From: Pseudanabaena galeata CCNP1313
GTDB lineage: Bacteria; Cyanobacteriota; Cyanobacteriia; Pseudanabaenales; Pseudanabaenaceae
Assembly: GCF_029910235.1 (NCBI RefSeq)
Contig: NZ_CP112874.1
Location: forward strand, 3,348,001-3,412,000
Length of the DNA stretch: 64,000 nt
Reading direction: 5' to 3'
Numbering within the stretch: the first letter of the stretch is position 1; every line of letters starts with the position of its first letter. The notes beneath the pieces are model-generated. The model was not told the DNA's origin. It ran no database searches and was given only the letters and a program-made list of their open reading frames with translations. Below, in pieces: positions 1 to 64,000 of the stretch. Position numbers and translations under genes: made by a program.

Positions 1-833
1 CGAGTAATCCGAAATGGATAATAACTGAGAATCTCCATTCCTGGAAATAACGCATCAAGGTTATGGGCAATGACCTGTTCTAAAGGTACAAAGGTATGAT
101 CATCGGTCTCAGGAATTTTGACAAACCTTGGTAATACATTAGGTACTTTCACCCGCGCAAAGTTCTTTTCCTTAGTTTCGCGATCGCGCACAATCACAAC
201 TAAATTTAAACTCAGGTTGGAGATGTAAGGGAATGGGTGAGCAGGATCGACGGCTAAGGGAGTGAGTACGGGAAATAACTTTTCTTGAAAATAGGTTTTG
301 AGATAGCGCTGATGTTTCTTATCAATATTTTTGTAGTCTAAGAGTTTTACTCCATGTCTATGCAACTCTGGACGCAGGGTATTCTCGAAAAACTCATGCT
401 GCATCGTTACTAATGGTACAAGCGCTTCCCGAATTACTTGCAACTGCTTTTCTGGACTCAGCCCATCATCGGAAATAATATCCATCTGCTCCGAAAACTT
501 TTTCTTCACCCTTGCAACTCTAACCATGAAAAACTCATCAAGGTTAGTACTAAAAATTGCGAAAAATTTAGCGCGTTCTAGTAGTGAGGTTCGCGAGTCA
601 ATGCCTTCACTTAAAACTCTTTTGTTGAATGCAACCCAGCTTAGTTCGCGATTAAAAAAATACATGGAGCGATCGACGGAATCAGCATCAGACTTTGCAT
701 GTTGCTTACCAATTGTCTCTGAATTCTCTGGCAAAGATTCTAAAATTTCTCCCAAGTCCGTATTGATGATGTCAACTTCTTCTGGAGAGCTATCGGCATT
801 TTTCTGAACTAAATCTTTTTTGGTTCTGGTCAT
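1..833 (-). CDS. ppk: Polyphosphate kinase, N-terminal part (runs off the left edge)
   Basis: Polyphosphate kinase 1 transfers the gamma phosphate of ATP to a growing polyphosphate chain. The ATG is at 833 on the minus strand and about 277 codons are present; the catalytic C-terminal half lies outside the window. After a ~55-residue acidic N-terminal extension comes the PPK1 N-domain signature (YFLIRELSWVAFNKRVL, then FAIFSTNLDEFFMVRVA) and the head-domain stretch LFPVLTPLAVDPAHPFPYIS. These family matches are strong. No upstream partner gene is visible; the spacer to the right holds two hairpins. Confidence 0.93.
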   Translation of the reverse strand, partial: MTRTKKDLVQKNADSSPEEVDIINTDLGEILESLPENSETIGKQHAKSDADSVDRSMYFFNRELSWVAFNKRVLSEGIDSRTSLLERAKFFAIFSTNLDEFFMVRVARVKKKFSEQMDIISDDGLSPEKQLQVIREALVPLVTMQHEFFENTLRPELHRHGVKLLDYKNIDKKHQRYLKTYFQEKLFPVLTPLAVDPAHPFPYISNLSLNLVVIVRDRETKEKNFARVKVPNVLPRFVKIPETDDHTFVPLEQVIAHNLDALFPGMEILSYYPFRIT

Positions 834-939
834 AGGAGCAAATCTTTCATCTTGCGTAAAATCAGTTAAGTACTAGATTACCGAAGTATCGGTCATTGCT
901 ATGTGAGCTTAAACACTTCACCACAATAAACCAACTTAA

Positions 940-977
940 AGATCTAAGGATGGTTCGTTAGCACCATCCTTAGATCT
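940..977. repeat. Perfect 15-bp stem hairpin
   Basis: AGATCTAAGGATGGT (940-954) pairs exactly with 963-977 around an 8-nt loop. It lies between the divergent-facing ends of ppk and the glutathione peroxidase gene. No T-tract follows, so a terminator role is uncertain. Confidence 0.6.
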
Positions 978-1005
978 ACCACAATCACCGATCAAACAAA
1001 CCATG

Positions 1006-1048
1006 AGATTTTTTGAAAGTGTTACGTTTCTACACTTTTAAAAAATCT
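1006..1048. repeat. Palindrome at the 3' end of the peroxidase gene, family with copies at 22953
   Basis: A 17-bp stem (AGATTTTTTGAAAGTGT with its complement) abuts the stop codon of the peroxidase gene. The preceding CCGATCAAACRAA-like sequence is shared with the spacers at 22938 and 28410, so this is a dispersed element. It probably acts as a 3' end for the minus-strand gene. Confidence 0.55.
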
Positions 1049-1520
1049 AGCCCAAGAGTGCCTCAATATCTTTACGCAAATCTGCATCTTCAGGCGCAAC
1101 ACTAGAAGGGTAGTATTTCACGACTTTACCTTCTTTATCAACTAGAAACTTATTGAAGTTCCATTTTACTTGGCTACCTGTAGTTTCAGTAAGGTATTTG
1201 TAAGCATCTGTCATGTCACTCCCGCTTACTTTTACCTTGCTAAACATGTCGAAGGTGACATCGTAGGTGAGAGAGCAGAAGCTCTTGATTTCTGCTTCAG
1301 TCCCTGGCTCCTGTGCGCCAAAATCGTTACTAGGAAAGCCAAGAATCTCAAAACCCTTGTCTTTGTATTCACGATAAAGAGACTCTAGCCCTTTGTATTG
1401 CTTGGTGTAGCCACATTTAGAGGCTACGTTGACAACTAAGGCGACTTTGCCTTTGTACTGAGCGAGATCAACTGGTTGATCATCGATGTTGGTGAGCTTG
1501 AAATCGTAAAGTGTGGACAT
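1047..1520 (-). CDS. Glutathione peroxidase, cysteine type
   Basis: Thiol peroxidase of the GPx family that reduces hydroperoxides, in cyanobacteria usually with NADPH or thioredoxin. The 157-residue length is typical. The catalytic Cys lies in NVASKCGYT, with the Gln of GAQEPG and the Trp/Asn of KWNFNKFLV completing the tetrad. There is a Cys in IKSFCSLTYDVTF, the position of the resolving Cys in thioredoxin-dependent homologues, whereas the middle Cys of the usual FPCNQF motif is Ser (FPSNDFG). No selenocysteine. Cytoplasmic, with no signal peptide. Monocistronic, bounded by hairpins downstream. Confidence 0.92.
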   Translation of the reverse strand: MSTLYDFKLTNIDDQPVDLAQYKGKVALVVNVASKCGYTKQYKGLESLYREYKDKGFEILGFPSNDFGAQEPGTEAEIKSFCSLTYDVTFDMFSKVKVSGSDMTDAYKYLTETTGSQVKWNFNKFLVDKEGKVVKYYPSSVAPEDADLRKDIEALLG

Positions 1521-1617
1521 ATTTCAGATTATTAGGGTTTATATGGGAGTTGTTTTTGAGGTTGCTATAGTTAGTAAAGACTGATTTCATAACTATTTAG
1601 CAATTTGCAGCGATCGC

Positions 1618-2130
1618 ATGGCAAGTGTAATTATCCTAATTGGTGTACCCGCTAGTGGCAAATCTAGCCTTGCTGAGAAGATGCTATATGCTTCTAGTCA
1701 GAATAGTAGCAGCCTAACTTATGGGGCAACTCAACTAATCAGCCCCGATCGCATCCGAGCTTCACTCTATGGATCAGCATCTACGCAGGGAGATTGGGCG
1801 GAGATTTGGGAGCAGGTACAACAGTCATTTGCCAATGCCGCGAAATCGCAACAATCTGTAATATATGATGCCACAAATTATAAACGCGAGTATCGCAAAG
1901 ATGTTATCGACCTCGCTAAGGCTCATGGGTTTAAGCCAATTACGGGTATTTGGCTAGATGTGCCACTCTGGATTTGCCTATCCCGTAATGAGGTACGCGA
2001 TCGCGTAGTTCCTGAAGATGTTGTCATAGATATGTATCGCACCCTTTCCTATAACCCACCTACTCTCAGTGAAGGCTTTGATCGCATCTTGTTTCGAGAT
2101 CAAAAATTAGACAACGAATGGATTGACTAA
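1618..2130 (+). CDS. P-loop kinase, polynucleotide-kinase-like
   Basis: Small (170-residue) AAA-type P-loop protein. Walker A is GVPASGKSSLAEKM near the N-terminus; then come SPDRIRASLYG and YDATNYKREYRKDVIDLA, a DxTN-R arrangement typical of the T4 polynucleotide kinase/gluconate kinase-like group. It probably phosphorylates a small molecule or nucleic-acid 5' end; the substrate cannot be told from sequence. The ATG follows a GCGATCGC site directly and no clear Shine-Dalgarno is present. The gene ends in a long hairpin at 2129-2177. Confidence 0.75.
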   Translation: MASVIILIGVPASGKSSLAEKMLYASSQNSSSLTYGATQLISPDRIRASLYGSASTQGDWAEIWEQVQQSFANAAKSQQSVIYDATNYKREYRKDVIDLAKAHGFKPITGIWLDVPLWICLSRNEVRDRVVPEDVVIDMYRTLSYNPPTLSEGFDRILFRDQKLDNEWID

Positions 2131-2177
2131 AACCCAGAAAATTGGCGGCGTGATGCGCCACCAATTTTCTGGGTTTT
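2129..2177. terminator. Long palindrome at gene end
   Basis: AAAACCCAGAAAATTGG... pairs with its complement around TGAT with a single mismatch, ending in TTTT. It overlaps the stop codon of the kinase gene. The AAAACCCA outer arm resembles the large palindrome family at 4234, 28469 and 43575. Confidence 0.55.
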
Positions 2178-2239
2178 AGAGATGCGCGTTTTGTGTTAGC
2201 TTAAATAGACTCAATCTCTAAGGGGTACAGTAGGTTAAA

Positions 2240-2455
2240 ATGGCTAAGCGCCGCAATCAGAAAAAAGAAAAAGCTCTTCGCAACCAAGCGTATGCGCGTA
2301 AGTTTCGTAAGCGCACCCCTATGGGTCGCTTTGGACGTAGAAGACCAATGGGCAGCTATAACGATCCTGAAGATTCTGAATCCAATGGAGCTGCTGATAC
2401 AGGTGCAGCCGATACTGGCGCTGCTGATACTGGCTCTGGTGGCAATAAATTCTAA
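2240..2455 (+). CDS. Small cationic protein with GAADT repeats
   Basis: 71 residues. The first 40 are strongly basic (MAKRRNQKKEKALRNQAYA, then RKFRKRTPMGRFGRRRP); the C-terminus is an acidic/neutral tail with three perfect GAADT units. No membrane segment or signal peptide. The basic head suggests RNA or DNA binding, but no function is established. The direct repeats in DNA (GCTGATACAGGTGCAGCCGA-like, 15 bp) could vary in number between strains. It precedes tsaB by 39 bp and may be co-transcribed. Confidence 0.65.
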   Translation: MAKRRNQKKEKALRNQAYARKFRKRTPMGRFGRRRPMGSYNDPEDSESNGAADTGAADTGAADTGSGGNKF

Positions 2456-2494
2456 TCTGAATTCTGGCGATCGCCTTCCAGTATTCTACAGATC

Positions 2495-2962
2495 ATGACC
2501 ACAAGTTTTGCCCTTGCCTTACATACAACAACTACAAAGTTAGAGCTTGCGATCGCGGAAATTAACCCAAATTCTGATCGCAATTCTCAAATTTATATCA
2601 TCCACAAGCAGCAGTCATGGGAACTAGGCAGAGAGCTATCTGTACAGTTACATGACTGTTTAAATGTGTTTATGGGTGATCTTGCATGGACTGACTTGGC
2701 TTTTTTAGCGATCGCCACGGGCATTGGTAGCTTTACTGGCACAAGGATCGGTGTTGTGGTAGCAAGGACGATTGGTGAGCAGTTACAGATTCCTGTATAT
2801 GGAATTGACTGTGAGTCAATAGTCACTAAAGCGCAACAATCTGATCCACCTTTATCCCTAGGCGAAAGTTTGCTAGCGATCACCCACGATCAATGGCAAA
2901 CTCAATGGCAAACAGGAGTTTATCCAAATTGGCAAGATGTTTTGCCAATTTATGAGCAGTAA
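2495..2962 (+). CDS. tsaB: tRNA t6A modification protein TsaB
   Basis: TsaB is the non-catalytic ASKHA-fold partner of TsaD in making N6-threonylcarbamoyladenosine at tRNA position 37. The hallmark strand ALALHTTTTKLELAI (degenerate DTST-type start) and the motif ATGIGSFTGTRIGVVVARTI are present. At 155 residues it lacks much of the usual second lobe, as is common in cyanobacterial forms. A strong rho-independent terminator follows at once. tsaE, encoding another member of the same pathway, is at 54388 in this window. Confidence 0.85.
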   Translation: MTTSFALALHTTTTKLELAIAEINPNSDRNSQIYIIHKQQSWELGRELSVQLHDCLNVFMGDLAWTDLAFLAIATGIGSFTGTRIGVVVARTIGEQLQIPVYGIDCESIVTKAQQSDPPLSLGESLLAITHDQWQTQWQTGVYPNWQDVLPIYEQ

Positions 2963-2991
2963 CAAAAAAAGGCGCAATGCGCCTTTTTTTG
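2963..2991 (+). terminator. Rho-independent terminator after tsaB
   Basis: CAAAAAAAGGCGC, loop AAT, then GCGCC followed by seven T. Perfect stem directly after the tsaB stop codon. Confidence 0.85.
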
Positions 2992-3167
2992 TGGATAAGC
3001 AGCACTATATTCCCCCCTCTGGTTAGCAAAGTGATAGAATCATAAGCGCTGAAAGTACATAAAAGTTGAATTTTCTTAACTAGCGATCGCTCGTTAGATC
3101 TAAGGGGGAACCATTTTATTACCTAAGCAAAATCCACCTACGACGGTAGTTATTCCCAGCTTGACCT

Positions 3168-3428
3168 ATGCTTCAAGACGCGATCGCCATTCGTCATTAT
3201 CAAAAGATTACCGACTCCCTTGTCGAAATGTCAGAACGTGGTTATCGTTCGACCGACGAGATGAGGCTCTTTTTAGACGGTTACTTATCAGCTCTGCGGG
3301 CTACTAATGCTGTAGAAGTCCATCACATCCACCGTCTCGAAGAAGAAGTAATCCGATTTTTATATGATTCTTCTAACTTTGCATCTCCCTATGAGTTGGA
3401 GATGGAAGTTGAGCGCGGAGAAAGGTAA
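3168..3428 (+). CDS. Conserved cyanobacterial protein, DUF6761-like
   Basis: 86 residues with no membrane segment. The central pattern IRHYQKITDSLVEM...RLFLDGYLSALR...LEEEVIRFLYD matches, from memory, the small all-helical DUF6761 family that is nearly universal in cyanobacteria; the function is unknown. The last 40 bp overlap the 3' end of rsmG on the other strand, so the two genes are convergent. The acidic tail (EMEVERGER) is variable in the family. Confidence 0.75.
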   Translation: MLQDAIAIRHYQKITDSLVEMSERGYRSTDEMRLFLDGYLSALRATNAVEVHHIHRLEEEVIRFLYDSSNFASPYELEMEVERGER

Positions 3429-4081
3429 ACGCTGTGTCTAATCCCTGCGGTAAGCGGAGTCTGAAAGCGATCTTGCTTGACGACTTGCAACCCTTGCTGC
3501 TCACAAAATATATCGAGCTGTTCACTTTCTTCGGGGAGCCATTGACCACGATATAGAACTGCTGTGCCGCTTTTTTTGAGAAAAGGCAATGCGTAATCTG
3601 CACAAATATCTGGCTTGCCCACGGCTCTTACTACTGCTAAGTCGTACTTCTTTTTGTACTGACCTAATTTATTAATGTCTTCGCCACGACCCCATTGGGC
3701 GATCGCATTAGATAGTCCTAAAGTTTGGATCGTCTCCTCGACAAAGGCAACCTTTTTTTGTTTGCTATCTACTAGGGTGACTTGCCATGTCGGTTTAGCG
3801 ATCGCGATCGGTAATCCCGGAAACCCCGCCCCTGTACCAATATCAATTACCTTAATATCTTCCCGATCCCAAAAAGCTAATACCCCCCGCAACGAATCCC
3901 ATAAATGTTTTTCCCAAAAATCATCCGCAGCCGTAATTCGAGTCAAATTTTGTTTGCTATTGCCCTCTAAGACTAATTCGTACAGCTTTTCAAATTGGTC
4001 TATTTGGTCAGGGTTGGGTGACCAGTTGAGCGTAGATAGCCAATGCTCACATAGATGGGAAAAGTGGGGCATAAAAAACAT
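3389..4081 (-). CDS. rsmG: 16S rRNA (guanine-527-N7) methyltransferase RsmG
   Basis: Methylates G527 of 16S rRNA with S-adenosylmethionine. 230 residues, usual length. The SAM-binding loop is VIDIGTGAGFPGLPIAIA, preceded by the family signature NLTRI...FWEKHLWDSL and followed by LVDSKQKKVAFVEE and DLAVVRAVGKP. The 3' end overlaps the DUF6761-like gene in convergent orientation. The start at 4081 lies just upstream of a dispersed repeat block. Confidence 0.95.
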   Translation of the reverse strand: MFFMPHFSHLCEHWLSTLNWSPNPDQIDQFEKLYELVLEGNSKQNLTRITAADDFWEKHLWDSLRGVLAFWDREDIKVIDIGTGAGFPGLPIAIAKPTWQVTLVDSKQKKVAFVEETIQTLGLSNAIAQWGRGEDINKLGQYKKKYDLAVVRAVGKPDICADYALPFLKKSGTAVLYRGQWLPEESEQLDIFCEQQGLQVVKQDRFQTPLTAGIRHSVYLSPRSTSISNS

Positions 4082-4116
4082 GAAGTAAACATTGCGCTTT
4101 GCGCGATCTCTACTTT

Positions 4117-4159
4117 ATACCAAAACACAAAATGGCTACGCCATTTTATGTTTTGGTAT
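4117..4159. repeat. Dispersed palindrome, CAAAACACAAAATGG family (copy 1)
   Basis: ATACCAAAACACAAAATGG, loop CTACG, complementary arm. The adjacent sequence ACCCTTACTGGGTTTGGTTT and TTTTAATTC (4162-4189) is shared with copies at 33886-33978 and, inverted, at 54281-54383. Confidence 0.75.
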
Positions 4160-4228
4160 TAACCCTTACTGGGTTTGGTTTTTAATTCCCAGAAGTATGG
4201 CTCATATAGCTGTCGCCAAGTGTATGAG

Positions 4229-4297
4229 GACATAAAACCCAAGAAGAGAATGGCGGCGCTTTGCGCCGCCATTCTCTTCTTGGGTTTTGCTTTTGTC
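4229..4297. repeat. Large palindrome, GGACATAAAACCC family (copy 1)
   Basis: GACATAAAACCC outer arm, then a 25-bp perfect inner stem ending in GGCGGCG, loop CTTTG, and the mirrored arm. Flanked on the left by ATAGCTGTCGCCAAG, the presumptive family end. Related copies are at 28469, 42287, 43575, 47347 and 53377. It lies in the spacer between rsmG and the Hlip-like gene. Confidence 0.75.
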
Positions 4298-4345
4298 TTA
4301 ACACAATCGGCGGCAGCTATACTTTCGGGAATTGGTACTAAGACA

Positions 4346-4398
4346 TTAGTCACAAAAAGAGTTACGTCGTGGAACGACGTAACTCTTTTTGTGACTAA
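4346..4398. repeat. Perfect 25-bp-stem palindrome
   Basis: TTAGTCACAAAAAGAGTTAC... pairs perfectly around a 3-nt loop. It sits between the large palindrome and the Hlip-like promoter region. The rest of the 4082-4612 spacer (4399-4612) is AT-rich with no gene. Confidence 0.65.
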
Positions 4399-4612
4399 TA
4401 TTTGCCGAAATTTAACATTAGGGATAAGATCGAAGGAACATTAAGATTCATGTAGCAATACTAAGCTGTTTCAAAAATTTTATTTTCCAGATAAACACTT
4501 TGAATATGTTCTAGATCGCTCAATATTATCAATTTCAGGTTTTAGGTAAAATCGCTATTTGCACAGTTAACCTAAACAAAAATTTAAAAAACATTATAAA
4601 AAGGAAATATCA

Positions 4613-4858
4613 ATGACTGAACCAAAAACCAAAGTCCGCACAGCCTTTACCAAAGATGATCGTGGGATTTTAAATAATTGGGCGATCGAACCAAAGATGT
4701 ATTTCGATGACAAGATCGATAAGAAAGCTGAGGCGAAAGGCGATGAGCAAAGTGGCGCTACAGAATATGCTGAACTCTTAAAAGGACGCTTGCCACTTAT
4801 TGGCATTACCTTACTCGTCTTGACAATGATTGGGATTACCTTAGTTGCTATCGCTTAG
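4613..4858 (+). CDS. High light-inducible (Hlip-like) chlorophyll-binding family protein
   Basis: 81 residues: a hydrophilic, charged N-terminus and one transmembrane helix at about 55-80. The helix opens with AELLKGRLPLIGITLL, a variant of the Hlip/CAB motif A-E-x-x-N-G-R-x-A-M-I-G. Glu and Arg are kept but the Asn ligand is Lys and Ala-Met is Pro-Leu, so pigment binding may be altered. Expected in the thylakoid membrane, in photosystem or chlorophyll-synthesis protection. The start has a purine-rich AAAAAGGAAAT 7-8 bp upstream. Confidence 0.75.
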   Translation: MTEPKTKVRTAFTKDDRGILNNWAIEPKMYFDDKIDKKAEAKGDEQSGATEYAELLKGRLPLIGITLLVLTMIGITLVAIA

Positions 4859-4872
4859 GTGACTACTACCTC

Positions 4873-4927
4873 CCTTCCCAGTAAAAGAATAGCGTTGCGC
4901 CGCAACGCTATTCTTTTACTGGGAAGG
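4873..4927. terminator. Perfect palindrome after the Hlip-like gene
   Basis: About 27 bp of uninterrupted stem (CCTTCCCAGTAAAAGAATAG...) with almost no loop. It lies 15 bp after the stop codon and likely acts as a transcript end. Its arm sequence is not shared with other hairpins here. Confidence 0.6.
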
Positions 4928-5005
4928 AAGTAAGAAAAGAACTTTACAAATTATCGGTTTCTAAAATGGGGGCAAAGCTTGGATTTGCCCCTAGAATTAT
5001 AGGCT

Positions 5006-5506
5006 ATGACAATTCCCCAAGACCCAATTCAGTTTTTAACGCTTGCCGAAGCCCATGCGATCGATGGCGCAATGCTTTCGACAATGGAAAAATTTATGAC
5101 CCGCATCACAGTTTCATCAATGCGGATTATTACTAAAGTTGCTGAAGACCTACATATTCATGCTGAAGATCTAGCCTCTAGTCAAATTGTGCATTGGATT
5201 GAAATGGATTCACAGATTCGACAAGAGCAAGGTGAAGATGCCGCCTTTTTGAAATGGACTTCGCCTCATCCTGATCTAGATTTTGAAGATACGCGACAGG
5301 ATGAAGTTACAACTGCGAAGCTTTCCAGCCATGAAAAATTTCTCACGCGCATGGTCATTTCGGCAATGCAAGCATTAGTGGCGATCGCAAAAGATTACAG
5401 CACTCACATTGAAGATTTGACCGTAGCCCAGATCCTTACTTGGGTAGAACGCGATGCCAAGGTTAAACGAGAACAAGGTGTCGAGGCTGCATTTTTGTCA
5501 TGGTAG
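5006..5506 (+). CDS. Unknown protein made of two ~61-residue repeats
   Basis: 166 residues, soluble, no signal. Residues 24-84 and 106-166 are a tandem duplication offset by exactly 82 residues, each running from LSxxEKFxTR to EQGxxAAFLxW, with roughly 45% identity by eye. Each unit is predicted helical (HAEDL..SQIVHWIE / HIEDLTVAQILTWVE). No known domain is recognised. Monocistronic, between two hairpins. It could be a small helical scaffold or regulator; the function is unknown. Confidence 0.75.
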   Translation: MTIPQDPIQFLTLAEAHAIDGAMLSTMEKFMTRITVSSMRIITKVAEDLHIHAEDLASSQIVHWIEMDSQIRQEQGEDAAFLKWTSPHPDLDFEDTRQDEVTTAKLSSHEKFLTRMVISAMQALVAIAKDYSTHIEDLTVAQILTWVERDAKVKREQGVEAAFLSW

Positions 5507-5554
5507 TAGCTAACTAGTGGCTATCTAGTGCCTATTGGATGCAATCACTATTTA

Positions 5555-5594
5555 CCCAATCCACGAAAGTGTGGTCACACTTTCGTGAATTGGG
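5555..5594. repeat. Palindrome, CACGAAAGTGTGG type
   Basis: CCCAATCCACGAAAGTGTG, loop GT, complementary arm with one mismatch. The CAAAAGTG/CACTTTCGTGAATTG core recurs at 33945, 42230 and 54283, so this belongs to the AATTCAC-AAAAGTG dispersed set. Confidence 0.6.
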
Positions 5595-5672
5595 ATTACA
5601 CCATCAACACTACGTGTTTTGGCACAATTAAGTATTATGGTAATCGCGCATTCTTGATATGACATCAGATCC

Positions 5673-6734
5673 ATGACACAAACAATTTCTTTCAAACTCT
5701 CCGAACTCGCCGCCGAGTTTGTCGCCGCTCTCCCTGATTGTCGATTTGAATCCGATGGTACTGATCCCATCATCACGGGAGTCGCCGCGATCGATAAGGC
5801 GCAATTTGGAGAAATCACCTTTGTGTCTTCTGCAAAATTTGTCGCCCGTCTCAAGGATACCCAAGCCAGCGCTGTCATTCTTGATCTTAAAACTCCGTCA
5901 CCTTTGCCCTGTATCCGCACCGCCCATCCCCGCATTCTCTTCGCCAAGGTTCTCGAAAAGTTTTATCAACCACCCACACCGCCACAGGGCATTCATCCCA
6001 CCGCAATTTTGGGTGAAGGCGTGCAGTTAGGTACAAATGTGGCGATCGCACCCTATGTTGTCATTAGTGATCACGTCAAAATTGGTGATAACGTCACGAT
6101 TTATCCCCATGTCACCATTTACAACGATGTCGAGATTGGCGCAAATACAACTATTCATGCCAATTGTGTAATTAGCGATCGCACTCAAATTGGCGCAAAT
6201 TGTCTATTCCATCCCAGCACCGTTTTAGGTGGCGATGGCTTTGGCTTTGAGATATCGCCCAATGGCACTTGGTACAAAGTCCCCCAAATCGGTCATGTGA
6301 TCATCGAAGATAACGTCGAACTGGGCTGTTCCTGCGCCGTTGACCGTCCTGCCGTTGGGGTTACTGTTATTCATAAGGGTGCAAAACTGGATAACTTTGT
6401 GCAGATCGGTCATGGGGTGGAAGTGGGAGCGCATTCCGTTCTCGCCTCACAGGTGGGCTTAGCGGGCGGTGTCACCCTCGGTCATCATGTGGTCATGGCA
6501 GGACAAGTCGGTGCAGCTAATCATATCCACATCGGTGATGGCGCAATTATTGGGGCAAAGTCGGGCATTCCCAGTGATGTTCCCGCAGGTGTGACGATGA
6601 TGGGCTATCCCGTCGTTCCTGAAAAGGATTGGAAGCGTATCGTTATTTCGGAGCGTCAACTTCCAGACTTATTACACACAGTTCGCAAACTAGAAAAGAG
6701 AATTGCGGAACTAGAAGCAAAGACTGCTGAATAG
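5673..6734 (+). CDS. lpxD: UDP-3-O-acylglucosamine N-acyltransferase LpxD
   Basis: Third step of lipid A synthesis: N-acylation of UDP-3-O-acyl-glucosamine with acyl-ACP. 353 residues, standard length. The N-terminal uridine-binding domain (about 1-105, with ITGVAAIDKAQFGEITFVS) is followed by a left-handed parallel beta-helix of hexapeptide repeats (about 110-315). The catalytic His region is DNFVQIGHGVEVG, and the C-terminal helix (RQLPDLLHTVRKLEKRIAEL) is coiled-coil. Cytoplasmic trimer by family. The other lipid A genes are not in this window. Confidence 0.93.
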   Translation: MTQTISFKLSELAAEFVAALPDCRFESDGTDPIITGVAAIDKAQFGEITFVSSAKFVARLKDTQASAVILDLKTPSPLPCIRTAHPRILFAKVLEKFYQPPTPPQGIHPTAILGEGVQLGTNVAIAPYVVISDHVKIGDNVTIYPHVTIYNDVEIGANTTIHANCVISDRTQIGANCLFHPSTVLGGDGFGFEISPNGTWYKVPQIGHVIIEDNVELGCSCAVDRPAVGVTVIHKGAKLDNFVQIGHGVEVGAHSVLASQVGLAGGVTLGHHVVMAGQVGAANHIHIGDGAIIGAKSGIPSDVPAGVTMMGYPVVPEKDWKRIVISERQLPDLLHTVRKLEKRIAELEAKTAE

Positions 6735-6738
6735 CAGT

Positions 6739-6787
6739 AGCCAAACCTAAAAGAGAGTTGCGCCGCAACTCTCTTTTAGGTTTGGCT
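6739..6787. terminator. Palindrome after lpxD
   Basis: AGCCAAACCTAAAAGAGAGT... with a 23-bp perfect stem, centred on GCGCCGC. Lies 5 bp after the lpxD stop; probable transcript end. Confidence 0.65.
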
Positions 6788-6831
6788 ATAGAATATATTA
6801 ATCACGCACAGGTCTATGCGAGGGCAAATCC

Positions 6832-7569
6832 ATGACTCTGCAACCATTAACTCATGAAGCGATCGCCCCAGAGATCGACTATCCAGATAGTGACGGTAAT
6901 CCTATGTCTGACAATACCGAGCAGTTTCGCTGGATTGTGATCATCAAAGAAAATCTAGAGATTATGTATGCTAACGATCCCCATGTATTTGTGGGAGGCG
7001 ACTTGGCTTGGTATCCTGTGCGCTATACCCTAAGACGTATGGCTCCAGATGTGATGGTTGCATTTGGCAGACCTAAAGGTAGGCGAGGCTCTTACAAGCA
7101 ATGGCTAGAGGATAATATCCCTCCACAGGTTGCTTTTGAAATTTTGTCACCAAGCAATAAAGATAGTCGCGGTATTGATGCTCTAGACGAGAAGTTTACA
7201 TTTTATGAAACCTATGGCATTCAGGAATATTACATTTACGATCCTGATGATTTAACCTTAGTAGGCTGGCAGAGACAAGGCGATCGCTTGACCAAAATTC
7301 TCTCAATGAGCAACTGGGTGAGTCCACTGTTAGGAATCCGCTTTGATTGGGTAGCAGGACAAGAATTAGTATTATTTCGTCCCGACGGGCAAAAATTTCT
7401 ATCCCCTGTAGAGTTAGATCAACTATTGCAGCAATCTAAGATTCAAGTTTGGCAGGAGCAGCAACGAGTCATACAGGAAGGTCAACGCGCTGATCAAGCA
7501 CGTAAACGTGCTGATCGTCTTGCAGAGCGTTTACGTGCTTTGGGTATTGATCCAGATGATGAGTTTTAA
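6832..7569 (+). CDS. Uma2 (DUF820) family putative restriction-like endonuclease, paralogue 1
   Basis: 245 residues. The PD-(D/E)xK nuclease core shows as RMAPDVMVAFG and VAFEILSPSNKD, followed by DEKFTFYETYGIQEYYIYDP. The C-terminal ~40 residues form a charged helix (QQRVIQEGQRADQARKRAD). This family is greatly expanded in cyanobacteria and its role is unresolved. Two more divergent copies lie at 22167 and 34011. No partner methylase is adjacent. Confidence 0.85.
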   Translation: MTLQPLTHEAIAPEIDYPDSDGNPMSDNTEQFRWIVIIKENLEIMYANDPHVFVGGDLAWYPVRYTLRRMAPDVMVAFGRPKGRRGSYKQWLEDNIPPQVAFEILSPSNKDSRGIDALDEKFTFYETYGIQEYYIYDPDDLTLVGWQRQGDRLTKILSMSNWVSPLLGIRFDWVAGQELVLFRPDGQKFLSPVELDQLLQQSKIQVWQEQQRVIQEGQRADQARKRADRLAERLRALGIDPDDEF

Positions 7570-7574
7570 TTATA

Positions 7575-7619
7575 AACCTATAAAGTTGCGCCCCGCATGG
7601 GAGCAACTTTACAGGTTTG
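7575..7619. repeat. Imperfect hairpin, AAGTTGCGCCCC family (copy 1, degenerate)
   Basis: AAACCTATAAAGTTGCGCCC pairs imperfectly with GGGAGCAACTTTACAGGTTT. It is related to the near-perfect copies at 21608, 28642 and 44292. Confidence 0.6.
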
Positions 7620-7630
7620 GGTGATTTATT

Positions 7631-8305
7631 TTGTATAAGTACTTATTTATTGACTTCCATACACATAGCGATCGCATATCCCCAGATCTCATCAATCTGC
7701 AAACTTTGCATGTCATTCCAGAATTGCAAGCCGAATCCTTACCTAATATTTGCAGTCTTGGCTTACATCCTTGGTTTGTGCAATTAGCAACATGGGAAAC
7801 GGCATGGGTGAATCTTGCAGATTTAGCAAAATTATCACAGGTGGTAGCGATCGGTGAATGTGGATTAGATCGAAATATTGATTTGCCTTTAGAAACACAA
7901 ATTTCTATCTTTCAAAGACATATCGAACTTGCTGAGGAGTTACAGAAACCACTTGTAATTCATTGTGTCAGAGCATTTGCGGAATTAATTGCGTTAAAGA
8001 AAAACACTAAATCCTCGATGCCTTGGATTATTCATGGCTTCAATAAGAAAGAAGAAGTCTTTCAACAACTGCTCAAGCATGATTTCTATTTCTCCTTTGG
8101 AGCCGCAATTTTTAGCGATCGCTCTCATGTGACTCAGACGATCGCTACTATACCGCAAGGTAGATTTCTTTTAGAAACTGATGATCGCCATGATATTAGC
8201 ATTGAGCAAATTTACGATCGCGCCGCTAGCCTGCGCCATATTTCACTGGAAACGCTGCAAACAGAATTAGTTGAAACTTATCGTCAATTGACTAGGCTGG
8301 GCTGA
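7631..8305 (+). CDS. TatD-type metal-dependent hydrolase
   Basis: 224 residues of the TatD/YcfH amidohydrolase fold. Metal ligands are visible: DFHTHSD at the N-terminus, IGECGLD, VIHCVRA, WIIHGF and LLETDD. It may act as a 3'-5' exonuclease or deoxyribonuclease, as in characterised members. The start is a TTG at 7631; upstream GTG is closed by an in-frame stop, and no ATG fits before the essential HTH motif. The 3' end overlaps the sbcD-like gene by 39 bp, convergently. Confidence 0.8.
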   Translation: MYKYLFIDFHTHSDRISPDLINLQTLHVIPELQAESLPNICSLGLHPWFVQLATWETAWVNLADLAKLSQVVAIGECGLDRNIDLPLETQISIFQRHIELAEELQKPLVIHCVRAFAELIALKKNTKSSMPWIIHGFNKKEEVFQQLLKHDFYFSFGAAIFSDRSHVTQTIATIPQGRFLLETDDRHDISIEQIYDRAASLRHISLETLQTELVETYRQLTRLG

Positions 8306-9583
8306 ATCTTCAATAGAATCAAGTCCATCCATTCCTAAGCCAATCTCACTGAGTAGTTCTTGCGCCGCAGTCAACATTTCAGGCTCTAGATTTTTCAAAT
8401 CCTCGCGAGTACTTAGGTAGGTCTTGAGCGCAGTCATCGGATCGAGCGCTTCGGCTGTACTCAGCTCAGGTAATCGCGTGCGCGGATTTTGGCTAACCAC
8501 TTCAGGAATGAGCGAGTAATTATGGGCGATCGCCATTGCTTCATGTAAGAGGCGATCGTCGATTTGGGCTAACTGTTCGGCTTTGACCTTGTAGATAAGT
8601 CTGGCGATCGCATGATCGATTTTCCCTTTGGCGATCGCTTTTAATAACTTGCCTTGAGGATCTTCCGATTGCGTTACGTCTACTTCCATTGTCCGAAATG
8701 CACGAGTCGGAATTGCACAAAACTCAAACTTCACATTCCCTTTCTCTACTTCTAGCCAACAATAGCCTTTCGATTCATTCTCTTCGCCAAAATCTACTCG
8801 CTCAATACTTCCTGGATAAACCACAAGCGGTTGCGTCGCTAGAATTTGATGACGATGTACATGTCCGAGCGCTACATAGTCAAACGCCTCACGGGTTAAC
8901 ATTGATAATGGAATTGTGAAACCTTTGCCAGCCGCTAAAAATCTCTCCGCGCCATAGGTAGCTGTATCTACCATCACATGCGCCAGTAGAATTGTGGGCA
9001 ACTTGGGATCAAGCTGACGGATTTCGCCTTCGATGACAACTTGCAAGCGATCAATCAGGAATTGACTTACTTCAGTCATCGAAAAGCCTTCTGTTTCCGA
9101 CTTTGTAAGTAAAGTCGATCGCGTAATCCAAGGCAAAGTAATAATCTGAATATCCCCTGCATCTGTGGAAATCCGATGGGTGGCGATCGTGTCACCCACC
9201 GTGAAGTTTGGCACAGCTAAACTGCGATAAATTGCTAAACTCGCACCACCTATACCCTGCGAATGTTGATCGTGATTTCCCACTAATAACACCGTAGGAA
9301 TCCCAGCATCAGCAAGGCGACGAAATTGCTTGGCAAAAGCTTGCTGCACAAGTGGCGGTGGCGTAGCATCAGGAAAGGCATCACCACCAAAGAGAACAAT
9401 ATCGGCTGGCTCGTTAATTGCGCGATCTATACAGATTGTCAATGCTGCGACAAAGTCTTCTAGGCGAGTATTCAATCCTGTTTGCGGATTGACTTTGCCG
9501 TGGGTAGTACTGCCAAGATGAATATCTGAGAGATGGAGAACTTTAATAGTCACTATATTTATTTTGCTTATAGTTATAACCAT
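8267..9583 (-). CDS. sbcD: DNA repair exonuclease, SbcD/Mre11-like
   Basis: Calcineurin-type metallophosphoesterase. Phosphoesterase motifs: VLHLSDIHLGS, LFGGDAFPD, LLVGNHDQHS, LAHVMVD and GHVHRHQ, then a capping domain and C-terminal region (438 residues from the ATG at 9583). SbcD works with the ATPase SbcC on DNA ends and hairpins; sbcC is not in the window. A GTG at 9553, immediately before TIKVLHLSD, is an equally likely start. Convergent overlap with the TatD-type gene. A nuclease of this class is of interest in a genome full of long palindromes. Confidence 0.85.
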   Translation of the reverse strand: MVITISKINIVTIKVLHLSDIHLGSTTHGKVNPQTGLNTRLEDFVAALTICIDRAINEPADIVLFGGDAFPDATPPPLVQQAFAKQFRRLADAGIPTVLLVGNHDQHSQGIGGASLAIYRSLAVPNFTVGDTIATHRISTDAGDIQIITLPWITRSTLLTKSETEGFSMTEVSQFLIDRLQVVIEGEIRQLDPKLPTILLAHVMVDTATYGAERFLAAGKGFTIPLSMLTREAFDYVALGHVHRHQILATQPLVVYPGSIERVDFGEENESKGYCWLEVEKGNVKFEFCAIPTRAFRTMEVDVTQSEDPQGKLLKAIAKGKIDHAIARLIYKVKAEQLAQIDDRLLHEAMAIAHNYSLIPEVVSQNPRTRLPELSTAEALDPMTALKTYLSTREDLKNLEPEMLTAAQELLSEIGLGMDGLDSIEDSAQPSQLTISFN

Positions 9584-9600
9584 CAATGTTATGACAAAAA

Positions 9601-9655
9601 TAAAACCCCAGAGAAAGATGCGGCGCGAAGCGCCGCAACTCTCTCTGGGGTTTTA
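9601..9655. repeat. Palindrome between the DHS-like gene and sbcD
   Basis: TAAAACCCCAGAGAAAGATG... with GCGGCGC-GAA-GCGCCGC core; two mismatched positions in a 26-bp stem. The CGCGAAGCG core is shared with the large palindrome family. Confidence 0.6.
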
Positions 9656-9662
9656 TGTTCTA

Positions 9663-9701
9663 AAAGCAAAAGGGGGGCGCAAAGCGCCCCCCTTTTGCTT
9701 T
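9663..9701 (-). terminator. Perfect hairpin after the DHS-like gene
   Basis: AAAGCAAAAGGGGGGCGC, loop AAA, complementary arm: 18-bp perfect stem, seven bases from the DHS-like stop codon. Ends in TTT on the minus-strand side. Confidence 0.65.
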
Positions 9702-9707
9702 ATGTTA

Positions 9708-10766
9708 CTACACGCCTACAGGTGTAGGAATTTGACTGAAAGCAACAGATGGCTTGTTGAAAACTTGAGCCAATTGACGAGGAGCGCGATCGCACCAGTT
9801 CTTCTTACCGTAGACATAGCCTGCAATCAATGGCAGAGCTACAGTGGCTTCGGAGTAAACCATTTGCTCTTGGACAATATCAACCTTGCCCCAAGAATGT
9901 GCTTCCTTCAAAGTCGAACCAGATAGAGCGCCATCACGCTCGTCAGCAACAGTGATTTGAACTGCATACTTGTGCATTGCTGCCTCGAAACCAAGCAACT
10001 CAGCCGCAACAACGGTATCTTGAGCGAAGTTCTTAGGAACACCACCACCGATCATGAATAGCCCAGTGTGAGGGCTTGCCAACTTGCACTGAGTCAACTC
10101 GCGGAAGTCGCGTACAGAATCGATGCTGACATGCTCTTCAGGAGAGAACCACTGATGATGGACTAAGCCGAAACCTGCGGAACAATCGCTGAAAGCAGGA
10201 ACGAAGATGGGAACTTGATGCTCGTAAGCTGCCAAAACGACAGAGTGACGGTTTTTAGCATTCTTATCGAGGTATGCACCCATTTCATGGATGAACTCGC
10301 GAGAAGAGTAAGGGCGAGGAGGAAGAGAGTTGGCAATTTCGGCGATCGTCATGTCGCAAACGCGCAACTCGTCTTCGTCGATGTAGGTGTCATAGATGCG
10401 ATCGATCGCATTTTCGCGGAGTACTGTGTCATCAGCAAAGGTATCACCGACATAGTGACGAAATCCGAGGGCTTCAAAGAAGTCTTGGTCAACGATGTTT
10501 GCGCCTGTAGAGACAATCATGTCTACCATGTTGTTGGCGATGAGATCGTAGACAACTCCCTTAAGTCCCGCACTAAATAAAGAACCTGCCAAACACAGGA
10601 TGATCGCGCAATCTTTGTCCTTGATCATATCGTCATAGATATGAGCCGCACGTCCAAGGTTTCTACCTTGAAAAGCGGTGTTAGCCATTGCATCAACCAA
10701 TCCGACTACATCAAAAGCTTTGATGTCGATGTGTTCAACGGTCTGTTTAAGTAGTTCGCGTTTCAT
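9708..10766 (-). CDS. Deoxyhypusine synthase-like protein
   Basis: 352 residues of the deoxyhypusine/homospermidine synthase family, which moves an aminobutyl group from spermidine using NAD. The catalytic Lys is kept in LKEAHSWGKV, with SGSTLKEA before it and the NAD-binding stretches IVSTGANIVDQDFFEALG and FMIGGGVPKNF. Bacterial members often act on polyamines, not eIF5A, so the true product is uncertain. The gene has an unusually long upstream region (about 610 bp to the next gene) containing a structured segment at 11015-11175. Confidence 0.85.
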   Translation of the reverse strand: MKRELLKQTVEHIDIKAFDVVGLVDAMANTAFQGRNLGRAAHIYDDMIKDKDCAIILCLAGSLFSAGLKGVVYDLIANNMVDMIVSTGANIVDQDFFEALGFRHYVGDTFADDTVLRENAIDRIYDTYIDEDELRVCDMTIAEIANSLPPRPYSSREFIHEMGAYLDKNAKNRHSVVLAAYEHQVPIFVPAFSDCSAGFGLVHHQWFSPEEHVSIDSVRDFRELTQCKLASPHTGLFMIGGGVPKNFAQDTVVAAELLGFEAAMHKYAVQITVADERDGALSGSTLKEAHSWGKVDIVQEQMVYSEATVALPLIAGYVYGKKNWCDRAPRQLAQVFNKPSVAFSQIPTPVGV

Positions 10767-11014
10767 GATTCTGTTTGTCCTAGATGTTATGTGTTAGTAG
10801 ATGTATGCAAGAAAAATTTGATCAGAATTCAATAACAGAACAAGCAAAATCACACACCTAAGATCTAGGAAGTTTTTCCGCGATGACACATGTTTCAGGA
10901 TTGACAGTAACTATCATTCAAAAGATAGATATTGCTGATTTGAAACATCACACGCCAAAAATCTCTATTAGCCAGAGGTTTTTAACCGCTTATTCAGTTT
11001 TGAAAATATTTAAT

Positions 11015-11175
11015 CTTCTCCATGGTGAGAAGCGATCGACCTAGGTTGTTAACGGTGGTTACAACCCTGATAGTTAGAAGGTCGATCGGAACATACTAGG
11101 TCCTTCACAGGCATCATCCCAAGAAAGAGTAGGATCAGACTCACGTCTTTCACCCAACTTTAGGTTGAGGAGCCA
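11015..11175. ncRNA. Candidate structured RNA or leader, strand unresolved
   Basis: A dense cluster of complementary segments in an otherwise gene-free spacer. Hairpin CTTCTC-CATGGT-GAGAAG (11015-11032); CGATCGACCT (11033-11042) pairs perfectly with AGGTCGATCG (11079-11088), enclosing GTTGTTAAC-GGTG-GTTACAAC. The overlapping segment GACCTAG (11038-11044) can instead pair with CTAGGTC (11096-11102). A further GAAAGA/TCTTTC pair spans 11134-11160. It could be the leader of the minus-strand DHS-like gene, of the plus-strand chemoreceptor, or a free RNA. It does not match a riboswitch class I recognise. The rest of 10767-11384 shows nothing distinct. Confidence 0.4.
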
Positions 11176-11384
11176 ATCACATCCAAGCAATAAAACCAGT
11201 TTTTTCAATTTCTATTTAGCTGAGTGCAATAATACCTAACTTATCATAACACTTTTTTTGTTAAACACAAGCAAAATGGCGCTAGAGAATTTACATATAA
11301 ATTCGTTTAAATATGTATCAGGAGACTTGTAGAGATTTAAAGCCTCCTTCTTGAAACAAAGACGTATTTTCTAAAGGGGCGATC

Positions 11385-14300
11385 ATGATGACAGCGCAGT
11401 ATCAGGCGGCTCTACACTCCTATGCAGAGGGTCGGTATGAAGAGGCGATGCAGCAGTTCTCAGAATTGTTGTATGAAGATCCTCGTAATCCCAAACTACA
11501 TATTTGGTTAGGTGCAACCTTCCGTAAGGCAGGCAAGATTGAGTATGCTAAGGTGCAATACCAACAGGTATTGACTCTTACAGAAGATCCAGATTTGCTT
11601 GATCTTGCAAGTACTTCGCTTGCTCAAATTCAAAATAAGTTAGCTAGTATTTCTCAAAACAATAACCTACAAAAAGACATAGGTTCTATTAATAGTCCTC
11701 ATAATAGCTCTAATCTCAAAGAAGCCAGTTATGCTGATAAGGCTCAGGAAGCTAACTATAGAGCTTTGCAGTTAGAATCCACCAATCTTGGTTCAAAATT
11801 AAAAAGTCCATTTGGCGAAGCTAGTATTTCCTATATTATCGACCATGATGGCTCAACTACCAGTGACCTTACCGTACTAGCAACATCTTCTAATATTCCT
11901 GCTAAACCGAAGGCCTCTAAAAAAACTCAGGTTAACGGTAATGGGATAATTCCTCCGCCACCTGCGATCGCCGCCCAGTTTAAAAGTTATCAGCAAGAAC
12001 AGGAACAACTAACAACTACTCCTCAAGGACAATTGCTGGATGAGCAGACTTTGTTGGTTGAAGATGCGGAAAATATAATGGCTAGGGATCAGGGTCTAGA
12101 AGATATAACGGACAAGGTTACACCTTCAATCTTGAATAAGTCTATCTCTAATATTCAGGAAGTAAGCCAGCAGAACAATCAAAAAATCGAGTTTCCACCT
12201 GTAGAATCATCAGTGATTCTGGGTTGGGGGATGGATTCTCAAAATACAGCTAAGCGCAGCAAAGTTAATGGAAGAAATGCTGGCTCGGCGATCGCATTGG
12301 AGGACATGTTTAAATTTTCTAGTGTCAGCCAAAAAATCACCTTATGGGGTGCTTTAGTTGCGACTATTCCTGCGATCGCCTTGGGGGTAGTAGCTTACCA
12401 AATGGGCAATGGTTTGTTATTGAATAAGGTCAAACAGGCTCAGCAATCGGAAGCGATCACTTTAGCAAATGTGACTAAAAATTTTTTAAAGCAGCAAACT
12501 AATGGTGTGGAAGTGCTTCAAAAATTACTGGTTTCGACCGAAGTAGGACAAAACATCTTACTAAAGCCCGCAAATCCCAAAGTAACTAATCCTCTTGCTT
12601 CAATGCCAATAGCCCAGCAACGACAATATAAGCAGCAGTTGACTAATCGGTTAAATCTCTATGGTCAAGCTTATCCTGATTACACTAGCATTGCGTTGTT
12701 TAGCGCTAATGGAGAGTTAATTGCTCAGTCAAGCCAATCGAAAACCCTGCAAACTCTTAGCCCTAATATCCTCAGTAAAGTAAGTTCTGTGGATAATGTA
12801 TTGTTTAGTAATCCCGTATCAGGGAAAGATGGGGTTCATTTTTATGCAGCTAGGTCAATCAAGAGTTCTAATTCCCAAACAGTCAACATGATTTTGCAGG
12901 TTGAGATTCCTGTAAAAAAATTGGTAAATGATCTAAACAATGGACTCAAAGATGGTAACGATAATAGAAGTTTTTACATAGTTGATGGTGCTAACAAATA
13001 TATTGCTAGTTCCCAACCTGTCACAGTTGGCGAAGATGCGTTAACTAATTTTGCAATGCTCCCCGATCTGCGAACAGCTCATTCCTCTGCTAGCCAAGAT
13101 ACTGTCAAGAGCGATCGCAATGGGCAACTGATTGCCTATGCCCCTGTACCAAATATGCAGACCTATGACATGCTGACTTGGGATGTCTTAACGACTATAG
13201 ACAAAACTAAAGCGACCGCAGGTAATCAAAATTTACTGTTAGTGATTGGTATTGGTATTGCTGCTACGCCTTTACTAGTAGCAGCGATCACCTATGCTTT
13301 ATCAAGGAAACTTAGCACCAGACTTAAGGATATTCGCGCCGCTTTACGAGATCTTAGACAAGGAAATACTGATGTTAGTTTTGGAACCTTAAGTGTGGAA
13401 GGAAATGACGAAATGTCAGACATTTCCTTAAGCATTAATAAAATGTCTGAACAATTTCAGACGATGATGCAGAAGCAAGAACAAGAAAAGCAAAACTTAC
13501 AGTTACAGGTAGTGAAGTTGTTTAAAGTTTTGGCAAAACTTGCGAGAGAAGAAAGGCACGAGGTTAAAGAAGGTGATTTAACCGATGAAAACATCTTGTA
13601 TTTAGGGAAAAAAGTACGGGCTGAAATAGTACAACGACATGCTGAAGTTGAGAGCTATCGCCAACAGAATGAAGACCTACGCAATCATTTGGCGCAAATG
13701 CTCAAGGATATTCAGGCCTTATCTGATGGCGATCTTACGGTTTCGACTCAGTCAGTTGATGGCAGTTTAGCGAATGTTGCCATATTTTTTGATGATGTCA
13801 TCCGTGGATTACAAAATATTGTCGGTCAAGTTAAATCCTCAGCAAACCAAGTTAATTTCTCCCTTGGTCAAAATGAACAGGCAATCATGAATCTGGCTAG
13901 TGTTTCTCAGAGACAAGTCGATACAGTGACGCGATCGCTAACGACAATGCAGATGTCTAAGTTATCAGCAACGAGAATTGTCAGTAATAGCCAGCAAGTA
14001 TTGCAATCATCACAGCTAGTATCAGAAAAATTGTCGGACAGCGATCGCTCGATTGAGGCTGTCATGTCCAAGGTTGGAGAATTGCAAAACACAATCTCCT
14101 CAACGGCTAAGCGCGTCAAGCATCTGGGTGTTGTCTCCCAAAAAATTGCTAAAGCGATTTCTGCAATTAATGAAATTGCGATTAAAACCAACTTTCTTGC
14201 CATCAATGCCACCCTAGAAGCATCTCGATCCAATGCTCCTAATCATGGATTTGTCCTAGTTGCCGAAGAAGTGGGAGAACTAGCTGCTCGCTCAGTTGCG

Positions 14301-14663
14301 GCGACAAAAGAAGTGGAAAGCCTACTCAGCAATATACAAAGCGAGACTAACGCAGTGATGGCGGTAGTTGAATCAGGTAGTAATCGACTATCAGAGAGTA
14401 ATAACTTAGCGATCAACGCTAAGGATAGCCTGCAACAAATTGCCCAAATCTCCCAGCAAATTGATGGATTAGTGGTGGCGATCGCCGAGGCTACAACTTC
14501 ACAAGCCCAAACATCGGAAGGGGTTGCCAACTTGATGAATGATATTTCGCATATGGCAAAAAGAACGCTTGCCTCTTCTTCGGAAGTATCCAAGTTTATC
14601 AAAGCCACACGAGGTTATTCTGGGGAACTCCAACAGTCCTTGTCTCATTTCAAAACTCGCTAG
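11385..14663 (+). CDS. Methyl-accepting chemotaxis protein with TPR N-terminus (PilJ/HmpD-like)
   Basis: 1092 residues. TPR-like helices occupy about 1-85 (ALHSYAEGRYEEAMQQF, WLGATFRKAGKIEYAKVQY), then a low-complexity linker. A first membrane helix at about 318-340 is followed by a periplasmic cache-type domain (about 345-610) and a second helix at about 615-638. HAMP-like segments run from about 640. The MCP signalling hairpin tip is at about 925-985 (EIAIKTNFLAINATLEASR, FVLVAEEVGELAARSVAATK). It feeds CheW/CheA-type proteins controlling type IV pili or taxis; the next gene encodes a CheA-like kinase 64 bp downstream. No CheW or CheY gene is adjacent on the left. Confidence 0.88.
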   Translation: MMTAQYQAALHSYAEGRYEEAMQQFSELLYEDPRNPKLHIWLGATFRKAGKIEYAKVQYQQVLTLTEDPDLLDLASTSLAQIQNKLASISQNNNLQKDIGSINSPHNSSNLKEASYADKAQEANYRALQLESTNLGSKLKSPFGEASISYIIDHDGSTTSDLTVLATSSNIPAKPKASKKTQVNGNGIIPPPPAIAAQFKSYQQEQEQLTTTPQGQLLDEQTLLVEDAENIMARDQGLEDITDKVTPSILNKSISNIQEVSQQNNQKIEFPPVESSVILGWGMDSQNTAKRSKVNGRNAGSAIALEDMFKFSSVSQKITLWGALVATIPAIALGVVAYQMGNGLLLNKVKQAQQSEAITLANVTKNFLKQQTNGVEVLQKLLVSTEVGQNILLKPANPKVTNPLASMPIAQQRQYKQQLTNRLNLYGQAYPDYTSIALFSANGELIAQSSQSKTLQTLSPNILSKVSSVDNVLFSNPVSGKDGVHFYAARSIKSSNSQTVNMILQVEIPVKKLVNDLNNGLKDGNDNRSFYIVDGANKYIASSQPVTVGEDALTNFAMLPDLRTAHSSASQDTVKSDRNGQLIAYAPVPNMQTYDMLTWDVLTTIDKTKATAGNQNLLLVIGIGIAATPLLVAAITYALSRKLSTRLKDIRAALRDLRQGNTDVSFGTLSVEGNDEMSDISLSINKMSEQFQTMMQKQEQEKQNLQLQVVKLFKVLAKLAREERHEVKEGDLTDENILYLGKKVRAEIVQRHAEVESYRQQNEDLRNHLAQMLKDIQALSDGDLTVSTQSVDGSLANVAIFFDDVIRGLQNIVGQVKSSANQVNFSLGQNEQAIMNLASVSQRQVDTVTRSLTTMQMSKLSATRIVSNSQQVLQSSQLVSEKLSDSDRSIEAVMSKVGELQNTISSTAKRVKHLGVVSQKIAKAISAINEIAIKTNFLAINATLEASRSNAPNHGFVLVAEEVGELAARSVAATKEVESLLSNIQSETNAVMAVVESGSNRLSESNNLAINAKDSLQQIAQISQQIDGLVVAIAEATTSQAQTSEGVANLMNDISHMAKRTLASSSEVSKFIKATRGYSGELQQSLSHFKTR

Positions 14664-14727
14664 ATTTTAGTTGTCTATGGGCAAAGATTTTGGCGATATG
14701 AATTATTACTGATTTGAGGATAGAAGT

Positions 14728-17700
14728 TTGTCAGACATAGATGTAATGGATTTTCCCATGATTGAAATATTGCCACAAACCAAGAACATCTTTTCTAAGG
14801 AAGCTCAAACTTTGACGCATGATTTAAAAAATAAAGTCTTAGAATTAGATGTAAACCAGCCAAGTTTTCAGCAACAACTTGACAGCTTAATTTCTACAAT
14901 TAAGTTGTTGAGAGATGCGGCTATCAAAGCTAGTTTTTATATTCCCAACTCACCATTTTTAGAATTAGTTTGCAACTTCGAGTCGTTAATCAACCAATTG
15001 CGCGATCGTCGTGCTGATCTTGATTGGATTACCAAAGAACTAATACTTGAAGTAATCAACATGTCCAATCAAGTAATCGATGAATATTGCTCAGGAATAG
15101 ATTTAGATAAGGATTGGATCGAATTACAGCGTAGCTTGTTTGCTCAAATAAGTGAACATTTGCAATTGGAATCAAATGAGATTAACTCCCCAAGTATTTT
15201 AGAATTAAATAGTAAAGAGAATGAGCCATTTAATTTAGAAGATACCCCAGAAGGTTTACATCTTTTTGATCTAGACTTTGACACAGAAGAAAATCAGGAA
15301 ACTCAAGCAGGATTTTATACAACTTCAATAGAAGATCTAGATAATTCAGATAGTTTTTTAATGATTCAATTGGATCAAGAAGATAATCTTTTGGATTCTG
15401 ACCAATTGTTTCAAGACATATCAGGAAGTTCTATTGATGAATTGACGACTTTATTCCCTAGTTTATTAACAGATACTTTTAGCGGTGATTTGGATGAATT
15501 GACTGGAGACTTGCAGGATTTTAATGAGACGAGGAGCGCTGAAAGACTGCCAATGCCAGAATTGTTGGCTAACATATTTCCAGTAGCACCTACCGAGCAA
15601 TTATTAGGTAATGGGGTCGGCAATGATGACGAGACTGAAATCCAAGGGGTTAAGTGGAATGATCCTGATGTAGATGAAGAAGATCTGGAAGGGCTTGAAG
15701 ATGATCTGGATCATGTTTGGAATAAATTTACAGCAATGGAGTCTTGGTCGCAGCCAAATGATGAAGGTCTAGTCCCTGCATTTGACTTGTCTGACTTTGC
15801 CCTGTCTGAATTATCTAATGATATTGTTGAAAACATGACTCCTAGCAGTGCTTTTGAGTCAAGCGATCGCAATATATCTAGCCTAGATGCAGCGCAAAAT
15901 CTTCAATTCAAGGAAAATCCTAGTTCTCATCCTTCAGATTTAGACAGTAGCTTAATGTTAGCAGAAATGCTCAAAGAAGATTTTCCTGCTTCAGACATTG
16001 ATACGGCGATCGAAGAATCCCCGATCTATCAGAATAATCTTGATGATACTAATTCTTCTTGGTCTGACTTATCGCAAATGAATTTTGGGGACAAAGAAAT
16101 TTCCTATGCTGATTTCTCGGCTTTATCCGTAGACTTAAAATCAGATGTCAAGACTGAAATGGAAGCTGATATGAGTACTGTTGATAGTAATAATCAATTA
16201 GATGTTCAAGTGGTCACAAAAGTTAATGATGCGACGATTCGACTGCCCTTAAATCATTTAGAAATGTTAGGGGATTTATCGGAAGAATTATTAGTTCGTA
16301 AGGGAAGTTTAGATATTTATTTAAGTGAAATCAGAATCTTGTCTGGTGATGCTCAAAAACATTTGCAGCTATTAGAATCTAACTTAGATAGCCAACATCA
16401 AGCGGCGATCGCAGGGTTACACAATACATATGAGCAGATTGCCAATGTAATAGCACTCACTGAACAACAAAACTATGCGATGAGTCAGGATGTTTATCAT
16501 TTAAGGAAAAATCTGCGCGAAGTCCTCAAAAATCCGATTTCTAGTCTTGTGCGAAAATTTCCACGTATTTTGCGAGATCTATCACTTCAGTATGGTAAAC
16601 AGGTGGAGTTGGTTGTCCAAGGCGCTGAAATTGAAGTTGAGAGATTAATCTCCGACATCATCGCTGAACCACTAGAGCTATTGCTGCGAAATGCATTTAA
16701 ACATGGTATCGAATCTCCCCACGAGCGTCAGCAGCAGGGGAAAGTATCCCAAGGTAAAATTGAATTTATGGCAACGCAAACCGATGAAAGCACCATCATC
16801 AAAGTTAGTGATGATGGTTGTGGTTTTGATATAGAAAAAATCCGTCATCAAGTTGAACAAGCGGCTGCGATCGCAGGTATGTCAGGTTTCTCAACAATGG
16901 ATATGAGTGATGAACAGTTAATTGGATTAATTTTTGAGCCAAGTTTTAATCTCGTGCATAGTAAATCCTATACAGAAACAGGAACTAAATTAAGCGGGGT
17001 GAGGAAGAAGTTGCGCGAGTTGGGCGGCACTATTTCGGTACAGTCTCAGAAAGGCAAAGGTACTCAATTCACCTTGGTTTTGCCGAATATCCTCTCCTTA
17101 ATTCGGGTGTTACTCATTGATATCAATCAAATGTGTTTAGCAATTCCCAGTAAAGTAATCTTGGAAGTAATCCCAAGTAATTTCGATAATCTTGATGCTG
17201 ATACGGTAGAGACTCTACCGTGGCGAGATCGCGTACTACCTATAGTGCGTCTCAATTCTTCGCTAAAACTCAATTGTCGCCATAGTTTGAGTCATTCGAT
17301 TCTCCAATCAAACCAATCTTCACAGTCAATCAACCAATCTGAAAGTCAGAAGCCTGCCCATACTGTACCTTCATTTTTAGTAATCAGTTACGAGAATCAA
17401 CTATTTGCATTGCAGACTGATGGTTGCTGGCATGATCAAGAAGCAACATTTCACCAAATTGAGGGAGATATCAGCCTTCCACAAATTTTTCTAGGTACAG
17501 TGGTTTTGGGTAGTAATCAGGCTGTGGCTTTGCTCAATCCTGCCGAACTAGTCACTCAATTTCTGCATCCTATTCTGTGTCCTAATGATGACAATGCTCT
17601 AGCCTCTCAATCGTCCCATTCCAATTTCGAGAATCTTAGCACTCTATCTGACTTTTTTAATGCGGGGGATTCGACATCAGAGTCACCACTTGCTAATCTG

Positions 17701-18189
17701 TTAGAACCATTAGATATTAGTTTAGAGCGATCGCCTGAGCCTGAAAACCTAGAAAGTTCGGGGCTGTTTACCAGTGCATTCGAGAATTATCAAGCAAGGC
17801 GATCGCATCAACCAAGGGTATTAATTGTAGAATCTTCAGCTAATGTTCGGCGTTATCTGGCGATGACACTCGCCAAGTCAGGATTTTTGACTGAACAGGT
17901 TCAGGATGGCAAGGAGGCGATCGCCTTTCTCAAAGACTGTTTAGAGATGAAATTAAATGTTGACGCAGTAATCACCGATTTGGAACTGCCTCACATGGAT
18001 GGATTTAAGCTTTTATCGAATATTCGTACCGATGCCGATCTTCAAAATTTACCAATTATTGTGCTTACTAGTAAGAACAATGAAAACGATCAAAAGTTAG
18101 CGCTATATCTTGGGGCTAAGGCTTACTTCAGTAAGCCTTACCGAGAACAGGAGCTAGTTAAAAAGTTACATCAAATTATTTCAGGCTAG
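14728..18189 (+). CDS. CheA-like hybrid histidine kinase with degenerate Hpt (PilL-like)
   Basis: 1153 residues. Residues ~20-120 look like a helical Hpt bundle, but the phosphoacceptor segment reads LLRDAAIKASFYI where CheA has A-H-x-x-K-G, so the His seems lost. An acidic linker (~150-485) follows, then the dimerisation region (~493-620), an HHK-type ATPase with N-box LLLRNAFKHGIESPHERQQQ (~650) and DDGCGFD, a CheW-like domain (~790-960) and a C-terminal receiver (~1029-1150) with Asp in AVITDLELPHMDG. The TTG start at 14728 has GAGGA 10 bp upstream. Co-transcribed with the chemoreceptor. A separate Hpt protein may be needed in phosphotransfer. Confidence 0.87.
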   Translation: MSDIDVMDFPMIEILPQTKNIFSKEAQTLTHDLKNKVLELDVNQPSFQQQLDSLISTIKLLRDAAIKASFYIPNSPFLELVCNFESLINQLRDRRADLDWITKELILEVINMSNQVIDEYCSGIDLDKDWIELQRSLFAQISEHLQLESNEINSPSILELNSKENEPFNLEDTPEGLHLFDLDFDTEENQETQAGFYTTSIEDLDNSDSFLMIQLDQEDNLLDSDQLFQDISGSSIDELTTLFPSLLTDTFSGDLDELTGDLQDFNETRSAERLPMPELLANIFPVAPTEQLLGNGVGNDDETEIQGVKWNDPDVDEEDLEGLEDDLDHVWNKFTAMESWSQPNDEGLVPAFDLSDFALSELSNDIVENMTPSSAFESSDRNISSLDAAQNLQFKENPSSHPSDLDSSLMLAEMLKEDFPASDIDTAIEESPIYQNNLDDTNSSWSDLSQMNFGDKEISYADFSALSVDLKSDVKTEMEADMSTVDSNNQLDVQVVTKVNDATIRLPLNHLEMLGDLSEELLVRKGSLDIYLSEIRILSGDAQKHLQLLESNLDSQHQAAIAGLHNTYEQIANVIALTEQQNYAMSQDVYHLRKNLREVLKNPISSLVRKFPRILRDLSLQYGKQVELVVQGAEIEVERLISDIIAEPLELLLRNAFKHGIESPHERQQQGKVSQGKIEFMATQTDESTIIKVSDDGCGFDIEKIRHQVEQAAAIAGMSGFSTMDMSDEQLIGLIFEPSFNLVHSKSYTETGTKLSGVRKKLRELGGTISVQSQKGKGTQFTLVLPNILSLIRVLLIDINQMCLAIPSKVILEVIPSNFDNLDADTVETLPWRDRVLPIVRLNSSLKLNCRHSLSHSILQSNQSSQSINQSESQKPAHTVPSFLVISYENQLFALQTDGCWHDQEATFHQIEGDISLPQIFLGTVVLGSNQAVALLNPAELVTQFLHPILCPNDDNALASQSSHSNFENLSTLSDFFNAGDSTSESPLANLLEPLDISLERSPEPENLESSGLFTSAFENYQARRSHQPRVLIVESSANVRRYLAMTLAKSGFLTEQVQDGKEAIAFLKDCLEMKLNVDAVITDLELPHMDGFKLLSNIRTDADLQNLPIIVLTSKNNENDQKLALYLGAKAYFSKPYREQELVKKLHQIISG

Positions 18190-18227
18190 TGAATGAATCG
18201 GAGCGGAAATCAACCTCCAAATAAAAG

Positions 18228-18298
18228 TAACGTGAGTTCGATATAGCCATTTGCGGCGTGCGAAGCACGCCGCAAATGGCTATATCGAACTCACGTTA
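18228..18298. repeat. Perfect palindrome, AACGTGAGTTCGATATAGCC family (copy 1)
   Basis: Simple form of the family: TAACGTGAGTTCGATATAGC... forms a 34-bp stem with loop GAA. It lies between the convergent CheA-like and Kir genes, so it can serve as terminator for both. Related copies: 31405, 52196 and 60892. Confidence 0.8.
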
Positions 18299-18301
18299 TG
18301 A

Positions 18302-19189
18302 TTAAATTGCAACTGTTTCATGGAAGTGCGTGTAATCAAGATAGCGATGCCCATCATTTCCCATGGAAATCACATCCACAAAACGGCGATCGAATAAGAT
18401 ATTTCGAGCAGCATAAATATGTCGAGCATGAATCGTACCTTCGATCGTTTCATCGACACCAGTTAGAGACACTAGAATCTGAGCATGTAATCTTTCCATT
18501 GTTTCCATAGACAATCCATAGAGGGGACTACTCTCATTGATAGTATGCATCACCGTCCATGACAGTAAAAAGACAGGAGAATGATCGCGAGTTAGTTTCA
18601 ACTCATGCAACCGTCGCATCATCTGACCTTCCGCAGTTACTTCATCGATCATTAGGTAAACACTCAATTTCGCTTCGAGAATGTTGTTTTTCCTTTCATT
18701 GGCTGTGCGAAACATTAGCGTGGGAATGCCATTGTAATTGTGAATCGTGGCTACTCGACTGAACATCACACGGGAAGAGGATTTGGCAAATCTAGTAAAG
18801 GCTATTCCTGTGATCACTGCAAATAACATCAAACTAGCGATCGATTCTAAGGTGACAATCAGGTTGGCATATAGTGTTTGCGGATTCATCACTCCATAGC
18901 CAATGGATGCTAGTGTTTGCACACTAAAGAAAAAAGCTTCCAAAAACCCTACTTCCTTTACACCTGCGATCGCATTCGCATCAAGTAAATAGAGAACTGC
19001 AAAAATGGCATTGAGAAATATATCGAACCCCACCACAATCACAAAAAATCCGACCCAAGGAATTGTTAACAATAGGTGATATGGATCACGCAAATAAGAA
19101 TACCAAGAATTTCCACCAACAACTTGAAGTACTCCATCACGCTGCTCTAACTTAATTAGGGGATGATGCAACTTGCGTTTGATTCTCAT
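18302..19189 (-). CDS. Inward-rectifier (Kir/KirBac-like) potassium channel
   Basis: 295 residues. An N-terminal slide helix precedes TM1 (about 44-70), the pore helix and filter TLASIGYGV (~92-100), and TM2 (about 108-132). A long cytoplasmic immunoglobulin-like Kir domain follows (RVATIHNYNGIPTLMFRTAN, then FLLSWTVMHTINESSPLYG). The filter has SIGYG, where most Kir channels have TIGYG/TIGFG. Plasma-membrane tetramer by family. The gene faces the CheA-like gene; a 34-bp-stem palindrome separates their 3' ends. Confidence 0.92.
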   Translation of the reverse strand: MRIKRKLHHPLIKLEQRDGVLQVVGGNSWYSYLRDPYHLLLTIPWVGFFVIVVGFDIFLNAIFAVLYLLDANAIAGVKEVGFLEAFFFSVQTLASIGYGVMNPQTLYANLIVTLESIASLMLFAVITGIAFTRFAKSSSRVMFSRVATIHNYNGIPTLMFRTANERKNNILEAKLSVYLMIDEVTAEGQMMRRLHELKLTRDHSPVFLLSWTVMHTINESSPLYGLSMETMERLHAQILVSLTGVDETIEGTIHARHIYAARNILFDRRFVDVISMGNDGHRYLDYTHFHETVAI

Positions 19190-19264
19190 AGGATAACTTG
19201 TCTTAATGACTTTCCCTTCATGTTAATATGAGCAGCGCTTTTCACTGTCCATACTAAACTTAAA

Positions 19265-19981
19265 ATGTCACAAGTCTATACTTACCCTGATCTAATTACA
19301 GGTCGTCTCGTCAGCCGCTACAAACGTTTTTTTGCAGATATAGAATTAGAGAATGGTGAAGTAATTACCGCGCATTGTGCGAACACAGGACCAATGACAG
19401 GCGTATGCAAATTGGGAAGTCCTGTTTTAGTTTCCTATCATCCTAGTCCTAAACGCAAATTGGCCTATAGCTGGGAGGCAATCTATCTAGATGAACAATG
19501 GATTGGCATAAATACGAGTCTTCCCAATCGCGTGATTGGTCATATGCTCGATCGCCATTTATTACCAGAATTAGAACCATATAACACCGTCAAAGGTGAA
19601 GTAGCCTATGGCAACGAAAAAAGCCGTATTGATTTCTTATTGACTAATGGAGAAGATTCTTCTCAAAAAACCTATGTAGAAGTTAAAAACACAACTTGGT
19701 GTATGGGAAGTTTGGCGTTATTTCCTGACACAGTAACAACGCGGGGTCAAAAGCATATTCGCGAGTTAATGTCGGTACTTACAGAAGATACATCTGCTGC
19801 TCTAATCTTTTTTATCAATCGTGGTGATTGCGATCGCTTTGCGGCAGGTGCAGAAGCTGATCCCGAATATGCAAGGCTTTTAAAAGAGGCGATCGCTAAA
19901 GGTGTGAAGGTATTACCATGTCGATTTGCGATCGAGCCACCAAAAATCACTTACCTCGGTTTAGCTGACTTAGTAGATTAA
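19265..19981 (+). CDS. sfsA: SfsA family nuclease
   Basis: 238 residues, standard SfsA length. N-terminal OB-like domain (RLVSRYKRFFADIELENGE, AHCANTGPM) and C-terminal PD-(D/E)xK-like core (SRIDFLLT, YVEVKNTTWC, FPDTVTTRGQKHIRELM). Named for sugar fermentation stimulation in E. coli; the fold suggests DNA or RNA cleavage. Single gene, ended by a strong terminator hairpin. Confidence 0.93.
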   Translation: MSQVYTYPDLITGRLVSRYKRFFADIELENGEVITAHCANTGPMTGVCKLGSPVLVSYHPSPKRKLAYSWEAIYLDEQWIGINTSLPNRVIGHMLDRHLLPELEPYNTVKGEVAYGNEKSRIDFLLTNGEDSSQKTYVEVKNTTWCMGSLALFPDTVTTRGQKHIRELMSVLTEDTSAALIFFINRGDCDRFAAGAEADPEYARLLKEAIAKGVKVLPCRFAIEPPKITYLGLADLVD

Positions 19982-19983
19982 AC

Positions 19984-20022
19984 AAAAAACAGAGGAGACG
20001 CAAAGCGTCTCCTCTGTTTTTT
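19984..20022 (+). terminator. Rho-independent terminator after sfsA
   Basis: AAAAAACAGAGGAGACGC, loop AAA, perfect complement ending in six T. Can also act for the minus-strand small ORF at 20034. Confidence 0.8.
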
Positions 20023-20033
20023 GAGTTAAGTCG

Positions 20034-20120
20034 TTACATATCTGTAAAAGGTTTAACGATTTTCCAGAATGTGTAAGGAACACCAAGACTCAAAACAAAA
20101 CAAACTGCGAGTTCTGCCAT
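20034..20120 (-). CDS. Possible 28-residue single-pass membrane peptide
   Basis: Minus-strand ORF MAELAVCFVLSLGVPYTFWK then IVKPFTDM. It is hydrophobic through the middle and begins MAEL. Size and shape resemble the small photosystem, cytochrome b6f or NDH subunits of cyanobacteria, but it matches none that I can name. The stop is 12 bp from the sfsA terminator, which would also close this transcript. No clear Shine-Dalgarno. Could be chance. Confidence 0.3.
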   Translation of the reverse strand: MAELAVCFVLSLGVPYTFWKIVKPFTDM

Positions 20121-20221
20121 AGGTCAAGAGACAAATTTTGAATAGAGAAGTTTTAGATTTGTAGCATATGCTACTCGATAGATCTTTAACCATACAACCT
20201 TATCTGTATTTTAGCTATCTC

Positions 20222-20700
20222 CAGTTGGGGGATGTCAGCTGTGACGACTCCCAGCCCTAACTCGCGGACGAGTATAGGGTGGGCTTCTCAGTGAACCCTG
20301 CTATTGCATCGGGCATATCCTGAGCTTTGTTTTAAGTCCACGGAGCGCCCCTCCGCAGACTATTAATTTCTTACCTTGTACCCTACAACTTTTACTGCCT
20401 TGGATGAAATGCGGGTTTCTCGCGCTATCAGGCAAACCTATGGAAAATCGTACTTTCAAGATGAACCCATCTTCTTCTATGCTGTGCAACGGTTTTCGCT
20501 TACCAATAATCGCATTGCTACTGGTCAGAGGCTTATCAGACACCAATACGGGCGAAGTAGCCATTTTTATTCTACTGTAAAACACTTTCCATAGCAAAGA
20601 TAATTGTCCATCGGCGGGGCATTGAACCCCTTGATGGACGCGCTTTCATCCCGTCACTCATCCTTGTAAACGGATAGAGTGCGGGGCTTTCGCTTGTGAG
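20222..20700 (-). mobile_element. Decayed IS200/IS605-like relic (possible tnpB 3' end with guide-RNA-like tail)
   Basis: No intact transposase remains. Read on the minus strand, 20600-20700 gives GCGAAAGCCCCGCACTCTAT, a hairpin and GTGACGGGATGAAAGC; 20222-20340 gives CAGGGTTCACTGAGAAGCCC and GGGAGTCGTCACAGCTGACA. I recognise this type of sequence from the left and right ends of cyanobacterial IS200/IS605 (tnpB) elements, the right one normally overlapping the omega RNA. The minus-strand ORF between them (20301-20597) could be a broken remnant; its tail (KKLIVCGGALRGLKTK) resembles TnpB C-termini only loosely. Identification is from memory of element ends, not from an intact gene. Confidence 0.45.
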
Positions 20701-20704
20701 CTAA

Positions 20705-20759
20705 AAACCGATTTTGGTGTTTCCTGCGGCTTCGCCGCAGGCAACACCAAAATCGGTTT
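20705..20759. repeat. Palindrome right of the IS relic
   Basis: AAACCGATTTTGGTGTTTCC... pairs with its complement around CTTCG with one mismatch. Lies between the relic and the promoter region of the outer-surface gene. 20760-21001 contains no gene. Confidence 0.6.
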
Positions 20760-21001
20760 CATAATGAGAATTACTGGGTTTCGCTAAATTTTTTCGCCAA
20801 ACGATCCAACTTGTGATAGTCTGTCTCCCTGACGGGGTTACTCCGAAAACTAAAGCAGTTTACAAGTGAGTACGAACTCATTTGTAGATAGAAAATCAAA
20901 CTCAGGAATGGTTTTGGATTTTCATTTTGCTTACAGCAAAATGAAATTTGCTATCAATCAAAAACTAAGTAAATCGTTTCTCACACAAGGAAGTGATATC
21001 T

Positions 21002-21526
21002 GTGAAAAATCTAATTAACCTAAATAAAATTTTGCTTGGCTTGACTGCCGTGGGTTGCTTGACAGCGATCGCGGCTCCTTCAGCTCAAGCACAGCCAGCC
21101 TATGGTAGCTATGTGGGCGCAGGCGCTAGCTTTGGCTTTACCAGTGGCAATAGTAGTGCAGGCGAAAGCTCTCGCACATCTGGGCTAATAGCGGCTCGTT
21201 ATAAGTTTCTAGAATTCCCTGTTTCTGTCAGAACCCAAATTTTGATTGGTAGTAGTACCGCAGTTGTACCAACTGTATCCTTTGATGTGCCATTAAACTT
21301 TGATACTGATGTTTATATTGGTGCAGGTGTAGCGCTTTCTAACACCGTTGATACAACTCCAGTAGGTAACAGAAATAGCTTTGTGATCCAACCTGGTATT
21401 GATTACACAGTACCTAATAGTAATCTTGTCCTATTTGGTAATGTGATCTTCGCTTTTGATGCCTATCGCAATTCTCCAGGAACATCGGCAACTTCTTTAC
21501 AAACTGGTTTGGGCTTACGATTCTAG
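21002..21526 (+). CDS. Secreted or outer-membrane beta-strand-rich protein
   Basis: About 174 residues from GTG 21002. A classic signal peptide (MKNLINLNKILLGLTAVGCL, then TAIAAPSAQA) is cut near AQA/QP. The mature part is glycine/serine-rich with alternating hydrophobics and a final LQTGLGLRF, ending in Phe like outer-membrane barrels. I chose 21002 over the in-frame GTG at 20993 because AAGGAAG (20987-20993) sits 8 bp before 21002 and overlaps 20993. Probably a small porin-like or OmpA-like barrel; the function is unknown. Confidence 0.75.
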   Translation: MKNLINLNKILLGLTAVGCLTAIAAPSAQAQPAYGSYVGAGASFGFTSGNSSAGESSRTSGLIAARYKFLEFPVSVRTQILIGSSTAVVPTVSFDVPLNFDTDVYIGAGVALSNTVDTTPVGNRNSFVIQPGIDYTVPNSNLVLFGNVIFAFDAYRNSPGTSATSLQTGLGLRF

Positions 21527-21563
21527 TAAAGGCTGTCCCTATCATGTCCCAACAAAGTAGAGT

Positions 21564-21595
21564 AAAAGCAGTCCTTGGGACTGCTTTTATTTTTA
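21564..21595 (+). terminator. Rho-independent terminator
   Basis: AAAAGCAGTCC, loop TTG, GGACTGCTTTT then ATTTTT. 37 bp after the secreted-protein gene. Confidence 0.85.
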
Positions 21596-21607
21596 AGTAC
21601 CTTGTTA

Positions 21608-21659
21608 CCCAAACCGTTAAGGTTGCGCCCCTGCGGGGCGCAACCTTAACGGTTTGGGA
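21608..21659. repeat. Palindrome, AAGTTGCGCCCC family (copy 2)
   Basis: CCCAAACCGTTAAGGTTGCG... mirrored around CTGC. Against copies at 28642 and 44292 the stem reads GTTAAGG/CCTTAAC where those read GTAAAG/CTTTAC: both arms changed together. Confidence 0.75.
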
Positions 21660-21727
21660 TTGTAATTAATTATGCCTATCCACTTGTGGATTAGCGACAT
21701 TGCTTAGCCTTTTCTCTCAAGAACTCG

Positions 21728-21761
21728 TTTTTTGTGGCGCAGCGAGCCGCACCACAAAAAA
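21728..21761. repeat. Hairpin before hfq
   Basis: TTTTTTGTGGCGC, loop AGCGA, then a complementary arm with one mismatch. The 21527-21831 spacer thus holds three hairpins and, near its right end, the hfq promoter region. Confidence 0.5.
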
Positions 21762-21831
21762 TGGTTCTTTATTTTGCGTAAGTCCTACAAATTAAAATGA
21801 TAATATTCGTAAAACTGTCCTAGGTAAGACG

Positions 21832-22056
21832 ATGAGCGCACCAACAGCAACTAAGATCGGACTCAATACCGCTTTGCCCAGTATTCGTCGCATTCATGCC
21901 ATTATTCGCGACAAAAATGAAGTGGAAATTAAACTGGTTACAGGCGATCAACTACGCGGCAAAATTGTTTGGATTGATGATCAATGCCTTTGCATGGATG
22001 CATCGGGACATAAGATCGTGATTTGGCAACATGCGATCGCCTTTATCAAAGGCTAA
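21832..22056 (+). CDS. hfq: Hfq-family RNA-binding protein (cyanobacterial type)
   Basis: 74 residues with the Sm fold: NTALPSIRRIHAIIRDKNEV, then EIKLVTGDQLRGKIVWIDDQ, then a short Sm2 (KIVIWQHAIAFIKG). This matches the divergent cyanobacterial Hfq (Synechocystis Ssr3341 type), which binds RNA poorly and works at the type IV pilus base through PilB1. The C-terminal tail is absent, as is usual for the group. Chemoreceptor and PilL-like genes at 11.4-18.2 kb belong to the same biology. Confidence 0.88.
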   Translation: MSAPTATKIGLNTALPSIRRIHAIIRDKNEVEIKLVTGDQLRGKIVWIDDQCLCMDASGHKIVIWQHAIAFIKG

Positions 22057-22109
22057 TTATCAAAGGCTAACTAACTTTTGAAATTTCTGCGGCGGTTCTA
22101 TTGGCTAAC

Positions 22110-22144
22110 CAGTTAGTACACACGCGGCGCGTTTGTACTAACTG
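22110..22144. repeat. Hairpin between hfq and Uma2 paralogue 2
   Basis: CAGTTAGTACACACGCG pairs with GCGTTTGTACTAACTG with one C:T-type mismatch. Possible terminator of hfq; no T-tract. Confidence 0.55.
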
Positions 22145-22166
22145 ACTAGAATTTTTTGGAGGATAT

Positions 22167-22916
22167 ATGGTTGCGACACCGTCTTCTATTGTCAAATCTC
22201 CTCTCGTGATTAAGTGGGAAAAATGGCCAGATGATCTGCCTTTAGAGGAAGAACCTGTGGAAAATGAAGGGCAACCGCTTTTGGCAGGGGCATTGCGCGA
22301 AAGTTTAGAACTGTCAGGTTTTATTCAACCTGAGATGTTGATTGCGTCTAATTTTGGGCTATGCGCTACGGTCAACGATACGATCGCGATCAAGGCTCCT
22401 GATTGGTTGTATGTCGCGGATGTTCAAAAGTATGAGACGATTCGCGATCGCCGTAGCTATACACCCACACTTGAAGGGGCGACACCGACTATAGTTATGG
22501 AGTTTTTGTCCCATAGCGATGGCGGCGAATATTCAGTCAAACGGACTTTCCCCCTTGGCAAATGGTTTTTTTATGAGCAGATTTTGCATGTTCCTGTATA
22601 TGTGATTTTTGAGCCAGCTACAGGTGAACTAGAGGTCTACTATCTACAGGGCGATCGCTATGAACTCGCCCAACCAAATGCGGAAGGGCATTTCTGGATC
22701 GAGGCGATGAAGTTGTATTTGGGCGTATGGCAGGGGGCTAAAGAACAACGTGATGGCTATTGGTTGCGTTGGTGGGATGAGTTAGGTAACATTTTGCCTT
22801 GGGCGGTTGAGCTAGTTGAGCAAGAGCGTCTACGTGCTGAGCAAGCAAACGAACGGGCTGAAAAGTTAGCCAATTATTTGCGATCGCAAGGAATCAACCC
22901 CGATGCATTGCCCTAA
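22167..22916 (+). CDS. Uma2 family putative endonuclease, paralogue 2
   Basis: 249 residues. Nuclease core IKAPDWLYVADV and PTIVMEFLSHSDGGEY, then RTFPLGKWFFYEQILHVPVY. It ends in a helical ERLRAEQANERAEKLANYLR tail and the terminal SQGINPDALP that is common in the family. TTTGGAGGA precedes the ATG with good spacing. Only distantly similar to the copies at 6832 and 34011. Confidence 0.87.
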   Translation: MVATPSSIVKSPLVIKWEKWPDDLPLEEEPVENEGQPLLAGALRESLELSGFIQPEMLIASNFGLCATVNDTIAIKAPDWLYVADVQKYETIRDRRSYTPTLEGATPTIVMEFLSHSDGGEYSVKRTFPLGKWFFYEQILHVPVYVIFEPATGELEVYYLQGDRYELAQPNAEGHFWIEAMKLYLGVWQGAKEQRDGYWLRWWDELGNILPWAVELVEQERLRAEQANERAEKLANYLRSQGINPDALP

Positions 22917-22952
22917 GTGGAAATCTACAGCAATTACCGATCAAACGAATCA

Positions 22953-23003
22953 CAAGAGATTTTTTGAAAGTGTTGCTTCGCAACACTTTCAAAAAATCTC
23001 TTG
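22953..23003. repeat. Perfect palindrome, GATTTTTTGAAAGTGTTG type (copy 2)
   Basis: CAAGAGATTTTTTGAAAGTG... mirrored around CTTCG. Preceded by CAATTACCGATCAAACGAAT, also seen (with changes) at 984 and 28406. Confidence 0.75.
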
Positions 23004-23050
23004 GTTTGAGCGCAAAGAACCGCCATTCTGAATCAGCAGTCTAAATAATA

Positions 23051-24166
23051 ATGAAAGCGGAATTTTATTACAGTCAGCGTAAGTATGAATGCATGGTTGT
23101 GATGCTTTCCGATGAGCGAGGGGAGAGTAAAGAATTACGCATCCGCAATCATGAAGGCGAAATCTTAGCTGTCAGGCAAGGGCAGAAAACAGCTTTGCGC
23201 GGTAAAAGTCGGGCGACTTCGCAGGAAGTCGATATTTTAAAAAATAACTATTACAACCTCATCAAAGCTGCTGTAAATGCTCTCGATCTTGCTGAAAAAT
23301 ACAAGCTGCTTAAGGATAAAGATGAAGAAATTCGTCTGCTTAATGCAGAGATTGCCATTTTTAGAGAAAAAGCTAATCTGTCGGACGAAGAACGTGGTGA
23401 AATCTTACAACTCCGAGATCAAATCAAAACTTTATCTGATCAGCAAAATATTCCCACCTTTAATTATGATGAGCGCGAGACTGAAGCAAAACTAATTAAA
23501 AGGCTGGGAGCAAGAGCTTGGCAAGAGTTGGAAATATCTAGCAAAAACGATCTATTTAGTGCCTATAAACATAAATATTTGGTTGAGTCAGATATTTTTA
23601 CAGAGGATTTTTCGGACTACAAACCCTCATGTTTATATATTGCTAGTGTGGTCGAGAGGGAAATTGTGCATTCTTTTTATAAGAGTTTCTATCACTTTCT
23701 TTGCCAGCAAAATCCCATGCAAAGAGATTTTGTAATCGCGGGAGTGATTCTCAAAAACAGAGGCAGATATACTATCGGCAGTTTGCCCTATCTGATTGCT
23801 AAGGAATGGGATACTTTTAGTGATGAGATTTTAAATAGGGACAGTTTATCTAATGCCGATCGCGATCGCCTTTACTATCACAAAATCAATGATCAGAAAA
23901 TATCAACTAGCGATCGCCAATTAGTAAATGAATTCTTGGAACAGTGGAATCACCCTGTTTCTAGTTGGCTCTTAGGCAATCAAAAAGCAGCCAGTAAAAT
24001 TGACCAAATCGCTAAATTACGAAATTTGACGGCGCATCCTATGCCAATATACAAATGGCAGTTTACAGAATTATGGCTACTAGTTATTGGTGGGAAAACT
24101 AAAAGTGGTCGTAACCAAAAAGGGTTACTAAAAGAAATCTATGAGAAACCCAATGATAACCATTGA
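23051..24166 (+). CDS. Unknown coiled-coil protein with a possible C-terminal HEPN-like motif
   Basis: 371 residues, soluble. Residues ~1-60 form a small beta-rich head (RKYECMVVMLSDERGESKEL), ~60-140 a coiled coil (KLLKDKDEEIRLLNAEIAIF), and ~150-371 a helical domain ending with AKLRNLTAHPMPIYKWQFTE. The R-N-x3-H pattern in that last segment is the catalytic signature of HEPN RNases, found in many toxins and defence effectors. No known full-length family is recognised. Single gene in a spacer-rich region, preceded by a large palindrome. Confidence 0.7.
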   Translation: MKAEFYYSQRKYECMVVMLSDERGESKELRIRNHEGEILAVRQGQKTALRGKSRATSQEVDILKNNYYNLIKAAVNALDLAEKYKLLKDKDEEIRLLNAEIAIFREKANLSDEERGEILQLRDQIKTLSDQQNIPTFNYDERETEAKLIKRLGARAWQELEISSKNDLFSAYKHKYLVESDIFTEDFSDYKPSCLYIASVVEREIVHSFYKSFYHFLCQQNPMQRDFVIAGVILKNRGRYTIGSLPYLIAKEWDTFSDEILNRDSLSNADRDRLYYHKINDQKISTSDRQLVNEFLEQWNHPVSSWLLGNQKAASKIDQIAKLRNLTAHPMPIYKWQFTELWLLVIGGKTKSGRNQKGLLKEIYEKPNDNH

Positions 24167-24274
24167 TTATTCTCAATGATTTTAGGCATCATACAATTAT
24201 TAAGTTGATGCTTGTTTTTGACTATAAACTCTAGTAATCAAAAATAATTAAACATTAGTGAGATCATTCCTTTT

Positions 24275-26152
24275 ATGGCTACATCTTTTCCTATTTCGCA
24301 AGCCTCTAGCCTCTGGCAACTATGGGAGCAAGGCGCAAAAAATCATCCTGATGCGATCGCTCTTCATGATCCCCATACCAAACCTCCAGTCAGAATTTCC
24401 TATAAAGACACCTTTGAGCAAATTAATGCTTTTGGGGCAGGCTTGCGATCGCTAGGCATCCAATTTGGAGAAAAGGTAGCTCTAATTGCTGATAACTCGC
24501 CACGATGGTTAATTGCTGACCAAGGGATTTTGGCGATCGGCGCAGCCAATGCCACCCGTAGCTCACAAGCTGAACGTAGCGAATTGCTCTACATCATCGA
24601 GCATAGTGATAGCGTAGCGATCGTCGTCGAAAATCTCGCTACCCTCAAAAAACTAGAACCAGAATTACATACATTACCCGTCAAGCAAATTATCTTGCTC
24701 TCAGACGAAACCCCACCCGAAGGAGCTTATAACTTTCAGCAATTACTCGAAAAGGGCAGCAGCAAAGATTTAGGCAATCCCCCCATTCAACGCGATACCC
24801 TTGCCACCCTGATCTATACATCAGGTACAACGGCTCGTCCCAAGGGCGTAATGCTTACCCATGGAAATTTCCTATATGAAGTCCAAGGGGCGCAGTCAGT
24901 TTTGCAACTGCAAGTAGGCGAAAAAGTTCTGAGCATTCTCCCGACATGGCATTCCTACGAGCGTACCTTTGAATATTTCATCTTTTCCCAAGGTTGCACT
25001 CAGATTTACACCAATCTCCGCACGATCAAAAAAGATCTTAAGGAACACAAACCTGACTACATGGTAGCCGTGCCGCGCCTATGGGAGTCCATCTATGAAG
25101 GTGTACAGAAAAACTTCCGCGAACAACCTGCAAATAAGCAAGGGCTAGTCAAATTTTTCTTCAATGCTAGTCAGAAATATATTGTTGCTAAGCGCATTTT
25201 TCAAGGATTAAATGTCGAAAATCTCTATCCTTCCCTAGTCGAGAAATTGCTTGCCTTGCCTTCGGTGATTGGGCTATGGGCTATTCACAAGCTTGGAGAT
25301 AAATTGGTGTATCAAAAAGTCCGCGAAGCAACGGGTGGCAATTTCAAATATATCGTCAGTGGCGGTGGCTCGATCGCGGAACATCTCGAAGACTTCTATG
25401 AAATTGTCGGCATCGAGATTTTAGGTGGCTATGGCTTGACTGAGACCTCCCCAATTACCCATGTGCGCCGCCCAAATCGTAATATTCGTGGTGGTGATGG
25501 ACAGCCATTTCCTAATACGGAAACTCGGATTGTCGATCTGTCTACCAGAGCCGATGTACCAGTGGGACAACAGGGATTAGTCCTAATTCGGGGTCCGCAA
25601 GTAATGCAAGGCTATTATAAAAATCCTGAAGCCACGGCTAAGGCGATCGATCCGCAGGGCTGGTTTGACACAGGCGATTTGGGCTATGTCAGCAAATGGG
25701 ATGACTTGGTAATCACGGGTCGAGCAAAAGATACGATCGTCTTGACCAATGGCGAAAACATTGAACCACAGCCCATTGAAGATGCTTGCATTCGCAGTCC
25801 CTATATCGATCAGGTAGTACTAGTGGGACAAGACCAAAAGCAGCTAGGAGTTTTGATCGTTCCCAATCTTTCAGCACTAGAAGCCGCAGGATTAATTCCT
25901 GCTGACTCAACTCTTACTGATATTTTGCCTGAGTTGAATCAAGCAAAAATTCGGAATCTTTACCGTGAAGAACTCAATCGCGAAGTCCAAAACCGTCCAG
26001 GCTATAGCATTAACGATCGCATCGGCGTTTTTGAGTTCTTGCCTGAACCCTTTACCATCGATAATGGGTTCCTAACGCAAACATTCAAGATCCGACGTAA
26101 CATCGTATTTGAGCGTTATCAAGATATTATTGTCAAAATGTTTACTTCATAA
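24275..26152 (+). CDS. AMP-forming long-chain acyl-CoA/acyl-ACP synthetase
   Basis: 625 residues of the ANL superfamily. Adenylate-binding motif TLIYTSGTTARPKGVMLTHG, A5-type motif GGYGLTETSPI, and GWFDTGDLGYV with the hinge GRAKDTIVLTNGENIEPQPI. In cyanobacteria this enzyme (Aas) recycles free fatty acids as acyl-ACP for membrane lipids. The catalytic C-terminal Lys lies in LTQTFKIRRNIV. The stop codon is the first base of a hairpin pair at 26150. Confidence 0.9.
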   Translation: MATSFPISQASSLWQLWEQGAKNHPDAIALHDPHTKPPVRISYKDTFEQINAFGAGLRSLGIQFGEKVALIADNSPRWLIADQGILAIGAANATRSSQAERSELLYIIEHSDSVAIVVENLATLKKLEPELHTLPVKQIILLSDETPPEGAYNFQQLLEKGSSKDLGNPPIQRDTLATLIYTSGTTARPKGVMLTHGNFLYEVQGAQSVLQLQVGEKVLSILPTWHSYERTFEYFIFSQGCTQIYTNLRTIKKDLKEHKPDYMVAVPRLWESIYEGVQKNFREQPANKQGLVKFFFNASQKYIVAKRIFQGLNVENLYPSLVEKLLALPSVIGLWAIHKLGDKLVYQKVREATGGNFKYIVSGGGSIAEHLEDFYEIVGIEILGGYGLTETSPITHVRRPNRNIRGGDGQPFPNTETRIVDLSTRADVPVGQQGLVLIRGPQVMQGYYKNPEATAKAIDPQGWFDTGDLGYVSKWDDLVITGRAKDTIVLTNGENIEPQPIEDACIRSPYIDQVVLVGQDQKQLGVLIVPNLSALEAAGLIPADSTLTDILPELNQAKIRNLYREELNREVQNRPGYSINDRIGVFEFLPEPFTIDNGFLTQTFKIRRNIVFERYQDIIVKMFTS

Positions 26153-26226
26153 TGTGAAAGCGGCTGCGCCGCCTTCACATTAAAAACTACTTCATAATGT
26201 GAGAGCGGCTTTGCCGCTTTCATGTT
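26150..26226. repeat. Two direct copies of a CATAATGTGARAGCGGC hairpin
   Basis: TTCATAATGTGAAAGCGGCT (26147 onward) and TTCATAATGTGAGAGCGGCT (26192 onward) are tandem copies of the same small hairpin. They overlap and follow the stop codon of the acyl ligase. Confidence 0.65.
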
Positions 26227-26252
26227 AAACACTATTAAATTTGGAGATAAGT

Positions 26253-26717
26253 GTGAATTCGATGGATTTTTCTAATCAGCTCTTATTGCGTCGTACCGCC
26301 AATATTCAAGTCATTGTGACGCAGCGCTGGAAAGAGGAAATGCAGCAACAACTGCAACAGCAAATTGCTCAACTCGATGCTCAAGTGCAGCAAGTCGATG
26401 CTCAAGGCTCACGTCAAATCAATGAAATTGAGCGTCAAAGCATCAAACCATTTTCTGCCGAAGTTTCCAATGAGATCGAAGGTATTCGTGCAGAAATGAA
26501 TCGAGTTAAAGCCGAATTGCTAGACCAAAAGAATCAATTACTCACGCAATTAACCCAAGTTCAAAATCTGGAACTTGAACAAGAAGTTTCCCAAGGACAA
26601 CTTGACAGCTATTTCCCTGCTGGCAAGGGTGATAATTTAATTGCTCAGATGCGTGTAGAAATTGTTCTCCGTGATGGCATCATCGAAGATATCCGTACTG
26701 GTTTTCCTGCTGTCTAA
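26253..26717 (+). CDS. YlqD-like coiled-coil protein
   Basis: 154 residues from GTG 26253. An N-terminal LLLRRTANIQVIVTQRWKEE segment is followed by a long Gln-rich coiled coil (QQQLQQQIAQLDAQVQQ...) and a short beta C-terminus (IAQMRVEIVLRDGIIEDIRT). This is the YlqD layout; the function is unknown. GGAG at 26243-26246 precedes the GTG by 6 bp; the longer TTG-initiated reading would overlap this site. A perfect hairpin follows. Confidence 0.8.
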   Translation: MNSMDFSNQLLLRRTANIQVIVTQRWKEEMQQQLQQQIAQLDAQVQQVDAQGSRQINEIERQSIKPFSAEVSNEIEGIRAEMNRVKAELLDQKNQLLTQLTQVQNLELEQEVSQGQLDSYFPAGKGDNLIAQMRVEIVLRDGIIEDIRTGFPAV

Positions 26718-26758
26718 ATCTTAATCGCATCCCCCAAAGAGGGATGCGATTAAGATTA
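26718..26758 (+). terminator. Perfect hairpin after the YlqD-like gene
   Basis: AATCTTAATCGCATCCC, 7-nt loop, perfect complement; begins inside the stop codon. No long T-tract. Confidence 0.6.
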
Positions 26759-26783
26759 TCCGCCCACTTACCTAAAAAAAGGC

Positions 26784-28370
26784 ATGAACGTTCTACTGGT
26801 TTACCCACTTTTTCCAAAAACATTTTGGTCTTATGAAAAAATCCTAGAGCTAGTAAATCGTAAAGTGTTACTACCGCCTCTAGGCTTGATTACAGTTGCG
26901 GCGATCTTGCCCCAAGAATGGAATTTCAAGCTGGTCGATCGCAATGTGCGCTCAATTACCGAGGCGGAATGGCAATGGGCGGATATGGTGATCTTATCGG
27001 CGATGATCGTCCAAAAAGATGATTTATTGTCATTGATTAAAGAAGCGAAACAACGGGGTAAAAAAGTTGCTTGCGGTGGGCCCTATCCCACCTCGATGCC
27101 CGAAGATCCTCAAGCGGCGGGTGTGGATTATCTGATTTTGGATGAAGGCGAAATTACTTTGCCCATGTTTGTCGAGGCGATCGCTAAGGGTGAACCCAGT
27201 GGCATTTTCCGCACCAGTGAAAAGCCCGATGTCACTAGCACACCCGTACCACGCTTTGATTTATTAGAATTTGATGCCTACGACTCGATGTCGGTGCAGT
27301 TCTCACGCGGATGTCCCTTCCAGTGCGAATTCTGCGACATTATTGTACTGTACGGACGCAAACCCCGTACTAAGACTCCTGCTCAGTTACTAGCCGAACT
27401 AGATTATTTATATAGCCTCGGTTGGCGGCGTGGAGTGTTTATGGTGGATGACAACTTCATTGGCAATAAACGCAATGTGCGCTTGCTCTTGCTCGAACTA
27501 AAAGAATGGCAAAAAGAACATGGCTATCCCTTCCGCTTTAATACGGAAGCTTCCATCGATTTAGCCGCCGACCAAGAACTCATGGATCTGATGGTAGAGT
27601 GCTATTTTGATGCCGTATTCCTTGGTATCGAAACTCCCGATGAAGATAGCTTGCAGATGACCAAGAAGTTTCAAAATACTAGATCTTCGTTGCTGGATTC
27701 GGTTGAAGCCATCACCAAAACAGGGATTCGCGTCATGGCTGGGTTTATTATCGGCTTTGATGGCGAGAAAAAAGGAGCAGGCGATCGCATTGTCCGATTT
27801 GCCGAACTAACGGGTATTCCTACGACAACATTTGCGATGTTGCAAGCATTGCCCCATACCGCTCTCTGGCATCGCCTCGAAAAAGAAGGTCGTTTGCGAA
27901 CTCAAAATGGGAACTTGAATCAAACAACCTTGATGAATTTTGAGCCAACCCGCCCCGTCGAGGAAATTGCCCGCGAATATGTGGAAGCTTTCTGTGCTTT
28001 GTATGAGCCTCATGCTTACCTCGATCGCGTTTACAGCTATTTCTTAAAGTTGGGCGCACCCAGAATCAAAGCTGAAGCAAAATTGCCTACACTTACCGAT
28101 CTCAAGGCTCTAGCGATTATCGTTTGGCGGCAAGGGATTAAACGCGATACTCGTTGGAAATTCTGGCATCATCTGTTTAGCATGATTAAGCGTAATCCTG
28201 CGGTATGGGAGCATTACCTAATCGTCTGCGCTCACAATGAACACTTCATGGAGTACCGCGATATTGTACGTCGTGAAATTGAATCGCAGCTAGCTGCTTA
28301 TTGGAAAGAAGAAGAGCGTCTAAATCTTCTCAATACTGCCCAAGAAAGAGAGCTTGATCTCGCGAGCTAG
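26784..28370 (+). CDS. B12-binding-domain radical SAM protein (DUF4070 type)
   Basis: 528 residues. A cobalamin-binding Rossmann-like domain (about 1-150: LLPPLGLITVAAILP, VACGGPYPTS) precedes a radical SAM core with the CxxxCxxC cluster in FSRGCPFQCEFCDIIVLYGR, and a C-terminal DUF4070-like helical region. Members methylate or modify lipids such as hopanoids or other small molecules; the substrate here is unknown. ATG 26784 with AAAAAAAGG just upstream. Confidence 0.9.
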   Translation: MNVLLVYPLFPKTFWSYEKILELVNRKVLLPPLGLITVAAILPQEWNFKLVDRNVRSITEAEWQWADMVILSAMIVQKDDLLSLIKEAKQRGKKVACGGPYPTSMPEDPQAAGVDYLILDEGEITLPMFVEAIAKGEPSGIFRTSEKPDVTSTPVPRFDLLEFDAYDSMSVQFSRGCPFQCEFCDIIVLYGRKPRTKTPAQLLAELDYLYSLGWRRGVFMVDDNFIGNKRNVRLLLLELKEWQKEHGYPFRFNTEASIDLAADQELMDLMVECYFDAVFLGIETPDEDSLQMTKKFQNTRSSLLDSVEAITKTGIRVMAGFIIGFDGEKKGAGDRIVRFAELTGIPTTTFAMLQALPHTALWHRLEKEGRLRTQNGNLNQTTLMNFEPTRPVEEIAREYVEAFCALYEPHAYLDRVYSYFLKLGAPRIKAEAKLPTLTDLKALAIIVWRQGIKRDTRWKFWHHLFSMIKRNPAVWEHYLIVCAHNEHFMEYRDIVRREIESQLAAYWKEEERLNLLNTAQERELDLAS

Positions 28371-28468
28371 GTATAAAAACTTAGCTCAATAAGCGTTTAG
28401 TTTTTATAGCAATTGCCGATCAAACGAGCTACAAGAAAAATTTTGCAAGTGTTATAGCCACTCTTGTT

Positions 28469-28540
28469 AGGACACAAAACCCAAGAAGCGAGTGGCGGCG
28501 CGAAGCGCCGCCACTCGCTTCTTGGGTTTTGTCTTGTCCT
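28469..28540. repeat. Large palindrome, GGACATAAAACCC family (copy 2)
   Basis: AGGACACAAAACCCAAGAAG... inner stem GCGAGTGGCGGCG, loop CGAAG, mirrored arm to TTGTCCT. The left flank (TATAGCCACTCTTGTT) and right flank (ACTACAGCTATAC) carry the imperfect TATAGC ends of the family. Confidence 0.8.
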
Positions 28541-28641
28541 ATTGAAAGTGACTACAGCTATACTTTGCAAAGCTTACAAAATTCTTCTTGGTTGAGTTTC
28601 GAGCGCAAAGCGCTGTAATAAGTACTTGAGCAAAAAATTAC

Positions 28642-28690
28642 CAAAACCTGTAAAGTTGCGCCCCTGCGGGGCGCAACTTTACAGGTTTTG
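28642..28690. repeat. Palindrome, AAGTTGCGCCCC family (copy 3)
   Basis: CAAAACCTGTAAAGTTGCGC... mirrored around CTGC, stem of about 22 bp, perfect. Confidence 0.8.
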
Positions 28691-28740
28691 CTTCCTAGAG
28701 ATTTTGTAGCATGTCCCAAACTCACGCTATTTAGCTCCAC

Positions 28741-29173
28741 CTGAATTGCCGTTGTTAATAAACTTTAAGATGATTTTGCCGTGACAGAACGTAATGCTCA
28801 TTGATTGAATTTTCATATCAAAAACTGGTCTGTGATTACGCCTGTGAATAAGATTATAAAAACTTATCAAAAAAATTAAAATACAAACGAAAACTCATCA
28901 TTTTATTTGCCTGTCAAAACAACTAAAAGCCTTTACTAGACTAGTTTTCAACCTTTGCAATGGTCTTGAAAGCGACCGATAACTATCACCTATAACCAAT
29001 GATAGAAATAAAAAGCTAGTTGTTCGCTTGGCTGCCAAGAGCGATATGATGCGTGTTGATACCCTTGTGGGTAATTGAAGTAAACGTAACTTGGCTGAGT
29101 TCCTTTAGTAAGGTACAAATTCAAGCCCTCGTTTATTTTTTTGGCTGCAATCTTTAAGAGGTTTATTACATAC
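28741..29173. other. Gene-free spacer upstream of petF
   Basis: AT-rich, no convincing ORF or RNA gene. It presumably holds the petF promoter and a long 5' leader; the leader near 29135-29170 is pyrimidine- and AT-rich. The only small ORF across 28990-29175 lies antisense and has no family features. Confidence 0.5.
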
Positions 29174-29473
29174 ATGGCTACCTACAAAGTAAGACTGATT
29201 AACGAAGCTGAAGGCCTTGATAAAACTATCGAAGTTCCTTCTGACGAGTATATTCTTGACGTTGCTGAAGCTCAAGGCATCGATCTTCCTTACTCCTGTC
29301 GCGCTGGCGCTTGCTCTTCCTGTGCTGGCAAAATCGTTAAGGGTGAAATCGATCAAGGCGATCAGTCCTTCTTGGATGACGAACAAATCGAAGCTGGCTA
29401 CGCTCTTCTTTGCGTAACCTATGCTCAGTCTGATTGTGAAATCTTGACCCACCAAGAAGAAGCTCTCTACTAA
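29174..29473 (+). CDS. petF: Plant-type [2Fe-2S] ferredoxin I
   Basis: 99 residues from ATG 29174 ([19 protein letters not shown]). Cluster ligands are in [18 protein letters not shown] and, further on, the Cys of [12 protein letters not shown]. It carries electrons from photosystem I to FNR, nitrite reductase and thioredoxin reductase. I reject the upstream ATG at 29141 because the family starts at MATYKV and the extension is nonconserved. Strong Cys and codon conservation suggest high expression. A terminator follows. Confidence 0.97.
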
Positions 29474-29498
29474 TCGCTTCTTTCCATAAATTTTTTAA

Positions 29499-29542
29499 AA
29501 GCTCCGATCGCTAGTACTTTATGTACAACGTTCGGAGTTTTT
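29499..29542 (+). terminator. Terminator after petF
   Basis: CTCCGA / TCGGAG outer stem with an inner GTAC-TTTAT-GTAC hairpin, then TTTTTT. 25 bp after the stop codon. Confidence 0.75.
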
Positions 29543-29606
29543 TAGTCTGCGTCATGATTTGATGCTACATTTCTCAGAATCTAAATTGTAAGGAACCGCA
29601 CCAATT

Positions 29607-31358
29607 TTGTCTGGCAACGAAGAAGACGATATCGTCACAGAACCGCAGGAATCTCCATCCACTGAGCAATTTTCTGGGCAATCTGCTCAACAATCTACCA
29701 AGCGATCGCTACTAAATATTGCGACGATTGTGGCGATCGCCACGTTACTGAGCAAAATATTTGGATTACTGCGCCAAGTGGCGATTGCTGCCGCTTTTGG
29801 TAACGGTACAGCTTATGGCGCGTATAACTTCGCCTACGTGATCCCCGGCTTCTTGCTGATCTTGCTGGGGGGGATTAATGGCCCTTTTCATAGTGCGATC
29901 GTTAGTGTACTAGCCAAACGCGATCGCAAAGAAGTAGCCGCCATCATCGATAGCATCACCACGATCGTCACAGGGATTTTATTGCTGGTGAGCATTGCGC
30001 TGGTGATTTTTGCCGAGCCATTGATGCATCTGGTTGCCCCCGGATTATTTGTACCAGAAGCAGATCTACTGGCTAAAGGAATTTCTGTTGAAACTATTCA
30101 AAATCTGAAGATTACTAAAGATATTGCGATTCAGCAGTTTCAGATCATGGCTCCGATGGCAGTCTTAGCGGGACTAGTGGGGATCGGCTTTGGAGCGCTG
30201 AATGCGGCGGATGCTTACTGGTTGCCATCGGTCAGCCCCATATTTTCCAGCTTGACCGTGTTGATTGGCATTGGCGGATTGTTCTGGACAATGGGGAGCA
30301 AAATTTTGTTGCCCGAAAATGCGGTGTTGGGCGGTGCGGTACTTGCTTGGGCAACTCTAGCAGGAGCCGTTTTGCAATGGTTGGTGCAACTACCTGTGCA
30401 GATGAAAGCTGGCATGGGTGGTTTTAAACTACGGTTTGACTTCCAGCGCCCCGAAGTCAAGGAAGTGATGAAAATCATGCTCCCTGCCACCTTTTCATCG
30501 GGAATGCTGCAAATCAATGTCTGGACAGATTTATTTTTTGCCTCATTTATCCCCAATGCGGCGGCGGCGGTGTCAGCTATGGGCTATGCAGGATTGCTAG
30601 TACAAACGCCGCTAGGAATCCTGTCGAATGTGATTTTAGTCCCATTGTTTCCTGTGCTGTCTAAGCTCACCGATCCTGAGAACTGGGATGAACTAAAACA
30701 GCGTATTCGTCAGGGCTTGATGCTCACAGCGCTGACAATGTTGCCGATTAGTGCGGTGATGGTAGCTCTGGCTTTGCCGATCTCACAGGTAGTTTATGAA
30801 CGCTTTGCCTTCGATGCCGAAGCTTCGCAGCTAACTGCTGTTGTTTTAATGGCTTATGCAGTAGGGATGTTTGTGTATTTAGGTCGTGATGTACTGGTGC
30901 GCGTATTTTATGCCCTCGGCGATGGCGACACACCTTTTAAAATCAGCGTTGTCAATATTTTCTTTAATGGACTATTTGATTATTTGTTAGTTCAGAGGTT
31001 TGGCGCAGCAGGCATTGTCTTAGCGACGGTTGCGGTGAATGTGATCTCGATGGTGGCGATGCTCTATTTCCTCGATCGCCGCCTCAATGGAATGCCACTA
31101 AAAAGCTGGAGTATGACGATCTTGGGTTTAATCATCGCCAGTGCGATCGCAGGTGGGGCGAGTTGGGGAATTTATCATTTACTCAGCCAGAGCTTTTACA
31201 GCCTTAGCCCCTTCTTGAAGTTTGGAGCAAAACTCGGTGGATTAGCGATCGCCAGTGGTATCGGTTTCACAATTTTTGGGGCGATCGCTATGCAAATGCG
31301 AATTCCTGAAATTGGCGCTCTCACCAATCAAATCAAGCGTCGATTTTCACGTCGTTAA
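29607..31358 (+). CDS. murJ: Lipid II flippase MurJ
   Basis: 583 residues, MOP/MVF family with about 14 membrane helices after a ~40-residue polar head. Signature segments: TLLSKIFGLLRQVAIAAAFG, FAYVIPGFLLILLGG, and the conserved R/K-rich central-cavity stretch. It moves lipid-linked peptidoglycan precursor across the plasma membrane. TTG start at 29607 with AAGGA 12 bp upstream; no ATG is available before the first helix. murB and murC lie at 49-51 kb. Confidence 0.93.
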   Translation: MSGNEEDDIVTEPQESPSTEQFSGQSAQQSTKRSLLNIATIVAIATLLSKIFGLLRQVAIAAAFGNGTAYGAYNFAYVIPGFLLILLGGINGPFHSAIVSVLAKRDRKEVAAIIDSITTIVTGILLLVSIALVIFAEPLMHLVAPGLFVPEADLLAKGISVETIQNLKITKDIAIQQFQIMAPMAVLAGLVGIGFGALNAADAYWLPSVSPIFSSLTVLIGIGGLFWTMGSKILLPENAVLGGAVLAWATLAGAVLQWLVQLPVQMKAGMGGFKLRFDFQRPEVKEVMKIMLPATFSSGMLQINVWTDLFFASFIPNAAAAVSAMGYAGLLVQTPLGILSNVILVPLFPVLSKLTDPENWDELKQRIRQGLMLTALTMLPISAVMVALALPISQVVYERFAFDAEASQLTAVVLMAYAVGMFVYLGRDVLVRVFYALGDGDTPFKISVVNIFFNGLFDYLLVQRFGAAGIVLATVAVNVISMVAMLYFLDRRLNGMPLKSWSMTILGLIIASAIAGGASWGIYHLLSQSFYSLSPFLKFGAKLGGLAIASGIGFTIFGAIAMQMRIPEIGALTNQIKRRFSRR

Positions 31359-31370
31359 ATACCAACTGGA

Positions 31371-31394
31371 ACAAGGGGCTTAAGCCCCTTGTCT
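31371..31394 (+). terminator. Hairpin after murJ
   Basis: ACAAGGGGC-TTAA-GCCCCTTGT directly after the murJ gene. Confidence 0.6.
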
Positions 31395-31404
31395 AGCATT
31401 AGTT

Positions 31405-31519
31405 TAACGTCAGTTCGACGAAAGCGAAAAATGGTAAGAATCGCTAAGCGATTCTTACCATTTTTCGCCATTTGCGGCGTGCTTTGCACGCCGCAAATGG
31501 CTATATCGAACTCACGTTA
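31405..31519. repeat. Composite palindrome, AACGTGAGTTCGA family (copy 2, nested)
   Basis: Outer ends TAACGTCAGTTCGA and TCGAACTCACGTTA enclose two hairpins side by side: GCGAAAAATGGTAAGAATCG... (inner stem 20 bp) and CCATTTGCGGCGTGC-TTT-GCACGCCGCAAATGG. The first is absent from copies at 18228 and 60892 but present, on the other side, in the copy at 52196. Confidence 0.8.
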
Positions 31520-31521
31520 GT

Positions 31522-31827
31522 TTAGGTCGCACTTGCGGCATTAATGGCGATCGCATCGGAGATATAACAAACTCCGCCAAACTTTTGGGTAACAGGCTTC
31601 AGCTTTTCCACCAAAGTCTTGGTTTTGTCTTCCAAAAAGAAAGCAATCACATAATCGTTTTCCAACATACTCATATCGAGATCACCTGAATTCGTACCAC
31701 TGACTCCCTTTCCGACGACATTACGAATCACGGTGTAGTTCAAAACCCCAACTTTTTCTAAAACCTTGATGATTTTGTGTGACTCAACAGAATCAGATAC
31801 AATTTCGATTCTTTTAACAGCTTGCAT
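31522..31827 (-). CDS. sbtB: SbtB-like PII-family regulator of bicarbonate transport
   Basis: 101 residues. PII fold: KRIEIVSDSVESHKIIKVLE then a T-loop region (VVGKGVSGTNSGDLDMSML) and IAFFLEDKTKTLVEKLKPVTQ. It is directly downstream of sbtA, the standard pair. SbtB proteins bind cAMP/AMP/ADP/ATP and inhibit SbtA. Unlike Synechocystis SbtB it has no C-terminal Cys-Gly-Pro-Glu-Gly-Cys redox loop; it ends AIAINAASAT. Confidence 0.85.
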   Translation of the reverse strand: MQAVKRIEIVSDSVESHKIIKVLEKVGVLNYTVIRNVVGKGVSGTNSGDLDMSMLENDYVIAFFLEDKTKTLVEKLKPVTQKFGGVCYISDAIAINAASAT

Positions 31828-31907
31828 GATTTTATTTCTACTAAGTTCCTACTAAATTTCTTGCCTAAACCCAAACAAATGCAGGCATTTTGCATCGCCA
31901 ATATCAT

Positions 31908-32900
31908 CTAAGCCGTGACCCAAAACATATTAATCACATACATATACAGAGGAATCCCGACAATAATATTGAAGGGGAAGGTGACGGCTAGAGCCGTTGA
32001 CACATAGAGACTAGGATTAGCTTCTGGTACAGTCAGACGCATGGCGGCAGGCACAGCAATATACGAAGCACTGGCACATAGGACGGCAAATAACAGCGCG
32101 TCGCCTTGTGACATGGAAATTAACTTAGCGATCGCAATGCCCACACCAGAATTCAAGATCGGCATCAAAACCGCAAAGGCTATTAAGAAAACACCTGTTT
32201 TTTGCAAATCCTTAATTCGTTTGGCGGCGACTAAGCCCATATCCATCAAGAAAAATGTCAACACGCCGTAAAACATATCTTGCGTAAAAGGTGACAACAC
32301 ATGCCAACCTCTTTCGCCAGTCAAGCAGCCAATGATCAAACTACCAACGAGCAAAAATACAGAGCTATTCAAAAAAGCTTCACGGAGTACTTCTGACCAT
32401 GCAAATTCGCTAGTTTCACCTTTTTTGGCTTTTTCCTCGGCAGTAAATAGGCTCACAAGAATCAGTCCCACAATAATCGCAGGAGACTCCATTAGCGCTA
32501 AAGCCGCTACCATATAGCCATCAAAGGCAATGTTTAACTGCCCCAGAAATGAACTAGCTGTAATGAAGGTAACCGCACTGATCGAGCCATAGGTTGCGGC
32601 GATCGCGGCGGCATTGTAGGAGTCAAGTTTGATCTTGAGAATAAAAAATGAATAGACAGGTACAACACAAGCCATCAGGATCGCGGCTGCCATCGTCAAA
32701 ATTACTTCTTGACTGATCCCACTCTTTACTAGCTCCACGCCACCCTTAAACCCGATCGCCAATAGCAAATACAACGAAAACAATTTGGGGATCGGTGGTG
32801 GAATCTCTAGATCTGATTTAATCAAAACTGCCAGCATTCCTAAGAAAAAGAACAAAATCGGCGGATTGAGGATGTTAGAAACAATTAAGTCTAAATTCAT
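31908..32900 (-). CDS. sbtA: Sodium-dependent bicarbonate transporter SbtA
   Basis: 330 residues, plasma-membrane Na+/HCO3- symporter of the CO2-concentrating mechanism. Ten helices in two inverted halves are apparent, with FFLGMLAVLIKSDLEIPPPI and YVSTALAVTFPFNIIVGIPL as strong landmarks. It is somewhat shorter than the ~370-residue Synechocystis protein, mainly in the central loop (EEKAKKGETSEFAWSEV). First gene of the sbtA-sbtB unit, 80 bp before sbtB. Low-CO2 induction is expected from the family, not visible here. Confidence 0.93.
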   Translation of the reverse strand: MNLDLIVSNILNPPILFFFLGMLAVLIKSDLEIPPPIPKLFSLYLLLAIGFKGGVELVKSGISQEVILTMAAAILMACVVPVYSFFILKIKLDSYNAAAIAATYGSISAVTFITASSFLGQLNIAFDGYMVAALALMESPAIIVGLILVSLFTAEEKAKKGETSEFAWSEVLREAFLNSSVFLLVGSLIIGCLTGERGWHVLSPFTQDMFYGVLTFFLMDMGLVAAKRIKDLQKTGVFLIAFAVLMPILNSGVGIAIAKLISMSQGDALLFAVLCASASYIAVPAAMRLTVPEANPSLYVSTALAVTFPFNIIVGIPLYMYVINMFWVTA

Positions 32901-32976
32901 TGGGACAGATCCACATTAAAGAATTTTTAGAGAAAATGATCGTTTCATGATGACAGATCATGTATAGCAATCCCAG

Positions 32977-33023
32977 ATAGTTTTTGAGAGTGCATTTCAA
33001 AGAGATGCACTCTCAAAAACTAT
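32977..33023. repeat. Palindrome, TTTTTGAGAGTGC type (copy 1)
   Basis: ATAGTTTTTGAGAGTGCAT, loop, perfect mirrored arm. Preceded by TATAGCAATCCCAG; the copy at 60829 is preceded by TATAGCAATCCTAA. Confidence 0.7.
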
Positions 33024-33053
33024 TTATAGCGTTGAGCAGTCTAGTGAGGCACG

Positions 33054-33088
33054 GCTTAGTTTCCCCGCCGAAGGCGGGGAAACTAAGC
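33054..33088. repeat. Perfect 16-bp hairpin
   Basis: GCTTAGTTTCCCCGCC, loop GAA, perfect mirrored arm; between sbtA's start and the membrane protein gene's end. Confidence 0.65.
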
Positions 33089-33152
33089 TATGTACCTCGC
33101 TTGCTTGAAAAGCGCCATAATCTTATGTAGCAATGCAAGTTTTGCTTAACCA

Positions 33153-33191
33153 AATCAACAGAGGCAGCGCGAAGCGCAGCATCTGTTGATT
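33153..33191 (-). terminator. Hairpin after the 156-residue membrane protein gene
   Basis: AATCAACAGAGGCAGCGC, loop GAA, mirrored arm with one mismatch. 35 bp past the minus-strand stop codon. Confidence 0.55.
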
Positions 33192-33225
33192 GTCTACCAG
33201 TGTTAGCTATATATTGAGTTTACAA

Positions 33226-33696
33226 TTACTTTTCTATTGATTCTTTCATCAGTTCTTCTGCTGAAAGTTTATTTAGCCAATTAGTTAGAAAAAAGTTGCC
33301 AAGAATTATTGCAGAAATCAGAGCATGAAATAATTGACCGTATGGCATATCGATCGCACTAACCGCAACTAAAGTATTTACAACCAAGAAAATGGCATTC
33401 ACTGCTAAAACCGTAATTACAAGTTCAAGCCTGATTTTTTTGAGAAGCATTAAAATCACAGTAAATAGCCCAGGAATTAGCCCCAAGGATGTGTACCCAT
33501 GCAGGATACGCATAGATGCATCAGAGTGGGTATGAATAAAAGCCGCTGCCATTAAATTGAGAGGGATCATTGAGCTAGGAGAAGGTCCAAACAAAGGACG
33601 CAGAGATCCGTTATACCAAAGGAGTGCTTTGAGCAAACCTTGCTGACTATCCTCGATTCCTACTTTTGCAACTGGTAATTTAAACAGCTTAAACAT
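33226..33696 (-). CDS. Unknown integral membrane protein
   Basis: 156 residues. A polar ~40-residue N-terminus (KVGIEDSQQGLLKALLWYNG) leads into about four membrane helices (MIPLNLMAAAFIHTH, YTSLGLIPGLFTVILMLL, LVITVLAVNAIFLVVNTLVA, QLFHALISAIILGNFFLTNW). No family is recognised. Single gene between the sbtA spacer and a repeat-rich spacer; no regulatory clue. Confidence 0.7.
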   Translation of the reverse strand: MFKLFKLPVAKVGIEDSQQGLLKALLWYNGSLRPLFGPSPSSMIPLNLMAAAFIHTHSDASMRILHGYTSLGLIPGLFTVILMLLKKIRLELVITVLAVNAIFLVVNTLVAVSAIDMPYGQLFHALISAIILGNFFLTNWLNKLSAEELMKESIEK

Positions 33697-33885
33697 TTTT
33701 TCGTTTTATAGAGAAAGCTTTAATTCTTGTATTTCGGTCAAGTATCTCGGTCAAGGTTCACTAATTCATAATATATATTTAATCAATTTTTGGGATTTTT
33801 TAGTCAAAAAATGAAGACTGTTTCAAAATGTTGCAAAAATGTTAATTAGGATAAAGGAAACTTCGTATTTTTTATTCTGTTACGC

Positions 33886-33978
33886 CAAAACACAAAATGG
33901 CTACGCCATTTTGTGTTTTGAAACCCTTACTGGATTTGGTTTTTAATTCACAAAAGCGTAACGACACTTTTGTGAATT
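33886..33978. repeat. CAAAACACAAAATGG family element (copy 2, complete)
   Basis: Hairpin CAAAACACAAAATGG-CTACG-complement (33886-33920), then the linker AAACCCTTACTGGATTTGGT plus TTTT, then hairpin AATTCACAAAAGCG...CACTTTTGTGAATT (33945-33978). The same two-hairpin layout appears at 54281-54383 in inverse orientation. 33697-33885 holds nothing distinct. Confidence 0.8.
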
Positions 33979-34010
33979 GGTATTACGCTAATTTTTTAGG
34001 AGCCTAACAA

Positions 34011-34712
34011 ATGTCAGCGATCGCCCCTCCCCCAATCAAACAACAAACAAAACCAGAAGATTCAATATCCCAGCCACTCATCACTGATCAGTGGATTAGC
34101 GCTACATGGGAAGAGTTTGTGCAGATTCTCGAAAATCCTCTATATGAAGAATCTCGCTGCTACTACGACAAAAATCAAATTAAGCAAATGAGGATTGAAA
34201 CTATGCCTGTGGGGTCTGAACACGCTGATGACAATACACTGATAATCTTTGCAATTAGCTTGTACTGTACATTAAAAAATATTCCTGCTAGAGGCTTAAC
34301 CAATTGTAGTTATGTCAAAACAGGAGTTCAAGGCTGTCAGCCAGATATCTCCTACTACATCGGTGAAATCGCAGCCCTCGCCCCTCGTAGTAGTTCTATT
34401 GTTAGCCTTGATGAATCGCCTGTACCGAATTTGGTAATTGAAATCTCTAGCTCCACCATCAACGATGATTTAGGTAAGAAGCGATTACTTTATGAACAAC
34501 TGGGGACTAGTGAATATTGGGTAGTTGATGTCCAAGAGGTGAAAATTATTGCTTTAGAAATGCTAGAGAATGGTGGCAGTCGGCAAATTACCGTATCAAA
34601 ATTGTTAGGTGGATTAGCGATCGCTGATCTCGAAGCCGCCCTAAAACTTAGTCGCGAAAAATCTCAATCAGAAGTTGGGGCATGGATCTTACAAAAATAT
34701 AGCGATCGCTAA
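34011..34712 (+). CDS. Uma2 family putative endonuclease, paralogue 3
   Basis: 233 residues. Core motifs GCQPDISYYIGE and PNLVIEISSSTINDDLGKK, then RLLYEQLGTSEYWVVDVQEV. N-terminal TWEEFVQILENPLYEESRCYY is a common Uma2 opening. Shine-Dalgarno AGGAG 9 bp upstream. Ended by a long palindrome. Confidence 0.87.
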   Translation: MSAIAPPPIKQQTKPEDSISQPLITDQWISATWEEFVQILENPLYEESRCYYDKNQIKQMRIETMPVGSEHADDNTLIIFAISLYCTLKNIPARGLTNCSYVKTGVQGCQPDISYYIGEIAALAPRSSSIVSLDESPVPNLVIEISSSTINDDLGKKRLLYEQLGTSEYWVVDVQEVKIIALEMLENGGSRQITVSKLLGGLAIADLEAALKLSREKSQSEVGAWILQKYSDR

Positions 34713-34719
34713 ACAGTAC

Positions 34720-34776
34720 CTAAACCCCTAAGAGGAGAAGCGGCGCAAAGCGCCGCTTCTCCTCTTAGGGGTTTAG
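34720..34776. terminator. Perfect palindrome after Uma2 paralogue 3
   Basis: CTAAACCCCTAAGAGGAGAA... with CGGCG-CAAAG-CGCCG centre; 26-bp perfect stem, 8 bp after the stop codon. Confidence 0.65.
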
Positions 34777-34929
34777 AGAGATACGATATCTAAAAGTTTA
34801 GATACGTATTTGAAAGCAGACGTTATACTATGTTTAGACATTAAGCTACATGCTATTTTTTGATTTAGTTGCTTGACAACTTTTTCATTAAATACACAGC
34901 GAACTCTACAAACATTCATAGTTGGAAAA

Positions 34930-35547
34930 ATGAGCGAACCAACTCCCTACGAAAAACTAGGAGTCAATGACGAAGCCTCCTTTGAAGAAGTGCGCGATGC
35001 ACGCGATCGCCTATTGCGCGAATATGAGGGAGACGAGTCGCAACAAGAAGTGATCGAGGTTGCTTACGATGCCATCCTTATGGATCGTTTACGCGCCCGC
35101 AAAGAAGGCAAGATCGCTGTACCCGATCGCATCCGCTATCCCGAACGGCTGTCTACAGCGATCCCTGCTGCGATGCAAAACAATACGCAGCGACGCGCCC
35201 CATCTTGGTTGTCGAGGCTATTAGACACCCCAAGCCAAAAAGATATTTATATTTCGTTGGGAATTTTTACGGGACTGGGTGCAGTAAGCTTTTTTGTTCC
35301 CGCAGCTACTACATGGTTATCCTTTGGGTTAATTGCTAGTGTTTATTTGCTAACCCGCAAAGAAAATCGCTTTGGACGAGCTTTGCTAATATCCCTATCA
35401 GGAATTACGATCGGTGTCATATTGGCAGCCTTGACTAATCAAGTTTTATTATTGTCCCGTGTGGTCAGCGATGGATTTTTTCCTAGCTCGATCCAAATGG
35501 TGATTATTTTGTTGGTAATGTGGCTCCATGCTTGTTTCTTGAGGTAA
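34930..35547 (+). CDS. CPP1-like J-like membrane protein (DUF3353)
   Basis: About 205 residues from ATG 34930 (MSEPTPYEKLGVNDEASFEE). A degenerate J-domain-like head lacks the HPD motif (residues ~5-65: YEKLGV..EVRDARDRLL). Four C-terminal membrane helices follow (YISLGIFTGLGAVSFF, TWLSFGLIASVYLLT, ALLISLSGITIGVILAAL, MVIILLVMWLHACF). The plant homologue CPP1 stabilises protochlorophyllide oxidoreductase in the chloroplast. GTTGGAAAA precedes this start; the earlier ATG at 34873 adds a nonconserved stretch. Confidence 0.87.
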   Translation: MSEPTPYEKLGVNDEASFEEVRDARDRLLREYEGDESQQEVIEVAYDAILMDRLRARKEGKIAVPDRIRYPERLSTAIPAAMQNNTQRRAPSWLSRLLDTPSQKDIYISLGIFTGLGAVSFFVPAATTWLSFGLIASVYLLTRKENRFGRALLISLSGITIGVILAALTNQVLLLSRVVSDGFFPSSIQMVIILLVMWLHACFLR

Positions 35548-35558
35548 GGCTGTTAGCT

Positions 35559-35715
35559 TTTAGCGATTAGCTGTTAGCTTTTTAGAGTGCTTTGCACTCT
35601 TGATAAACTCAAATATATTTTAAAAGCCTCGCTTTGCGAGGCTTTTAAAATATATTTGGAAAAGCTAACAGCTAATAGCTAACAGCTAATTGCTAATCGC
35701 TAAAAGCTAAAAGCC
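35559..35715. repeat. AGCTAACAGCTAAT simple-repeat block with central palindrome
   Basis: GGCTGTTAGCTTTTAGCGAT on the left is answered on the right by several tandem copies of AGCTAACAGCTAAT / GCTAAAAGC. Inside lie AGAGTGC-TTT-GCACTCT (35584-35600) and a perfect 23-bp stem at 35610-35658 (CAAATATATTTTAAAAGCCT...). It fills the spacer between the CPP1-like gene and nadE. Confidence 0.75.
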
Positions 35716-35741
35716 AATAATTTCAAACCCATAAAATAAAT

Positions 35742-37448
35742 ATGCCCCCTGCAATTTTTGGGATCGCCCAGCTTAATCCAGTAATTGGCGATTTAGTCGG
35801 TAATAGCGATCGCCTATTGGTTGCTATACAGAAATTAGCTGAACAAGGTGTGCAACTAGTACTCACACCAGAGCTATCGATCTGTGGCTATCCACCTCGC
35901 GATCTGTTGATGCATCGGCAATTTGTGAGTGATATGGAAGCAGCGATCGCGGATCTTGCTCGTAAACTTCCTCCTGATGTTGCGGTATTAGTGGGCATGG
36001 TGTCTGTCAATCCCCATGCTAGTCAATCAGGTGGGAAACCATTATTTAATAGCGCCGCTTTGCTTCAGGGGGGTGAAGTAAGACAGATTTTTCATAAGCG
36101 ATTATTACCAACCTATGACGTATTTGATGAAGATCGCTATTTTGCCGTGGGCAAGGGGAGTCAAGTTTTTACACTCCATCTCAAAGATGGAACATCACTA
36201 AGAATTGGGGTGACCATCTGCGAAGATATTTGGAACGATGAGAAGTTTTGGGGCAAACGGAACTATGCCGACGATCCTGTTGCGGAACTCGCGCAAAATC
36301 ATCAACTCGATTTGTTGCTCAATTTATCGGCTTCACCCTATGCGGTGGGCAAACAGAATTTACGTGAGTCGATGTTAAGCCATAGTGCGATTATGCATAA
36401 CTTGCCATTGATTTATGCCAATCAGGTGGGGGCAAATGACGACTTGATTTTTGATGGGCGGAGTATGGCTTTTGATCGTAGTGGCAAAATCATAGCTCGT
36501 GGGAAGGGCTTTGAAGAGGATTTACTGGTCATTAATTTAGATGATGAGCTAAATCTGACTGCATCTGGATATGAAAGTGATGATGCAGAAATTTTTGCGG
36601 CTTTAGTGCTGGGTGTACGTGACTATGTGCAGAAATGTCGATTTCGTCAAGTGGTGATTGGGTTGAGTGGGGGTATTGATTCTGCGCTTGTGGCGGCGAT
36701 CGCTGCCGAGGCGATCGGCAAAGAGAATGTATTGGGTGTGTTGATGCCTTCGCCCTATAGTTCTACGCATTCGATTACCGATGCGATCGCCTTAGTAGAT
36801 AATTTAGGAATCTCTATGCAAACCATTCCGATTGCGCCAATGATGGAAGCATTTGATACTAGTCTAGCTAATCTCTTTACAGGAAAGTCTAGTGATGTGA
36901 CTGAAGAGAATTTGCAGTCAAGAATTCGTGGCAGTTTGCTAATGGCAATCTCGAATAAGTTTGGACATTTGCTGCTCTCTACAGGGAATAAATCGGAAGT
37001 TTCGGTTGGTTACTGTACTCTCTATGGTGATATGAATGGTGGACTTGCAGCGATCGCTGATGTCCCTAAAACCAGAGTGTTTTCTATCTGTGAATGGTTG
37101 AATCGGACTAATTCTCTTCTATCAATTAAGCAAGGGACGACGGAAGTGATTCCTGTGAATATTATTACTAAGCCTCCCAGTGCTGAACTTAAGCCCGATC
37201 AACTCGATCAAGATTCACTGCCTCCCTACGATATTCTTGATGATATTCTGCATAAACTAATTAATCAACATCTTTCAGCTTCCGAAATTATTGCTACAGG
37301 ACATGAACAAGCGATCGTTGATCGCGTAGTTCGTCTTGTCAAAATCGCTGAATTCAAACGTCGCCAAGCTGCTCCAGGATTGAGAATAACCGATCGCGCT
37401 TTTGGTTCTGGCTGGAGAATGCCGATCGCCAGTAAGGTGACTCCATAA
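35742..37448 (+). CDS. nadE: Glutamine-dependent NAD+ synthetase
   Basis: 568 residues, two domains. An N-terminal nitrilase-type amidase (~1-270: Glu in LTPELSICGYPPRDLL, Lys in FHKRLLPTYDVFDE, Cys in GVTICEDIWND) supplies ammonia. A C-terminal NAD synthase (~290-568) has the P-loop VIGLSGGIDSALVAAIAAEA, then STGNKSEVSVGYCTLYGD. Last step of NAD synthesis. Single gene; the convergent trypco1-like gene follows 30 bp later. Confidence 0.96.
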   Translation: MPPAIFGIAQLNPVIGDLVGNSDRLLVAIQKLAEQGVQLVLTPELSICGYPPRDLLMHRQFVSDMEAAIADLARKLPPDVAVLVGMVSVNPHASQSGGKPLFNSAALLQGGEVRQIFHKRLLPTYDVFDEDRYFAVGKGSQVFTLHLKDGTSLRIGVTICEDIWNDEKFWGKRNYADDPVAELAQNHQLDLLLNLSASPYAVGKQNLRESMLSHSAIMHNLPLIYANQVGANDDLIFDGRSMAFDRSGKIIARGKGFEEDLLVINLDDELNLTASGYESDDAEIFAALVLGVRDYVQKCRFRQVVIGLSGGIDSALVAAIAAEAIGKENVLGVLMPSPYSSTHSITDAIALVDNLGISMQTIPIAPMMEAFDTSLANLFTGKSSDVTEENLQSRIRGSLLMAISNKFGHLLLSTGNKSEVSVGYCTLYGDMNGGLAAIADVPKTRVFSICEWLNRTNSLLSIKQGTTEVIPVNIITKPPSAELKPDQLDQDSLPPYDILDDILHKLINQHLSASEIIATGHEQAIVDRVVRLVKIAEFKRRQAAPGLRITDRAFGSGWRMPIASKVTP

Positions 37449-37477
37449 ATAAGAATGTATGTATAGCTAGTAGAAGT

Positions 37478-37819
37478 TTATTTTGGTGGGAATTTACATT
37501 TGACTGAAATCTCAAAGTTGCTTTCGGCTGAGGCTTTGGTAAGAATGGGAATGCCTGCTTCACCACTAATTTTTAAACCGAATTTGAGGTTGACTTCTTC
37601 GACTTGGGCATCACCGAGATTTTTGAATGCGCCGATCGCATATTTGGTATAGAAGCGAATGGTTTCATGAATTTCTTGCAGGTTTTTGATCGCATCTTCT
37701 TTGATGCCATAGGATTCGCGATCGCTATCTGACTCTACTGGCTGATCATCTTCGGATTCAGAGATTGCTATCTCAAGAATTTCGCCGTCTTCCTGTTCGA
37801 TATAAATTTTGTGAGCCAT
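37478..37819 (-). CDS. Trypsin-co-occurring domain 1 (trypco1/CU044_2847-like) protein
   Basis: 113 residues. An acidic N-terminal half is followed by a helix (IKNLQEIHETIRFYTKYAIG) and the signature strand pair EEVNLKFGLKISGEAGIPIL then SAESNFEISVKCKF. That VEEVxLxFGxKxSxEAG...A.SxxNFxIxV pattern is how I know trypco1, a small domain encoded beside trypsin, caspase and STAND NTPase effectors in bacterial conflict systems. It is divergent from the caspase/nSTAND1 gene, with starts 79 bp apart, so the two may share a promoter region and function. Confidence 0.78.
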   Translation of the reverse strand: MAHKIYIEQEDGEILEIAISESEDDQPVESDSDRESYGIKEDAIKNLQEIHETIRFYTKYAIGAFKNLGDAQVEEVNLKFGLKISGEAGIPILTKASAESNFEISVKCKFPPK

Positions 37820-37898
37820 AGCAATTGTTACTACTATTTTGTGAGATTTGCCTGTATTCTAGTTGCACAAGGTCGCGATCGCAACAAATCAGTAAGTT

Positions 37899-40769
37899 AT
37901 GGCTAGATATGCGCTAGTAGTAGGTATTTCTGAATATAAGCATTTACCATCGCCGCTTAGTAAAACCTTGGGGGATGCGGAGGCAGTAGCGAACTTGCTG
38001 CGATCGCATGGTGATTTTCAAGAAGTAACTTTGCTGAATACGCCCAAATTGCTTAAGGCGGATTTGTTTGCTCGGTTAAATCGGTTGTTAAGCGAACAGG
38101 CGACGGGTAGCGAAGTTTTGATTTATTACACGGGGCATGGGGTACTGGTTGAAGATTGTGGCGTGAAACAGGGATATTTAGCGCCTTCGGATTGTAAAGC
38201 AACGAAGGAAAGCGTAACTGATGGGATTCCCTTTGCGGGTTTGAATAATTTAATTGCGCGATCGCCTTTGAGTAGTTTGGTGATGTTTTTGGATTGCTGT
38301 CATAGTGGGGCTTTGCTCCAAGCGATCGCGGAGAGTTTTACGGCTTTTAACAAGACAGATAAGGATTATTTGCTGATTTCGGCTTGTCGAGATTTTGAAC
38401 AAGCGGCAGCGATGAAAAAGGAAGCCCATAGTATTTTTACAGGGGCTTTGCTAGAGGCTTTGTCGGAATCGCGCCAAAATGATGAGGGCAAAATTAATTC
38501 GGGTAGTTTGTTTGGGTTTATTTCTGATCGCCTAAAGCAAAAACAACAGGAACCGAGGCAACTGGGCTATGGTCGAGCGATGGAGATCGTCAATTATCGA
38601 CAGGTTGCACCGAAAAAAATCACAGAGGATGTTTGTCCTTATGTGGGGTTAGAGGCTTTTACGAAGGAGACTGCCAAATTTTTTAAGGGACGCGATCGCT
38701 TTGTGCGGTTGTTATTACAAAAAATAACTGAATCGAGCTTTGTACCTGTGATTGGGGCTTCGGGGAGTGGTAAATCATCGCTGGTGAGGGCGGGGCTGAT
38801 TTCAGCATTAGAAGCGCAGGGAAATTGGTTGATTTTGCCACCTATTAAAGCTGGGGACTCGCCGCTTATGCCTGTTGCCGAAATTAGTCGGGTATTGACA
38901 CAACTTTGTCAAAGAGCAGATAGCAAACTGGAAATTAGCAAACAAATCGCATCGGGAAATTTAGAAGCGGCGATCGCTTGTCTATCCGAACAAAAAAAGA
39001 TTTTGCTGGTGGTCGATCAGTTTGAGGAAGTATTTACAGTTTGTCCTGCGGAAAAGGAAGCAGAACGTCAGCAATTTATCGATTTGTTGGTGGGGATTAC
39101 GCAGTATCCTGATTCGCGGTTGCGGGTGGTGACGACGATGCGGGCGGATTTCTTTGAGAATTGTCTAGGCTATCGTGGTTTAGGGGAGGTGATTCAAGAG
39201 CATCAGTTGTTGTTGTTGCCGATGAATGAGGAGGAGTTAAAAGAGGCGATCTCGGCTCCTGCTGAAGTTGGACAATATAAACTAGGTGAGGGCTTGTTAC
39301 CTGCGATTTTGCGCGATGTGCGTGACGAGAAGAATGTGCTGCCTTTGCTGGAGTTTGCGCTGACGCAGCTATGGGAAAATCGCGAAAAGCGACGATTTAC
39401 TTTTGCGATCTATGACAAGTTGGGTGGGGTGATGGGAGCATTGAATCAACACGCTAATTCTGTTTTTGATGCGCTGAAACCGCAGGAGCAGGACTGGGCA
39501 AAGCGGATTTGTTTGATGTTAGTGCGGACTGGTCTGGGTGAAAGGGATACGCGCCAACGCCGAACTAAGGGGGAACTTACGACACTTGCGAAAGATGGCG
39601 ATCTGCAAGATTTTCAGGTGGCGCTGGAGCAGTTGGTGTTGGGGAGACTGTTGGTAACGGGTAAGGATGGCGATGGTGAGGCTTGGGTGGATATGGCGCA
39701 TGAGGCGCTGATGGAGAAATGGAGCTATTTTGCGAAGTGGCGCGAAGAAAAACGTGATGTATTGCGGTTGGTAAATCGGATTAGGGATGCTTTTGAGGAA
39801 TGCGATCGCGCGTTGGATCGGGATAAGTTTTTGTTGCCTGAAGGTGTGGTTGCTCAAATCGAGGAAGTGGAAGCTGCGATCGCTGACTACCTCACGCCTG
39901 AACAACAGGAATTTGTGCAGCGCAATCGTTATAAATATAAGCCTTGGCTTGATCCAAGGAATTTACCTGAAATGGTGGATATTCCTAGCGGTACGTTTTG
40001 GATGGGTTCGCCTGAAGGGAAAGGTAATAAGAATGAAAAGCCCTACCATCAAGTTACGGTAAAAGCCTTTCAGATGGGCAAGTATCCTGTCACACAGGCG
40101 CAATGGCGGGCGGTGGCGATGTCGCCCAAGGTCGAGATTGATTTGAGTCCAAATCCTGCTTATCATCGCGGTGAAGATAAACCTGTGGAACAAATAACTT
40201 GGTACGAAGCGCAGGAGTTTTGTGCGCGGTTATCACAACTCACAGGAGAGAACTATCGCTTGCCTAGTGAAGCGGAATGGGAATATGCCTGTCGTGCAGG
40301 GGCAAGTGAATATACAGAATATAGCTTTGGTGATGATGCTAGCCAGTTAGATAACTATGGCTGGTATGGCAATAATAGCGGTGATCGCGCGATCGATGCC
40401 GATCAGATCTGGAAAGATGTGAATCAAGATGTTAATCGATATTCTGAACGAATAAGGCAAAATAATTGTGGTACGCATCCTGTCGGACTGAAACCAGCTA
40501 ATGCTTGGGGACTTTACGATCTGCATGGCAATGTTTGGGAATGGTGCGCTGATGATTGGCATGACAGTTACGAAGGAGCGCCAATTGATGCACAGATTTG
40601 GGTAAAGCATATTAAGAATCATGAAGACGGCGGCGAAACAAAAAAACTGCTGCGCGGTGGTTCGTGGGACCTCATTGCTAGGGTTTGTCGGTCTGCGTCT
40701 CGTGACAGCAGCTTTGCGCGTAATCGGCACTACATCATCGGTTTTCGGGTTGTGTGTATTTTGCGGTGA
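37899..40769 (+). CDS. Caspase-like protease / nSTAND1 NTPase / FGE-sulfatase (CLec) fusion, DGR-type variable C-terminus
   Basis: 956 residues. (1) Metacaspase-like peptidase ~1-225 with catalytic His80 (YYTGHGV) and Cys134 (FLDCCHSG). (2) STAND-type NTPase ~242-600, starting PYVGLEAFTKETAKFFKGRD, Walker A GASGSGKSSLVRAG near 285 and Walker B LLVVDQFEEVF near 370. (3) Formylglycine-generating-enzyme-like domain ~689-956 (IPSGTFWMGSPEG, RLPSEAEWEYACRAG, LHGNVWEWCADDW, LLRGGSW). The end of domain 3 has the layout of a diversity-generating retroelement target (see 40645). Probable signal-activated suicide or conflict effector: the CLec-fold end senses, the NTPase switches, the caspase cuts. Divergent from trypco1. 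No signal peptide. Confidence 0.9.
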   Translation: MARYALVVGISEYKHLPSPLSKTLGDAEAVANLLRSHGDFQEVTLLNTPKLLKADLFARLNRLLSEQATGSEVLIYYTGHGVLVEDCGVKQGYLAPSDCKATKESVTDGIPFAGLNNLIARSPLSSLVMFLDCCHSGALLQAIAESFTAFNKTDKDYLLISACRDFEQAAAMKKEAHSIFTGALLEALSESRQNDEGKINSGSLFGFISDRLKQKQQEPRQLGYGRAMEIVNYRQVAPKKITEDVCPYVGLEAFTKETAKFFKGRDRFVRLLLQKITESSFVPVIGASGSGKSSLVRAGLISALEAQGNWLILPPIKAGDSPLMPVAEISRVLTQLCQRADSKLEISKQIASGNLEAAIACLSEQKKILLVVDQFEEVFTVCPAEKEAERQQFIDLLVGITQYPDSRLRVVTTMRADFFENCLGYRGLGEVIQEHQLLLLPMNEEELKEAISAPAEVGQYKLGEGLLPAILRDVRDEKNVLPLLEFALTQLWENREKRRFTFAIYDKLGGVMGALNQHANSVFDALKPQEQDWAKRICLMLVRTGLGERDTRQRRTKGELTTLAKDGDLQDFQVALEQLVLGRLLVTGKDGDGEAWVDMAHEALMEKWSYFAKWREEKRDVLRLVNRIRDAFEECDRALDRDKFLLPEGVVAQIEEVEAAIADYLTPEQQEFVQRNRYKYKPWLDPRNLPEMVDIPSGTFWMGSPEGKGNKNEKPYHQVTVKAFQMGKYPVTQAQWRAVAMSPKVEIDLSPNPAYHRGEDKPVEQITWYEAQEFCARLSQLTGENYRLPSEAEWEYACRAGASEYTEYSFGDDASQLDNYGWYGNNSGDRAIDADQIWKDVNQDVNRYSERIRQNNCGTHPVGLKPANAWGLYDLHGNVWEWCADDWHDSYEGAPIDAQIWVKHIKNHEDGGETKKLLRGGSWDLIARVCRSASRDSSFARNRHYIIGFRVVCILR
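40645..40769 (+). other. Putative DGR variable region (VR) and IMH-like 3' end
   Basis: Codons 921-955 of the caspase/FGE fusion. After GGT TCG TGG come GAC CTC ATT GCT AGG; later CGT GAC AGC AGC TTT, and CGG CAC TAC ATC. In DGR targets of this type these codons derive from AAC/AAT in the template by A-to-N change. Here nearly all of them are N-N-C/T and differ from AAC/AAT only at positions 1 and 2. The invariant tail ATCGGTTTTCGGGTTGTGTG (40737-40756) is where the unmutated initiation sequence would be. No template repeat or reverse transcriptase is in the window. Confidence 0.6.
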
Positions 40770-40928
40770 GGACTCCCTTCTCTGTTCTTTTGCCTCAGCC
40801 CTTTGCACTTCTTCGTATTTATCTGCCCTTCTTTGATTAGTCCTTCGCCGTCAGGCGATCAAATTTTTTTTCAATCCTAAAATCCCGTAATGAAATTGGG
40901 AATTGCGCGGTCAAAAATTATTTGCGGT

Positions 40929-41620
40929 TCGCATAGAAGGGGCGAGCACGGGGGCATCGCCCCTACGGGTGAAATCATAAAATTTTATTCGCATTACATT
41001 CCATTTACCATTCAAAACAAAAATCGGTAGGGGCGATGCCCCCGTGCTCGCCCCGTTGTCGCAGATCACGACCATTTTTTTATACGACGATGGATTTGCG
41101 ATATGGGGGTAAATTGCGATCTATTTTGACCAATGACAATTATGCGATCGCCAAATCTATTAATGAAATTCGGGATTTTGCAGTCAAAAATTATTTGTGA
41201 TTCGCATAGAAGGGGCGAGCACGGGGGCATCGCCCCTACGGGTGAAATCATAAAATTTTATTCGCATTACATTCCATTTACCATTCAAAACAAAAATCGG
41301 TAGGGGCGATGCCCCCGTGCTCGCCCCTCTGTCGCAGATCACGACCATTTTTTTATACGGCGATAGATTTGCAATGTAGGGAAAAATTGCGATCAATTTT
41401 GACCAATGATGATTATGCGATCGCCAAATCCATCCATGAAAATTGGGGATTTTGCGGTCAACAATTATTTGCGGTTCGCATAGAAGGGGCGAGCACGGGG
41501 GCATCGCCCCTACGGGTAAAATCATAAAAATTATCGCCAGAACATTCCATTTACCATTCAAAACAAAAAATCGTAGGGGCGATGCCCCCGTGCTCGCCCC
41601 TCTTTCGCAGATCACAAACC
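40929..41620. repeat. Three tandem ~273-bp units with inverted GC-rich arms (REP/BIME-like array)
   Basis: The marker GCATAGAAGGGGCGAGCACG begins at 40931, 41204 and 41478 (periods 273 and 274). Each unit contains GGGGCGAGCACGGGGGCATC(GCCCCTAC) and, ~80 bp later, its reverse complement. The arms flank a TTCCATTTACCATTCAAAAC linker, and a HIP1-containing spacer completes the unit. The last unit ends at the RAYT gene. ORFs across the array are by-products of the repeats. 40770-40928 has no gene. Confidence 0.85.
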
Positions 41621-41687
41621 ATTTTGTATGCGGCGACAATTTACCAATGCGTTGATAAAATTGCGATCGCCGCAAAAAAATTGCACC

Positions 41688-42209
41688 ATGTCCTACAATC
41701 CAGACATACATCATCGTCGTTCCATTCGTCTCAAAGGATACGACTATTCACAGGCAGGCGCGTATTTCGTCACCATTTGCATCAACCATCGCCAACCCCT
41801 ATTGGGCGCGATCGCTGATGGCATCATGCACCCAACCCCTGCGGGAACAATGGTACAAACAATTTGGGAAGAACTGCCATTCCATTATCCAAACATAGAG
41901 TTAGATGCCTTCGTGCTAATGCCCAATCATATTCACGGCATTATCATTCTGAAATCAGCACAAATAGAACCTGTAATGACATTAGGAGAAATCATGCATC
42001 GGTTCAAATCCTTCACAACCACAAAATATCGTCATGGCGTTCATCAGGAACAATGGCAACCATTTATGGGCAGACTATGGCAACGGAACTATTATGAACA
42101 TATTATCCGCAATCAAGAAATCTGCGATCGCCTACGCCAATACATAGCTAATAATCCCTCATCATGGGAATCCGATCTTCTGTATCCAAATAGCGATCGC
42201 CATTATTGA
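41688..42209 (+). CDS. REP-associated tyrosine transposase (RAYT)
   Basis: 173 residues from ATG 41688. HUH single-strand nuclease of the Y1/IS200-related family: opening RRSIRLKGYDYSQAGAYFVT, HUH motif in MPNHIHGIIIL, and the C-terminal catalytic segment LWQRNYYEHIIRNQEICDRL with the active Tyr. RAYTs bind and cleave REP-type hairpins and are thought to spread them. The three-unit array next to its start is the natural substrate. Upstream reading to 41628 is inside the repeat and is excluded. Confidence 0.9.
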   Translation: MSYNPDIHHRRSIRLKGYDYSQAGAYFVTICINHRQPLLGAIADGIMHPTPAGTMVQTIWEELPFHYPNIELDAFVLMPNHIHGIIILKSAQIEPVMTLGEIMHRFKSFTTTKYRHGVHQEQWQPFMGRLWQRNYYEHIIRNQEICDRLRQYIANNPSSWESDLLYPNSDRHY

Positions 42210-42586
42210 ACTCACGTTAATTTTTAATTTGCAAAAGTGTTGCCACACTTTCGTGAATTGATGGTATAGCAACGTAAGTTTTGCTTAGGACATAAAACCA
42301 AAAAGATGAGTGGCGGCGCGAAGCGCCGCCACTCATCTTTTTGGTTTTGATTTGTCCTATCTATCTCTTGCGTTGCTATATAACTTGGCGATCGCCCTTG
42401 TTATTAAGGTTGACACTGACGAATATGCTATCTACAACCCTTTACCAAACTATTAACAATACCGAATTATTTATAAAATATATTAGTGGAGGGGTTATTG
42501 TTTTATCTATGCGATGGCAAGTATGTACAATAGTAAATTATTATTTAAGATAAAGATTTTAAACATCACACATTTAGAGGACTGTT
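42210..42586. other. Spacer between RAYT and psbE with psbE promoter region
   Basis: Contains a remnant GAACTCACGTTA end (42208-42221) of the AACGTGAGTTCGA family, a CAAAAGTGTTGCCACACTTT hairpin (42233 onward), the large palindrome at 42287, and then an AT-rich stretch. TACAAT at 42526-42531 is a possible -10 box about 60 bp before psbE; no good -35 is apparent. Confidence 0.45.
42287..42358. repeat. Large palindrome, GGACATAAAACC family (copy 3)
   Basis: AGGACATAAAACCAAAAAGA... inner GAGTGGCGGCGC-GAA-GCGCCGCCACTC, then TTTGTCCT. Outer ends TATAGCAACGTAAG (42266) and TTGCGTTGCTATA (42369-42381) are imperfect inverted repeats. Nearly identical to copy 5 at 47347. Confidence 0.82.
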
Positions 42587-42829
42587 ATGGCAGGTACTAC
42601 TGGAGAACGCCCATTTTCCGACATTATTACTAGCGTTCGTTATTGGCTAATCCACAGCCTTACAATTCCCGCTTTATTTTTGGCAGGTTGGCTATTTGTA
42701 AGCACAGGCTTAGCTTATGACGTATTTGGCACACCACGCCCCAACGAATACTACGGTCAAGATCGTCAGACCGCTCCTCTGGTAACCGATCGCTACAATC
42801 CCTCCAAAGATATCCAAATGGGTAAATAG
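42587..42829 (+). CDS. psbE: Photosystem II cytochrome b559 alpha subunit
   Basis: 80 residues, with heme-ligand His in [20 protein letters not shown] and the lumenal [12 protein letters not shown]. Part of the PSII core; heme is shared with PsbF. First gene of psbEFLJ. AGAGGACTG lies 9 bp before the ATG. The rubredoxin and ycf48 genes that usually precede psbE in cyanobacteria are not here; a RAYT gene is. Confidence 0.98.
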
Positions 42830-42935
42830 CGCTTAGATAAAAAATATTTCGTTAATTTTGCAGCCCTAAACTCAAGCGCTAAATTAACGACTCCCCATTA
42901 ACGCACTCAATCAACGCATCCACTACTTAATAACT

Positions 42936-43070
42936 ATGGCAAGCAATAATCCTAACCAACCCATTCAATATCCTGTATTTACTTTCCGTTGGCTAGCAGT
43001 TCACGGTCTGGGCGTTCCTACCGTGTTCTTCATCGGCGCGATCGCTGCAATGCAATTCATCAGCCGCTAA
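42936..43070 (+). CDS. psbF: Photosystem II cytochrome b559 beta subunit
   Basis: 44 residues: [20 protein letters not shown] then [20 protein letters not shown] and FISR. The heme ligand is the His of AVHGLG. Single thylakoid membrane helix. 106 bp after psbE. Confidence 0.98.
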
Positions 43071-43150
43071 TCGAAATTCATTTTAGTTTTGCTTTCTTAA
43101 AAAACAAAACTTTTTACCTTTACCTTTAACCTTTCTCCTTTTACCTACCT

Positions 43151-43267
43151 ATGGCTCCTAAAAATCCTAACAGCCAACCTGTAGAGTTGAACCGTACTTC
43201 TCTCTTCTTGGGACTACTGCTCATTTTCGTAACTGTGCTACTTTTTTCCAGCTATTTCTTTAACTAG
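43151..43267 (+). CDS. psbL: Photosystem II protein L
   Basis: 38 residues: [20 protein letters not shown] then [18 protein letters not shown]. One membrane helix; helps electron flow at QA and PSII dimer stability. Canonical sequence apart from the N-terminal tail. Confidence 0.98.
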
Positions 43268-43378
43268 CGTGGCTTAGAGATCAGTTAGAAAAGATTCTAT
43301 TTCTTGAATAATCTCTAAATTCTCCAACTCATTTGCACTTCATTTCATAAAAACAATTTTTATCTGGAGGTTTCATTC

Positions 43379-43498
43379 ATGCTTCAAAATGGACGTATTC
43401 CGCTTTGGTTAGTCGCAACTGTTGCTGGTACTGGTGTACTAGTTGTTGTCGGTCTTTTCTTTTATGGTTCCTATGTTGGACTTGGTTCGGCTAGCTAA
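43379..43498 (+). CDS. psbJ: Photosystem II protein J
   Basis: 39 residues: [20 protein letters not shown] then [19 protein letters not shown]. One membrane helix near the plastoquinone exchange channel. CTGGAGG (43363-43369) is a strong Shine-Dalgarno. Last gene of psbEFLJ. Confidence 0.98.
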
Positions 43499-43503
43499 CT
43501 TTC

Positions 43504-43542
43504 CATAAAAAAAGAAGGGGCGCAATGCGACCCTTCTTTTTT
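43504..43542 (+). terminator. Terminator after psbEFLJ
   Basis: ATAAAAAAAGAAGGGGCGC... pairs with GCGACCCTTCTTTTTTAT (one mismatch), 6 bp after psbJ; T-rich end. Confidence 0.85.
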
Positions 43543-43574
43543 ATGAAATACCTATAGCTGTCGCCATTCTTGTT

Positions 43575-43646
43575 AGGACATAAAACCCAAATAGTGTGAG
43601 GCGGCGCTTCGCGCCGCCTCACACTATTTGGGTTTTGATTTGTCCT
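43575..43646. repeat. Large palindrome, GGACATAAAACCC family (copy 4)
   Basis: AGGACATAAAACCCAAATAG... inner TGTGAGGCGGCGC-TTC-mirrored arm, then TTTGTCCT. Outer ends: TATAGCTGTCGCCATTCTTG (43553) and GGTGGCTATAGCTATA (43653-43668), the latter reaching the 3' end of the GST gene. Confidence 0.82.
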
Positions 43647-43663
43647 GATACAGGTGGCTATAG

Positions 43664-44209
43664 CTATAAAATTGCTTTTTTGTAAGCGGGGCGATCGCTA
43701 ATTCGTTTCATGTAAGCATCGATCGCAGGATAGTCAGCATAGGACATTTGCAGCATCATGATCGCATAGCCCAAAATCGAACCTACGGCCACATCCGACA
43801 CCGTGAAGTTTGCGCCAGTAATATAATCCTGATTTTCGAGAACCTTGTTTAAGCTGCTCAGTAAACGAGGTGTTTCTTTCTCGCGACTTTCCGCAACAAA
43901 GAGTCCAGTCCCCAGTGTCGAGTTCGCAAATAAGACCCATTGAGATGCGATCGCTCTTTCTTGTAACGTCTTCAATTGGTCATATTTTTCAGCCACATAA
44001 AGCATAATTGCACCTGATTCCCAGACGATAAAGCCATCATCATCAATCGCAGGGACTTTACCAAAAGGATTGAGTGCTAAGAATTCAGGCTGTAAATGCT
44101 CACCTACTTTCATATCTAGTAATTCAAACTCATAGGGAGCTTGCAACTCTTCTAGATACCATCTGACGATTGAGGCACGACTTCTTGCGCCACCATAGAG
44201 CTTGATCAT
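43664..44209 (-). CDS. Glutathione S-transferase
   Basis: 181 residues. N-terminal thioredoxin-like domain (IKLYGGARSRASIVRWYLEE, NPFGKVPAIDDDGFIVWESG) and helical C-terminal domain (ITGANFTVSDVAVGSILGYA). Residues that commonly hold glutathione (Ser/Arg of ARSRAS, ES) are present; the substrate is unknown. The 3' end touches the right terminus of a large palindrome element. It precedes no obvious partner; the Rieske gene upstream is separated by two hairpins. Confidence 0.9.
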   Translation of the reverse strand: MIKLYGGARSRASIVRWYLEELQAPYEFELLDMKVGEHLQPEFLALNPFGKVPAIDDDGFIVWESGAIMLYVAEKYDQLKTLQERAIASQWVLFANSTLGTGLFVAESREKETPRLLSSLNKVLENQDYITGANFTVSDVAVGSILGYAIMMLQMSYADYPAIDAYMKRISDRPAYKKAIL

Positions 44210-44227
44210 AGTTTTTCCCTAAACACA

Positions 44228-44258
44228 ATAAATGAGGTCGCTAAGCGACCTCATTTAT
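44228..44258. repeat. Perfect 14-bp hairpin
   Basis: ATAAATGAGGTCGC-TAA-mirrored arm, in the 5' region of the GST gene. Confidence 0.55.
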
Positions 44259-44291
44259 ATTAAGGTGCAAAGCACTTTATGTACCAATTAC

Positions 44292-44338
44292 CAAACCCGT
44301 AAAGTTGCGCCCCTGCGGGGCGCAACTTTACGGGTTTG
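44292..44338. repeat. Palindrome, AAGTTGCGCCCC family (copy 4)
   Basis: CAAACCCGTAAAGTTGCGCC... mirrored around CTGC, perfect. Differs from copy 3 by CCG/CGG versus CTG/CAG in the two arms. 14 bp after the Rieske gene, so probably its 3' end. Confidence 0.8.
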
Positions 44339-44351
44339 CTTAGATCCTTAT

Positions 44352-45788
44352 CTATAAATTGCGTAAAGGCGTTTCTTGTCCGTAGATGAATTTACGTTCT
44401 AGGTTATTGCAAATTACCCATACGGCGATCGCGATCGCCGCCGTACCAGAACCAAGCAAAATCAAGGTTAAATTGGCTGGGGCAAAAATATAACTGAGTA
44501 ATGGCGTGGCTGTCCATGCGATCGCTGCAAGCACCATACTGATCATCTTAATCTTGCGGACATTTCGCAAAGCTTGGCTGCAACTTGCACACTTGGAAGT
44601 ATGCGAATGATAGCGATCTAAGAGAACTTCTTTTGCTAAGGGTGCAGCTAATCTCTGATCGACAAAGGGATCGGCTTCATAACGATTGACCCATTTCCGT
44701 AATTCCGAAACATAGGTGTCGGCGGCTGTTGCCAAATAGAAAGCCTTAGCATAATTGCCATCAATTTCTGGCTGAGCGAGAGCTTGGGCTAAATAACGCT
44801 CTTGATAATGCAGAAAAATCTGGTCATCTTCTAAGATTCCATTTTGTCCAATATGTGAATACCAACGTGGCGTAATGCCAATAAAAAATCTGGGAATTGC
44901 CGAATTAAATTGGAAGGGAAATCTCGCAAACAAGCGACATTCACCTTTGCGAGTGGGTGTTGCATATACAGCCGTGATCGTGCGACCAAATTGCTTAGAC
45001 GTGAGGTCATGCCACATTAGCGACGGTGCGATGAAGGTAGTGTCTTGCTTTCCTAATTTGCCTCGTCTTGGTCCTTCTTCCCAAGTTCCAGTAAAACCGT
45101 ACTTATCACTTTCGAGAACTTCTAAAACCATCGGTGCAGCATTGGCACGATTGCCGACGGATTTGTGATGGGTAAAGGGAAGATGACTCGCATCAAGGAC
45201 ATTCTCTAAAAGGGTAATCGCATCGTAGGGTAAGTCGCGGAAAGTGCCGAAAAGAGTCCATTTCTCAGTCTCAGTTTCCAATGGTTCGATGATTGGAATT
45301 TTGACGTGAGGTGCATTTTCGGGCTTGCCCGCGTAAATAAACAGTAAGCCTTGACGCTCGGCAGTGGGCAAAGACTTTACACAAGCACGTTTTGATGTGT
45401 GAGCTAGTCCGCCTTCGGGTTGTTGAGGTATGCGATCGCAGTTTCCATCTCCCTTAAAAGCCCAACCGTGATAGGGGCATTCTAACAAGCCATCCTCCGC
45501 AATTCTTCCTTCCGATAGAGGGACTAACCGATGGGGACAGCGATCGTCGAAGGCTTTCCATGAGTTTGTATGCCGATCCCACCAAATCACCAAATCACGT
45601 TCTAACAAGGTAAATTTGGCAGGTTTAGTTTTATCTAGGTCTTCAATATAAAAGACGGGATACCATACCTCTTGCCAATCAAAGCGATCGGGATCTTGTC
45701 CACCCGCAGGCAAAACTTGCGATCGCCGATCAGCCTCAGATTTGGATTTGTCATCGAGATTATCCCTGAGCAAAGTGCTTGCAGTCAT
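44352..45788 (-). CDS. Rieske oxygenase, pheophorbide a oxygenase/TIC55-like
   Basis: 478 residues. Rieske centre CPHRLVPLSEGRIAEDGLLE then CPYHGW. The mononuclear iron site is in NVLDASHLPFTHH, followed by a PAO-type domain, a Cys-x-x-Cys near the end (KCASCSQALRNVRK) and two C-terminal membrane helices (about 415-470). In plants this family opens the chlorin ring or acts in chlorophyll breakdown; cyanobacterial members have unclear substrates. Expected at a membrane, taking electrons from ferredoxin. Confidence 0.88.
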   Translation of the reverse strand: MTASTLLRDNLDDKSKSEADRRSQVLPAGGQDPDRFDWQEVWYPVFYIEDLDKTKPAKFTLLERDLVIWWDRHTNSWKAFDDRCPHRLVPLSEGRIAEDGLLECPYHGWAFKGDGNCDRIPQQPEGGLAHTSKRACVKSLPTAERQGLLFIYAGKPENAPHVKIPIIEPLETETEKWTLFGTFRDLPYDAITLLENVLDASHLPFTHHKSVGNRANAAPMVLEVLESDKYGFTGTWEEGPRRGKLGKQDTTFIAPSLMWHDLTSKQFGRTITAVYATPTRKGECRLFARFPFQFNSAIPRFFIGITPRWYSHIGQNGILEDDQIFLHYQERYLAQALAQPEIDGNYAKAFYLATAADTYVSELRKWVNRYEADPFVDQRLAAPLAKEVLLDRYHSHTSKCASCSQALRNVRKIKMISMVLAAIAWTATPLLSYIFAPANLTLILLGSGTAAIAIAVWVICNNLERKFIYGQETPLRNL

Positions 45789-45888
45789 AGCTAATGGACT
45801 CTTCGCTTTGTAAAGTTATGTAAATAGTTTAGCTTGCGATCGCTGATTACAGGTGAGGCGCAATTTTGACTTTTTTTGTCATCTGTGA

Positions 45889-47226
45889 TTATTTAATTTG
45901 CCAGCCTTTCATTTTATCGGGATTCATCAAACCGTAGGGATCGACTTGGCGCTTGAAGTTGAGCTGATCGTAATCAACTGTTTTCATGCCCCCATCTTCG
46001 AGAATATAGGTATGGGGATTGGCAATAAATACACCCTGCGACTCATGGTATTCAATGATTTCATTTAGGCGGTCACCCGTCGTAAAGCGCACCACTTGAA
46101 TCGCCGCAGGAATTACGACTCCATTTACTTTGATAAATTCCAAATGCATCATCACCTCATCACCGAAATGCTCATACATTTGCTGCACAAGTTCTAATTT
46201 CGGATCGTTTAGAAATAGGCTTTGGAGATAAGTCAGAGAAGCATCAGCAGCACGAGCATGTAAAGTAGTGTGATTCCATGAGAATTCAACTAGACTAATC
46301 CCCTTACTCGCTTCCTGAGCGCTTTTCTCATAGAAAATCTCACCTTTGAATTCTTGAATGAGGCTTTTAAACGGTTCGCGATCGCTTTCGGCAACTAGCA
46401 CTAAAGCACAATGGGAATCTGCGGGAATATAACTCTGTAAAGCTATGAAATAATTAGAAATTGGTGCGCAATGAACACTGATCATCTTTTTGATAATGCC
46501 ATCACTATTCCCCAACGCTTGCCCAAATCTCGCCGCAGTCATGAAATCAGCAAAACTGACCACATACTCAGCCCAGCCATAGGCAGGAGCTAATGGAACT
46601 TCCAATTCGGTAATGATGCCATTTGTGCCATAGGCATGTGCAACCTTCTGAACATCATCACCACGTAGTTCAATGACTCTTGGTTCATCTTCAAGGGTAA
46701 CGACACGCACCGCTCGCAAGTTGCCGCGATCGCGCAACTGCCCGTACAAAACTGATCCAATTCCCCCGCTACCACCTGCGATAAATCCGCCTACAGTCGC
46801 ACTTCGCACCGTTGATGGAACCATCCGCGATTCCCAGCCAATTTCTTGAGCTTTTTTATCAAGGGTCACCATTTTTACGCCTGTTTCTACACAAGCAACT
46901 CCTGCCTTAACCCATTTGATTTCTTGCAGTCGCGAAGTTTCTAAAATCACCCCACCCTTGAGGGGAGTACATTGTCCATAGTTACCTGTACCACTACCGC
47001 GCACTGTCAAGGGGATCTGATATTTTACGCAAGTTTTAGCGATTCTCAGTACTTCACTTTCGTTGCTAGGACGAACTACAACATCGCCAACTTTGCCCGC
47101 TAATAATGGAACAAGAACTGGACTAAAGTGAGCATAATCCTCTGAAAGTTTTGCAACTTGGGTGGGATTGGTAATTGTCTCAAGCCCCGATAATTCTTCT
47201 AACAGATTGTCTAAAGATATTTGCAT
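45889..47226 (-). CDS. FAD-linked oxidase, GlcD/PCMH type
   Basis: 445 residues. FAD-binding PCMH domain: VVRPSNESEVLRIAKTCVKY, the phosphate-binding loop PLTVRGSGTGNYGQCTPLKG and GGFIAGGSGGIGSVLYGQLR. The C-terminal half, ending RQVDPYGLMNPDKMKGW, is typical of D-lactate or glycolate dehydrogenases, but the substrate is not determined. Single minus-strand gene, 100 bp upstream of the Rieske gene in the same direction. Confidence 0.87.
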   Translation of the reverse strand: MQISLDNLLEELSGLETITNPTQVAKLSEDYAHFSPVLVPLLAGKVGDVVVRPSNESEVLRIAKTCVKYQIPLTVRGSGTGNYGQCTPLKGGVILETSRLQEIKWVKAGVACVETGVKMVTLDKKAQEIGWESRMVPSTVRSATVGGFIAGGSGGIGSVLYGQLRDRGNLRAVRVVTLEDEPRVIELRGDDVQKVAHAYGTNGIITELEVPLAPAYGWAEYVVSFADFMTAARFGQALGNSDGIIKKMISVHCAPISNYFIALQSYIPADSHCALVLVAESDREPFKSLIQEFKGEIFYEKSAQEASKGISLVEFSWNHTTLHARAADASLTYLQSLFLNDPKLELVQQMYEHFGDEVMMHLEFIKVNGVVIPAAIQVVRFTTGDRLNEIIEYHESQGVFIANPHTYILEDGGMKTVDYDQLNFKRQVDPYGLMNPDKMKGWQIK

Positions 47227-47346
47227 ATTTGCCGACTGTCGCTATCATCCTATTCTAGTTCTGAAAAGCTTTACTAGGATAGCCATGACATAGTTTACCA
47301 AAGGGAAGGAGAAATCACGTTAAATATAGGAATGTAAGTTTTGCTT

Positions 47347-47421
47347 AGGACATAAAACCAAAAAGATGAGTGGCGGCACTGCGAAGTGCCGCCACTCATC
47401 TTTTTGGTTTTGATCTGTCCT
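47347..47421. repeat. Large palindrome, GGACATAAAACC family (copy 5)
   Basis: AGGACATAAAACCAAAAAGA... like copy 3 except for the centre, CGGCACTGCGAAGTGCCG instead of CGGCGCGAAGCGCCG: a longer loop-proximal stem with both sides altered. Ends ATAGGAATGTAAG and CTTGTATTGCTATAT are inverted relatives. Confidence 0.82.
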
Positions 47422-47482
47422 AGCTATTTCTTGTATTGCTATATCAGCAATTTTCATAATAAAAACCCGTCATTTTCGAGAC

Positions 47483-47529
47483 GCAAGAAAGAAGGAAAGC
47501 GATGCCAAGCAACGCTTTCCTTCTTTCTT
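47483..47529. repeat. Palindrome downstream of psbA
   Basis: CAAGAAAGAAGGAAAGCG..., 18-bp stem, loop of about 11 nt with one asymmetry. No T-tract. Confidence 0.55.
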
Positions 47530-47589
47530 GTTTTAGTTAGAGCACAAAGCGCTGTACAATCGCTAGAACTTACTACACAATCCACAACA

Positions 47590-47627
47590 AATAAAAAAGC
47601 CTCTCCGCAAGGAGAGGCTTTTTTATT
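47590..47627 (-). terminator. psbA terminator
   Basis: AATAAAAAAGCCTCTCC, loop GCAA, perfect complement. 23 bp past the psbA stop on the minus strand, with T-tracts on both sides. Confidence 0.88.
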
Positions 47628-47649
47628 TCGAGATGACTAGACTAGTCGA

Positions 47650-48732
47650 TTAACCGTTGATAGCAGGAGCAGCCATTGCTACTGGTGCTACATCAACAGC
47701 AGCCAAATCGAGAGGGAAGTTGTGAGCGTTGCGCTCGTGCATTACTTCCATACCCAAGTTAGCGCGGTTGATTACGTCTGCCCAGCTAGGTACTACTCGT
47801 CCTTGGCTGTCAGAAATCGATTGGTTGAAGTTGAAACCGTTCAAGTTGAATGCCATTGTGCTTACGCCCAATGCGGTGAACCAGATGCCAACTACTGGCC
47901 ATAGAGCCAAGAAGAAGTGCAAGGAACGGCTATTGTTGAAGGAAGCGTATTGGAAAATCAAGCGACCGAAGTAGCCGTGGGCTGCAACGATGTTGTAGGT
48001 TTCTTCTTCTTGTCCGAATTTGTAACCAGCGTTTTGGCTTTCATTTTCGGTTGTTTCACGAATCAAGCTGGAGGTTACGAGTGAACCGTGCATGGCACTG
48101 AACAAGGAACCGCCGAACACGCCTGCTACTCCTAACATGTGGAAAGGATGCATCAAGATGTTGTGTTCTGCTTGGAATACGATCATGAAGTTGAAAGTAC
48201 CAGAGATACCCAAAGGCATACCGTCAGAGAATGATCCTTGTCCGATTGGGTAGATCAAGAATACTGCGGTTGCTGCTGCTACGGGCGCAGAGTATGCTAC
48301 TGCGATCCAAGGACGCATACCGAGGCGGTAAGACAATTCCCATTCACGTCCCATGTAGCAGAAAATGCCGAGCAAGAAGTGGAATACTACCAATTGGTAA
48401 GGACCACCGTTGTATAGCCATTCGTCAAGGCTATCTGCTTCCCAAATGGGGTAGAAGTGCAAGCCAATCGCGTTAGAAGAAGGAACAACTGCGCCAGAAA
48501 TCATGTTGTTTCCGAATAGCAAGCTGCCTGCTACTGGTTCGCGGATTCCGTCGATATCGACTGGAGGTGCGGCGATGAAGGCGATGATGAAGCAAATGGT
48601 GGCGGAGAGTAAGCAAGGGATCATGATTACGCCGAACCAACCTACATAGAGGCGGTTTTCGGTGCTGGTGATCCAATTGCAAAACTGATCCCACAGTGAC
48701 GTGTTTTCACGTCTTTGTACTGCTGTTGTCAT
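47650..48732 (-). CDS. psbA: Photosystem II D1 protein, Glu130 (high-light) type
   Basis: 360 residues, full-length D1. Key residues by count: Tyr161, Asp170, Glu189, His190. Position 130 is Glu ([11 protein letters not shown]), the form associated with high-light D1 isoforms; low-light forms carry Gln. The C-terminus ends NFPLDLA then a 16-residue extension removed after Ala344. The leader has AAAAGGATTATTTGCAATC directly before the ATG (Shine-Dalgarno plus an AU-box-like TTATTTGC), and TATATATAAAAT near 48772 could be the -10 region. Single gene with a strong terminator. Confidence 0.98.
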
Positions 48733-48889
48733 GATTGCAAATAATCCTTTTGGGAATGAATAAGTTATGAAATTTTATATATAAGCCTAAGCCTATCCAT
48801 CTAGATTACATTGAAGTATTGCGTAATGTAAATAGTTAAATCTTAAATCTATCTATAGATAAATGCGATCGCTGGGAAGCCCTGAACAT

Positions 48890-49786
48890 TTAGAAATAGC
48901 CGATCATTTTAACTTCGGTTTCCAGTACAACCCCATAGCGATCGCTAATTACTGTTTTAATGTGTTCTATGAGACTGAAAATATCGTTGGCTTTTGCGTT
49001 ACCAAGATTGACGATGAAATTGGCATGTAGTTCTGAAACTTGAGCATTGCCGATTTGATAGCCTTTCAGTCCAGCGTCTTGGATGAGTCTTGCTGCAAAT
49101 TGAGGTAAAGGATTACGAAAAACACTACCGCAGTTAGGCAAGTGATAGGGCTGCGTAGTATGCCTCACTTTGAGCTTTGCCTCAGTGTCAGCAGCGATCG
49201 CATCTGGATCACCACCAGTCTGCAATTTGAAAGTTGCCTCTGTGACTAGTTGTGATGATGCTTGTAAAGCAGAGGTACGATAACTGAAATCTAAGTCTTG
49301 GGGATAAATTAGCTTAGGTTCACCAGTCAAGTTAACAGTCTGTACTGATACCACACAATCCGCCGCACAACCGCCCTGCGCTCCCGCATTCATCACCACT
49401 AATCCGCCTACCGTTCCGGGGATGCCAACCGCCCATTCAAAACCTGACCAACCACGACTAGCCGCTTGCATGGCTAAACGGGCTACAGGTTCACCAGAAG
49501 CGGCTGTAACCTGTCCAGATTGCTCATCAAACTCAATCCCGCGTAGGTGGCGAGTGCAGATGACTAAACCTGATAAACCTTGATCGCTAATTAAGAGATT
49601 GCTCCCTGCGCCAATAATCGTGATCGGTAAATTTCTAGAGCTTGCCCATACCAAACTATCGGCAAGCTCTAAAGATGTGCGCGGTGAAATGAAGTATTCA
49701 GCCGCGCCACCGACACGCATCGAAGTTAGCCCTGCCAGAGATACGTTCGAGCGAATTGGAGTTTGGGTGTGAAGATCGAGTGACAT
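48890..49786 (-). CDS. murB: UDP-N-acetylenolpyruvoylglucosamine reductase
   Basis: 298 residues. Makes UDP-MurNAc with NADPH and FAD. Flavin-binding motifs: TSMRVGGAAEYFISP, IGAGSNLLISDQGLSGLVI, GIPGTVGGLVVMNAGAQGG and CGSVFRNPLPQFAARLI with the catalytic Ser in SVFRN. Downstream of murC by 16 bp; the two form one transcript. Confidence 0.95.
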   Translation of the reverse strand: MSLDLHTQTPIRSNVSLAGLTSMRVGGAAEYFISPRTSLELADSLVWASSRNLPITIIGAGSNLLISDQGLSGLVICTRHLRGIEFDEQSGQVTAASGEPVARLAMQAASRGWSGFEWAVGIPGTVGGLVVMNAGAQGGCAADCVVSVQTVNLTGEPKLIYPQDLDFSYRTSALQASSQLVTEATFKLQTGGDPDAIAADTEAKLKVRHTTQPYHLPNCGSVFRNPLPQFAARLIQDAGLKGYQIGNAQVSELHANFIVNLGNAKANDIFSLIEHIKTVISDRYGVVLETEVKMIGYF

Positions 49787-49802
49787 TGGCTTGGGAGTAA
49801 AA

Positions 49803-51197
49803 CTAATTGATAGAGGAATCGCTTGGCAATTCCTCTATTTCTTTCATTGTGGGCGCGATCGCCTGATTGAGATTGCCAGCCCCAAGAAATACGGCGAGAT
49901 CTCCAGATTGTAGTCTTTTTACTAAAAATGCTTGGATATCTTTGAGGGTTGGCAAGTAATGTACTTGATCTCGCACAGAGGCGATCGCTTCAGCAACTTG
50001 TGAGCCTGTAATCTTGCCATCGTTGGGTTCACTGGCGGCATAGATATCAGTGACAATCACCATGTCAGCATCGGTAAAGGAATGGCTAAACTCTGATAAA
50101 AATCGATGAGTGCGGCTATAACGATGGGGCTGAAAGATGGCAACTACCCGACTAGTAGTATTTTGTTGTCTGGCTGAGGCAAGCGTGGCAATAATTTCAC
50201 TAGGGTGATGAGCGTAGTCATCGACAAAAGTAATCCCGTTCTGCACACCTTTAATCTCAAAGCGGCGACTAGCACCCACAAAATCAGGTAAAGCATCAGC
50301 GATCGCTTGCCACTCAACGCCCACATAACGCGCCACTGCGATCGCTGCTAGAGCATTACTAAGGTTATGTTTACCAAGGAGTCCTAACGAAATTTGCCCT
50401 AAAGGTTTGCCCCGTTCGATCACTAAGGCTTGGGTATCTGAAGGGCTGTACTGCACATCATTTACCGTATAGTCAGCCAAAGGATCACTCAAACTATAGG
50501 TTAGATCTAAACGAATATGCTCCTTCACCGTGGGGCAATCAATAGAACCAACGACAACTTCACAACGTTTTGCAAAAGTCTGAAAAATTTCAATGACCTG
50601 TTCAAGGTTGTGGTAATGATCAGGATGGTCTAACTCAATGTTGGTAATGATGCCAATGTGAGACAAGAATTTCACCAACGTGCCATCGGATTCATCAGCC
50701 TCAGCAACTAGATATTTGCCATTGCCTAAACGGGCGTTGCCTTGCCAAGCGCTAACTTCACCGCCAATGATAATACTGGGATCTATTCCTCCCTTGAGCA
50801 GTAAAAATCCTACTAAGCTACTGGTTGTCGTTTTGCCATGCGTTCCTGCAACCGAGATCGCTTGAAATTGCTCGATCAAAGCGGCTAATAAATCAGAACG
50901 ATGCAAAATTGGCAAGCGATTAGCCAGAGCCACCTGAAATTCGGGATTTTGTTGGTTGATCGCAGTCGAACAGACCACTTGAGGAGCATTTGCTAGATCG
51001 ATGTTGTCTGCATGATGCCCTTGAAATGTCTTTACACCAAGATCCTGTAGCTTTTGAGTGATGCGATTGCTACTAAGATCTGAGCCAGATACCGTAAATC
51101 CTTGCTTCGCTAAGATATAGGCGATCGCCGACATCCCGATCCCGCCAATACCTACAAAATGAAACGGTCTACCGCTGAAATCAACTGGATTCAGCAT
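49803..51197 (-). CDS. murC: UDP-N-acetylmuramate-L-alanine ligase
   Basis: 464 residues. UDP-binding HFVGIGGIGMSAIAYILAKQ, ATP loop SVAGTHGKTTTSSLVGFLLL, and FVDDYAHHPSEIIATLAS in the C-terminal domain. Adds L-Ala to UDP-MurNAc. First gene of murC-murB. Confidence 0.97.
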   Translation of the reverse strand: MLNPVDFSGRPFHFVGIGGIGMSAIAYILAKQGFTVSGSDLSSNRITQKLQDLGVKTFQGHHADNIDLANAPQVVCSTAINQQNPEFQVALANRLPILHRSDLLAALIEQFQAISVAGTHGKTTTSSLVGFLLLKGGIDPSIIIGGEVSAWQGNARLGNGKYLVAEADESDGTLVKFLSHIGIITNIELDHPDHYHNLEQVIEIFQTFAKRCEVVVGSIDCPTVKEHIRLDLTYSLSDPLADYTVNDVQYSPSDTQALVIERGKPLGQISLGLLGKHNLSNALAAIAVARYVGVEWQAIADALPDFVGASRRFEIKGVQNGITFVDDYAHHPSEIIATLASARQQNTTSRVVAIFQPHRYSRTHRFLSEFSHSFTDADMVIVTDIYAASEPNDGKITGSQVAEAIASVRDQVHYLPTLKDIQAFLVKRLQSGDLAVFLGAGNLNQAIAPTMKEIEELPSDSSIN

Positions 51198-51286
51198 TTA
51201 TACTTCTTACCTACCAAATAACGAGCCTAATAATAACAGATCAAAAGGTGCTGATTCGCGCCATATTGTGATTTAAACCACTTGAT

Positions 51287-51979
51287 TTAAACCATCAATG
51301 ATTCTAAGCCTTCAGGGTTGAGGATACACAACACATCGCGATCGGGAATACGCTGAATTAAATTTTTGCGCTCTAGCTTGCCCAGTACGCGAGTTACTGT
51401 CTCTCTAGCTAAACCACTTAGACTACTAAGTTCTCGATGGGGCAAATTGGGGATTTCTAAGCCACCACTGACTTTTGTACCTTGACCTTCAGCCAGAAAG
51501 AGCAGGACATCGGCAACGCGAGAAGTGCTATCAGCTTCCCGCAAGCGTAAACGTCGATTAACTTGGCGGAGGCGCTTTGCCATGAGCCTTGCTAAATGTA
51601 TGCCTGCGGTTGGTTCTGTTTCAATCAAATGTACAAAATCTGAAGCTGGCAGGCTGCCGATAGTTGTGGGGGTGAGGGTAATCACGTCAGTCGATCGCGG
51701 CACTTGATCGAGGGGAGCCATTTCACCAAACATCTCGCCAAATCCGAGAATATTTAGCGTTATTTCTTTACCATCCAGATTGTAGGTGCGAATTTTTGCC
51801 CAGCCTTCCAAGATGAAATAGACTGAGTTACCCCAATCATTTTCTAGCAAAATTACTTGATCGGCTGGATGACTGCGCGTGACCATGTGCGCTGTTGCCC
51901 TAATTACGGATTCATCAGGTAGCCCCACAAAGAATGGGGCAGACATAATTTTTTGCTGAAGATCAGTTCCATCCCGCAT
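51287..51979 (-). CDS. Crp/Fnr-family transcription regulator
   Basis: 230 residues. N-terminal cyclic-nucleotide-type beta-roll (~20-130) with a phosphate-binding-cassette-like GEMFGEMAPLDQVPRSTDV; dimer helix ~135-160; C-terminal winged HTH (RELSSLSGLARETVTRVL, then GKLERKNLIQRI). The cassette keeps the Gly-Glu and Arg-Ser/Thr expected for cNMP binding. It is not NtcA, whose recognition helix differs. Target sites are unknown. It lies between murC and a repeat-rich spacer; upstream of it is a composite palindrome. Confidence 0.9.
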   Translation of the reverse strand: MRDGTDLQQKIMSAPFFVGLPDESVIRATAHMVTRSHPADQVILLENDWGNSVYFILEGWAKIRTYNLDGKEITLNILGFGEMFGEMAPLDQVPRSTDVITLTPTTIGSLPASDFVHLIETEPTAGIHLARLMAKRLRQVNRRLRLREADSTSRVADVLLFLAEGQGTKVSGGLEIPNLPHRELSSLSGLARETVTRVLGKLERKNLIQRIPDRDVLCILNPEGLESLMV

Positions 51980-52195
51980 AGTGGCTGCTCGTAGCTCTTA
52001 AAATTTTTCTGTAAGTAATCACTCTATCCGAGTTTGTGGCGATAGGTATTGCTAATCAGCATAATGACTTAGTTATTGTAATTAATTTATTCCCAAAATC
52101 TAAAGCAATTTGCAACTAAGTAATCCGCAAAAATAAAAGAATCAGTTCTTAGCGGCAAAGCTGCGCCATTAAAACCCGATTCTTTTGTTAACGTG

Positions 52196-52306
52196 ACGTG
52201 AGTTCGATATAGCCATTTACGGCGAGCTTCGCTCGCCGTAAATGGCGAAAAATGGTAAGAATAGCTTAGCTATTCTTACCATTTTTCGCTTTCGTCAAAC
52301 TTACGT
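52196..52306. repeat. Composite palindrome, AACGTGAGTTCGA family (copy 3, nested, mirrored)
   Basis: GACGTGAGTTCGATATAGCC begins it; hairpin CCATTTACGGCGAGC-TTC-complement, then CGAAAAATGGTAAGAATAG... hairpin, then CGTCAAACTTACGT. Same two modules as copy 2 but in the opposite order. The first stem differs (TACGGCGAGC versus TGCGGCGTGC), again in both arms. 51980-52195 has no gene. Confidence 0.8.
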
Positions 52307-52377
52307 TTTTATTAACATATTTGTAAAGATACTGATCTCCAAGCCCCAATCTCATTATTCCACGTATCTAAATATTA

Positions 52378-52542
52378 ACTGATGTTACGTGGAACTCAGA
52401 TGATGAATTGCTTGCTGCTAGAGAAGCAGGGCAACCACGGGGGGATTGCCCCTACCTCAATAATTTAGATTCTGTAGGGCTGCGCCCCCGTGCCAGCCCC
52501 AGACTTCCGAAATCGCAGGAATTGCTTCCACGTAACATCAGT
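52378..52542. mobile_element. MITE with ACTGATGTTACGTGGAA ends (copy 1)
   Basis: 165 bp. Left ACTGATGTTACGTGGAA and right TTCCACGTAACATCAGT are perfect 17-bp inverted repeats. Flanked by TATTAA on both sides (52373-52378 and 52542-52547), apparently a target duplication. The interior contains GGGCAACCACGGGGGGATTG with a loosely inverted partner. No ORF. The right duplication includes the stop codon of the TerB-like gene. Confidence 0.8.
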
Positions 52543-52543
52543 A

Positions 52544-53035
52544 TTAACTTGCATTCCCAAGTAACTTGTGTAGCCTTGAGGCAAGAGATTGAATAATTCC
52601 GTTGGGATGAGTTTCTTCGGTAGGGGGGATCGAAGCTTCAATGTCAGCGACAACTTCGGGCGGAAGGTCTAGTATCCGAACAAGTCTTTGATAAGCTGCG
52701 GCTTCATCAAGGTTGATCATGGGTTCATCAGGATTGCGCCGACTAGATTGGATCACTTGGTAGCCAAGCCTGAGGGTCATTTTGCGATCCTCTATACTTT
52801 TAATGTTGGGGACGACTTCTTCTAGGGGAATATTTTGTCCTAAATAATCTTTGAGACGGGTTTTCAGCGCATTACGTTCTGCATCGGTCTTGGCAAATAA
52901 CATTGCAAATTCATCAAGCATTAGCCGAATTTCATCAGGCTCCAGCTTGCCATCAGCCCATGCCATTGCGGCTACAGCCCGAAGCATATCCATCTGACGA
53001 GGACTAATCGGAGGTGGGAGTTCTTGAGGTGTCAT
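52544..53035 (-). CDS. TerB-like protein
   Basis: About 163 residues from ATG 53035 (MTPQELPPPISPRQMDMLRA). A TerB fold of helices with conserved acidic residues (AVAAMAWADGKLEPDEIRLM, LDEFAMLF) implies metal binding; the role is unknown. TAAGGGTAA 8 bp before this ATG decides the start; the ORF also reads from 53074. The stop codon is created at the junction with the right end of the neighbouring MITE, so the last residues may not be ancestral. Confidence 0.82.
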   Translation of the reverse strand: MTPQELPPPISPRQMDMLRAVAAMAWADGKLEPDEIRLMLDEFAMLFAKTDAERNALKTRLKDYLGQNIPLEEVVPNIKSIEDRKMTLRLGYQVIQSSRRNPDEPMINLDEAAAYQRLVRILDLPPEVVADIEASIPPTEETHPNGIIQSLASRLHKLLGNAS

Positions 53036-53185
53036 AGATTTACCCTTAGCCAAGTTTGTTTGCCAAATATGCACAAATCATAGGCTAGATTTTATAAAAA
53101 CATGTCTTACCTTTATTAATGTTTATAGGGTTGCCCTGCGGAAGGATCTAGACAAAGATTTTGAATCTTGATCTACCTTTCAATA

Positions 53186-53362
53186 ACTGATGTTACGTGG
53201 AACTCAGATGATGAATCTCTTGTTGCTAGCACGACAGGGCAACCACGGGGGGATTGCCCCTACTCCAATAATTTAGATTTTTGTAGATTTTTGTAGGGGC
53301 TATGCCACAGGGCAAGCCCTAGACTTAGATGATCGTAGGAATTCTATCCACGTAACATTAGT
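53186..53362. mobile_element. MITE with ACTGATGTTACGTGGA ends (copy 2)
   Basis: 177 bp. Left ACTGATGTTACGTGGAACTC matches copy 1; the right end TCCACGTAACATTAGT differs at one base. Flanked by TCAATAA on both sides, a plausible 7-bp duplication. The interior aligns with copy 1 through GGGCAACCACGGGGGGATTG but has a small TTTTTGTAGA tandem duplication near 53279-53296. Confidence 0.8.
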
Positions 53363-53376
53363 CAATAAATTTCATT

Positions 53377-53484
53377 TATAGCTGTCGCCATTCTTGTTAG
53401 GACGTAATACCCAAACCCAAATATTGTGAGGCGGCTCGAAGCGCCGCCTCACAATATTTGGGTTTACAGGTGGCTATAGCTATA
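53377..53484. repeat. Large palindrome, GGACATAAAACCC family (copy 6, shortened)
   Basis: TATAGCTGTCGCCATTCTTG at the left, GGTGGCTATAGCTATA at the right, and inner stem AAACCCAAATATTGTGAGGC... (53413-53465). The right outer arm with GTCCT is missing. It adjoins the 3' end of the next minus-strand gene. Confidence 0.8.
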
Positions 53485-53498
53485 GATTCTTAATTATT

Positions 53499-54020
53499 TC
53501 AAGATGAAAGCTTTTGTTTAAGTAAATCGACATTTACGGCGCTTAAATCAACTTGAATTTCTAATCGTTGTTTTTCATCACGAAATAGTAATACTGCATC
53601 ACCATTAGGTTGAATGATGCTACCAAACTGCGGATCGGAGATTTGAATTTTTTGGTAGACGATTTTGGGGAGGGTGATGCGGAGTTGATAGCTGCGACCT
53701 GAAGATGGCAGGATGTCTAACTGTTGAGTAAATAAATTGAGTTGAAAATAACCGACGGAGATATTGCGTTCGTCGGGGCTATTGGGCTTATACCAATAGA
53801 GGGTAATACCTCGGAGGCTTGGTGTTTGAATTGCAAAGGTTTCGTCGAGAGCTTGCTTATTCCAGTTGATCGCATTGCGATCGCTATTTTCGGTTAAGGG
53901 GCGTTGTTGCCAGATAATTTCTTGCCCCGCAAGAGATGTCCACCATTGGGCAATGCGGGCGAGATTGGCTTCAGCATCTGGTTCGGTGCTGCCAAGTGTC
54001 CAAGTAATGGTTGAATCCAT
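53499..54020 (-). CDS. Conserved cyanobacterial protein of unknown function
   Basis: 173 residues, soluble, mostly beta. Opens MDSTITWTLGSTEPDAEANL then ARIAQWWTSLAGQEIIWQQR, and ends RLEIQVDLSAVNVDLLKQKL. I recognise no named domain. It is divergent from tatA, with starts 77 bp apart. Confidence 0.7.
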   Translation of the reverse strand: MDSTITWTLGSTEPDAEANLARIAQWWTSLAGQEIIWQQRPLTENSDRNAINWNKQALDETFAIQTPSLRGITLYWYKPNSPDERNISVGYFQLNLFTQQLDILPSSGRSYQLRITLPKIVYQKIQISDPQFGSIIQPNGDAVLLFRDEKQRLEIQVDLSAVNVDLLKQKLSS

Positions 54021-54097
54021 TATTTTTAGGTACGTTTATTTGACATTTACATAGAGAATAAAAGCATAGCAGATGCATTTGAGGAGATCTAAGAGAA

Positions 54098-54277
54098 ATG
54101 TTTGGAATTGGCTGGCCTGAGGTAATTGTGATTTCGCTTGTGGGTGTGGCAATTTTTGGGGCAAAGCGTATCCCTGAAATTGGTCGCAGTGTAGGACAAG
54201 CTTTGCGTGGATTTCAAGATGAAGTAAAGAGTAGTGGTGAAACTACTGATAAGTCAGACTCCCTAGATAAAGACTAG
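54098..54277 (+). CDS. tatA: Twin-arginine translocase subunit TatA/E
   Basis: 59 residues. N-terminal FGIGWPEVIVISLVGVAIFG membrane helix, AKRIPEIGRSVGQALRGFQD amphipathic helix and a short acidic tail. This is the pore-forming subunit of folded-protein export to periplasm or thylakoid lumen. GAGGAG and AAGAGA precede the ATG. The sequence is somewhat shorter at the tail than usual. Confidence 0.93.
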   Translation: MFGIGWPEVIVISLVGVAIFGAKRIPEIGRSVGQALRGFQDEVKSSGETTDKSDSLDKD

Positions 54278-54280
54278 TAA

Positions 54281-54383
54281 TACCAATTCACGCAAGTGTT
54301 GCCACGCTTTTGTGAATTAAAAACCAAACCCAGTAAGGGTTTTAAAAACACAAAATAGCTTAGCTATTTTGTGTTTTGGTATA
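54281..54383. repeat. CAAAACACAAAATGG family element (copy 3, inverted)
   Basis: Reads TACCAATTCACGCAAGTGTT, linker AAAACCAAACCCAGTAAGGG, then AAAACACAAAATAGC-TTA-GCTATTTTGTGTTTT: the reverse complement of the layout at 33886-33978. The terminal hairpin has AAAATAGC/GCTATTTT where others have AAAATGG/CCATTTT, so both arms changed. Lies between convergent tatA and tsaE. Confidence 0.8.
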
Positions 54384-54387
54384 ACTT

Positions 54388-54978
54388 TCAGCGCCGTAGG
54401 CGCTGAAAGTTACTAAAGTCTGCCTGATTGAGCAGGGCAACATAGGCTGAACCTTGGGCAATGAGTTGAATTAAGCGCTCTTCGGGTAAATCCTCCAAAA
54501 ATTCTTCGTCCTCGTCTGGAGATCGCTCAAGGTTGGGGGATTGCTTCTCAGGCGATCGCATTGGAGATGCTTGCAATGGTATTGCGAGATTAATCTTGAG
54601 ATGCTGTGGTGGAATGACAAGTAGTTTACTAGCCCATTCGATCGCTACTACACCAAGGGGAAAATCTTCGCCGCGCCAATATTCTTCTAAATGCAAGCTG
54701 GGAACTTGAGGAGGCTCTAGTCGATAAAGATCAATGTGATAAAGTGGCAGGCGACCTTCCGTATATTCATCAATTAGGGTAAATGTTGGACTAGTGATCG
54801 TGGTGCTAATCCCAAGGGCGCGACCAAAGGCTTGCATAAAAGTGGTTTTGCCACTGCCAAGATTACCTTCGAGCAGAATAATTGTCCCTGCGGTCACGAT
54901 TTGAGCTAGTTTGGTGGCGATCGCTTGAGTTTCATCAAGATTATTGGCATAAATCTCAATCTTTACAGTCTCAGTCAT
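54388..54978 (-). CDS. tsaE: tRNA t6A modification ATPase TsaE
   Basis: 196 residues. P-loop LLEGNLGSGKTTFMQAFGRA, switch TSPTFTLIDEY, HIDLYRLEP and VVAIEWASKL are typical. It drives the TsaBD cycle with ATP. A ~45-residue acidic/proline-rich extension after PLQASPMRSP is not common in bacterial TsaE. The last residues (SNFQRLRR) are encoded inside a short perfect hairpin (54384-54412), so the gene end doubles as a stem. Confidence 0.93.
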   Translation of the reverse strand: MTETVKIEIYANNLDETQAIATKLAQIVTAGTIILLEGNLGSGKTTFMQAFGRALGISTTITSPTFTLIDEYTEGRLPLYHIDLYRLEPPQVPSLHLEEYWRGEDFPLGVVAIEWASKLLVIPPQHLKINLAIPLQASPMRSPEKQSPNLERSPDEDEEFLEDLPEERLIQLIAQGSAYVALLNQADFSNFQRLRR

Positions 54979-55060
54979 AATTCGGGTAAACTTTTGTACT
55001 AGGTAAAGAGTCTTTTTATCGCTAAATGGTTCTTAAGTAAGTTGTTGAAATTAACTGTAG

Positions 55061-55131
55061 GATGGGTTAGCGATAGCGTAACCCATGATTTTTAAGAAAT
55101 TGATGCGTTAAGTTGCACTAATGCATCCTAC
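55061..55131. repeat. TGTAGGATG-ended inverted-repeat element
   Basis: TGTAGGATGGGTTAGCGATA with GCGTAACCCAT inside, and CATCCTACA at the other end. I know this TGTAGGATG...GTTAGCG type as a common cyanobacterial dispersed repeat. No ORF. The rest of 54979-55268 is AT-rich spacer with GTCCTAGG. Confidence 0.55.
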
Positions 55132-55268
55132 AAATAATTAGACCTTTTTGAAGGCTCGTCCTAGGTGAGCTTTCAAAAAAAACGATTTTTACGAAGAGAA
55201 TTGCTGCTAAATTCTTTAGATTCTTGTTTTGTTTTTTATATTATTGAGCTAATTTCGGCAAAGTTTTT

Positions 55269-55781
55269 ATGGATACGGATATTCTTCAGTCACTCGCTCA
55301 TCTTGATCAAAGTGGTAACGCTCAGATGGTGGATGTGACGCATAAACCGCAAACGGTAAGACGGGCGATCGCTGTTTGCGAGATATCTATGAAAACAACA
55401 ACGTTGGACGCAATCCAAGCAGGGAATGTAAAAAAGGGAGATGTGTTAGGCACGGCAAAACTAGCAGGAATTATGGCTGCGAAACAAACCGCTAGTTTGA
55501 TCCCCATGTGTCATCCTGTGAATCTAACTAGTGTCGATGTCAGAATTATGCTAGATGAAAATATTCCTGGCTATCAGATAGAAGCTGAGGTCAAAACTAA
55601 GGCGGAAACTGGGGTGGAAATGGAAGCGATGACTGCTGCCACGATCGCAGCTTTAACCCTTTACGATATGGCTAAGGCGCTCGAAAAAACGATGATTATC
55701 TCAAATACAAGGTTGATCCACAAGAGTGGCGGTAAGTCTGGGGATTTTAATGTACCTAGAGGCGAGTATTGTGATCTTTAA
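55269..55781 (+). CDS. moaC: Cyclic pyranopterin monophosphate synthase MoaC
   Basis: 170 residues. [20 protein letters not shown], then [48 protein letters not shown] and [12 protein letters not shown]: all MoaC signatures. Converts the 8-oxo intermediate to cPMP in molybdenum cofactor synthesis. No other moa gene is adjacent. Confidence 0.97.
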
Positions 55782-55818
55782 AAGTAGAAGCCGTGATTCT
55801 CACGGCTTCCACTTTTAA
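55778..55818. terminator. Bidirectional terminator between moaC and atx1
   Basis: TTAAAAGTAGAAGCCGTG, loop ATTCT, complementary arm with one mismatch; overlaps the stop codons of both convergent genes. Confidence 0.75.
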
Positions 55819-56009
55819 GCGACTTTGTGACCTGCGATCGCAATTAGTTCGCGAATTTTGACTTCAGTTAATTGACTCTCGATATCTAAAGACTTAGTTG
55901 CAGCGTCACCTGTAACTATTGCCGAGGTATCAACAGTTTGGATTGCTTTGGTAATAGTTTCGATACAACTAGCGCAACCGATGGAAGGAACGGAGAGCGT
56001 TAAATTCAT
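55815..56009 (-). CDS. Copper chaperone Atx1-like
   Basis: 64-residue heavy-metal-associated domain. Cys pair in VPSIGCASCIETI and a His in the loop AIAGHKVA, as in Synechocystis Atx1, whose His61 tunes copper exchange. Delivers Cu(I) to thylakoid P-type ATPases. MxCxxC has Ile-Gly for the usual Met/His-x. Convergent with moaC. Confidence 0.88.
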   Translation of the reverse strand: MNLTLSVPSIGCASCIETITKAIQTVDTSAIVTGDAATKSLDIESQLTEVKIRELIAIAGHKVA

Positions 56010-56209
56010 AAATAATTAATGTAAAGGTATAGCGATCGCAATTATAGTTGAGCCAAGAAGCCTTAAGCATAGTTGCTATGTTTTAGGTTAGGGTGTCGAA
56101 GTAAGATAAAAAGATATTTTTCTGGAGTGCAACGAAACTACACCACAGAGAAGCATCTCTTTAATTAGATCGCAGAACCCTTGGTATTTGGTAGAGGCAA
56201 AGCGAGACT

Positions 56210-59020
56210 ATGCAAAATATCCTAGATTATGTTCAATGCGGTATTTTTGTTTTGGCTATAGAGTCAAACTTGCAAGTATCAGATGGAAAGGAACAAGATC
56301 ATCAATCATTGACATTGCGATTTGTGAATGCCAATCTTATCTTTGTTCATCTCATTTTCGGGGAACGGAGCATCGATCAAACCGTTGATATATTTGGCTT
56401 GCAGCCAAAAGAATGTTTACCATTAGAATTTGCTCAGTTGTTAAATGAGCATGTTATTCAATGCTTGAAAACACAGCAAGTTGCTGTGTTTTCAACACAA
56501 CTTGATTTGGTGACAAATAGACTGTTATCGATTTCGCTATCCCTAAGGATTGATAGCAACGATCATTCCCAACAAATTGTTGGTACTTGCCAAGACATTA
56601 CGTCCCTAGAATTATCCAAATCAAAGATTAAAGAATTTAACCAAAAAAAATTCAGCCATTTAGTAAGTGAAGTCTCTGATGCCTTTGTGGTAGTTGATCA
56701 TGAAGGTATTGTCCGCTACGTCAATCAGTCTGCTGAAATCCTGTTTGGCTGTAAATCTGACGATATTATCGGTGAGACTTTTGGACTACCTGTAGTAGCA
56801 GGCGAAAGCACAGATATCGACATTCTCAACCGAGGTCGTACCACCTCGGCGGAAATGCGTGTGTCTGAGACCATGGATGAAGATCGTAGAGTTTATGTGG
56901 TCGCCTCATTGCGAGACATTTCAGAACGGAAGCGGGTGGAAAAATCTCTACAATTACGTGAACGAGCGATCGCGGCAAGCTCTAACGGAATCGTCATTAC
57001 CGATGCGACTCAGCCCAATAATCCGATGATTTATGTGAATCCTAGCTTTGAGAGGATTACAGGTTACAGTGCGGCTGAGGTGCTAGGACGGGACTGTCGC
57101 TTTTTGCAAGGAGGCGATCGCAATCAGATCGGACTTTTAGATTTACACAACGCAATTAAAGAAAAGCGAGAATGTCATGCTGTCTTACTTAACTATCGTA
57201 AAGATGGCACACCATTTTGGAATGATTTGTACATTGCGCCAGTATTTAACGATCATGGCGACCTCACTAACTACATTGGCATTCAAACCGACATTACCGA
57301 TCAAGTTAAATCTACCCAAAGACTCCTTGAAAGTGAAGAGCGGTTACGGACAGTTCTAACATCGATCAAAGAAGGGATTACCTTTAGTGATGATTCAGGC
57401 TATTTTGCGATTTTCAATGCTGGCATGGAAAATCTTACTGGATATACCTTTACGGAAGCAAATGCCAGCCATGATTTTACAACTTTCCTCTATCCCGATC
57501 GCGCTGAACATGACAAAGCTTTGCAACGATTGCAACATTTACAGGAAACTGGGCAAGCGATGACGGTCGAAACTCGCATTTGTCATCGTGATGGCACATT
57601 TAAAGATGTCTTAGTTTCTACAAGGTTAATGGCCTACAAAGGCAAACGGATGTATTTGAGTAGTTATTACGACATTACCGAGCGTAAGAAAGTGGAGACT
57701 CAACTACGTTATCAAGGTGAAAGAGAACGCTTATTGAATGCAATTTTACTTAAAATTCAATGCGAATTAAATCTTGATCAAATTCTTGCCATTACTGTTA
57801 AAGAAGCCCAAGAATTATTACGCATTGATCGTGTGGTTATTTACCAATTTAAAGAAGATTGGAGTGGTGCATTTGTGGTGGAAGCAATTAATGATCCAGC
57901 ATTATCTATTCTTGGAAAAACAATTAATGATGCCTGCTTTAATCAAGAGAATATACAGAAATATCAAAATCGATCAATTTCAAGTATAAATGATGTGGAT
58001 CTTGAAGATTTAACCCCCTGTCATAAAGACCTTTTGCAATGTTTTCAAGTAAAAGCAAATATTGTAGTTTCTATTGCCTTTGGTGATACGTTATGGGGAT
58101 TATTAATTGCCCATCAATGCTTTGCACCACGTCAATGGGAGGAATTTGAAATTGATTTGCTAAGACAGTTAGCTAATCATGTAGCGATCGCCATTCAACA
58201 GGTAAAGTTATTTGAAAGAGTCCAAGACCTTAATAAAAATCTAGAAAGACAAGTTGCCGATCGCACCCAGCAACTAGAACAAAGTCTCAGTCAACTAGAA
58301 AGAGCTTTGCTAAAGGAGAAAGAGCTAAATGAACTCAAATCCCAATTTATTTCTAGAGCCTCCCATGAATTTCGCACACCCCTAGCTACGATTCAGACGG
58401 CAAGTGATTTACTGCGAAATTATGGTCATAAAATGTCAGACGAGAAAAAACTAGAGAGAATTGATAAAATCCAACGTGAAGTTAAAGGCATGACTAACCT
58501 TTTAGAAGAGGTATTAATCATCGGCAAAACTGAATCAGGAAGATTTGAGTTACAGTTAGAAGAGATCAATCTTGAAGATTTCTGTCTAGAAATTATTGAA
58601 CAAACTAAGTTGCTAGGAAATGGTAAACATCAAGTTATTTTTAAAAATATAAATATTCCTACCAAAGTAAGAATTGACCCTAAATTCTTCAGGCAAATCA
58701 TTTCCAATTTATTGTCCAATGCAATTAAATATTCGCCTAATGCCAGTGAAGTCAAGTTTACAATCTCGTCAACCAATGATCGCGTATCAAAACTTTTGTT
58801 GGAGTTTCAAGATCATGGGATTGGTATCCCTCAAATCGATCAAGAAAAGATTTTTGACCATTTTTATCGCGCCCACAATGTTGGTATGATTGTAGGAACT
58901 GGATTGGGGATGGCAATTATCAAAAATTCAGTGGACATTCTTGGGGGAACAATTCAACTTAATAGTGTTGAAAACAAGGGAACAACTGTAAAGGTAAAAC
59001 TACCTTACCTAAAGGAATAG
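56210..59020 (+). CDS. Hybrid photoreceptor histidine kinase: PAS, LOV-like, PAS, DXCF cyanobacteriochrome GAF, HisKA-HATPase
   Basis: 936 residues, no membrane helix. Residues ~145-245 are a PAS. ~250-370 is a LOV-like PAS: GRDCRFLQGGDRNQ with Cys296, then LLNYRKDGTPFWND and YIGIQTDIT, all flavin-site positions (the first Asn is Asp). ~380-500 is another PAS (SEERLRTVLTSIKEGITFSD). ~515-670 is a GAF with DACF (Cys576) and PCHKDLL (Cys604-His605), the two cysteines of DXCF cyanobacteriochromes. HisKA has His719 (SRASHEFRTPL); the ATPase follows (SNLLSNAIKYSPNAS, GTGLGMAI). The REC-GGDEF-EAL gene starts 8 bp downstream, a likely output partner. Confidence 0.88.
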   Translation: MQNILDYVQCGIFVLAIESNLQVSDGKEQDHQSLTLRFVNANLIFVHLIFGERSIDQTVDIFGLQPKECLPLEFAQLLNEHVIQCLKTQQVAVFSTQLDLVTNRLLSISLSLRIDSNDHSQQIVGTCQDITSLELSKSKIKEFNQKKFSHLVSEVSDAFVVVDHEGIVRYVNQSAEILFGCKSDDIIGETFGLPVVAGESTDIDILNRGRTTSAEMRVSETMDEDRRVYVVASLRDISERKRVEKSLQLRERAIAASSNGIVITDATQPNNPMIYVNPSFERITGYSAAEVLGRDCRFLQGGDRNQIGLLDLHNAIKEKRECHAVLLNYRKDGTPFWNDLYIAPVFNDHGDLTNYIGIQTDITDQVKSTQRLLESEERLRTVLTSIKEGITFSDDSGYFAIFNAGMENLTGYTFTEANASHDFTTFLYPDRAEHDKALQRLQHLQETGQAMTVETRICHRDGTFKDVLVSTRLMAYKGKRMYLSSYYDITERKKVETQLRYQGERERLLNAILLKIQCELNLDQILAITVKEAQELLRIDRVVIYQFKEDWSGAFVVEAINDPALSILGKTINDACFNQENIQKYQNRSISSINDVDLEDLTPCHKDLLQCFQVKANIVVSIAFGDTLWGLLIAHQCFAPRQWEEFEIDLLRQLANHVAIAIQQVKLFERVQDLNKNLERQVADRTQQLEQSLSQLERALLKEKELNELKSQFISRASHEFRTPLATIQTASDLLRNYGHKMSDEKKLERIDKIQREVKGMTNLLEEVLIIGKTESGRFELQLEEINLEDFCLEIIEQTKLLGNGKHQVIFKNINIPTKVRIDPKFFRQIISNLLSNAIKYSPNASEVKFTISSTNDRVSKLLLEFQDHGIGIPQIDQEKIFDHFYRAHNVGMIVGTGLGMAIIKNSVDILGGTIQLNSVENKGTTVKVKLPYLKE

Positions 59021-59028
59021 ATACAATT

Positions 59029-60765
59029 ATGACCACAATTCTAGTCATCGAAGATGTAGAAGCTTTGCGCGAAGAAATCATGGAGACTCTCTCCTACGAA
59101 GGTTTTGATGTACTGGGCGCAGAGAATGGAGTTGTTGGTGTCCAAATCGCCAAAACCTATTTACCAAATTTGATTATCTGTGACATCGCAATGCCCGAAC
59201 TGGATGGTTATGGAACCCTAGTTGCGCTGCGCCAAGAGCCAAAAACATCAATGATTCCGTTTATATTTTTAACGGCTATGACCGAAAAAGCGGATATGCG
59301 TCAAGCGATGCAACTAGGCGCAGATGACTATCTTACTAAGCCATTTACTTCTGCGGAATTGTTAGGGGCGATCGCCTCACGATTGCAAAAGTACAACTCC
59401 GTTAGAGAGCATTACTATGATGAAATCAAAGCTGTGGGGGAAAGATTTGAATACTTGTCTCACCATGATGGTTTGACTCAACTACCAAATCGCATCCTTT
59501 TTCATGAATCATTAAGCCAAGCTGTATTACACGCCAAGATCAATAACAAGGCTCTAGCCTTGTTGTTTCTGGATATGGACAATTTTAATATCATCAACAA
59601 CACACTTGGCAATGATATTGGCGATCAATTATTTAAAGCGATCGCCGAACGTCTAAGACGTTATGCAGCCCCATGCGATATGGTCGCAAGGATACAGGGT
59701 GATGAATTTGCACTGATCATCTCTGATGTCAAAGATCCAGTCAGTATTAAACTGGAAACCCAAAAAATATTGGATCTCTTAAGTCGTCCTTACAATTTGT
59801 ATGGACATGAGGTTTTTATTACTAGTAGTATTGGCATCACCATTTTTCCTGAAGACCATCAGGATGCTGAGGGATTAATCAAAAATGCTGAATTAGCAAT
59901 GTATTACGCTAAAAGCCATGGCAGGAATAGCTATAAATTCTACAGTTCAGATCTGAATGTACAGTCTTCAGAATACATGGCGTTAGCCAATAGCCTGCAT
60001 CGCGCCATTGATCGCAATGAACTGCGGGTTTTCTATCAGCCTCTCGTGGATCTCCAATCTGGTCAAATTGTCGGTGCGGAAGCCCTAGCCAGATGGCAAC
60101 ATCCAGATTTAGGAATTATTATGCCAAGCAAGTTTATTCCCGTTGCTGAGCAAACAGGTCTAATGCTCCGTTTGACTGAAGTAATTCTTTATTCAGTTTG
60201 TGAGCAAATGCAAGCGTGGCGTAAGGCAGACATAGATTATGGATTTGTGGCAGTTAATCTATCTGGTCAACATTTTCGTCCAGATAATAATCTAATAGAA
60301 TTAATTGGTAAGGTCTTACAAGACACTGGGATTGATCCAGAACACTTAGAACTTGAGCTTACAGAAAGTATCATCATGCAAAATGCTGAATTTACAATTC
60401 AGGTACTTTCTCAGTTACAGGCAATTGGCGTAAAAGTAGCGATCGACGATTTTGGTACAGGCTATTCGTCTTTAAGCTACCTTAAGCACTTTCCCGTAAA
60501 TACCTTGAAGATCGATCGCTGTTTTATTCAAGACATCACTACAGATCGCCATGATGCGACGATTTCCCTAGCCATTATCGATCTTGCCCATAGTTTGTCA
60601 TTGCAAGTTATCGCTGAAGGTGTCGAGACTGCCGAGCAGATTCAGTTTTTAAAAGAGAATAATTGCGATCAGGTTCAGGGCTATTTCTTTAGCCCCCCAT
60701 TACCTGCACCTGAGTTTGAGAAAATGTTGATTGATGGTAAATGTTTATACGCAATGTGCAACTAA
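59029..60765 (+). CDS. REC-GGDEF-EAL cyclic-di-GMP protein (probable phosphodiesterase)
   Basis: 578 residues. Receiver ~1-120 with Asp52 (LIICDIAMPELDG) and KPF. GGDEF domain ~140-305 whose active loop reads QGDEF (RIQGDEFALII), so cyclase activity is doubtful. EAL domain ~320-570 intact: GAEALARW, ELTESIIM, AIDDFGTGYSSL, KIDRCF and AEGVETAEQ. Predicted to hydrolyse c-di-GMP when phosphorylated by the kinase encoded 8 bp upstream. GGAATAG, shared with the kinase stop region, is the likely ribosome-binding site. Confidence 0.92.
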   Translation: MTTILVIEDVEALREEIMETLSYEGFDVLGAENGVVGVQIAKTYLPNLIICDIAMPELDGYGTLVALRQEPKTSMIPFIFLTAMTEKADMRQAMQLGADDYLTKPFTSAELLGAIASRLQKYNSVREHYYDEIKAVGERFEYLSHHDGLTQLPNRILFHESLSQAVLHAKINNKALALLFLDMDNFNIINNTLGNDIGDQLFKAIAERLRRYAAPCDMVARIQGDEFALIISDVKDPVSIKLETQKILDLLSRPYNLYGHEVFITSSIGITIFPEDHQDAEGLIKNAELAMYYAKSHGRNSYKFYSSDLNVQSSEYMALANSLHRAIDRNELRVFYQPLVDLQSGQIVGAEALARWQHPDLGIIMPSKFIPVAEQTGLMLRLTEVILYSVCEQMQAWRKADIDYGFVAVNLSGQHFRPDNNLIELIGKVLQDTGIDPEHLELELTESIIMQNAEFTIQVLSQLQAIGVKVAIDDFGTGYSSLSYLKHFPVNTLKIDRCFIQDITTDRHDATISLAIIDLAHSLSLQVIAEGVETAEQIQFLKENNCDQVQGYFFSPPLPAPEFEKMLIDGKCLYAMCN

Positions 60766-60828
60766 GAAGTTGGAGCTGATATTCTGCCATGTGACGCTTC
60801 AGGCGATCGAATATAGCAATCCTAAATA

Positions 60829-60869
60829 GGTTTTGAGAGTGCGCCCCGAAAGGGCGCACTCTCAAAACC
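60829..60869. repeat. Palindrome, TTTTGAGAGTGC type (copy 2)
   Basis: GGTTTTGAGAGTGCGCC-loop-mirrored arm. Preceded by TATAGCAATCCTAA as in copy 1 (32977). Stem centre CGCC/GGCG replaces AT/AT of copy 1. Confidence 0.72.
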
Positions 60870-60891
60870 CTCAAAATCTTACAACTCATTT

Positions 60892-60956
60892 AACGCCAGT
60901 TCGATAGCCATTTGCGTCGTGCTTCGCACGACGCAAATGGCTATCGAACTCACGTT
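60892..60956. repeat. Palindrome, AACGTGAGTTCGA family (copy 4, simple)
   Basis: AACGCCAGTTCGATAGCCAT... GCGTCGTGC-TTC-GCACGACGC centre. It has GCGTCGTGC where copy 1 has GCGGCGTGC, compensated on the other side; TATA before GCC is shortened to TA on both sides. Confidence 0.78.
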
Positions 60957-60987
60957 TTATAACCGTTGGAATCGTCTAAATCATTAG

Positions 60988-61193
60988 TACCTAATCACTA
61001 TCGCCTCTCATCAACCTCAAACAAAACCCAACGATCGCGTTGGTACTAAACAATCAGCGATCGCTCTTAATTGATGATGCTGATAATGATGGACATTCCC
61101 TGTCAATGTTACGGAAAATAAAATTGCTGGCGTTCTCAATCAAAAGATGGAGATTAAGTTGTCAGCGATCGCGCCTTGAGAGCAAGTTTGATG
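60988..61193 (+). pseudogene. Decayed antitoxin 3' fragment, copy 1
   Basis: Aligns with 61982-62174 and 62866-63032. The conserved frame reads DADNDGHSLSMLRKI, then is broken by a small insertion (AATAAAATT for AATT) where copy 3 continues AGALNQKVEIKFSAIAP. Typical of C-termini of XRE-type antitoxins (..D.DGHSLSML.KIA.ALN..VEI.F). Non-functional. Confidence 0.6.
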
Positions 61194-61616
61194 TCACCCT
61201 ATGCTCCCATATTTTTGTTTTATAATCTGTTCAATTTCTTGACAAATTTCTTCCAGAAATGGTGCTTCTGATGGAACAATGTTGTTCTCCTGTTGTTGAT
61301 GCTTGTGGTGTGGGAATGTTGATATATTTAGCTTTTGGTGATGGGGGGCATTATCATAACGGAAGATTAGCTGATCATCTTGATCCATATATTGATAGGA
61401 ATATTTACCTCCATCAATTGATAATTCTACATCCACAAATTCTCGGATGTGCAGGATAGTTCGATCTTGGAAATATACGACACCTCTAATAAATCCAATG
61501 TATTCGGCTCTTGCTTCTGTTTCAAGCTCGAATTTCTGCACGATCGCTAAACAGTTCAGAAAACTTCTAATTCTGGCAAAATATTCTTCAATCAACAAAT
61601 TCAATCCCCTTGACAA
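61194..61616 (-). CDS. TumE-like toxin (DUF6516)
   Basis: 140 residues. The signature DDQLIFRYDNAPHHQKLNIS then TFPHHKH is typical of TumE-family proteins. TTG start at 61616 lies inside the 3' end of the upstream partner (29-bp overlap), suggesting translational coupling. TumE members act as toxins of type II pairs; cleavage or modification targets are not clear. The last ~60 residues are polar (HHKHQQQENNIVPSEAPFLE). Confidence 0.78.
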   Translation of the reverse strand: MSRGLNLLIEEYFARIRSFLNCLAIVQKFELETEARAEYIGFIRGVVYFQDRTILHIREFVDVELSIDGGKYSYQYMDQDDQLIFRYDNAPHHQKLNISTFPHHKHQQQENNIVPSEAPFLEEICQEIEQIIKQKYGSIG

Positions 61617-61908
61617 TTGCGATTTTTTGTTGCAATTTTTCTAACATCCATGCTTCTCCGAGCCATTCGTCAAAGTCAAAGCTATGCTGTAGTTGATCGC
61701 TGGTAAAAAGATTGATAAATGTTTCAGTTGACCATTGATATTTTGTTTCAAATTGTTGTAATCGTATTTGAGTTTGTTGTAGTCCTAATTCAAGAGTTTG
61801 TAATCTTTTCGCAAAGTCACTTTGAATCATCTCTCTGATCGATGCTGGATGGTTCGATCGCAGTTTGATAATATTTTTGATTTTGGTGTTTATAGGCTGC
61901 ACTGTCAT
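61588..61908 (-). CDS. TumA-like antitoxin
   Basis: About 106 residues from ATG 61908 (MTVQPINTKIKNIIKLRSNH). Helical, with a coiled-coil middle (LQTLELGLQQTQIRLQQFET). AAAGGAGG 7-8 bp before 61908 decides the start over ATG 61914 and 61929. Overlaps the TumE-like gene by 29 bp. Family assignment rests mainly on its position beside the TumE-like gene. Confidence 0.65.
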   Translation of the reverse strand: MTVQPINTKIKNIIKLRSNHPASIREMIQSDFAKRLQTLELGLQQTQIRLQQFETKYQWSTETFINLFTSDQLQHSFDFDEWLGEAWMLEKLQQKIAIVKGIEFVD

Positions 61909-61981
61909 TCCCATTCCTCCTTTAATCAATAGAATTCATCTTTTTATCTCTGCTATTATTATACAGCGAGCGCCTAAATCT

Positions 61982-62174
61982 TCTGTATCTAACCACGATC
62001 GCCTCTCATCAAACCCCAATAATCGCGTTGGGACTAAGCAATCGGCGATCGCCCTTACTTGAGGATGCTGATAATGATGGGCATTCGCTGTCAATGTTAC
62101 AGAAAATTGCTGGCGCTCTCAATCAGAAGGTTGAGATTAAGTTTTCAGCGATCGCGTCTTGAGACGAGTTTGGT
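61982..62174 (+). pseudogene. Decayed antitoxin 3' fragment, copy 2
   Basis: The frame reads LEDADNDGHSLSMLQKIAGA then LNQKVEIKFSAIAS and a stop. The upstream part (ATCGCCTCTCATCAA... CGCGTTGGGACTAAGCAATC) matches copy 1. No start codon and no N-terminal HTH remain. Confidence 0.65.
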
Positions 62175-62189
62175 GTTCCTTCTTAATAG

Positions 62190-62609
62190 TTATTTTAAAA
62201 TCAGATTCTGAAAATGTTGGTATGAAATAATTTCTACACCTTGAAAAGGGTTTAATATCAACAAATCTGCATCACCTGTGACTAGGTAATTTGCATGACC
62301 TGATACGGCTAAATCCAAGAGGAAGTTATCTTTTGCATCTCGACAATCTTCAAAATGGTGAGTAATTTCGATCAATTCAACTTTTTCATAGAGAAGTGTG
62401 ACTAAATCTTCAATGGCGGTTTCTGAAAAGTATTTTTTAAATTTTGGACGTTTCAAAACTTTAATTAATTCGCCAAATAGGTCATCGCTAAATAGAACGA
62501 TTACTTGATCGCTAATAATGGCTTGGCTAAGACCTGTAAGTGATTTGCCAATGAGAAAGCTAATCCAAATATTCGTGTCGATAACAAGGCGAAGTGGATT
62601 ACCTTGCAT
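62190..62609 (-). CDS. PIN-domain toxin
   Basis: 139 residues. PIN nuclease acidic residues: Asp in LRLVIDTNIWISFLIG, DDLFGEL, CRDAKDNFLLDLAVSGHANY and VTGDADLL. It matches the family of putative toxins with an N-terminal VIDTNIWIS and a C-terminal TGD. Start overlaps the upstream antitoxin by 11 bp. RNA cleavage is expected. Confidence 0.85.
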   Translation of the reverse strand: MQGNPLRLVIDTNIWISFLIGKSLTGLSQAIISDQVIVLFSDDLFGELIKVLKRPKFKKYFSETAIEDLVTLLYEKVELIEITHHFEDCRDAKDNFLLDLAVSGHANYLVTGDADLLILNPFQGVEIISYQHFQNLILK

Positions 62610-62817
62610 GATAATTTGCTTGCCTTACGGCTTCAACTTCTTGAGTAATATCTTCTAAACTTAGCTCATTAGTTTGTACTGAACTTAAAAATTTATTGAA
62701 TCTCACTGAAAATGTGTCTTTTTCTAGCAACTGCAATAATTCCAGCTTTTCTTGTAGATTGCATTGCGAGATTACTGTTTTAAGTTGGGAAAAGTCTATG
62801 GAGATGGACACATTCAT
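62599..62817 (-). CDS. Antitoxin partner of the PIN toxin
   Basis: 72 residues from ATG 62817: MNVSISIDFSQLKTVISQCN, then LQEKLELLQLLEKDTFSVRF. Small helical protein with an early beta strand, similar in layout to type II antitoxins beside PIN toxins. TAGGACGG precedes the ATG. The longer ORF to 62937 reads through antitoxin-fragment copy 3 and is rejected. Confidence 0.68.
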   Translation of the reverse strand: MNVSISIDFSQLKTVISQCNLQEKLELLQLLEKDTFSVRFNKFLSSVQTNELSLEDITQEVEAVRQANYHAR

Positions 62818-62865
62818 TTTTGCCGTCCTACAAAAAATCATTAGCATTTGGATACTGCTAACATT

Positions 62866-63032
62866 GTACAACGATCGCTTTGGTACTAAACAATCAGTGA
62901 TTCGCCCTTGCTTGATGCTGCTGATTATGATGGGCATTCGCTGTCAATGTTACAGAAAATTGCTGGCGCTCTCAATCAAAAAGTTGAAATTAAGTTTTCA
63001 GCGATCGCGCCTTGAGACGAGTTTGGTGTAGG
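62866..63032 (+). pseudogene. Decayed antitoxin 3' fragment, copy 3
   Basis: The frame reads LDAADYDGHSLSMLQKIAGA then LNQKVEIKFSAIAP and a stop. The best-preserved copy in its last 35 codons, but no upstream start. A further short remnant (CGCCTAAATCATCAGTCTCT) appears at 63600. Confidence 0.65.
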
Positions 63033-63132
63033 CGATGTTTTAGTTTTTGGGAAATTAACGCCTTTTACTAGTCAAGCCTAAAATGCTAACCTAATAGCAG
63101 TTTTGCAAATTAAGATTTAGGCAAATCTCGTT

Positions 63133-63381
63133 ATGACTATGCTCTACAAAATCCCGTTATTATTAACTCCACAGCCTGAGGGTGGTTTTACGGTGACTTC
63201 GCCACTTTTGCCAGAGTTAGTTACTGAGGGTGAATCTATTGATGAGGTGTTAGTCAATGTGCGCGATGCGTTTGAGGCTATTCGGGAGCTTTATGATGAT
63301 CTAGGTAAAAAATTACCTCATAATCTGCTATTTGCCGATCAAGATTCTCCAGCCCTGATAGAAACTGTTATTTCAGCATAA
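63133..63381 (+). CDS. hicB: HicB-family antitoxin
   Basis: 82 residues. HicB partial RNase-H fold: YKIPLLLTPQPEGGFTVTSP, LLPELVTEGESIDEVLVNVR and DAFEAI. Upstream of hicA, overlapping its start by one base. The C-terminal DNA-binding part is short, so autoregulation may be weak. Confidence 0.92.
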   Translation: MTMLYKIPLLLTPQPEGGFTVTSPLLPELVTEGESIDEVLVNVRDAFEAIRELYDDLGKKLPHNLLFADQDSPALIETVISA

Positions 63382-63593
63382 TGAATTATAGAGAGGTTGC
63401 GAAAAAGCTATCTAAACTGGGATGTGAGGAGCTTTCTAGGCGTGGTGGTGGTTTCCATCGTAAGTGGTTTAATCCTGTTACGCAAAAAGCGACTGTTATT
63501 CCTGATTGGAGTGGTCGAGATTTAAAGTTGGGAACTTTACGAGCGGCGATTAAACAGTTGGGGATTGAGTGGTCTGATTTTGAGGATGTGTAG
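63381..63593 (+). CDS. hicA: HicA-family toxin
   Basis: 70 residues. EVAKKLSKLGCEELSRRGGG then FHRKWFNP, with the active His in GGFHRKWF and the end of the fold GTLRAAIKQLGI. mRNA-cleaving toxin; the antitoxin HicB is directly upstream (one-base overlap). Confidence 0.93.
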   Translation: MNYREVAKKLSKLGCEELSRRGGGFHRKWFNPVTQKATVIPDWSGRDLKLGTLRAAIKQLGIEWSDFEDV

Positions 63594-63773
63594 TGATATC
63601 GCCTAAATCATCAGTCTCTAACCGCTCTACAAAACTTGACGGTTGATTAAAACAGAATTTTAGCGTACTCGTTATTTGAGTTTTCAGTACATCAATTAAG
63701 GATACTTACCGCTAGATCTCACCATACTCAACAGAAAATCTCGATCTCCAAAAAATTAACCATAAAAGATCTC

Positions 63774-64000
63774 TTACATATTTGGTGACTTTCTAAGTAT
63801 AAGTTCTGGGTTAGGGATTACTTTGCGATTAGGGATTACTTTGTTTGTTTTCGATAATATCCCTCCATCTCTATTATAAAATCGTTTATCTTTTCCAGAA
63901 ATTGTGAACTCAGTCAATCCATCATTAGGATAAATTCCATACCCTGCCAGAGTTCGTTCGCATTCTTTCTGCCACTCTCCAGTATGGTATTTTTCTTCTC
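63774..64000 (-). CDS. Unknown protein, C-terminal fragment (runs off the right edge)
   Basis: An open minus-strand frame with no stop from the edge to TAA at 63774-63776; about 74 codons. Reads EEKYHTGEWQKECERTLAGY, then GIYPNDGLTEFTISGKDKRF, ending ILRKSPNM. The N-terminus is outside. The composition looks coding, and a nine-codon-scale duplication (NKVIPN RKVIPN) is visible. No family recognised. Confidence 0.5.
   Translation of the reverse strand, partial: EEKYHTGEWQKECERTLAGYGIYPNDGLTEFTISGKDKRFYNRDGGILSKTNKVIPNRKVIPNPELILRKSPNM

Follow-up and report, generated by a model that had tools for sequence, protein, structure and literature searches.

The closest functional precedent for a PAS/LOV-GAF kinase that drives a c-di-GMP regulator is the CdgK-CdgS pair (All2875-All2874) of Anabaena PCC 7120, in which, as described in PMC9927289, a multi-PAS/GAF kinase is co-transcribed with a GGDEF regulator. 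One PAS domain of CdgK binds FMN, as reported in that source citing Narikawa 2006, and the evidence it presents for the relay is genetic and partly in vitro (PMC9927289). SL2 of Synechococcus elongatus is a LOV-GGDEF-EAL phosphodiesterase (PMC8846402), and control of c-di-GMP by cyanobacteriochromes (CBCRs) is also known (PMC9090330). Several photosensors in one polypeptide, as predicted for the kinase analyzed below, also occur in neochrome, Ppr, and CBCR arrays, and the passage of PMC9614035 that deals with them names no LOV+CBCR protein. Serial sensor integration in kinases has been tested on engineered fusions such as the LOV-plus-heme YHF (PMC6798134). In the open-access literature, and among the matches listed, we found no described LOV+CBCR kinase; subscription journals were mostly outside this scope.

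Here we analyze a kinase-regulator locus in a 64,000-nucleotide stretch of the Pseudanabaena galeata CCNP1313 genome (hereafter, the window). The pair resembles CdgK-CdgS in that an operon joins a multi-PAS/GAF histidine kinase to a REC c-di-GMP regulator (PMC9927289). However, CdgK is described as a membrane hybrid kinase with a REC-REC-Hpt relay and a GGDEF partner that makes c-di-GMP (PMC9927289), whereas in the window kinase Pfam detects neither REC nor Hpt, the GAF domain is of putative DXCF type, and the partner, with a degenerate GGDEF, is a predicted hydrolase; the pair thus falls outside the CdgK-CdgS type. In SL2, too, a cyanobacterial LOV domain controls c-di-GMP hydrolysis (PMC8846402), as is predicted for the window pair, but SL2 is a one-component protein with LOV only, in contrast to a kinase with a separate regulator and a second sensor.

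Results

The two genes are separated by 8 nt from stop to ATG (Table 1) and lie in a genome of 5.84 Mb. Pfam identified PAS domains, GAF, HisKA, and HATPase_c in the kinase reading frame and reported no PHY family there; the order is an N-terminal PAS-like region, PAS, LOV, PAS, DXCF CBCR GAF, HisKA, and HATPase_c. Because the highest 19-residue Kyte-Doolittle mean of the kinase (1.65, at residue 616) sits inside the GAF core, we did not infer a membrane segment; the system is probably cytoplasmic. Full-length relatives in named genomes (n = 15) were from Pseudanabaena (12), Phormidium tenue (1), and uncultured cyanobacteria (2). Scans for promoters (19 vs. a shuffled mean of 14.9) and terminators (5 vs. 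3.6 in shuffled sequence) were uninformative.

Table 1. Positions in the window of the kinase, its regulator, and their predicted functional parts.
Feature	Position	Strand	Basis
Sensor histidine kinase, 936 aa	56210..59020	+	ORF; orthologue in 26/26 genus genomes
Predicted LOV domain, residues 244-372, reactive Cys296	56939..57325	+	PDB and fold matches; Cys in 26/26 of genus
Predicted DXCF CBCR GAF, residues 506-676; Cys576 (DACF), Cys604-His605	57725..58237	+	PDB and fold matches
Codons of Ser718 and His719 (His719, predicted phosphoacceptor in SHEFRTPL)	58361..58366	+	HisKA by Pfam; His719 in 26/26
Response regulator REC-GGDEF-EAL, 578 aa; Asp52	59029..60765	+	ORF; Pfam; same-strand neighbour in 26/26

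With a HisKA His, an ATPase domain, and a REC Asp in adjacent genes, the locus has the composition of an orthodox two-component pair. The regulator has Asp52 in CDIAMP, QGDEF at 223, and EAL at 351, and ten EAL positions that we take to be metal-binding or catalytic (E351, N410, E443, E446, D473, D474, K494, E530, E533, and Q550) are all present. Pfam, these motifs, and the ten residues agree with the first-pass annotation of this DNA, which had described the adjacent gene as a receiver joined to a degenerate QGDEF domain and an intact EAL.

Residues 241-377 of the kinase have solved LOV proteins as their first matches (7r5n best, E 4e-43; then 9vf7 and 7a6p), and the predicted LOV fold retrieves the same solved set as the sequence search; assignment to the LOV class of photosensors is supported by both comparisons. 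The motif GRDCRFLQG begins at residue 293, placing Cys296 within C-R-F-L-Q. This Cys is kept in all 26 members of the genus, here labelled Pseudanabaena, to which the window belongs, and N277, Q300, N328, N338, and Q359, which by analogy with oat LOV2 would be among the flavin-contact positions, are likewise invariant (26/26). Two other positions depart from the common pattern. Residue 295, which precedes the Cys, is Asp in the window; across the 26 genus members Asp (20) outnumbers Asn (6), and among the 96 Cys-bearing LOV proteins of the survey described below it is Asn in 92, Ser in 3, Thr in 1, and Asp in none. Because the solved LOV domains 7r5n and 7a6p also have Asp before the Cys, Asp295 is no bar to flavin chemistry. 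At residue 313 the window is one of 11 genus members (of 26) with His, the other 15 having Arg; Arg predominates in the same 96 proteins (88, against 2 with His) and is found in the aligned 7r5n and 7a6p. The replacement of Arg by His could weaken binding of the FMN phosphate. An earlier statement that the LOV flavin contacts are complete was thus too strong: five of the residues are invariant, but Asp295 stands in place of Asn and His313 in place of Arg. PF5-LOV (7r5n) and PpSB2-LOV (7a6p) are 54% and 47-48% identical to the window LOV domain in the fold search and share DCRFLQ with it, but both are free-standing, whereas the window domain is embedded in a kinase and has His at residue 313.

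For residues 495-690 the matches are to solved CBCRs, among them 6oap (E 7e-42) and TePixJ (3vv4, E 6e-28). The dual-sensor kinase 6oap and members of the miRFP670nano family rank first, ahead of the TePixJ entries, and the fold search agrees. DACF occupies residues 574-577 and PCH starts at 603, so that Cys576 and Cys604 are 28 residues apart and His605 follows the second. These matches and motifs support membership of the GAF domain in the CBCR class, of DXCF type. The domain matches TePixJ-type DXCF CBCRs (3vv4, 4fof) by sequence and fold and has their DXCF and CH motifs, but it is one of two predicted photosensors in a kinase that also carries LOV, and 6oap, although the best solved match, has Tyr where the window has the DXCF Cys. 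The predicted folds belong to the same families as those found by sequence; because the alignments were shallow, model confidence was modest (mean pLDDT 66 and 60.5), and weight was placed on sequence. Among the 26 genus members, Cys576 is present in 24, and Cys604, both cysteines together, and the canonical His in 23 each; the full D-X-C-F with Cys604 is found in 20, and at least one GAF Cys has been lost in 3. The window genome holds four bilin-reductase genes, and bilin supply is therefore no obstacle. Profile, fold, and motif positions thus uphold the first-pass annotation in placing a LOV-like and a DXCF CBCR domain in one histidine kinase, with Cys296 in GRDCRFLQG and with Cys576 (DACF) and Cys604-His605 (PCH) as the DXCF cysteine pair.

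The kinase and regulator genes stay together. In a family-level search of 38 genomes (26 of the window's genus and 12 of sister genera), a kinase orthologue was found in all 26 genus genomes (E below 1e-92), in each of which the regulator adjoins it on the same strand (one is cut by a contig end); His719 and Asp52 are each conserved in 26 of 26, counts that represent related genomes and non-independent events. Of the 25 readable genus partners, 23 retain all ten EAL positions, and the other two (those of L162 and L163) have Lys at 530, which is expected to cripple the EAL domain. All 25 have QGDEF at the GGDEF site and so lack the GG[D/E]EF signature, and none of them has Arg at what is presumably the GGDEF inhibitory-site position.

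Median dN/dS ranged from 0.026 to 0.247 across all kinase and regulator segments, as estimated from pairs with dS of 0.1-2 only (88-202 of 300 pairs, 25 genomes, L183 omitted). Within the kinase, LOV was the lowest of six segments (0.045), followed by the PAS after LOV (0.061), the kinase core (0.074), GAF (0.077), the PAS before LOV (0.109), and the N-terminus (0.247); in the regulator the values were 0.026 for REC, 0.044 for the degenerate GGDEF, and 0.060 for EAL. As one of the most conserved parts, the degenerate GGDEF domain is evidently kept for something, most simply for regulation of EAL. Purifying selection on GAF is also seen in the two relatives without either cysteine, where 11 and 7 usable pairs gave values of 0.075 and 0.101.

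What is new in this family is the pattern of loss among relatives: some have lost only the GAF cysteines and others only the LOV domain or its Cys, yet the kinase core persists in them and the regulator is almost always retained too. Within the genus, Asn and Ser replace the two GAF cysteines in L160 and L164, which retain NCRFLQ in LOV, and Tyr replaces Cys604 in L181. Nine loci were fetched from the 12 sister-genus genomes and eight were counted, L158 being excluded for a kinase score below the cut-off; two genomes (G323 and G324) gave no kinase match in the family-level search, and G326 was not among the fetched loci. LOV is cleanly missing from L154, L155, and L156, in which the alignment skips from the preceding to the following PAS and the GAF has DHCF and CH intact. 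A Cys-less LOV-like domain accompanies an intact DPCF/CH GAF in L157, the DXCF Cys is gone and the LOV Cys retained in L152, and L159 and L171 have the LOV Cys and both GAF cysteines; the remaining locus, L153, is cut by its contig, so that LOV is not readable there. A REC-GGDEF-EAL partner on the same strand was found in 7 of the 8 counted loci, with none in L157 within the 1.1 kb before the contig end. The partners of L154-156 have a degenerate EAL (Asp at 443, Gln at 530), and output there may therefore differ; together with the Lys530 partners, these damaged EAL domains indicate that phosphodiesterase output is not universal. On the loss tree, LOV and the GAF pair must each have changed at least twice; the tree was midpoint-rooted and has flagged long branches, that of L157 being the longest.

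To place the combination among other cyanobacterial LOV proteins, 292 genomes of the phylum were surveyed, with at most 14 candidates scored per genome and matches listed to E of about 1e-23; 79 of the 292 had a LOV match at E ≤ 1e-20. Regions were fetched for all listed matches with E ≤ 1.8e-33 (the window's excluded) and for two weaker ones, 126 in all, of which 124 were outside the window's family. Dropping L108, which is interrupted by stops, and L151, which was too weak, left 122 LOV proteins above 100 bits, and the following counts apply among the matches listed. By alignment column, 96 of the 122 have the LOV Cys. GGDEF or EAL lies in the same reading frame in 40, and 31 of the remaining 82 have an adjacent gene with REC plus GGDEF/EAL, so that 71 of 122 are fused or adjacent to c-di-GMP domains. 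A CBCR-class GAF is present in 15 of 122; the second CBCR profile was partly trained on proteins that it scored, and we relied on motif columns. We rejected the idea that every GAF beside a LOV domain binds bilin, as lower-scoring GAFs lack Cys at the canonical column.

The LOV Cys, D-X-C-F, and Cys-His are all intact in 8 of the 122 proteins (L044, L046, L061, L071, L072, L111, L112, and L113), which come from seven genomes. We therefore reject uniqueness of LOV plus DXCF CBCR to the window's family, and the combination is less unusual than the first-pass annotation suggested. Pfam, run on 7 of the 15 (six of the eight, and L099), found GAF and kinase ATPase domains in each. L072 has the LOV-PAS-GAF-kinase order of the window, and after L044 come two genes, one for REC and one for REC-REC-GGDEF (GGEEF). 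In L046 and L061 a CBCR-PAS-PAS-LOV-HisKA_2 kinase overlaps a REC-GGDEF-EAL gene, but this was rejected as a second light-to-hydrolysis system because the partner has lost key GGDEF (INSNEF) and EAL (LDSFG, AKGVE) residues. Full-length copies are present in 3 of 16 genomes of the genus concerned.

Surveyed REC-bearing LOV hybrid kinases have GAF domains without Cys at the canonical column. The window genome contains a CdgK-like pair of its own (L101), in which a protein with LOV (NCRFLQ), GAF, HisKA, HATPase, REC, and Hpt is followed by REC-GGDEF (YGGEEF); this pair is predicted to make c-di-GMP.

Discussion

With moderate confidence, we propose that the locus encodes a dual-photoreceptor two-component system in which light sets c-di-GMP hydrolysis and the two sensors are separable inputs. 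The sequences, domain classes, conserved residues, gene pairing, and separate sensor losses were observed directly; the chromophores, colours, phosphotransfer, sign of regulation, and phosphodiesterase activity are inferred. The LOV domain would bind FMN, respond to blue light, and revert thermally; the DXCF CBCR GAF would carry a bilin, most likely absorbing blue in the dark state and green as the photoproduct. In typical DXCF GAF domains, phycocyanobilin is converted to phycoviolobilin, and light switches the domain between blue (dark state) and green (photoproduct) (PMC11284453). Signals from LOV and GAF would pass through in-line linkers to one HisKA/HATPase core, light on either sensor shifting the helical stack that leads into HisKA, and the core would phosphorylate (or dephosphorylate) Asp52 of the adjacent regulator and so control the EAL phosphodiesterase, with the degenerate QGDEF domain probably acting as an allosteric or dimerising module. 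The sensor logic is likely additive or OR-like rather than that of a comparator needing both. Separable, additive inputs are favoured because relatives survive with either sensor alone, and the separate losses argue against a strict need for both and favour separable inputs over obligate colour comparison; this additive or OR-like reading is based on few loss events. A more specific version, which we offer tentatively and hold somewhat less probable, is that blue light gives a decaying LOV signal, blue and green light give a photoreversible CBCR memory, and the flavin- and bilin-bearing kinase sums the two for c-di-GMP breakdown, with LOV-only or bilin-only relatives.

It seems unlikely to us that the kinase is instead an obligate comparator, in which LOV and CBCR are opposed, the blue/green ratio is read, and both sensors are required. 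Such a device would fit the 23 of 26 genus genomes in which the LOV Cys is accompanied by the full GAF cysteine pair, and also the blue/green photochromism of typical DXCF GAF domains (PMC11284453), through which green light could reset one sensor and spare the other. However, some relatives retain the kinase after losing just one sensor or the other, and comparison therefore cannot be obligatory throughout the family. LOV domains absorb blue light, and the dark states of both sensors would do so, which would give overlap rather than opposition; only green light would thus separate LOV from GAF. The first-pass annotation had suggested that the two sensors would allow the kinase to compare colours, and while both sensor classes do occur in one kinase, the loss of either alone speaks against an obligatory comparison, which is the weakest step of that interpretation.

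That LOV is the working eye and GAF is turning into a structural linker is, in our judgment, quite improbable. The LOV Cys outlasts the GAF pair in the genus (26/26 vs. 23/26), LOV is the most constrained kinase segment (median dN/dS 0.045 vs. 0.077 for GAF), and the GAF domains without either cysteine are nonetheless under purifying selection. The reverse is seen in the sister genera, however, where LOV is gone or Cys-less and DXCF/CH is intact, and the window GAF itself keeps His605 and the Asp and Phe of DXCF as well as its two cysteines. A shade less probable again is a regulator that serves mainly as a c-di-GMP/GTP effector or scaffold, with light acting through binding rather than through a phosphodiesterase; the strong conservation of the degenerate GGDEF domain (QGDEF in 25/25, median dN/dS 0.044) fits it, as do the damaged EAL domains, which have Lys at 530 in the L162/L163 partners and both Asp at 443 and Gln at 530 in those of L154-156, but the window regulator and 23 of the 25 partners readable in the genus have all ten tested EAL residues.

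The modules and the output theme of the proposed system of separable light inputs are both known, while their combination is conserved and apparently undescribed. Most cyanobacterial LOV proteins in the survey (71 of 122, among the matches listed) are linked with c-di-GMP by fusion or adjacency, and one genome here has two LOV kinases with opposite predicted outputs, hydrolysis for the window pair and synthesis for L101. In place of engineered fusions, the family offers native kinases predicted to carry two chromophores, together with close relatives each missing one sensor, and with a measurable enzymatic output. If the proposed summation is correct, they would form a natural series in which to measure how one kinase adds two unrelated photochemistries.

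Related light-sensing kinases and their outputs

Four ferredoxin-dependent bilin reductases are encoded in the genome containing the window, and this set, in which two genes adjoin, hints at phycoerythrobilin synthesis. The same genome carries a second LOV kinase system, L101, whose REC-GGDEF partner has the motif YGGEEF and which, judged from sequence, is predicted to affect c-di-GMP in the direction opposite to that of the window kinase and regulator.

In the three sister-genus relatives of the kinase without a LOV domain (L154, L155, and L156), the EAL of the regulator partner is degenerate, position 182 is Glu instead of Asp in every case, and two of the three partners have a GGDEF or GGEEF motif. 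Regulator output may thus have changed together with LOV loss in this single clade.

Outside the kinase family, twelve LOV-like kinases adjoin REC-EAL genes (L078, L090, L095, L106, L107, L109, L117, L135, L136, L138, L139, and L144). Because the LOV Cys is absent in 11 of them (L139 being the exception), their sequences suggest flavin or redox sensing without a photoadduct. The kinases of L046 and L061, ordered CBCR-PAS-PAS-LOV-HisKA_2, are encoded by genes overlapping a REC-GGDEF-EAL gene; both GGDEF and EAL look dead in this partner, possibly a c-di-GMP effector controlled by two light sensors.

Genomic neighborhood of the regulator

Of the 24 genomes of the genus whose sequence extends 1.2 kb or more beyond the regulator, 22 have gmd and an epimerase gene starting 3' of it in the same orientation, with gmd 82–429 nt away; the pair is absent from this position in the window and in orthologous locus L172. 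The place of gmd in most relatives is occupied in the window by two apparent toxin-antitoxin gene pairs, the two partner genes beside TumE and PIN_3 having no Pfam match. Given the gmd/epimerase neighbors, the kinase/regulator locus is possibly tied to extracellular sugars.

Coordinates of features in the window, its genome (G000), and an orthologous locus (L001)
Feature	Location	Strand	Pfam
Two adjoining ferredoxin-dependent bilin reductase genes	G000 C1:1083691-1085118		
L101, CdgK-like LOV kinase with REC, Hpt and REC-GGDEF partner	G000:C1:4837400-4851800		
gmd and epimerase gene, example orthologue	L001:9642-11728	same as regulator	GDP-mannose 4,6-dehydratase; NAD-dependent epimerase
gmd and epimerase gene, window genome, away from regulator	G000:C1:4335073-4337156		
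Two toxin-antitoxin-like pairs	window 61194-62937	minus	TumE toxin PF20126; PIN_3 PF13470
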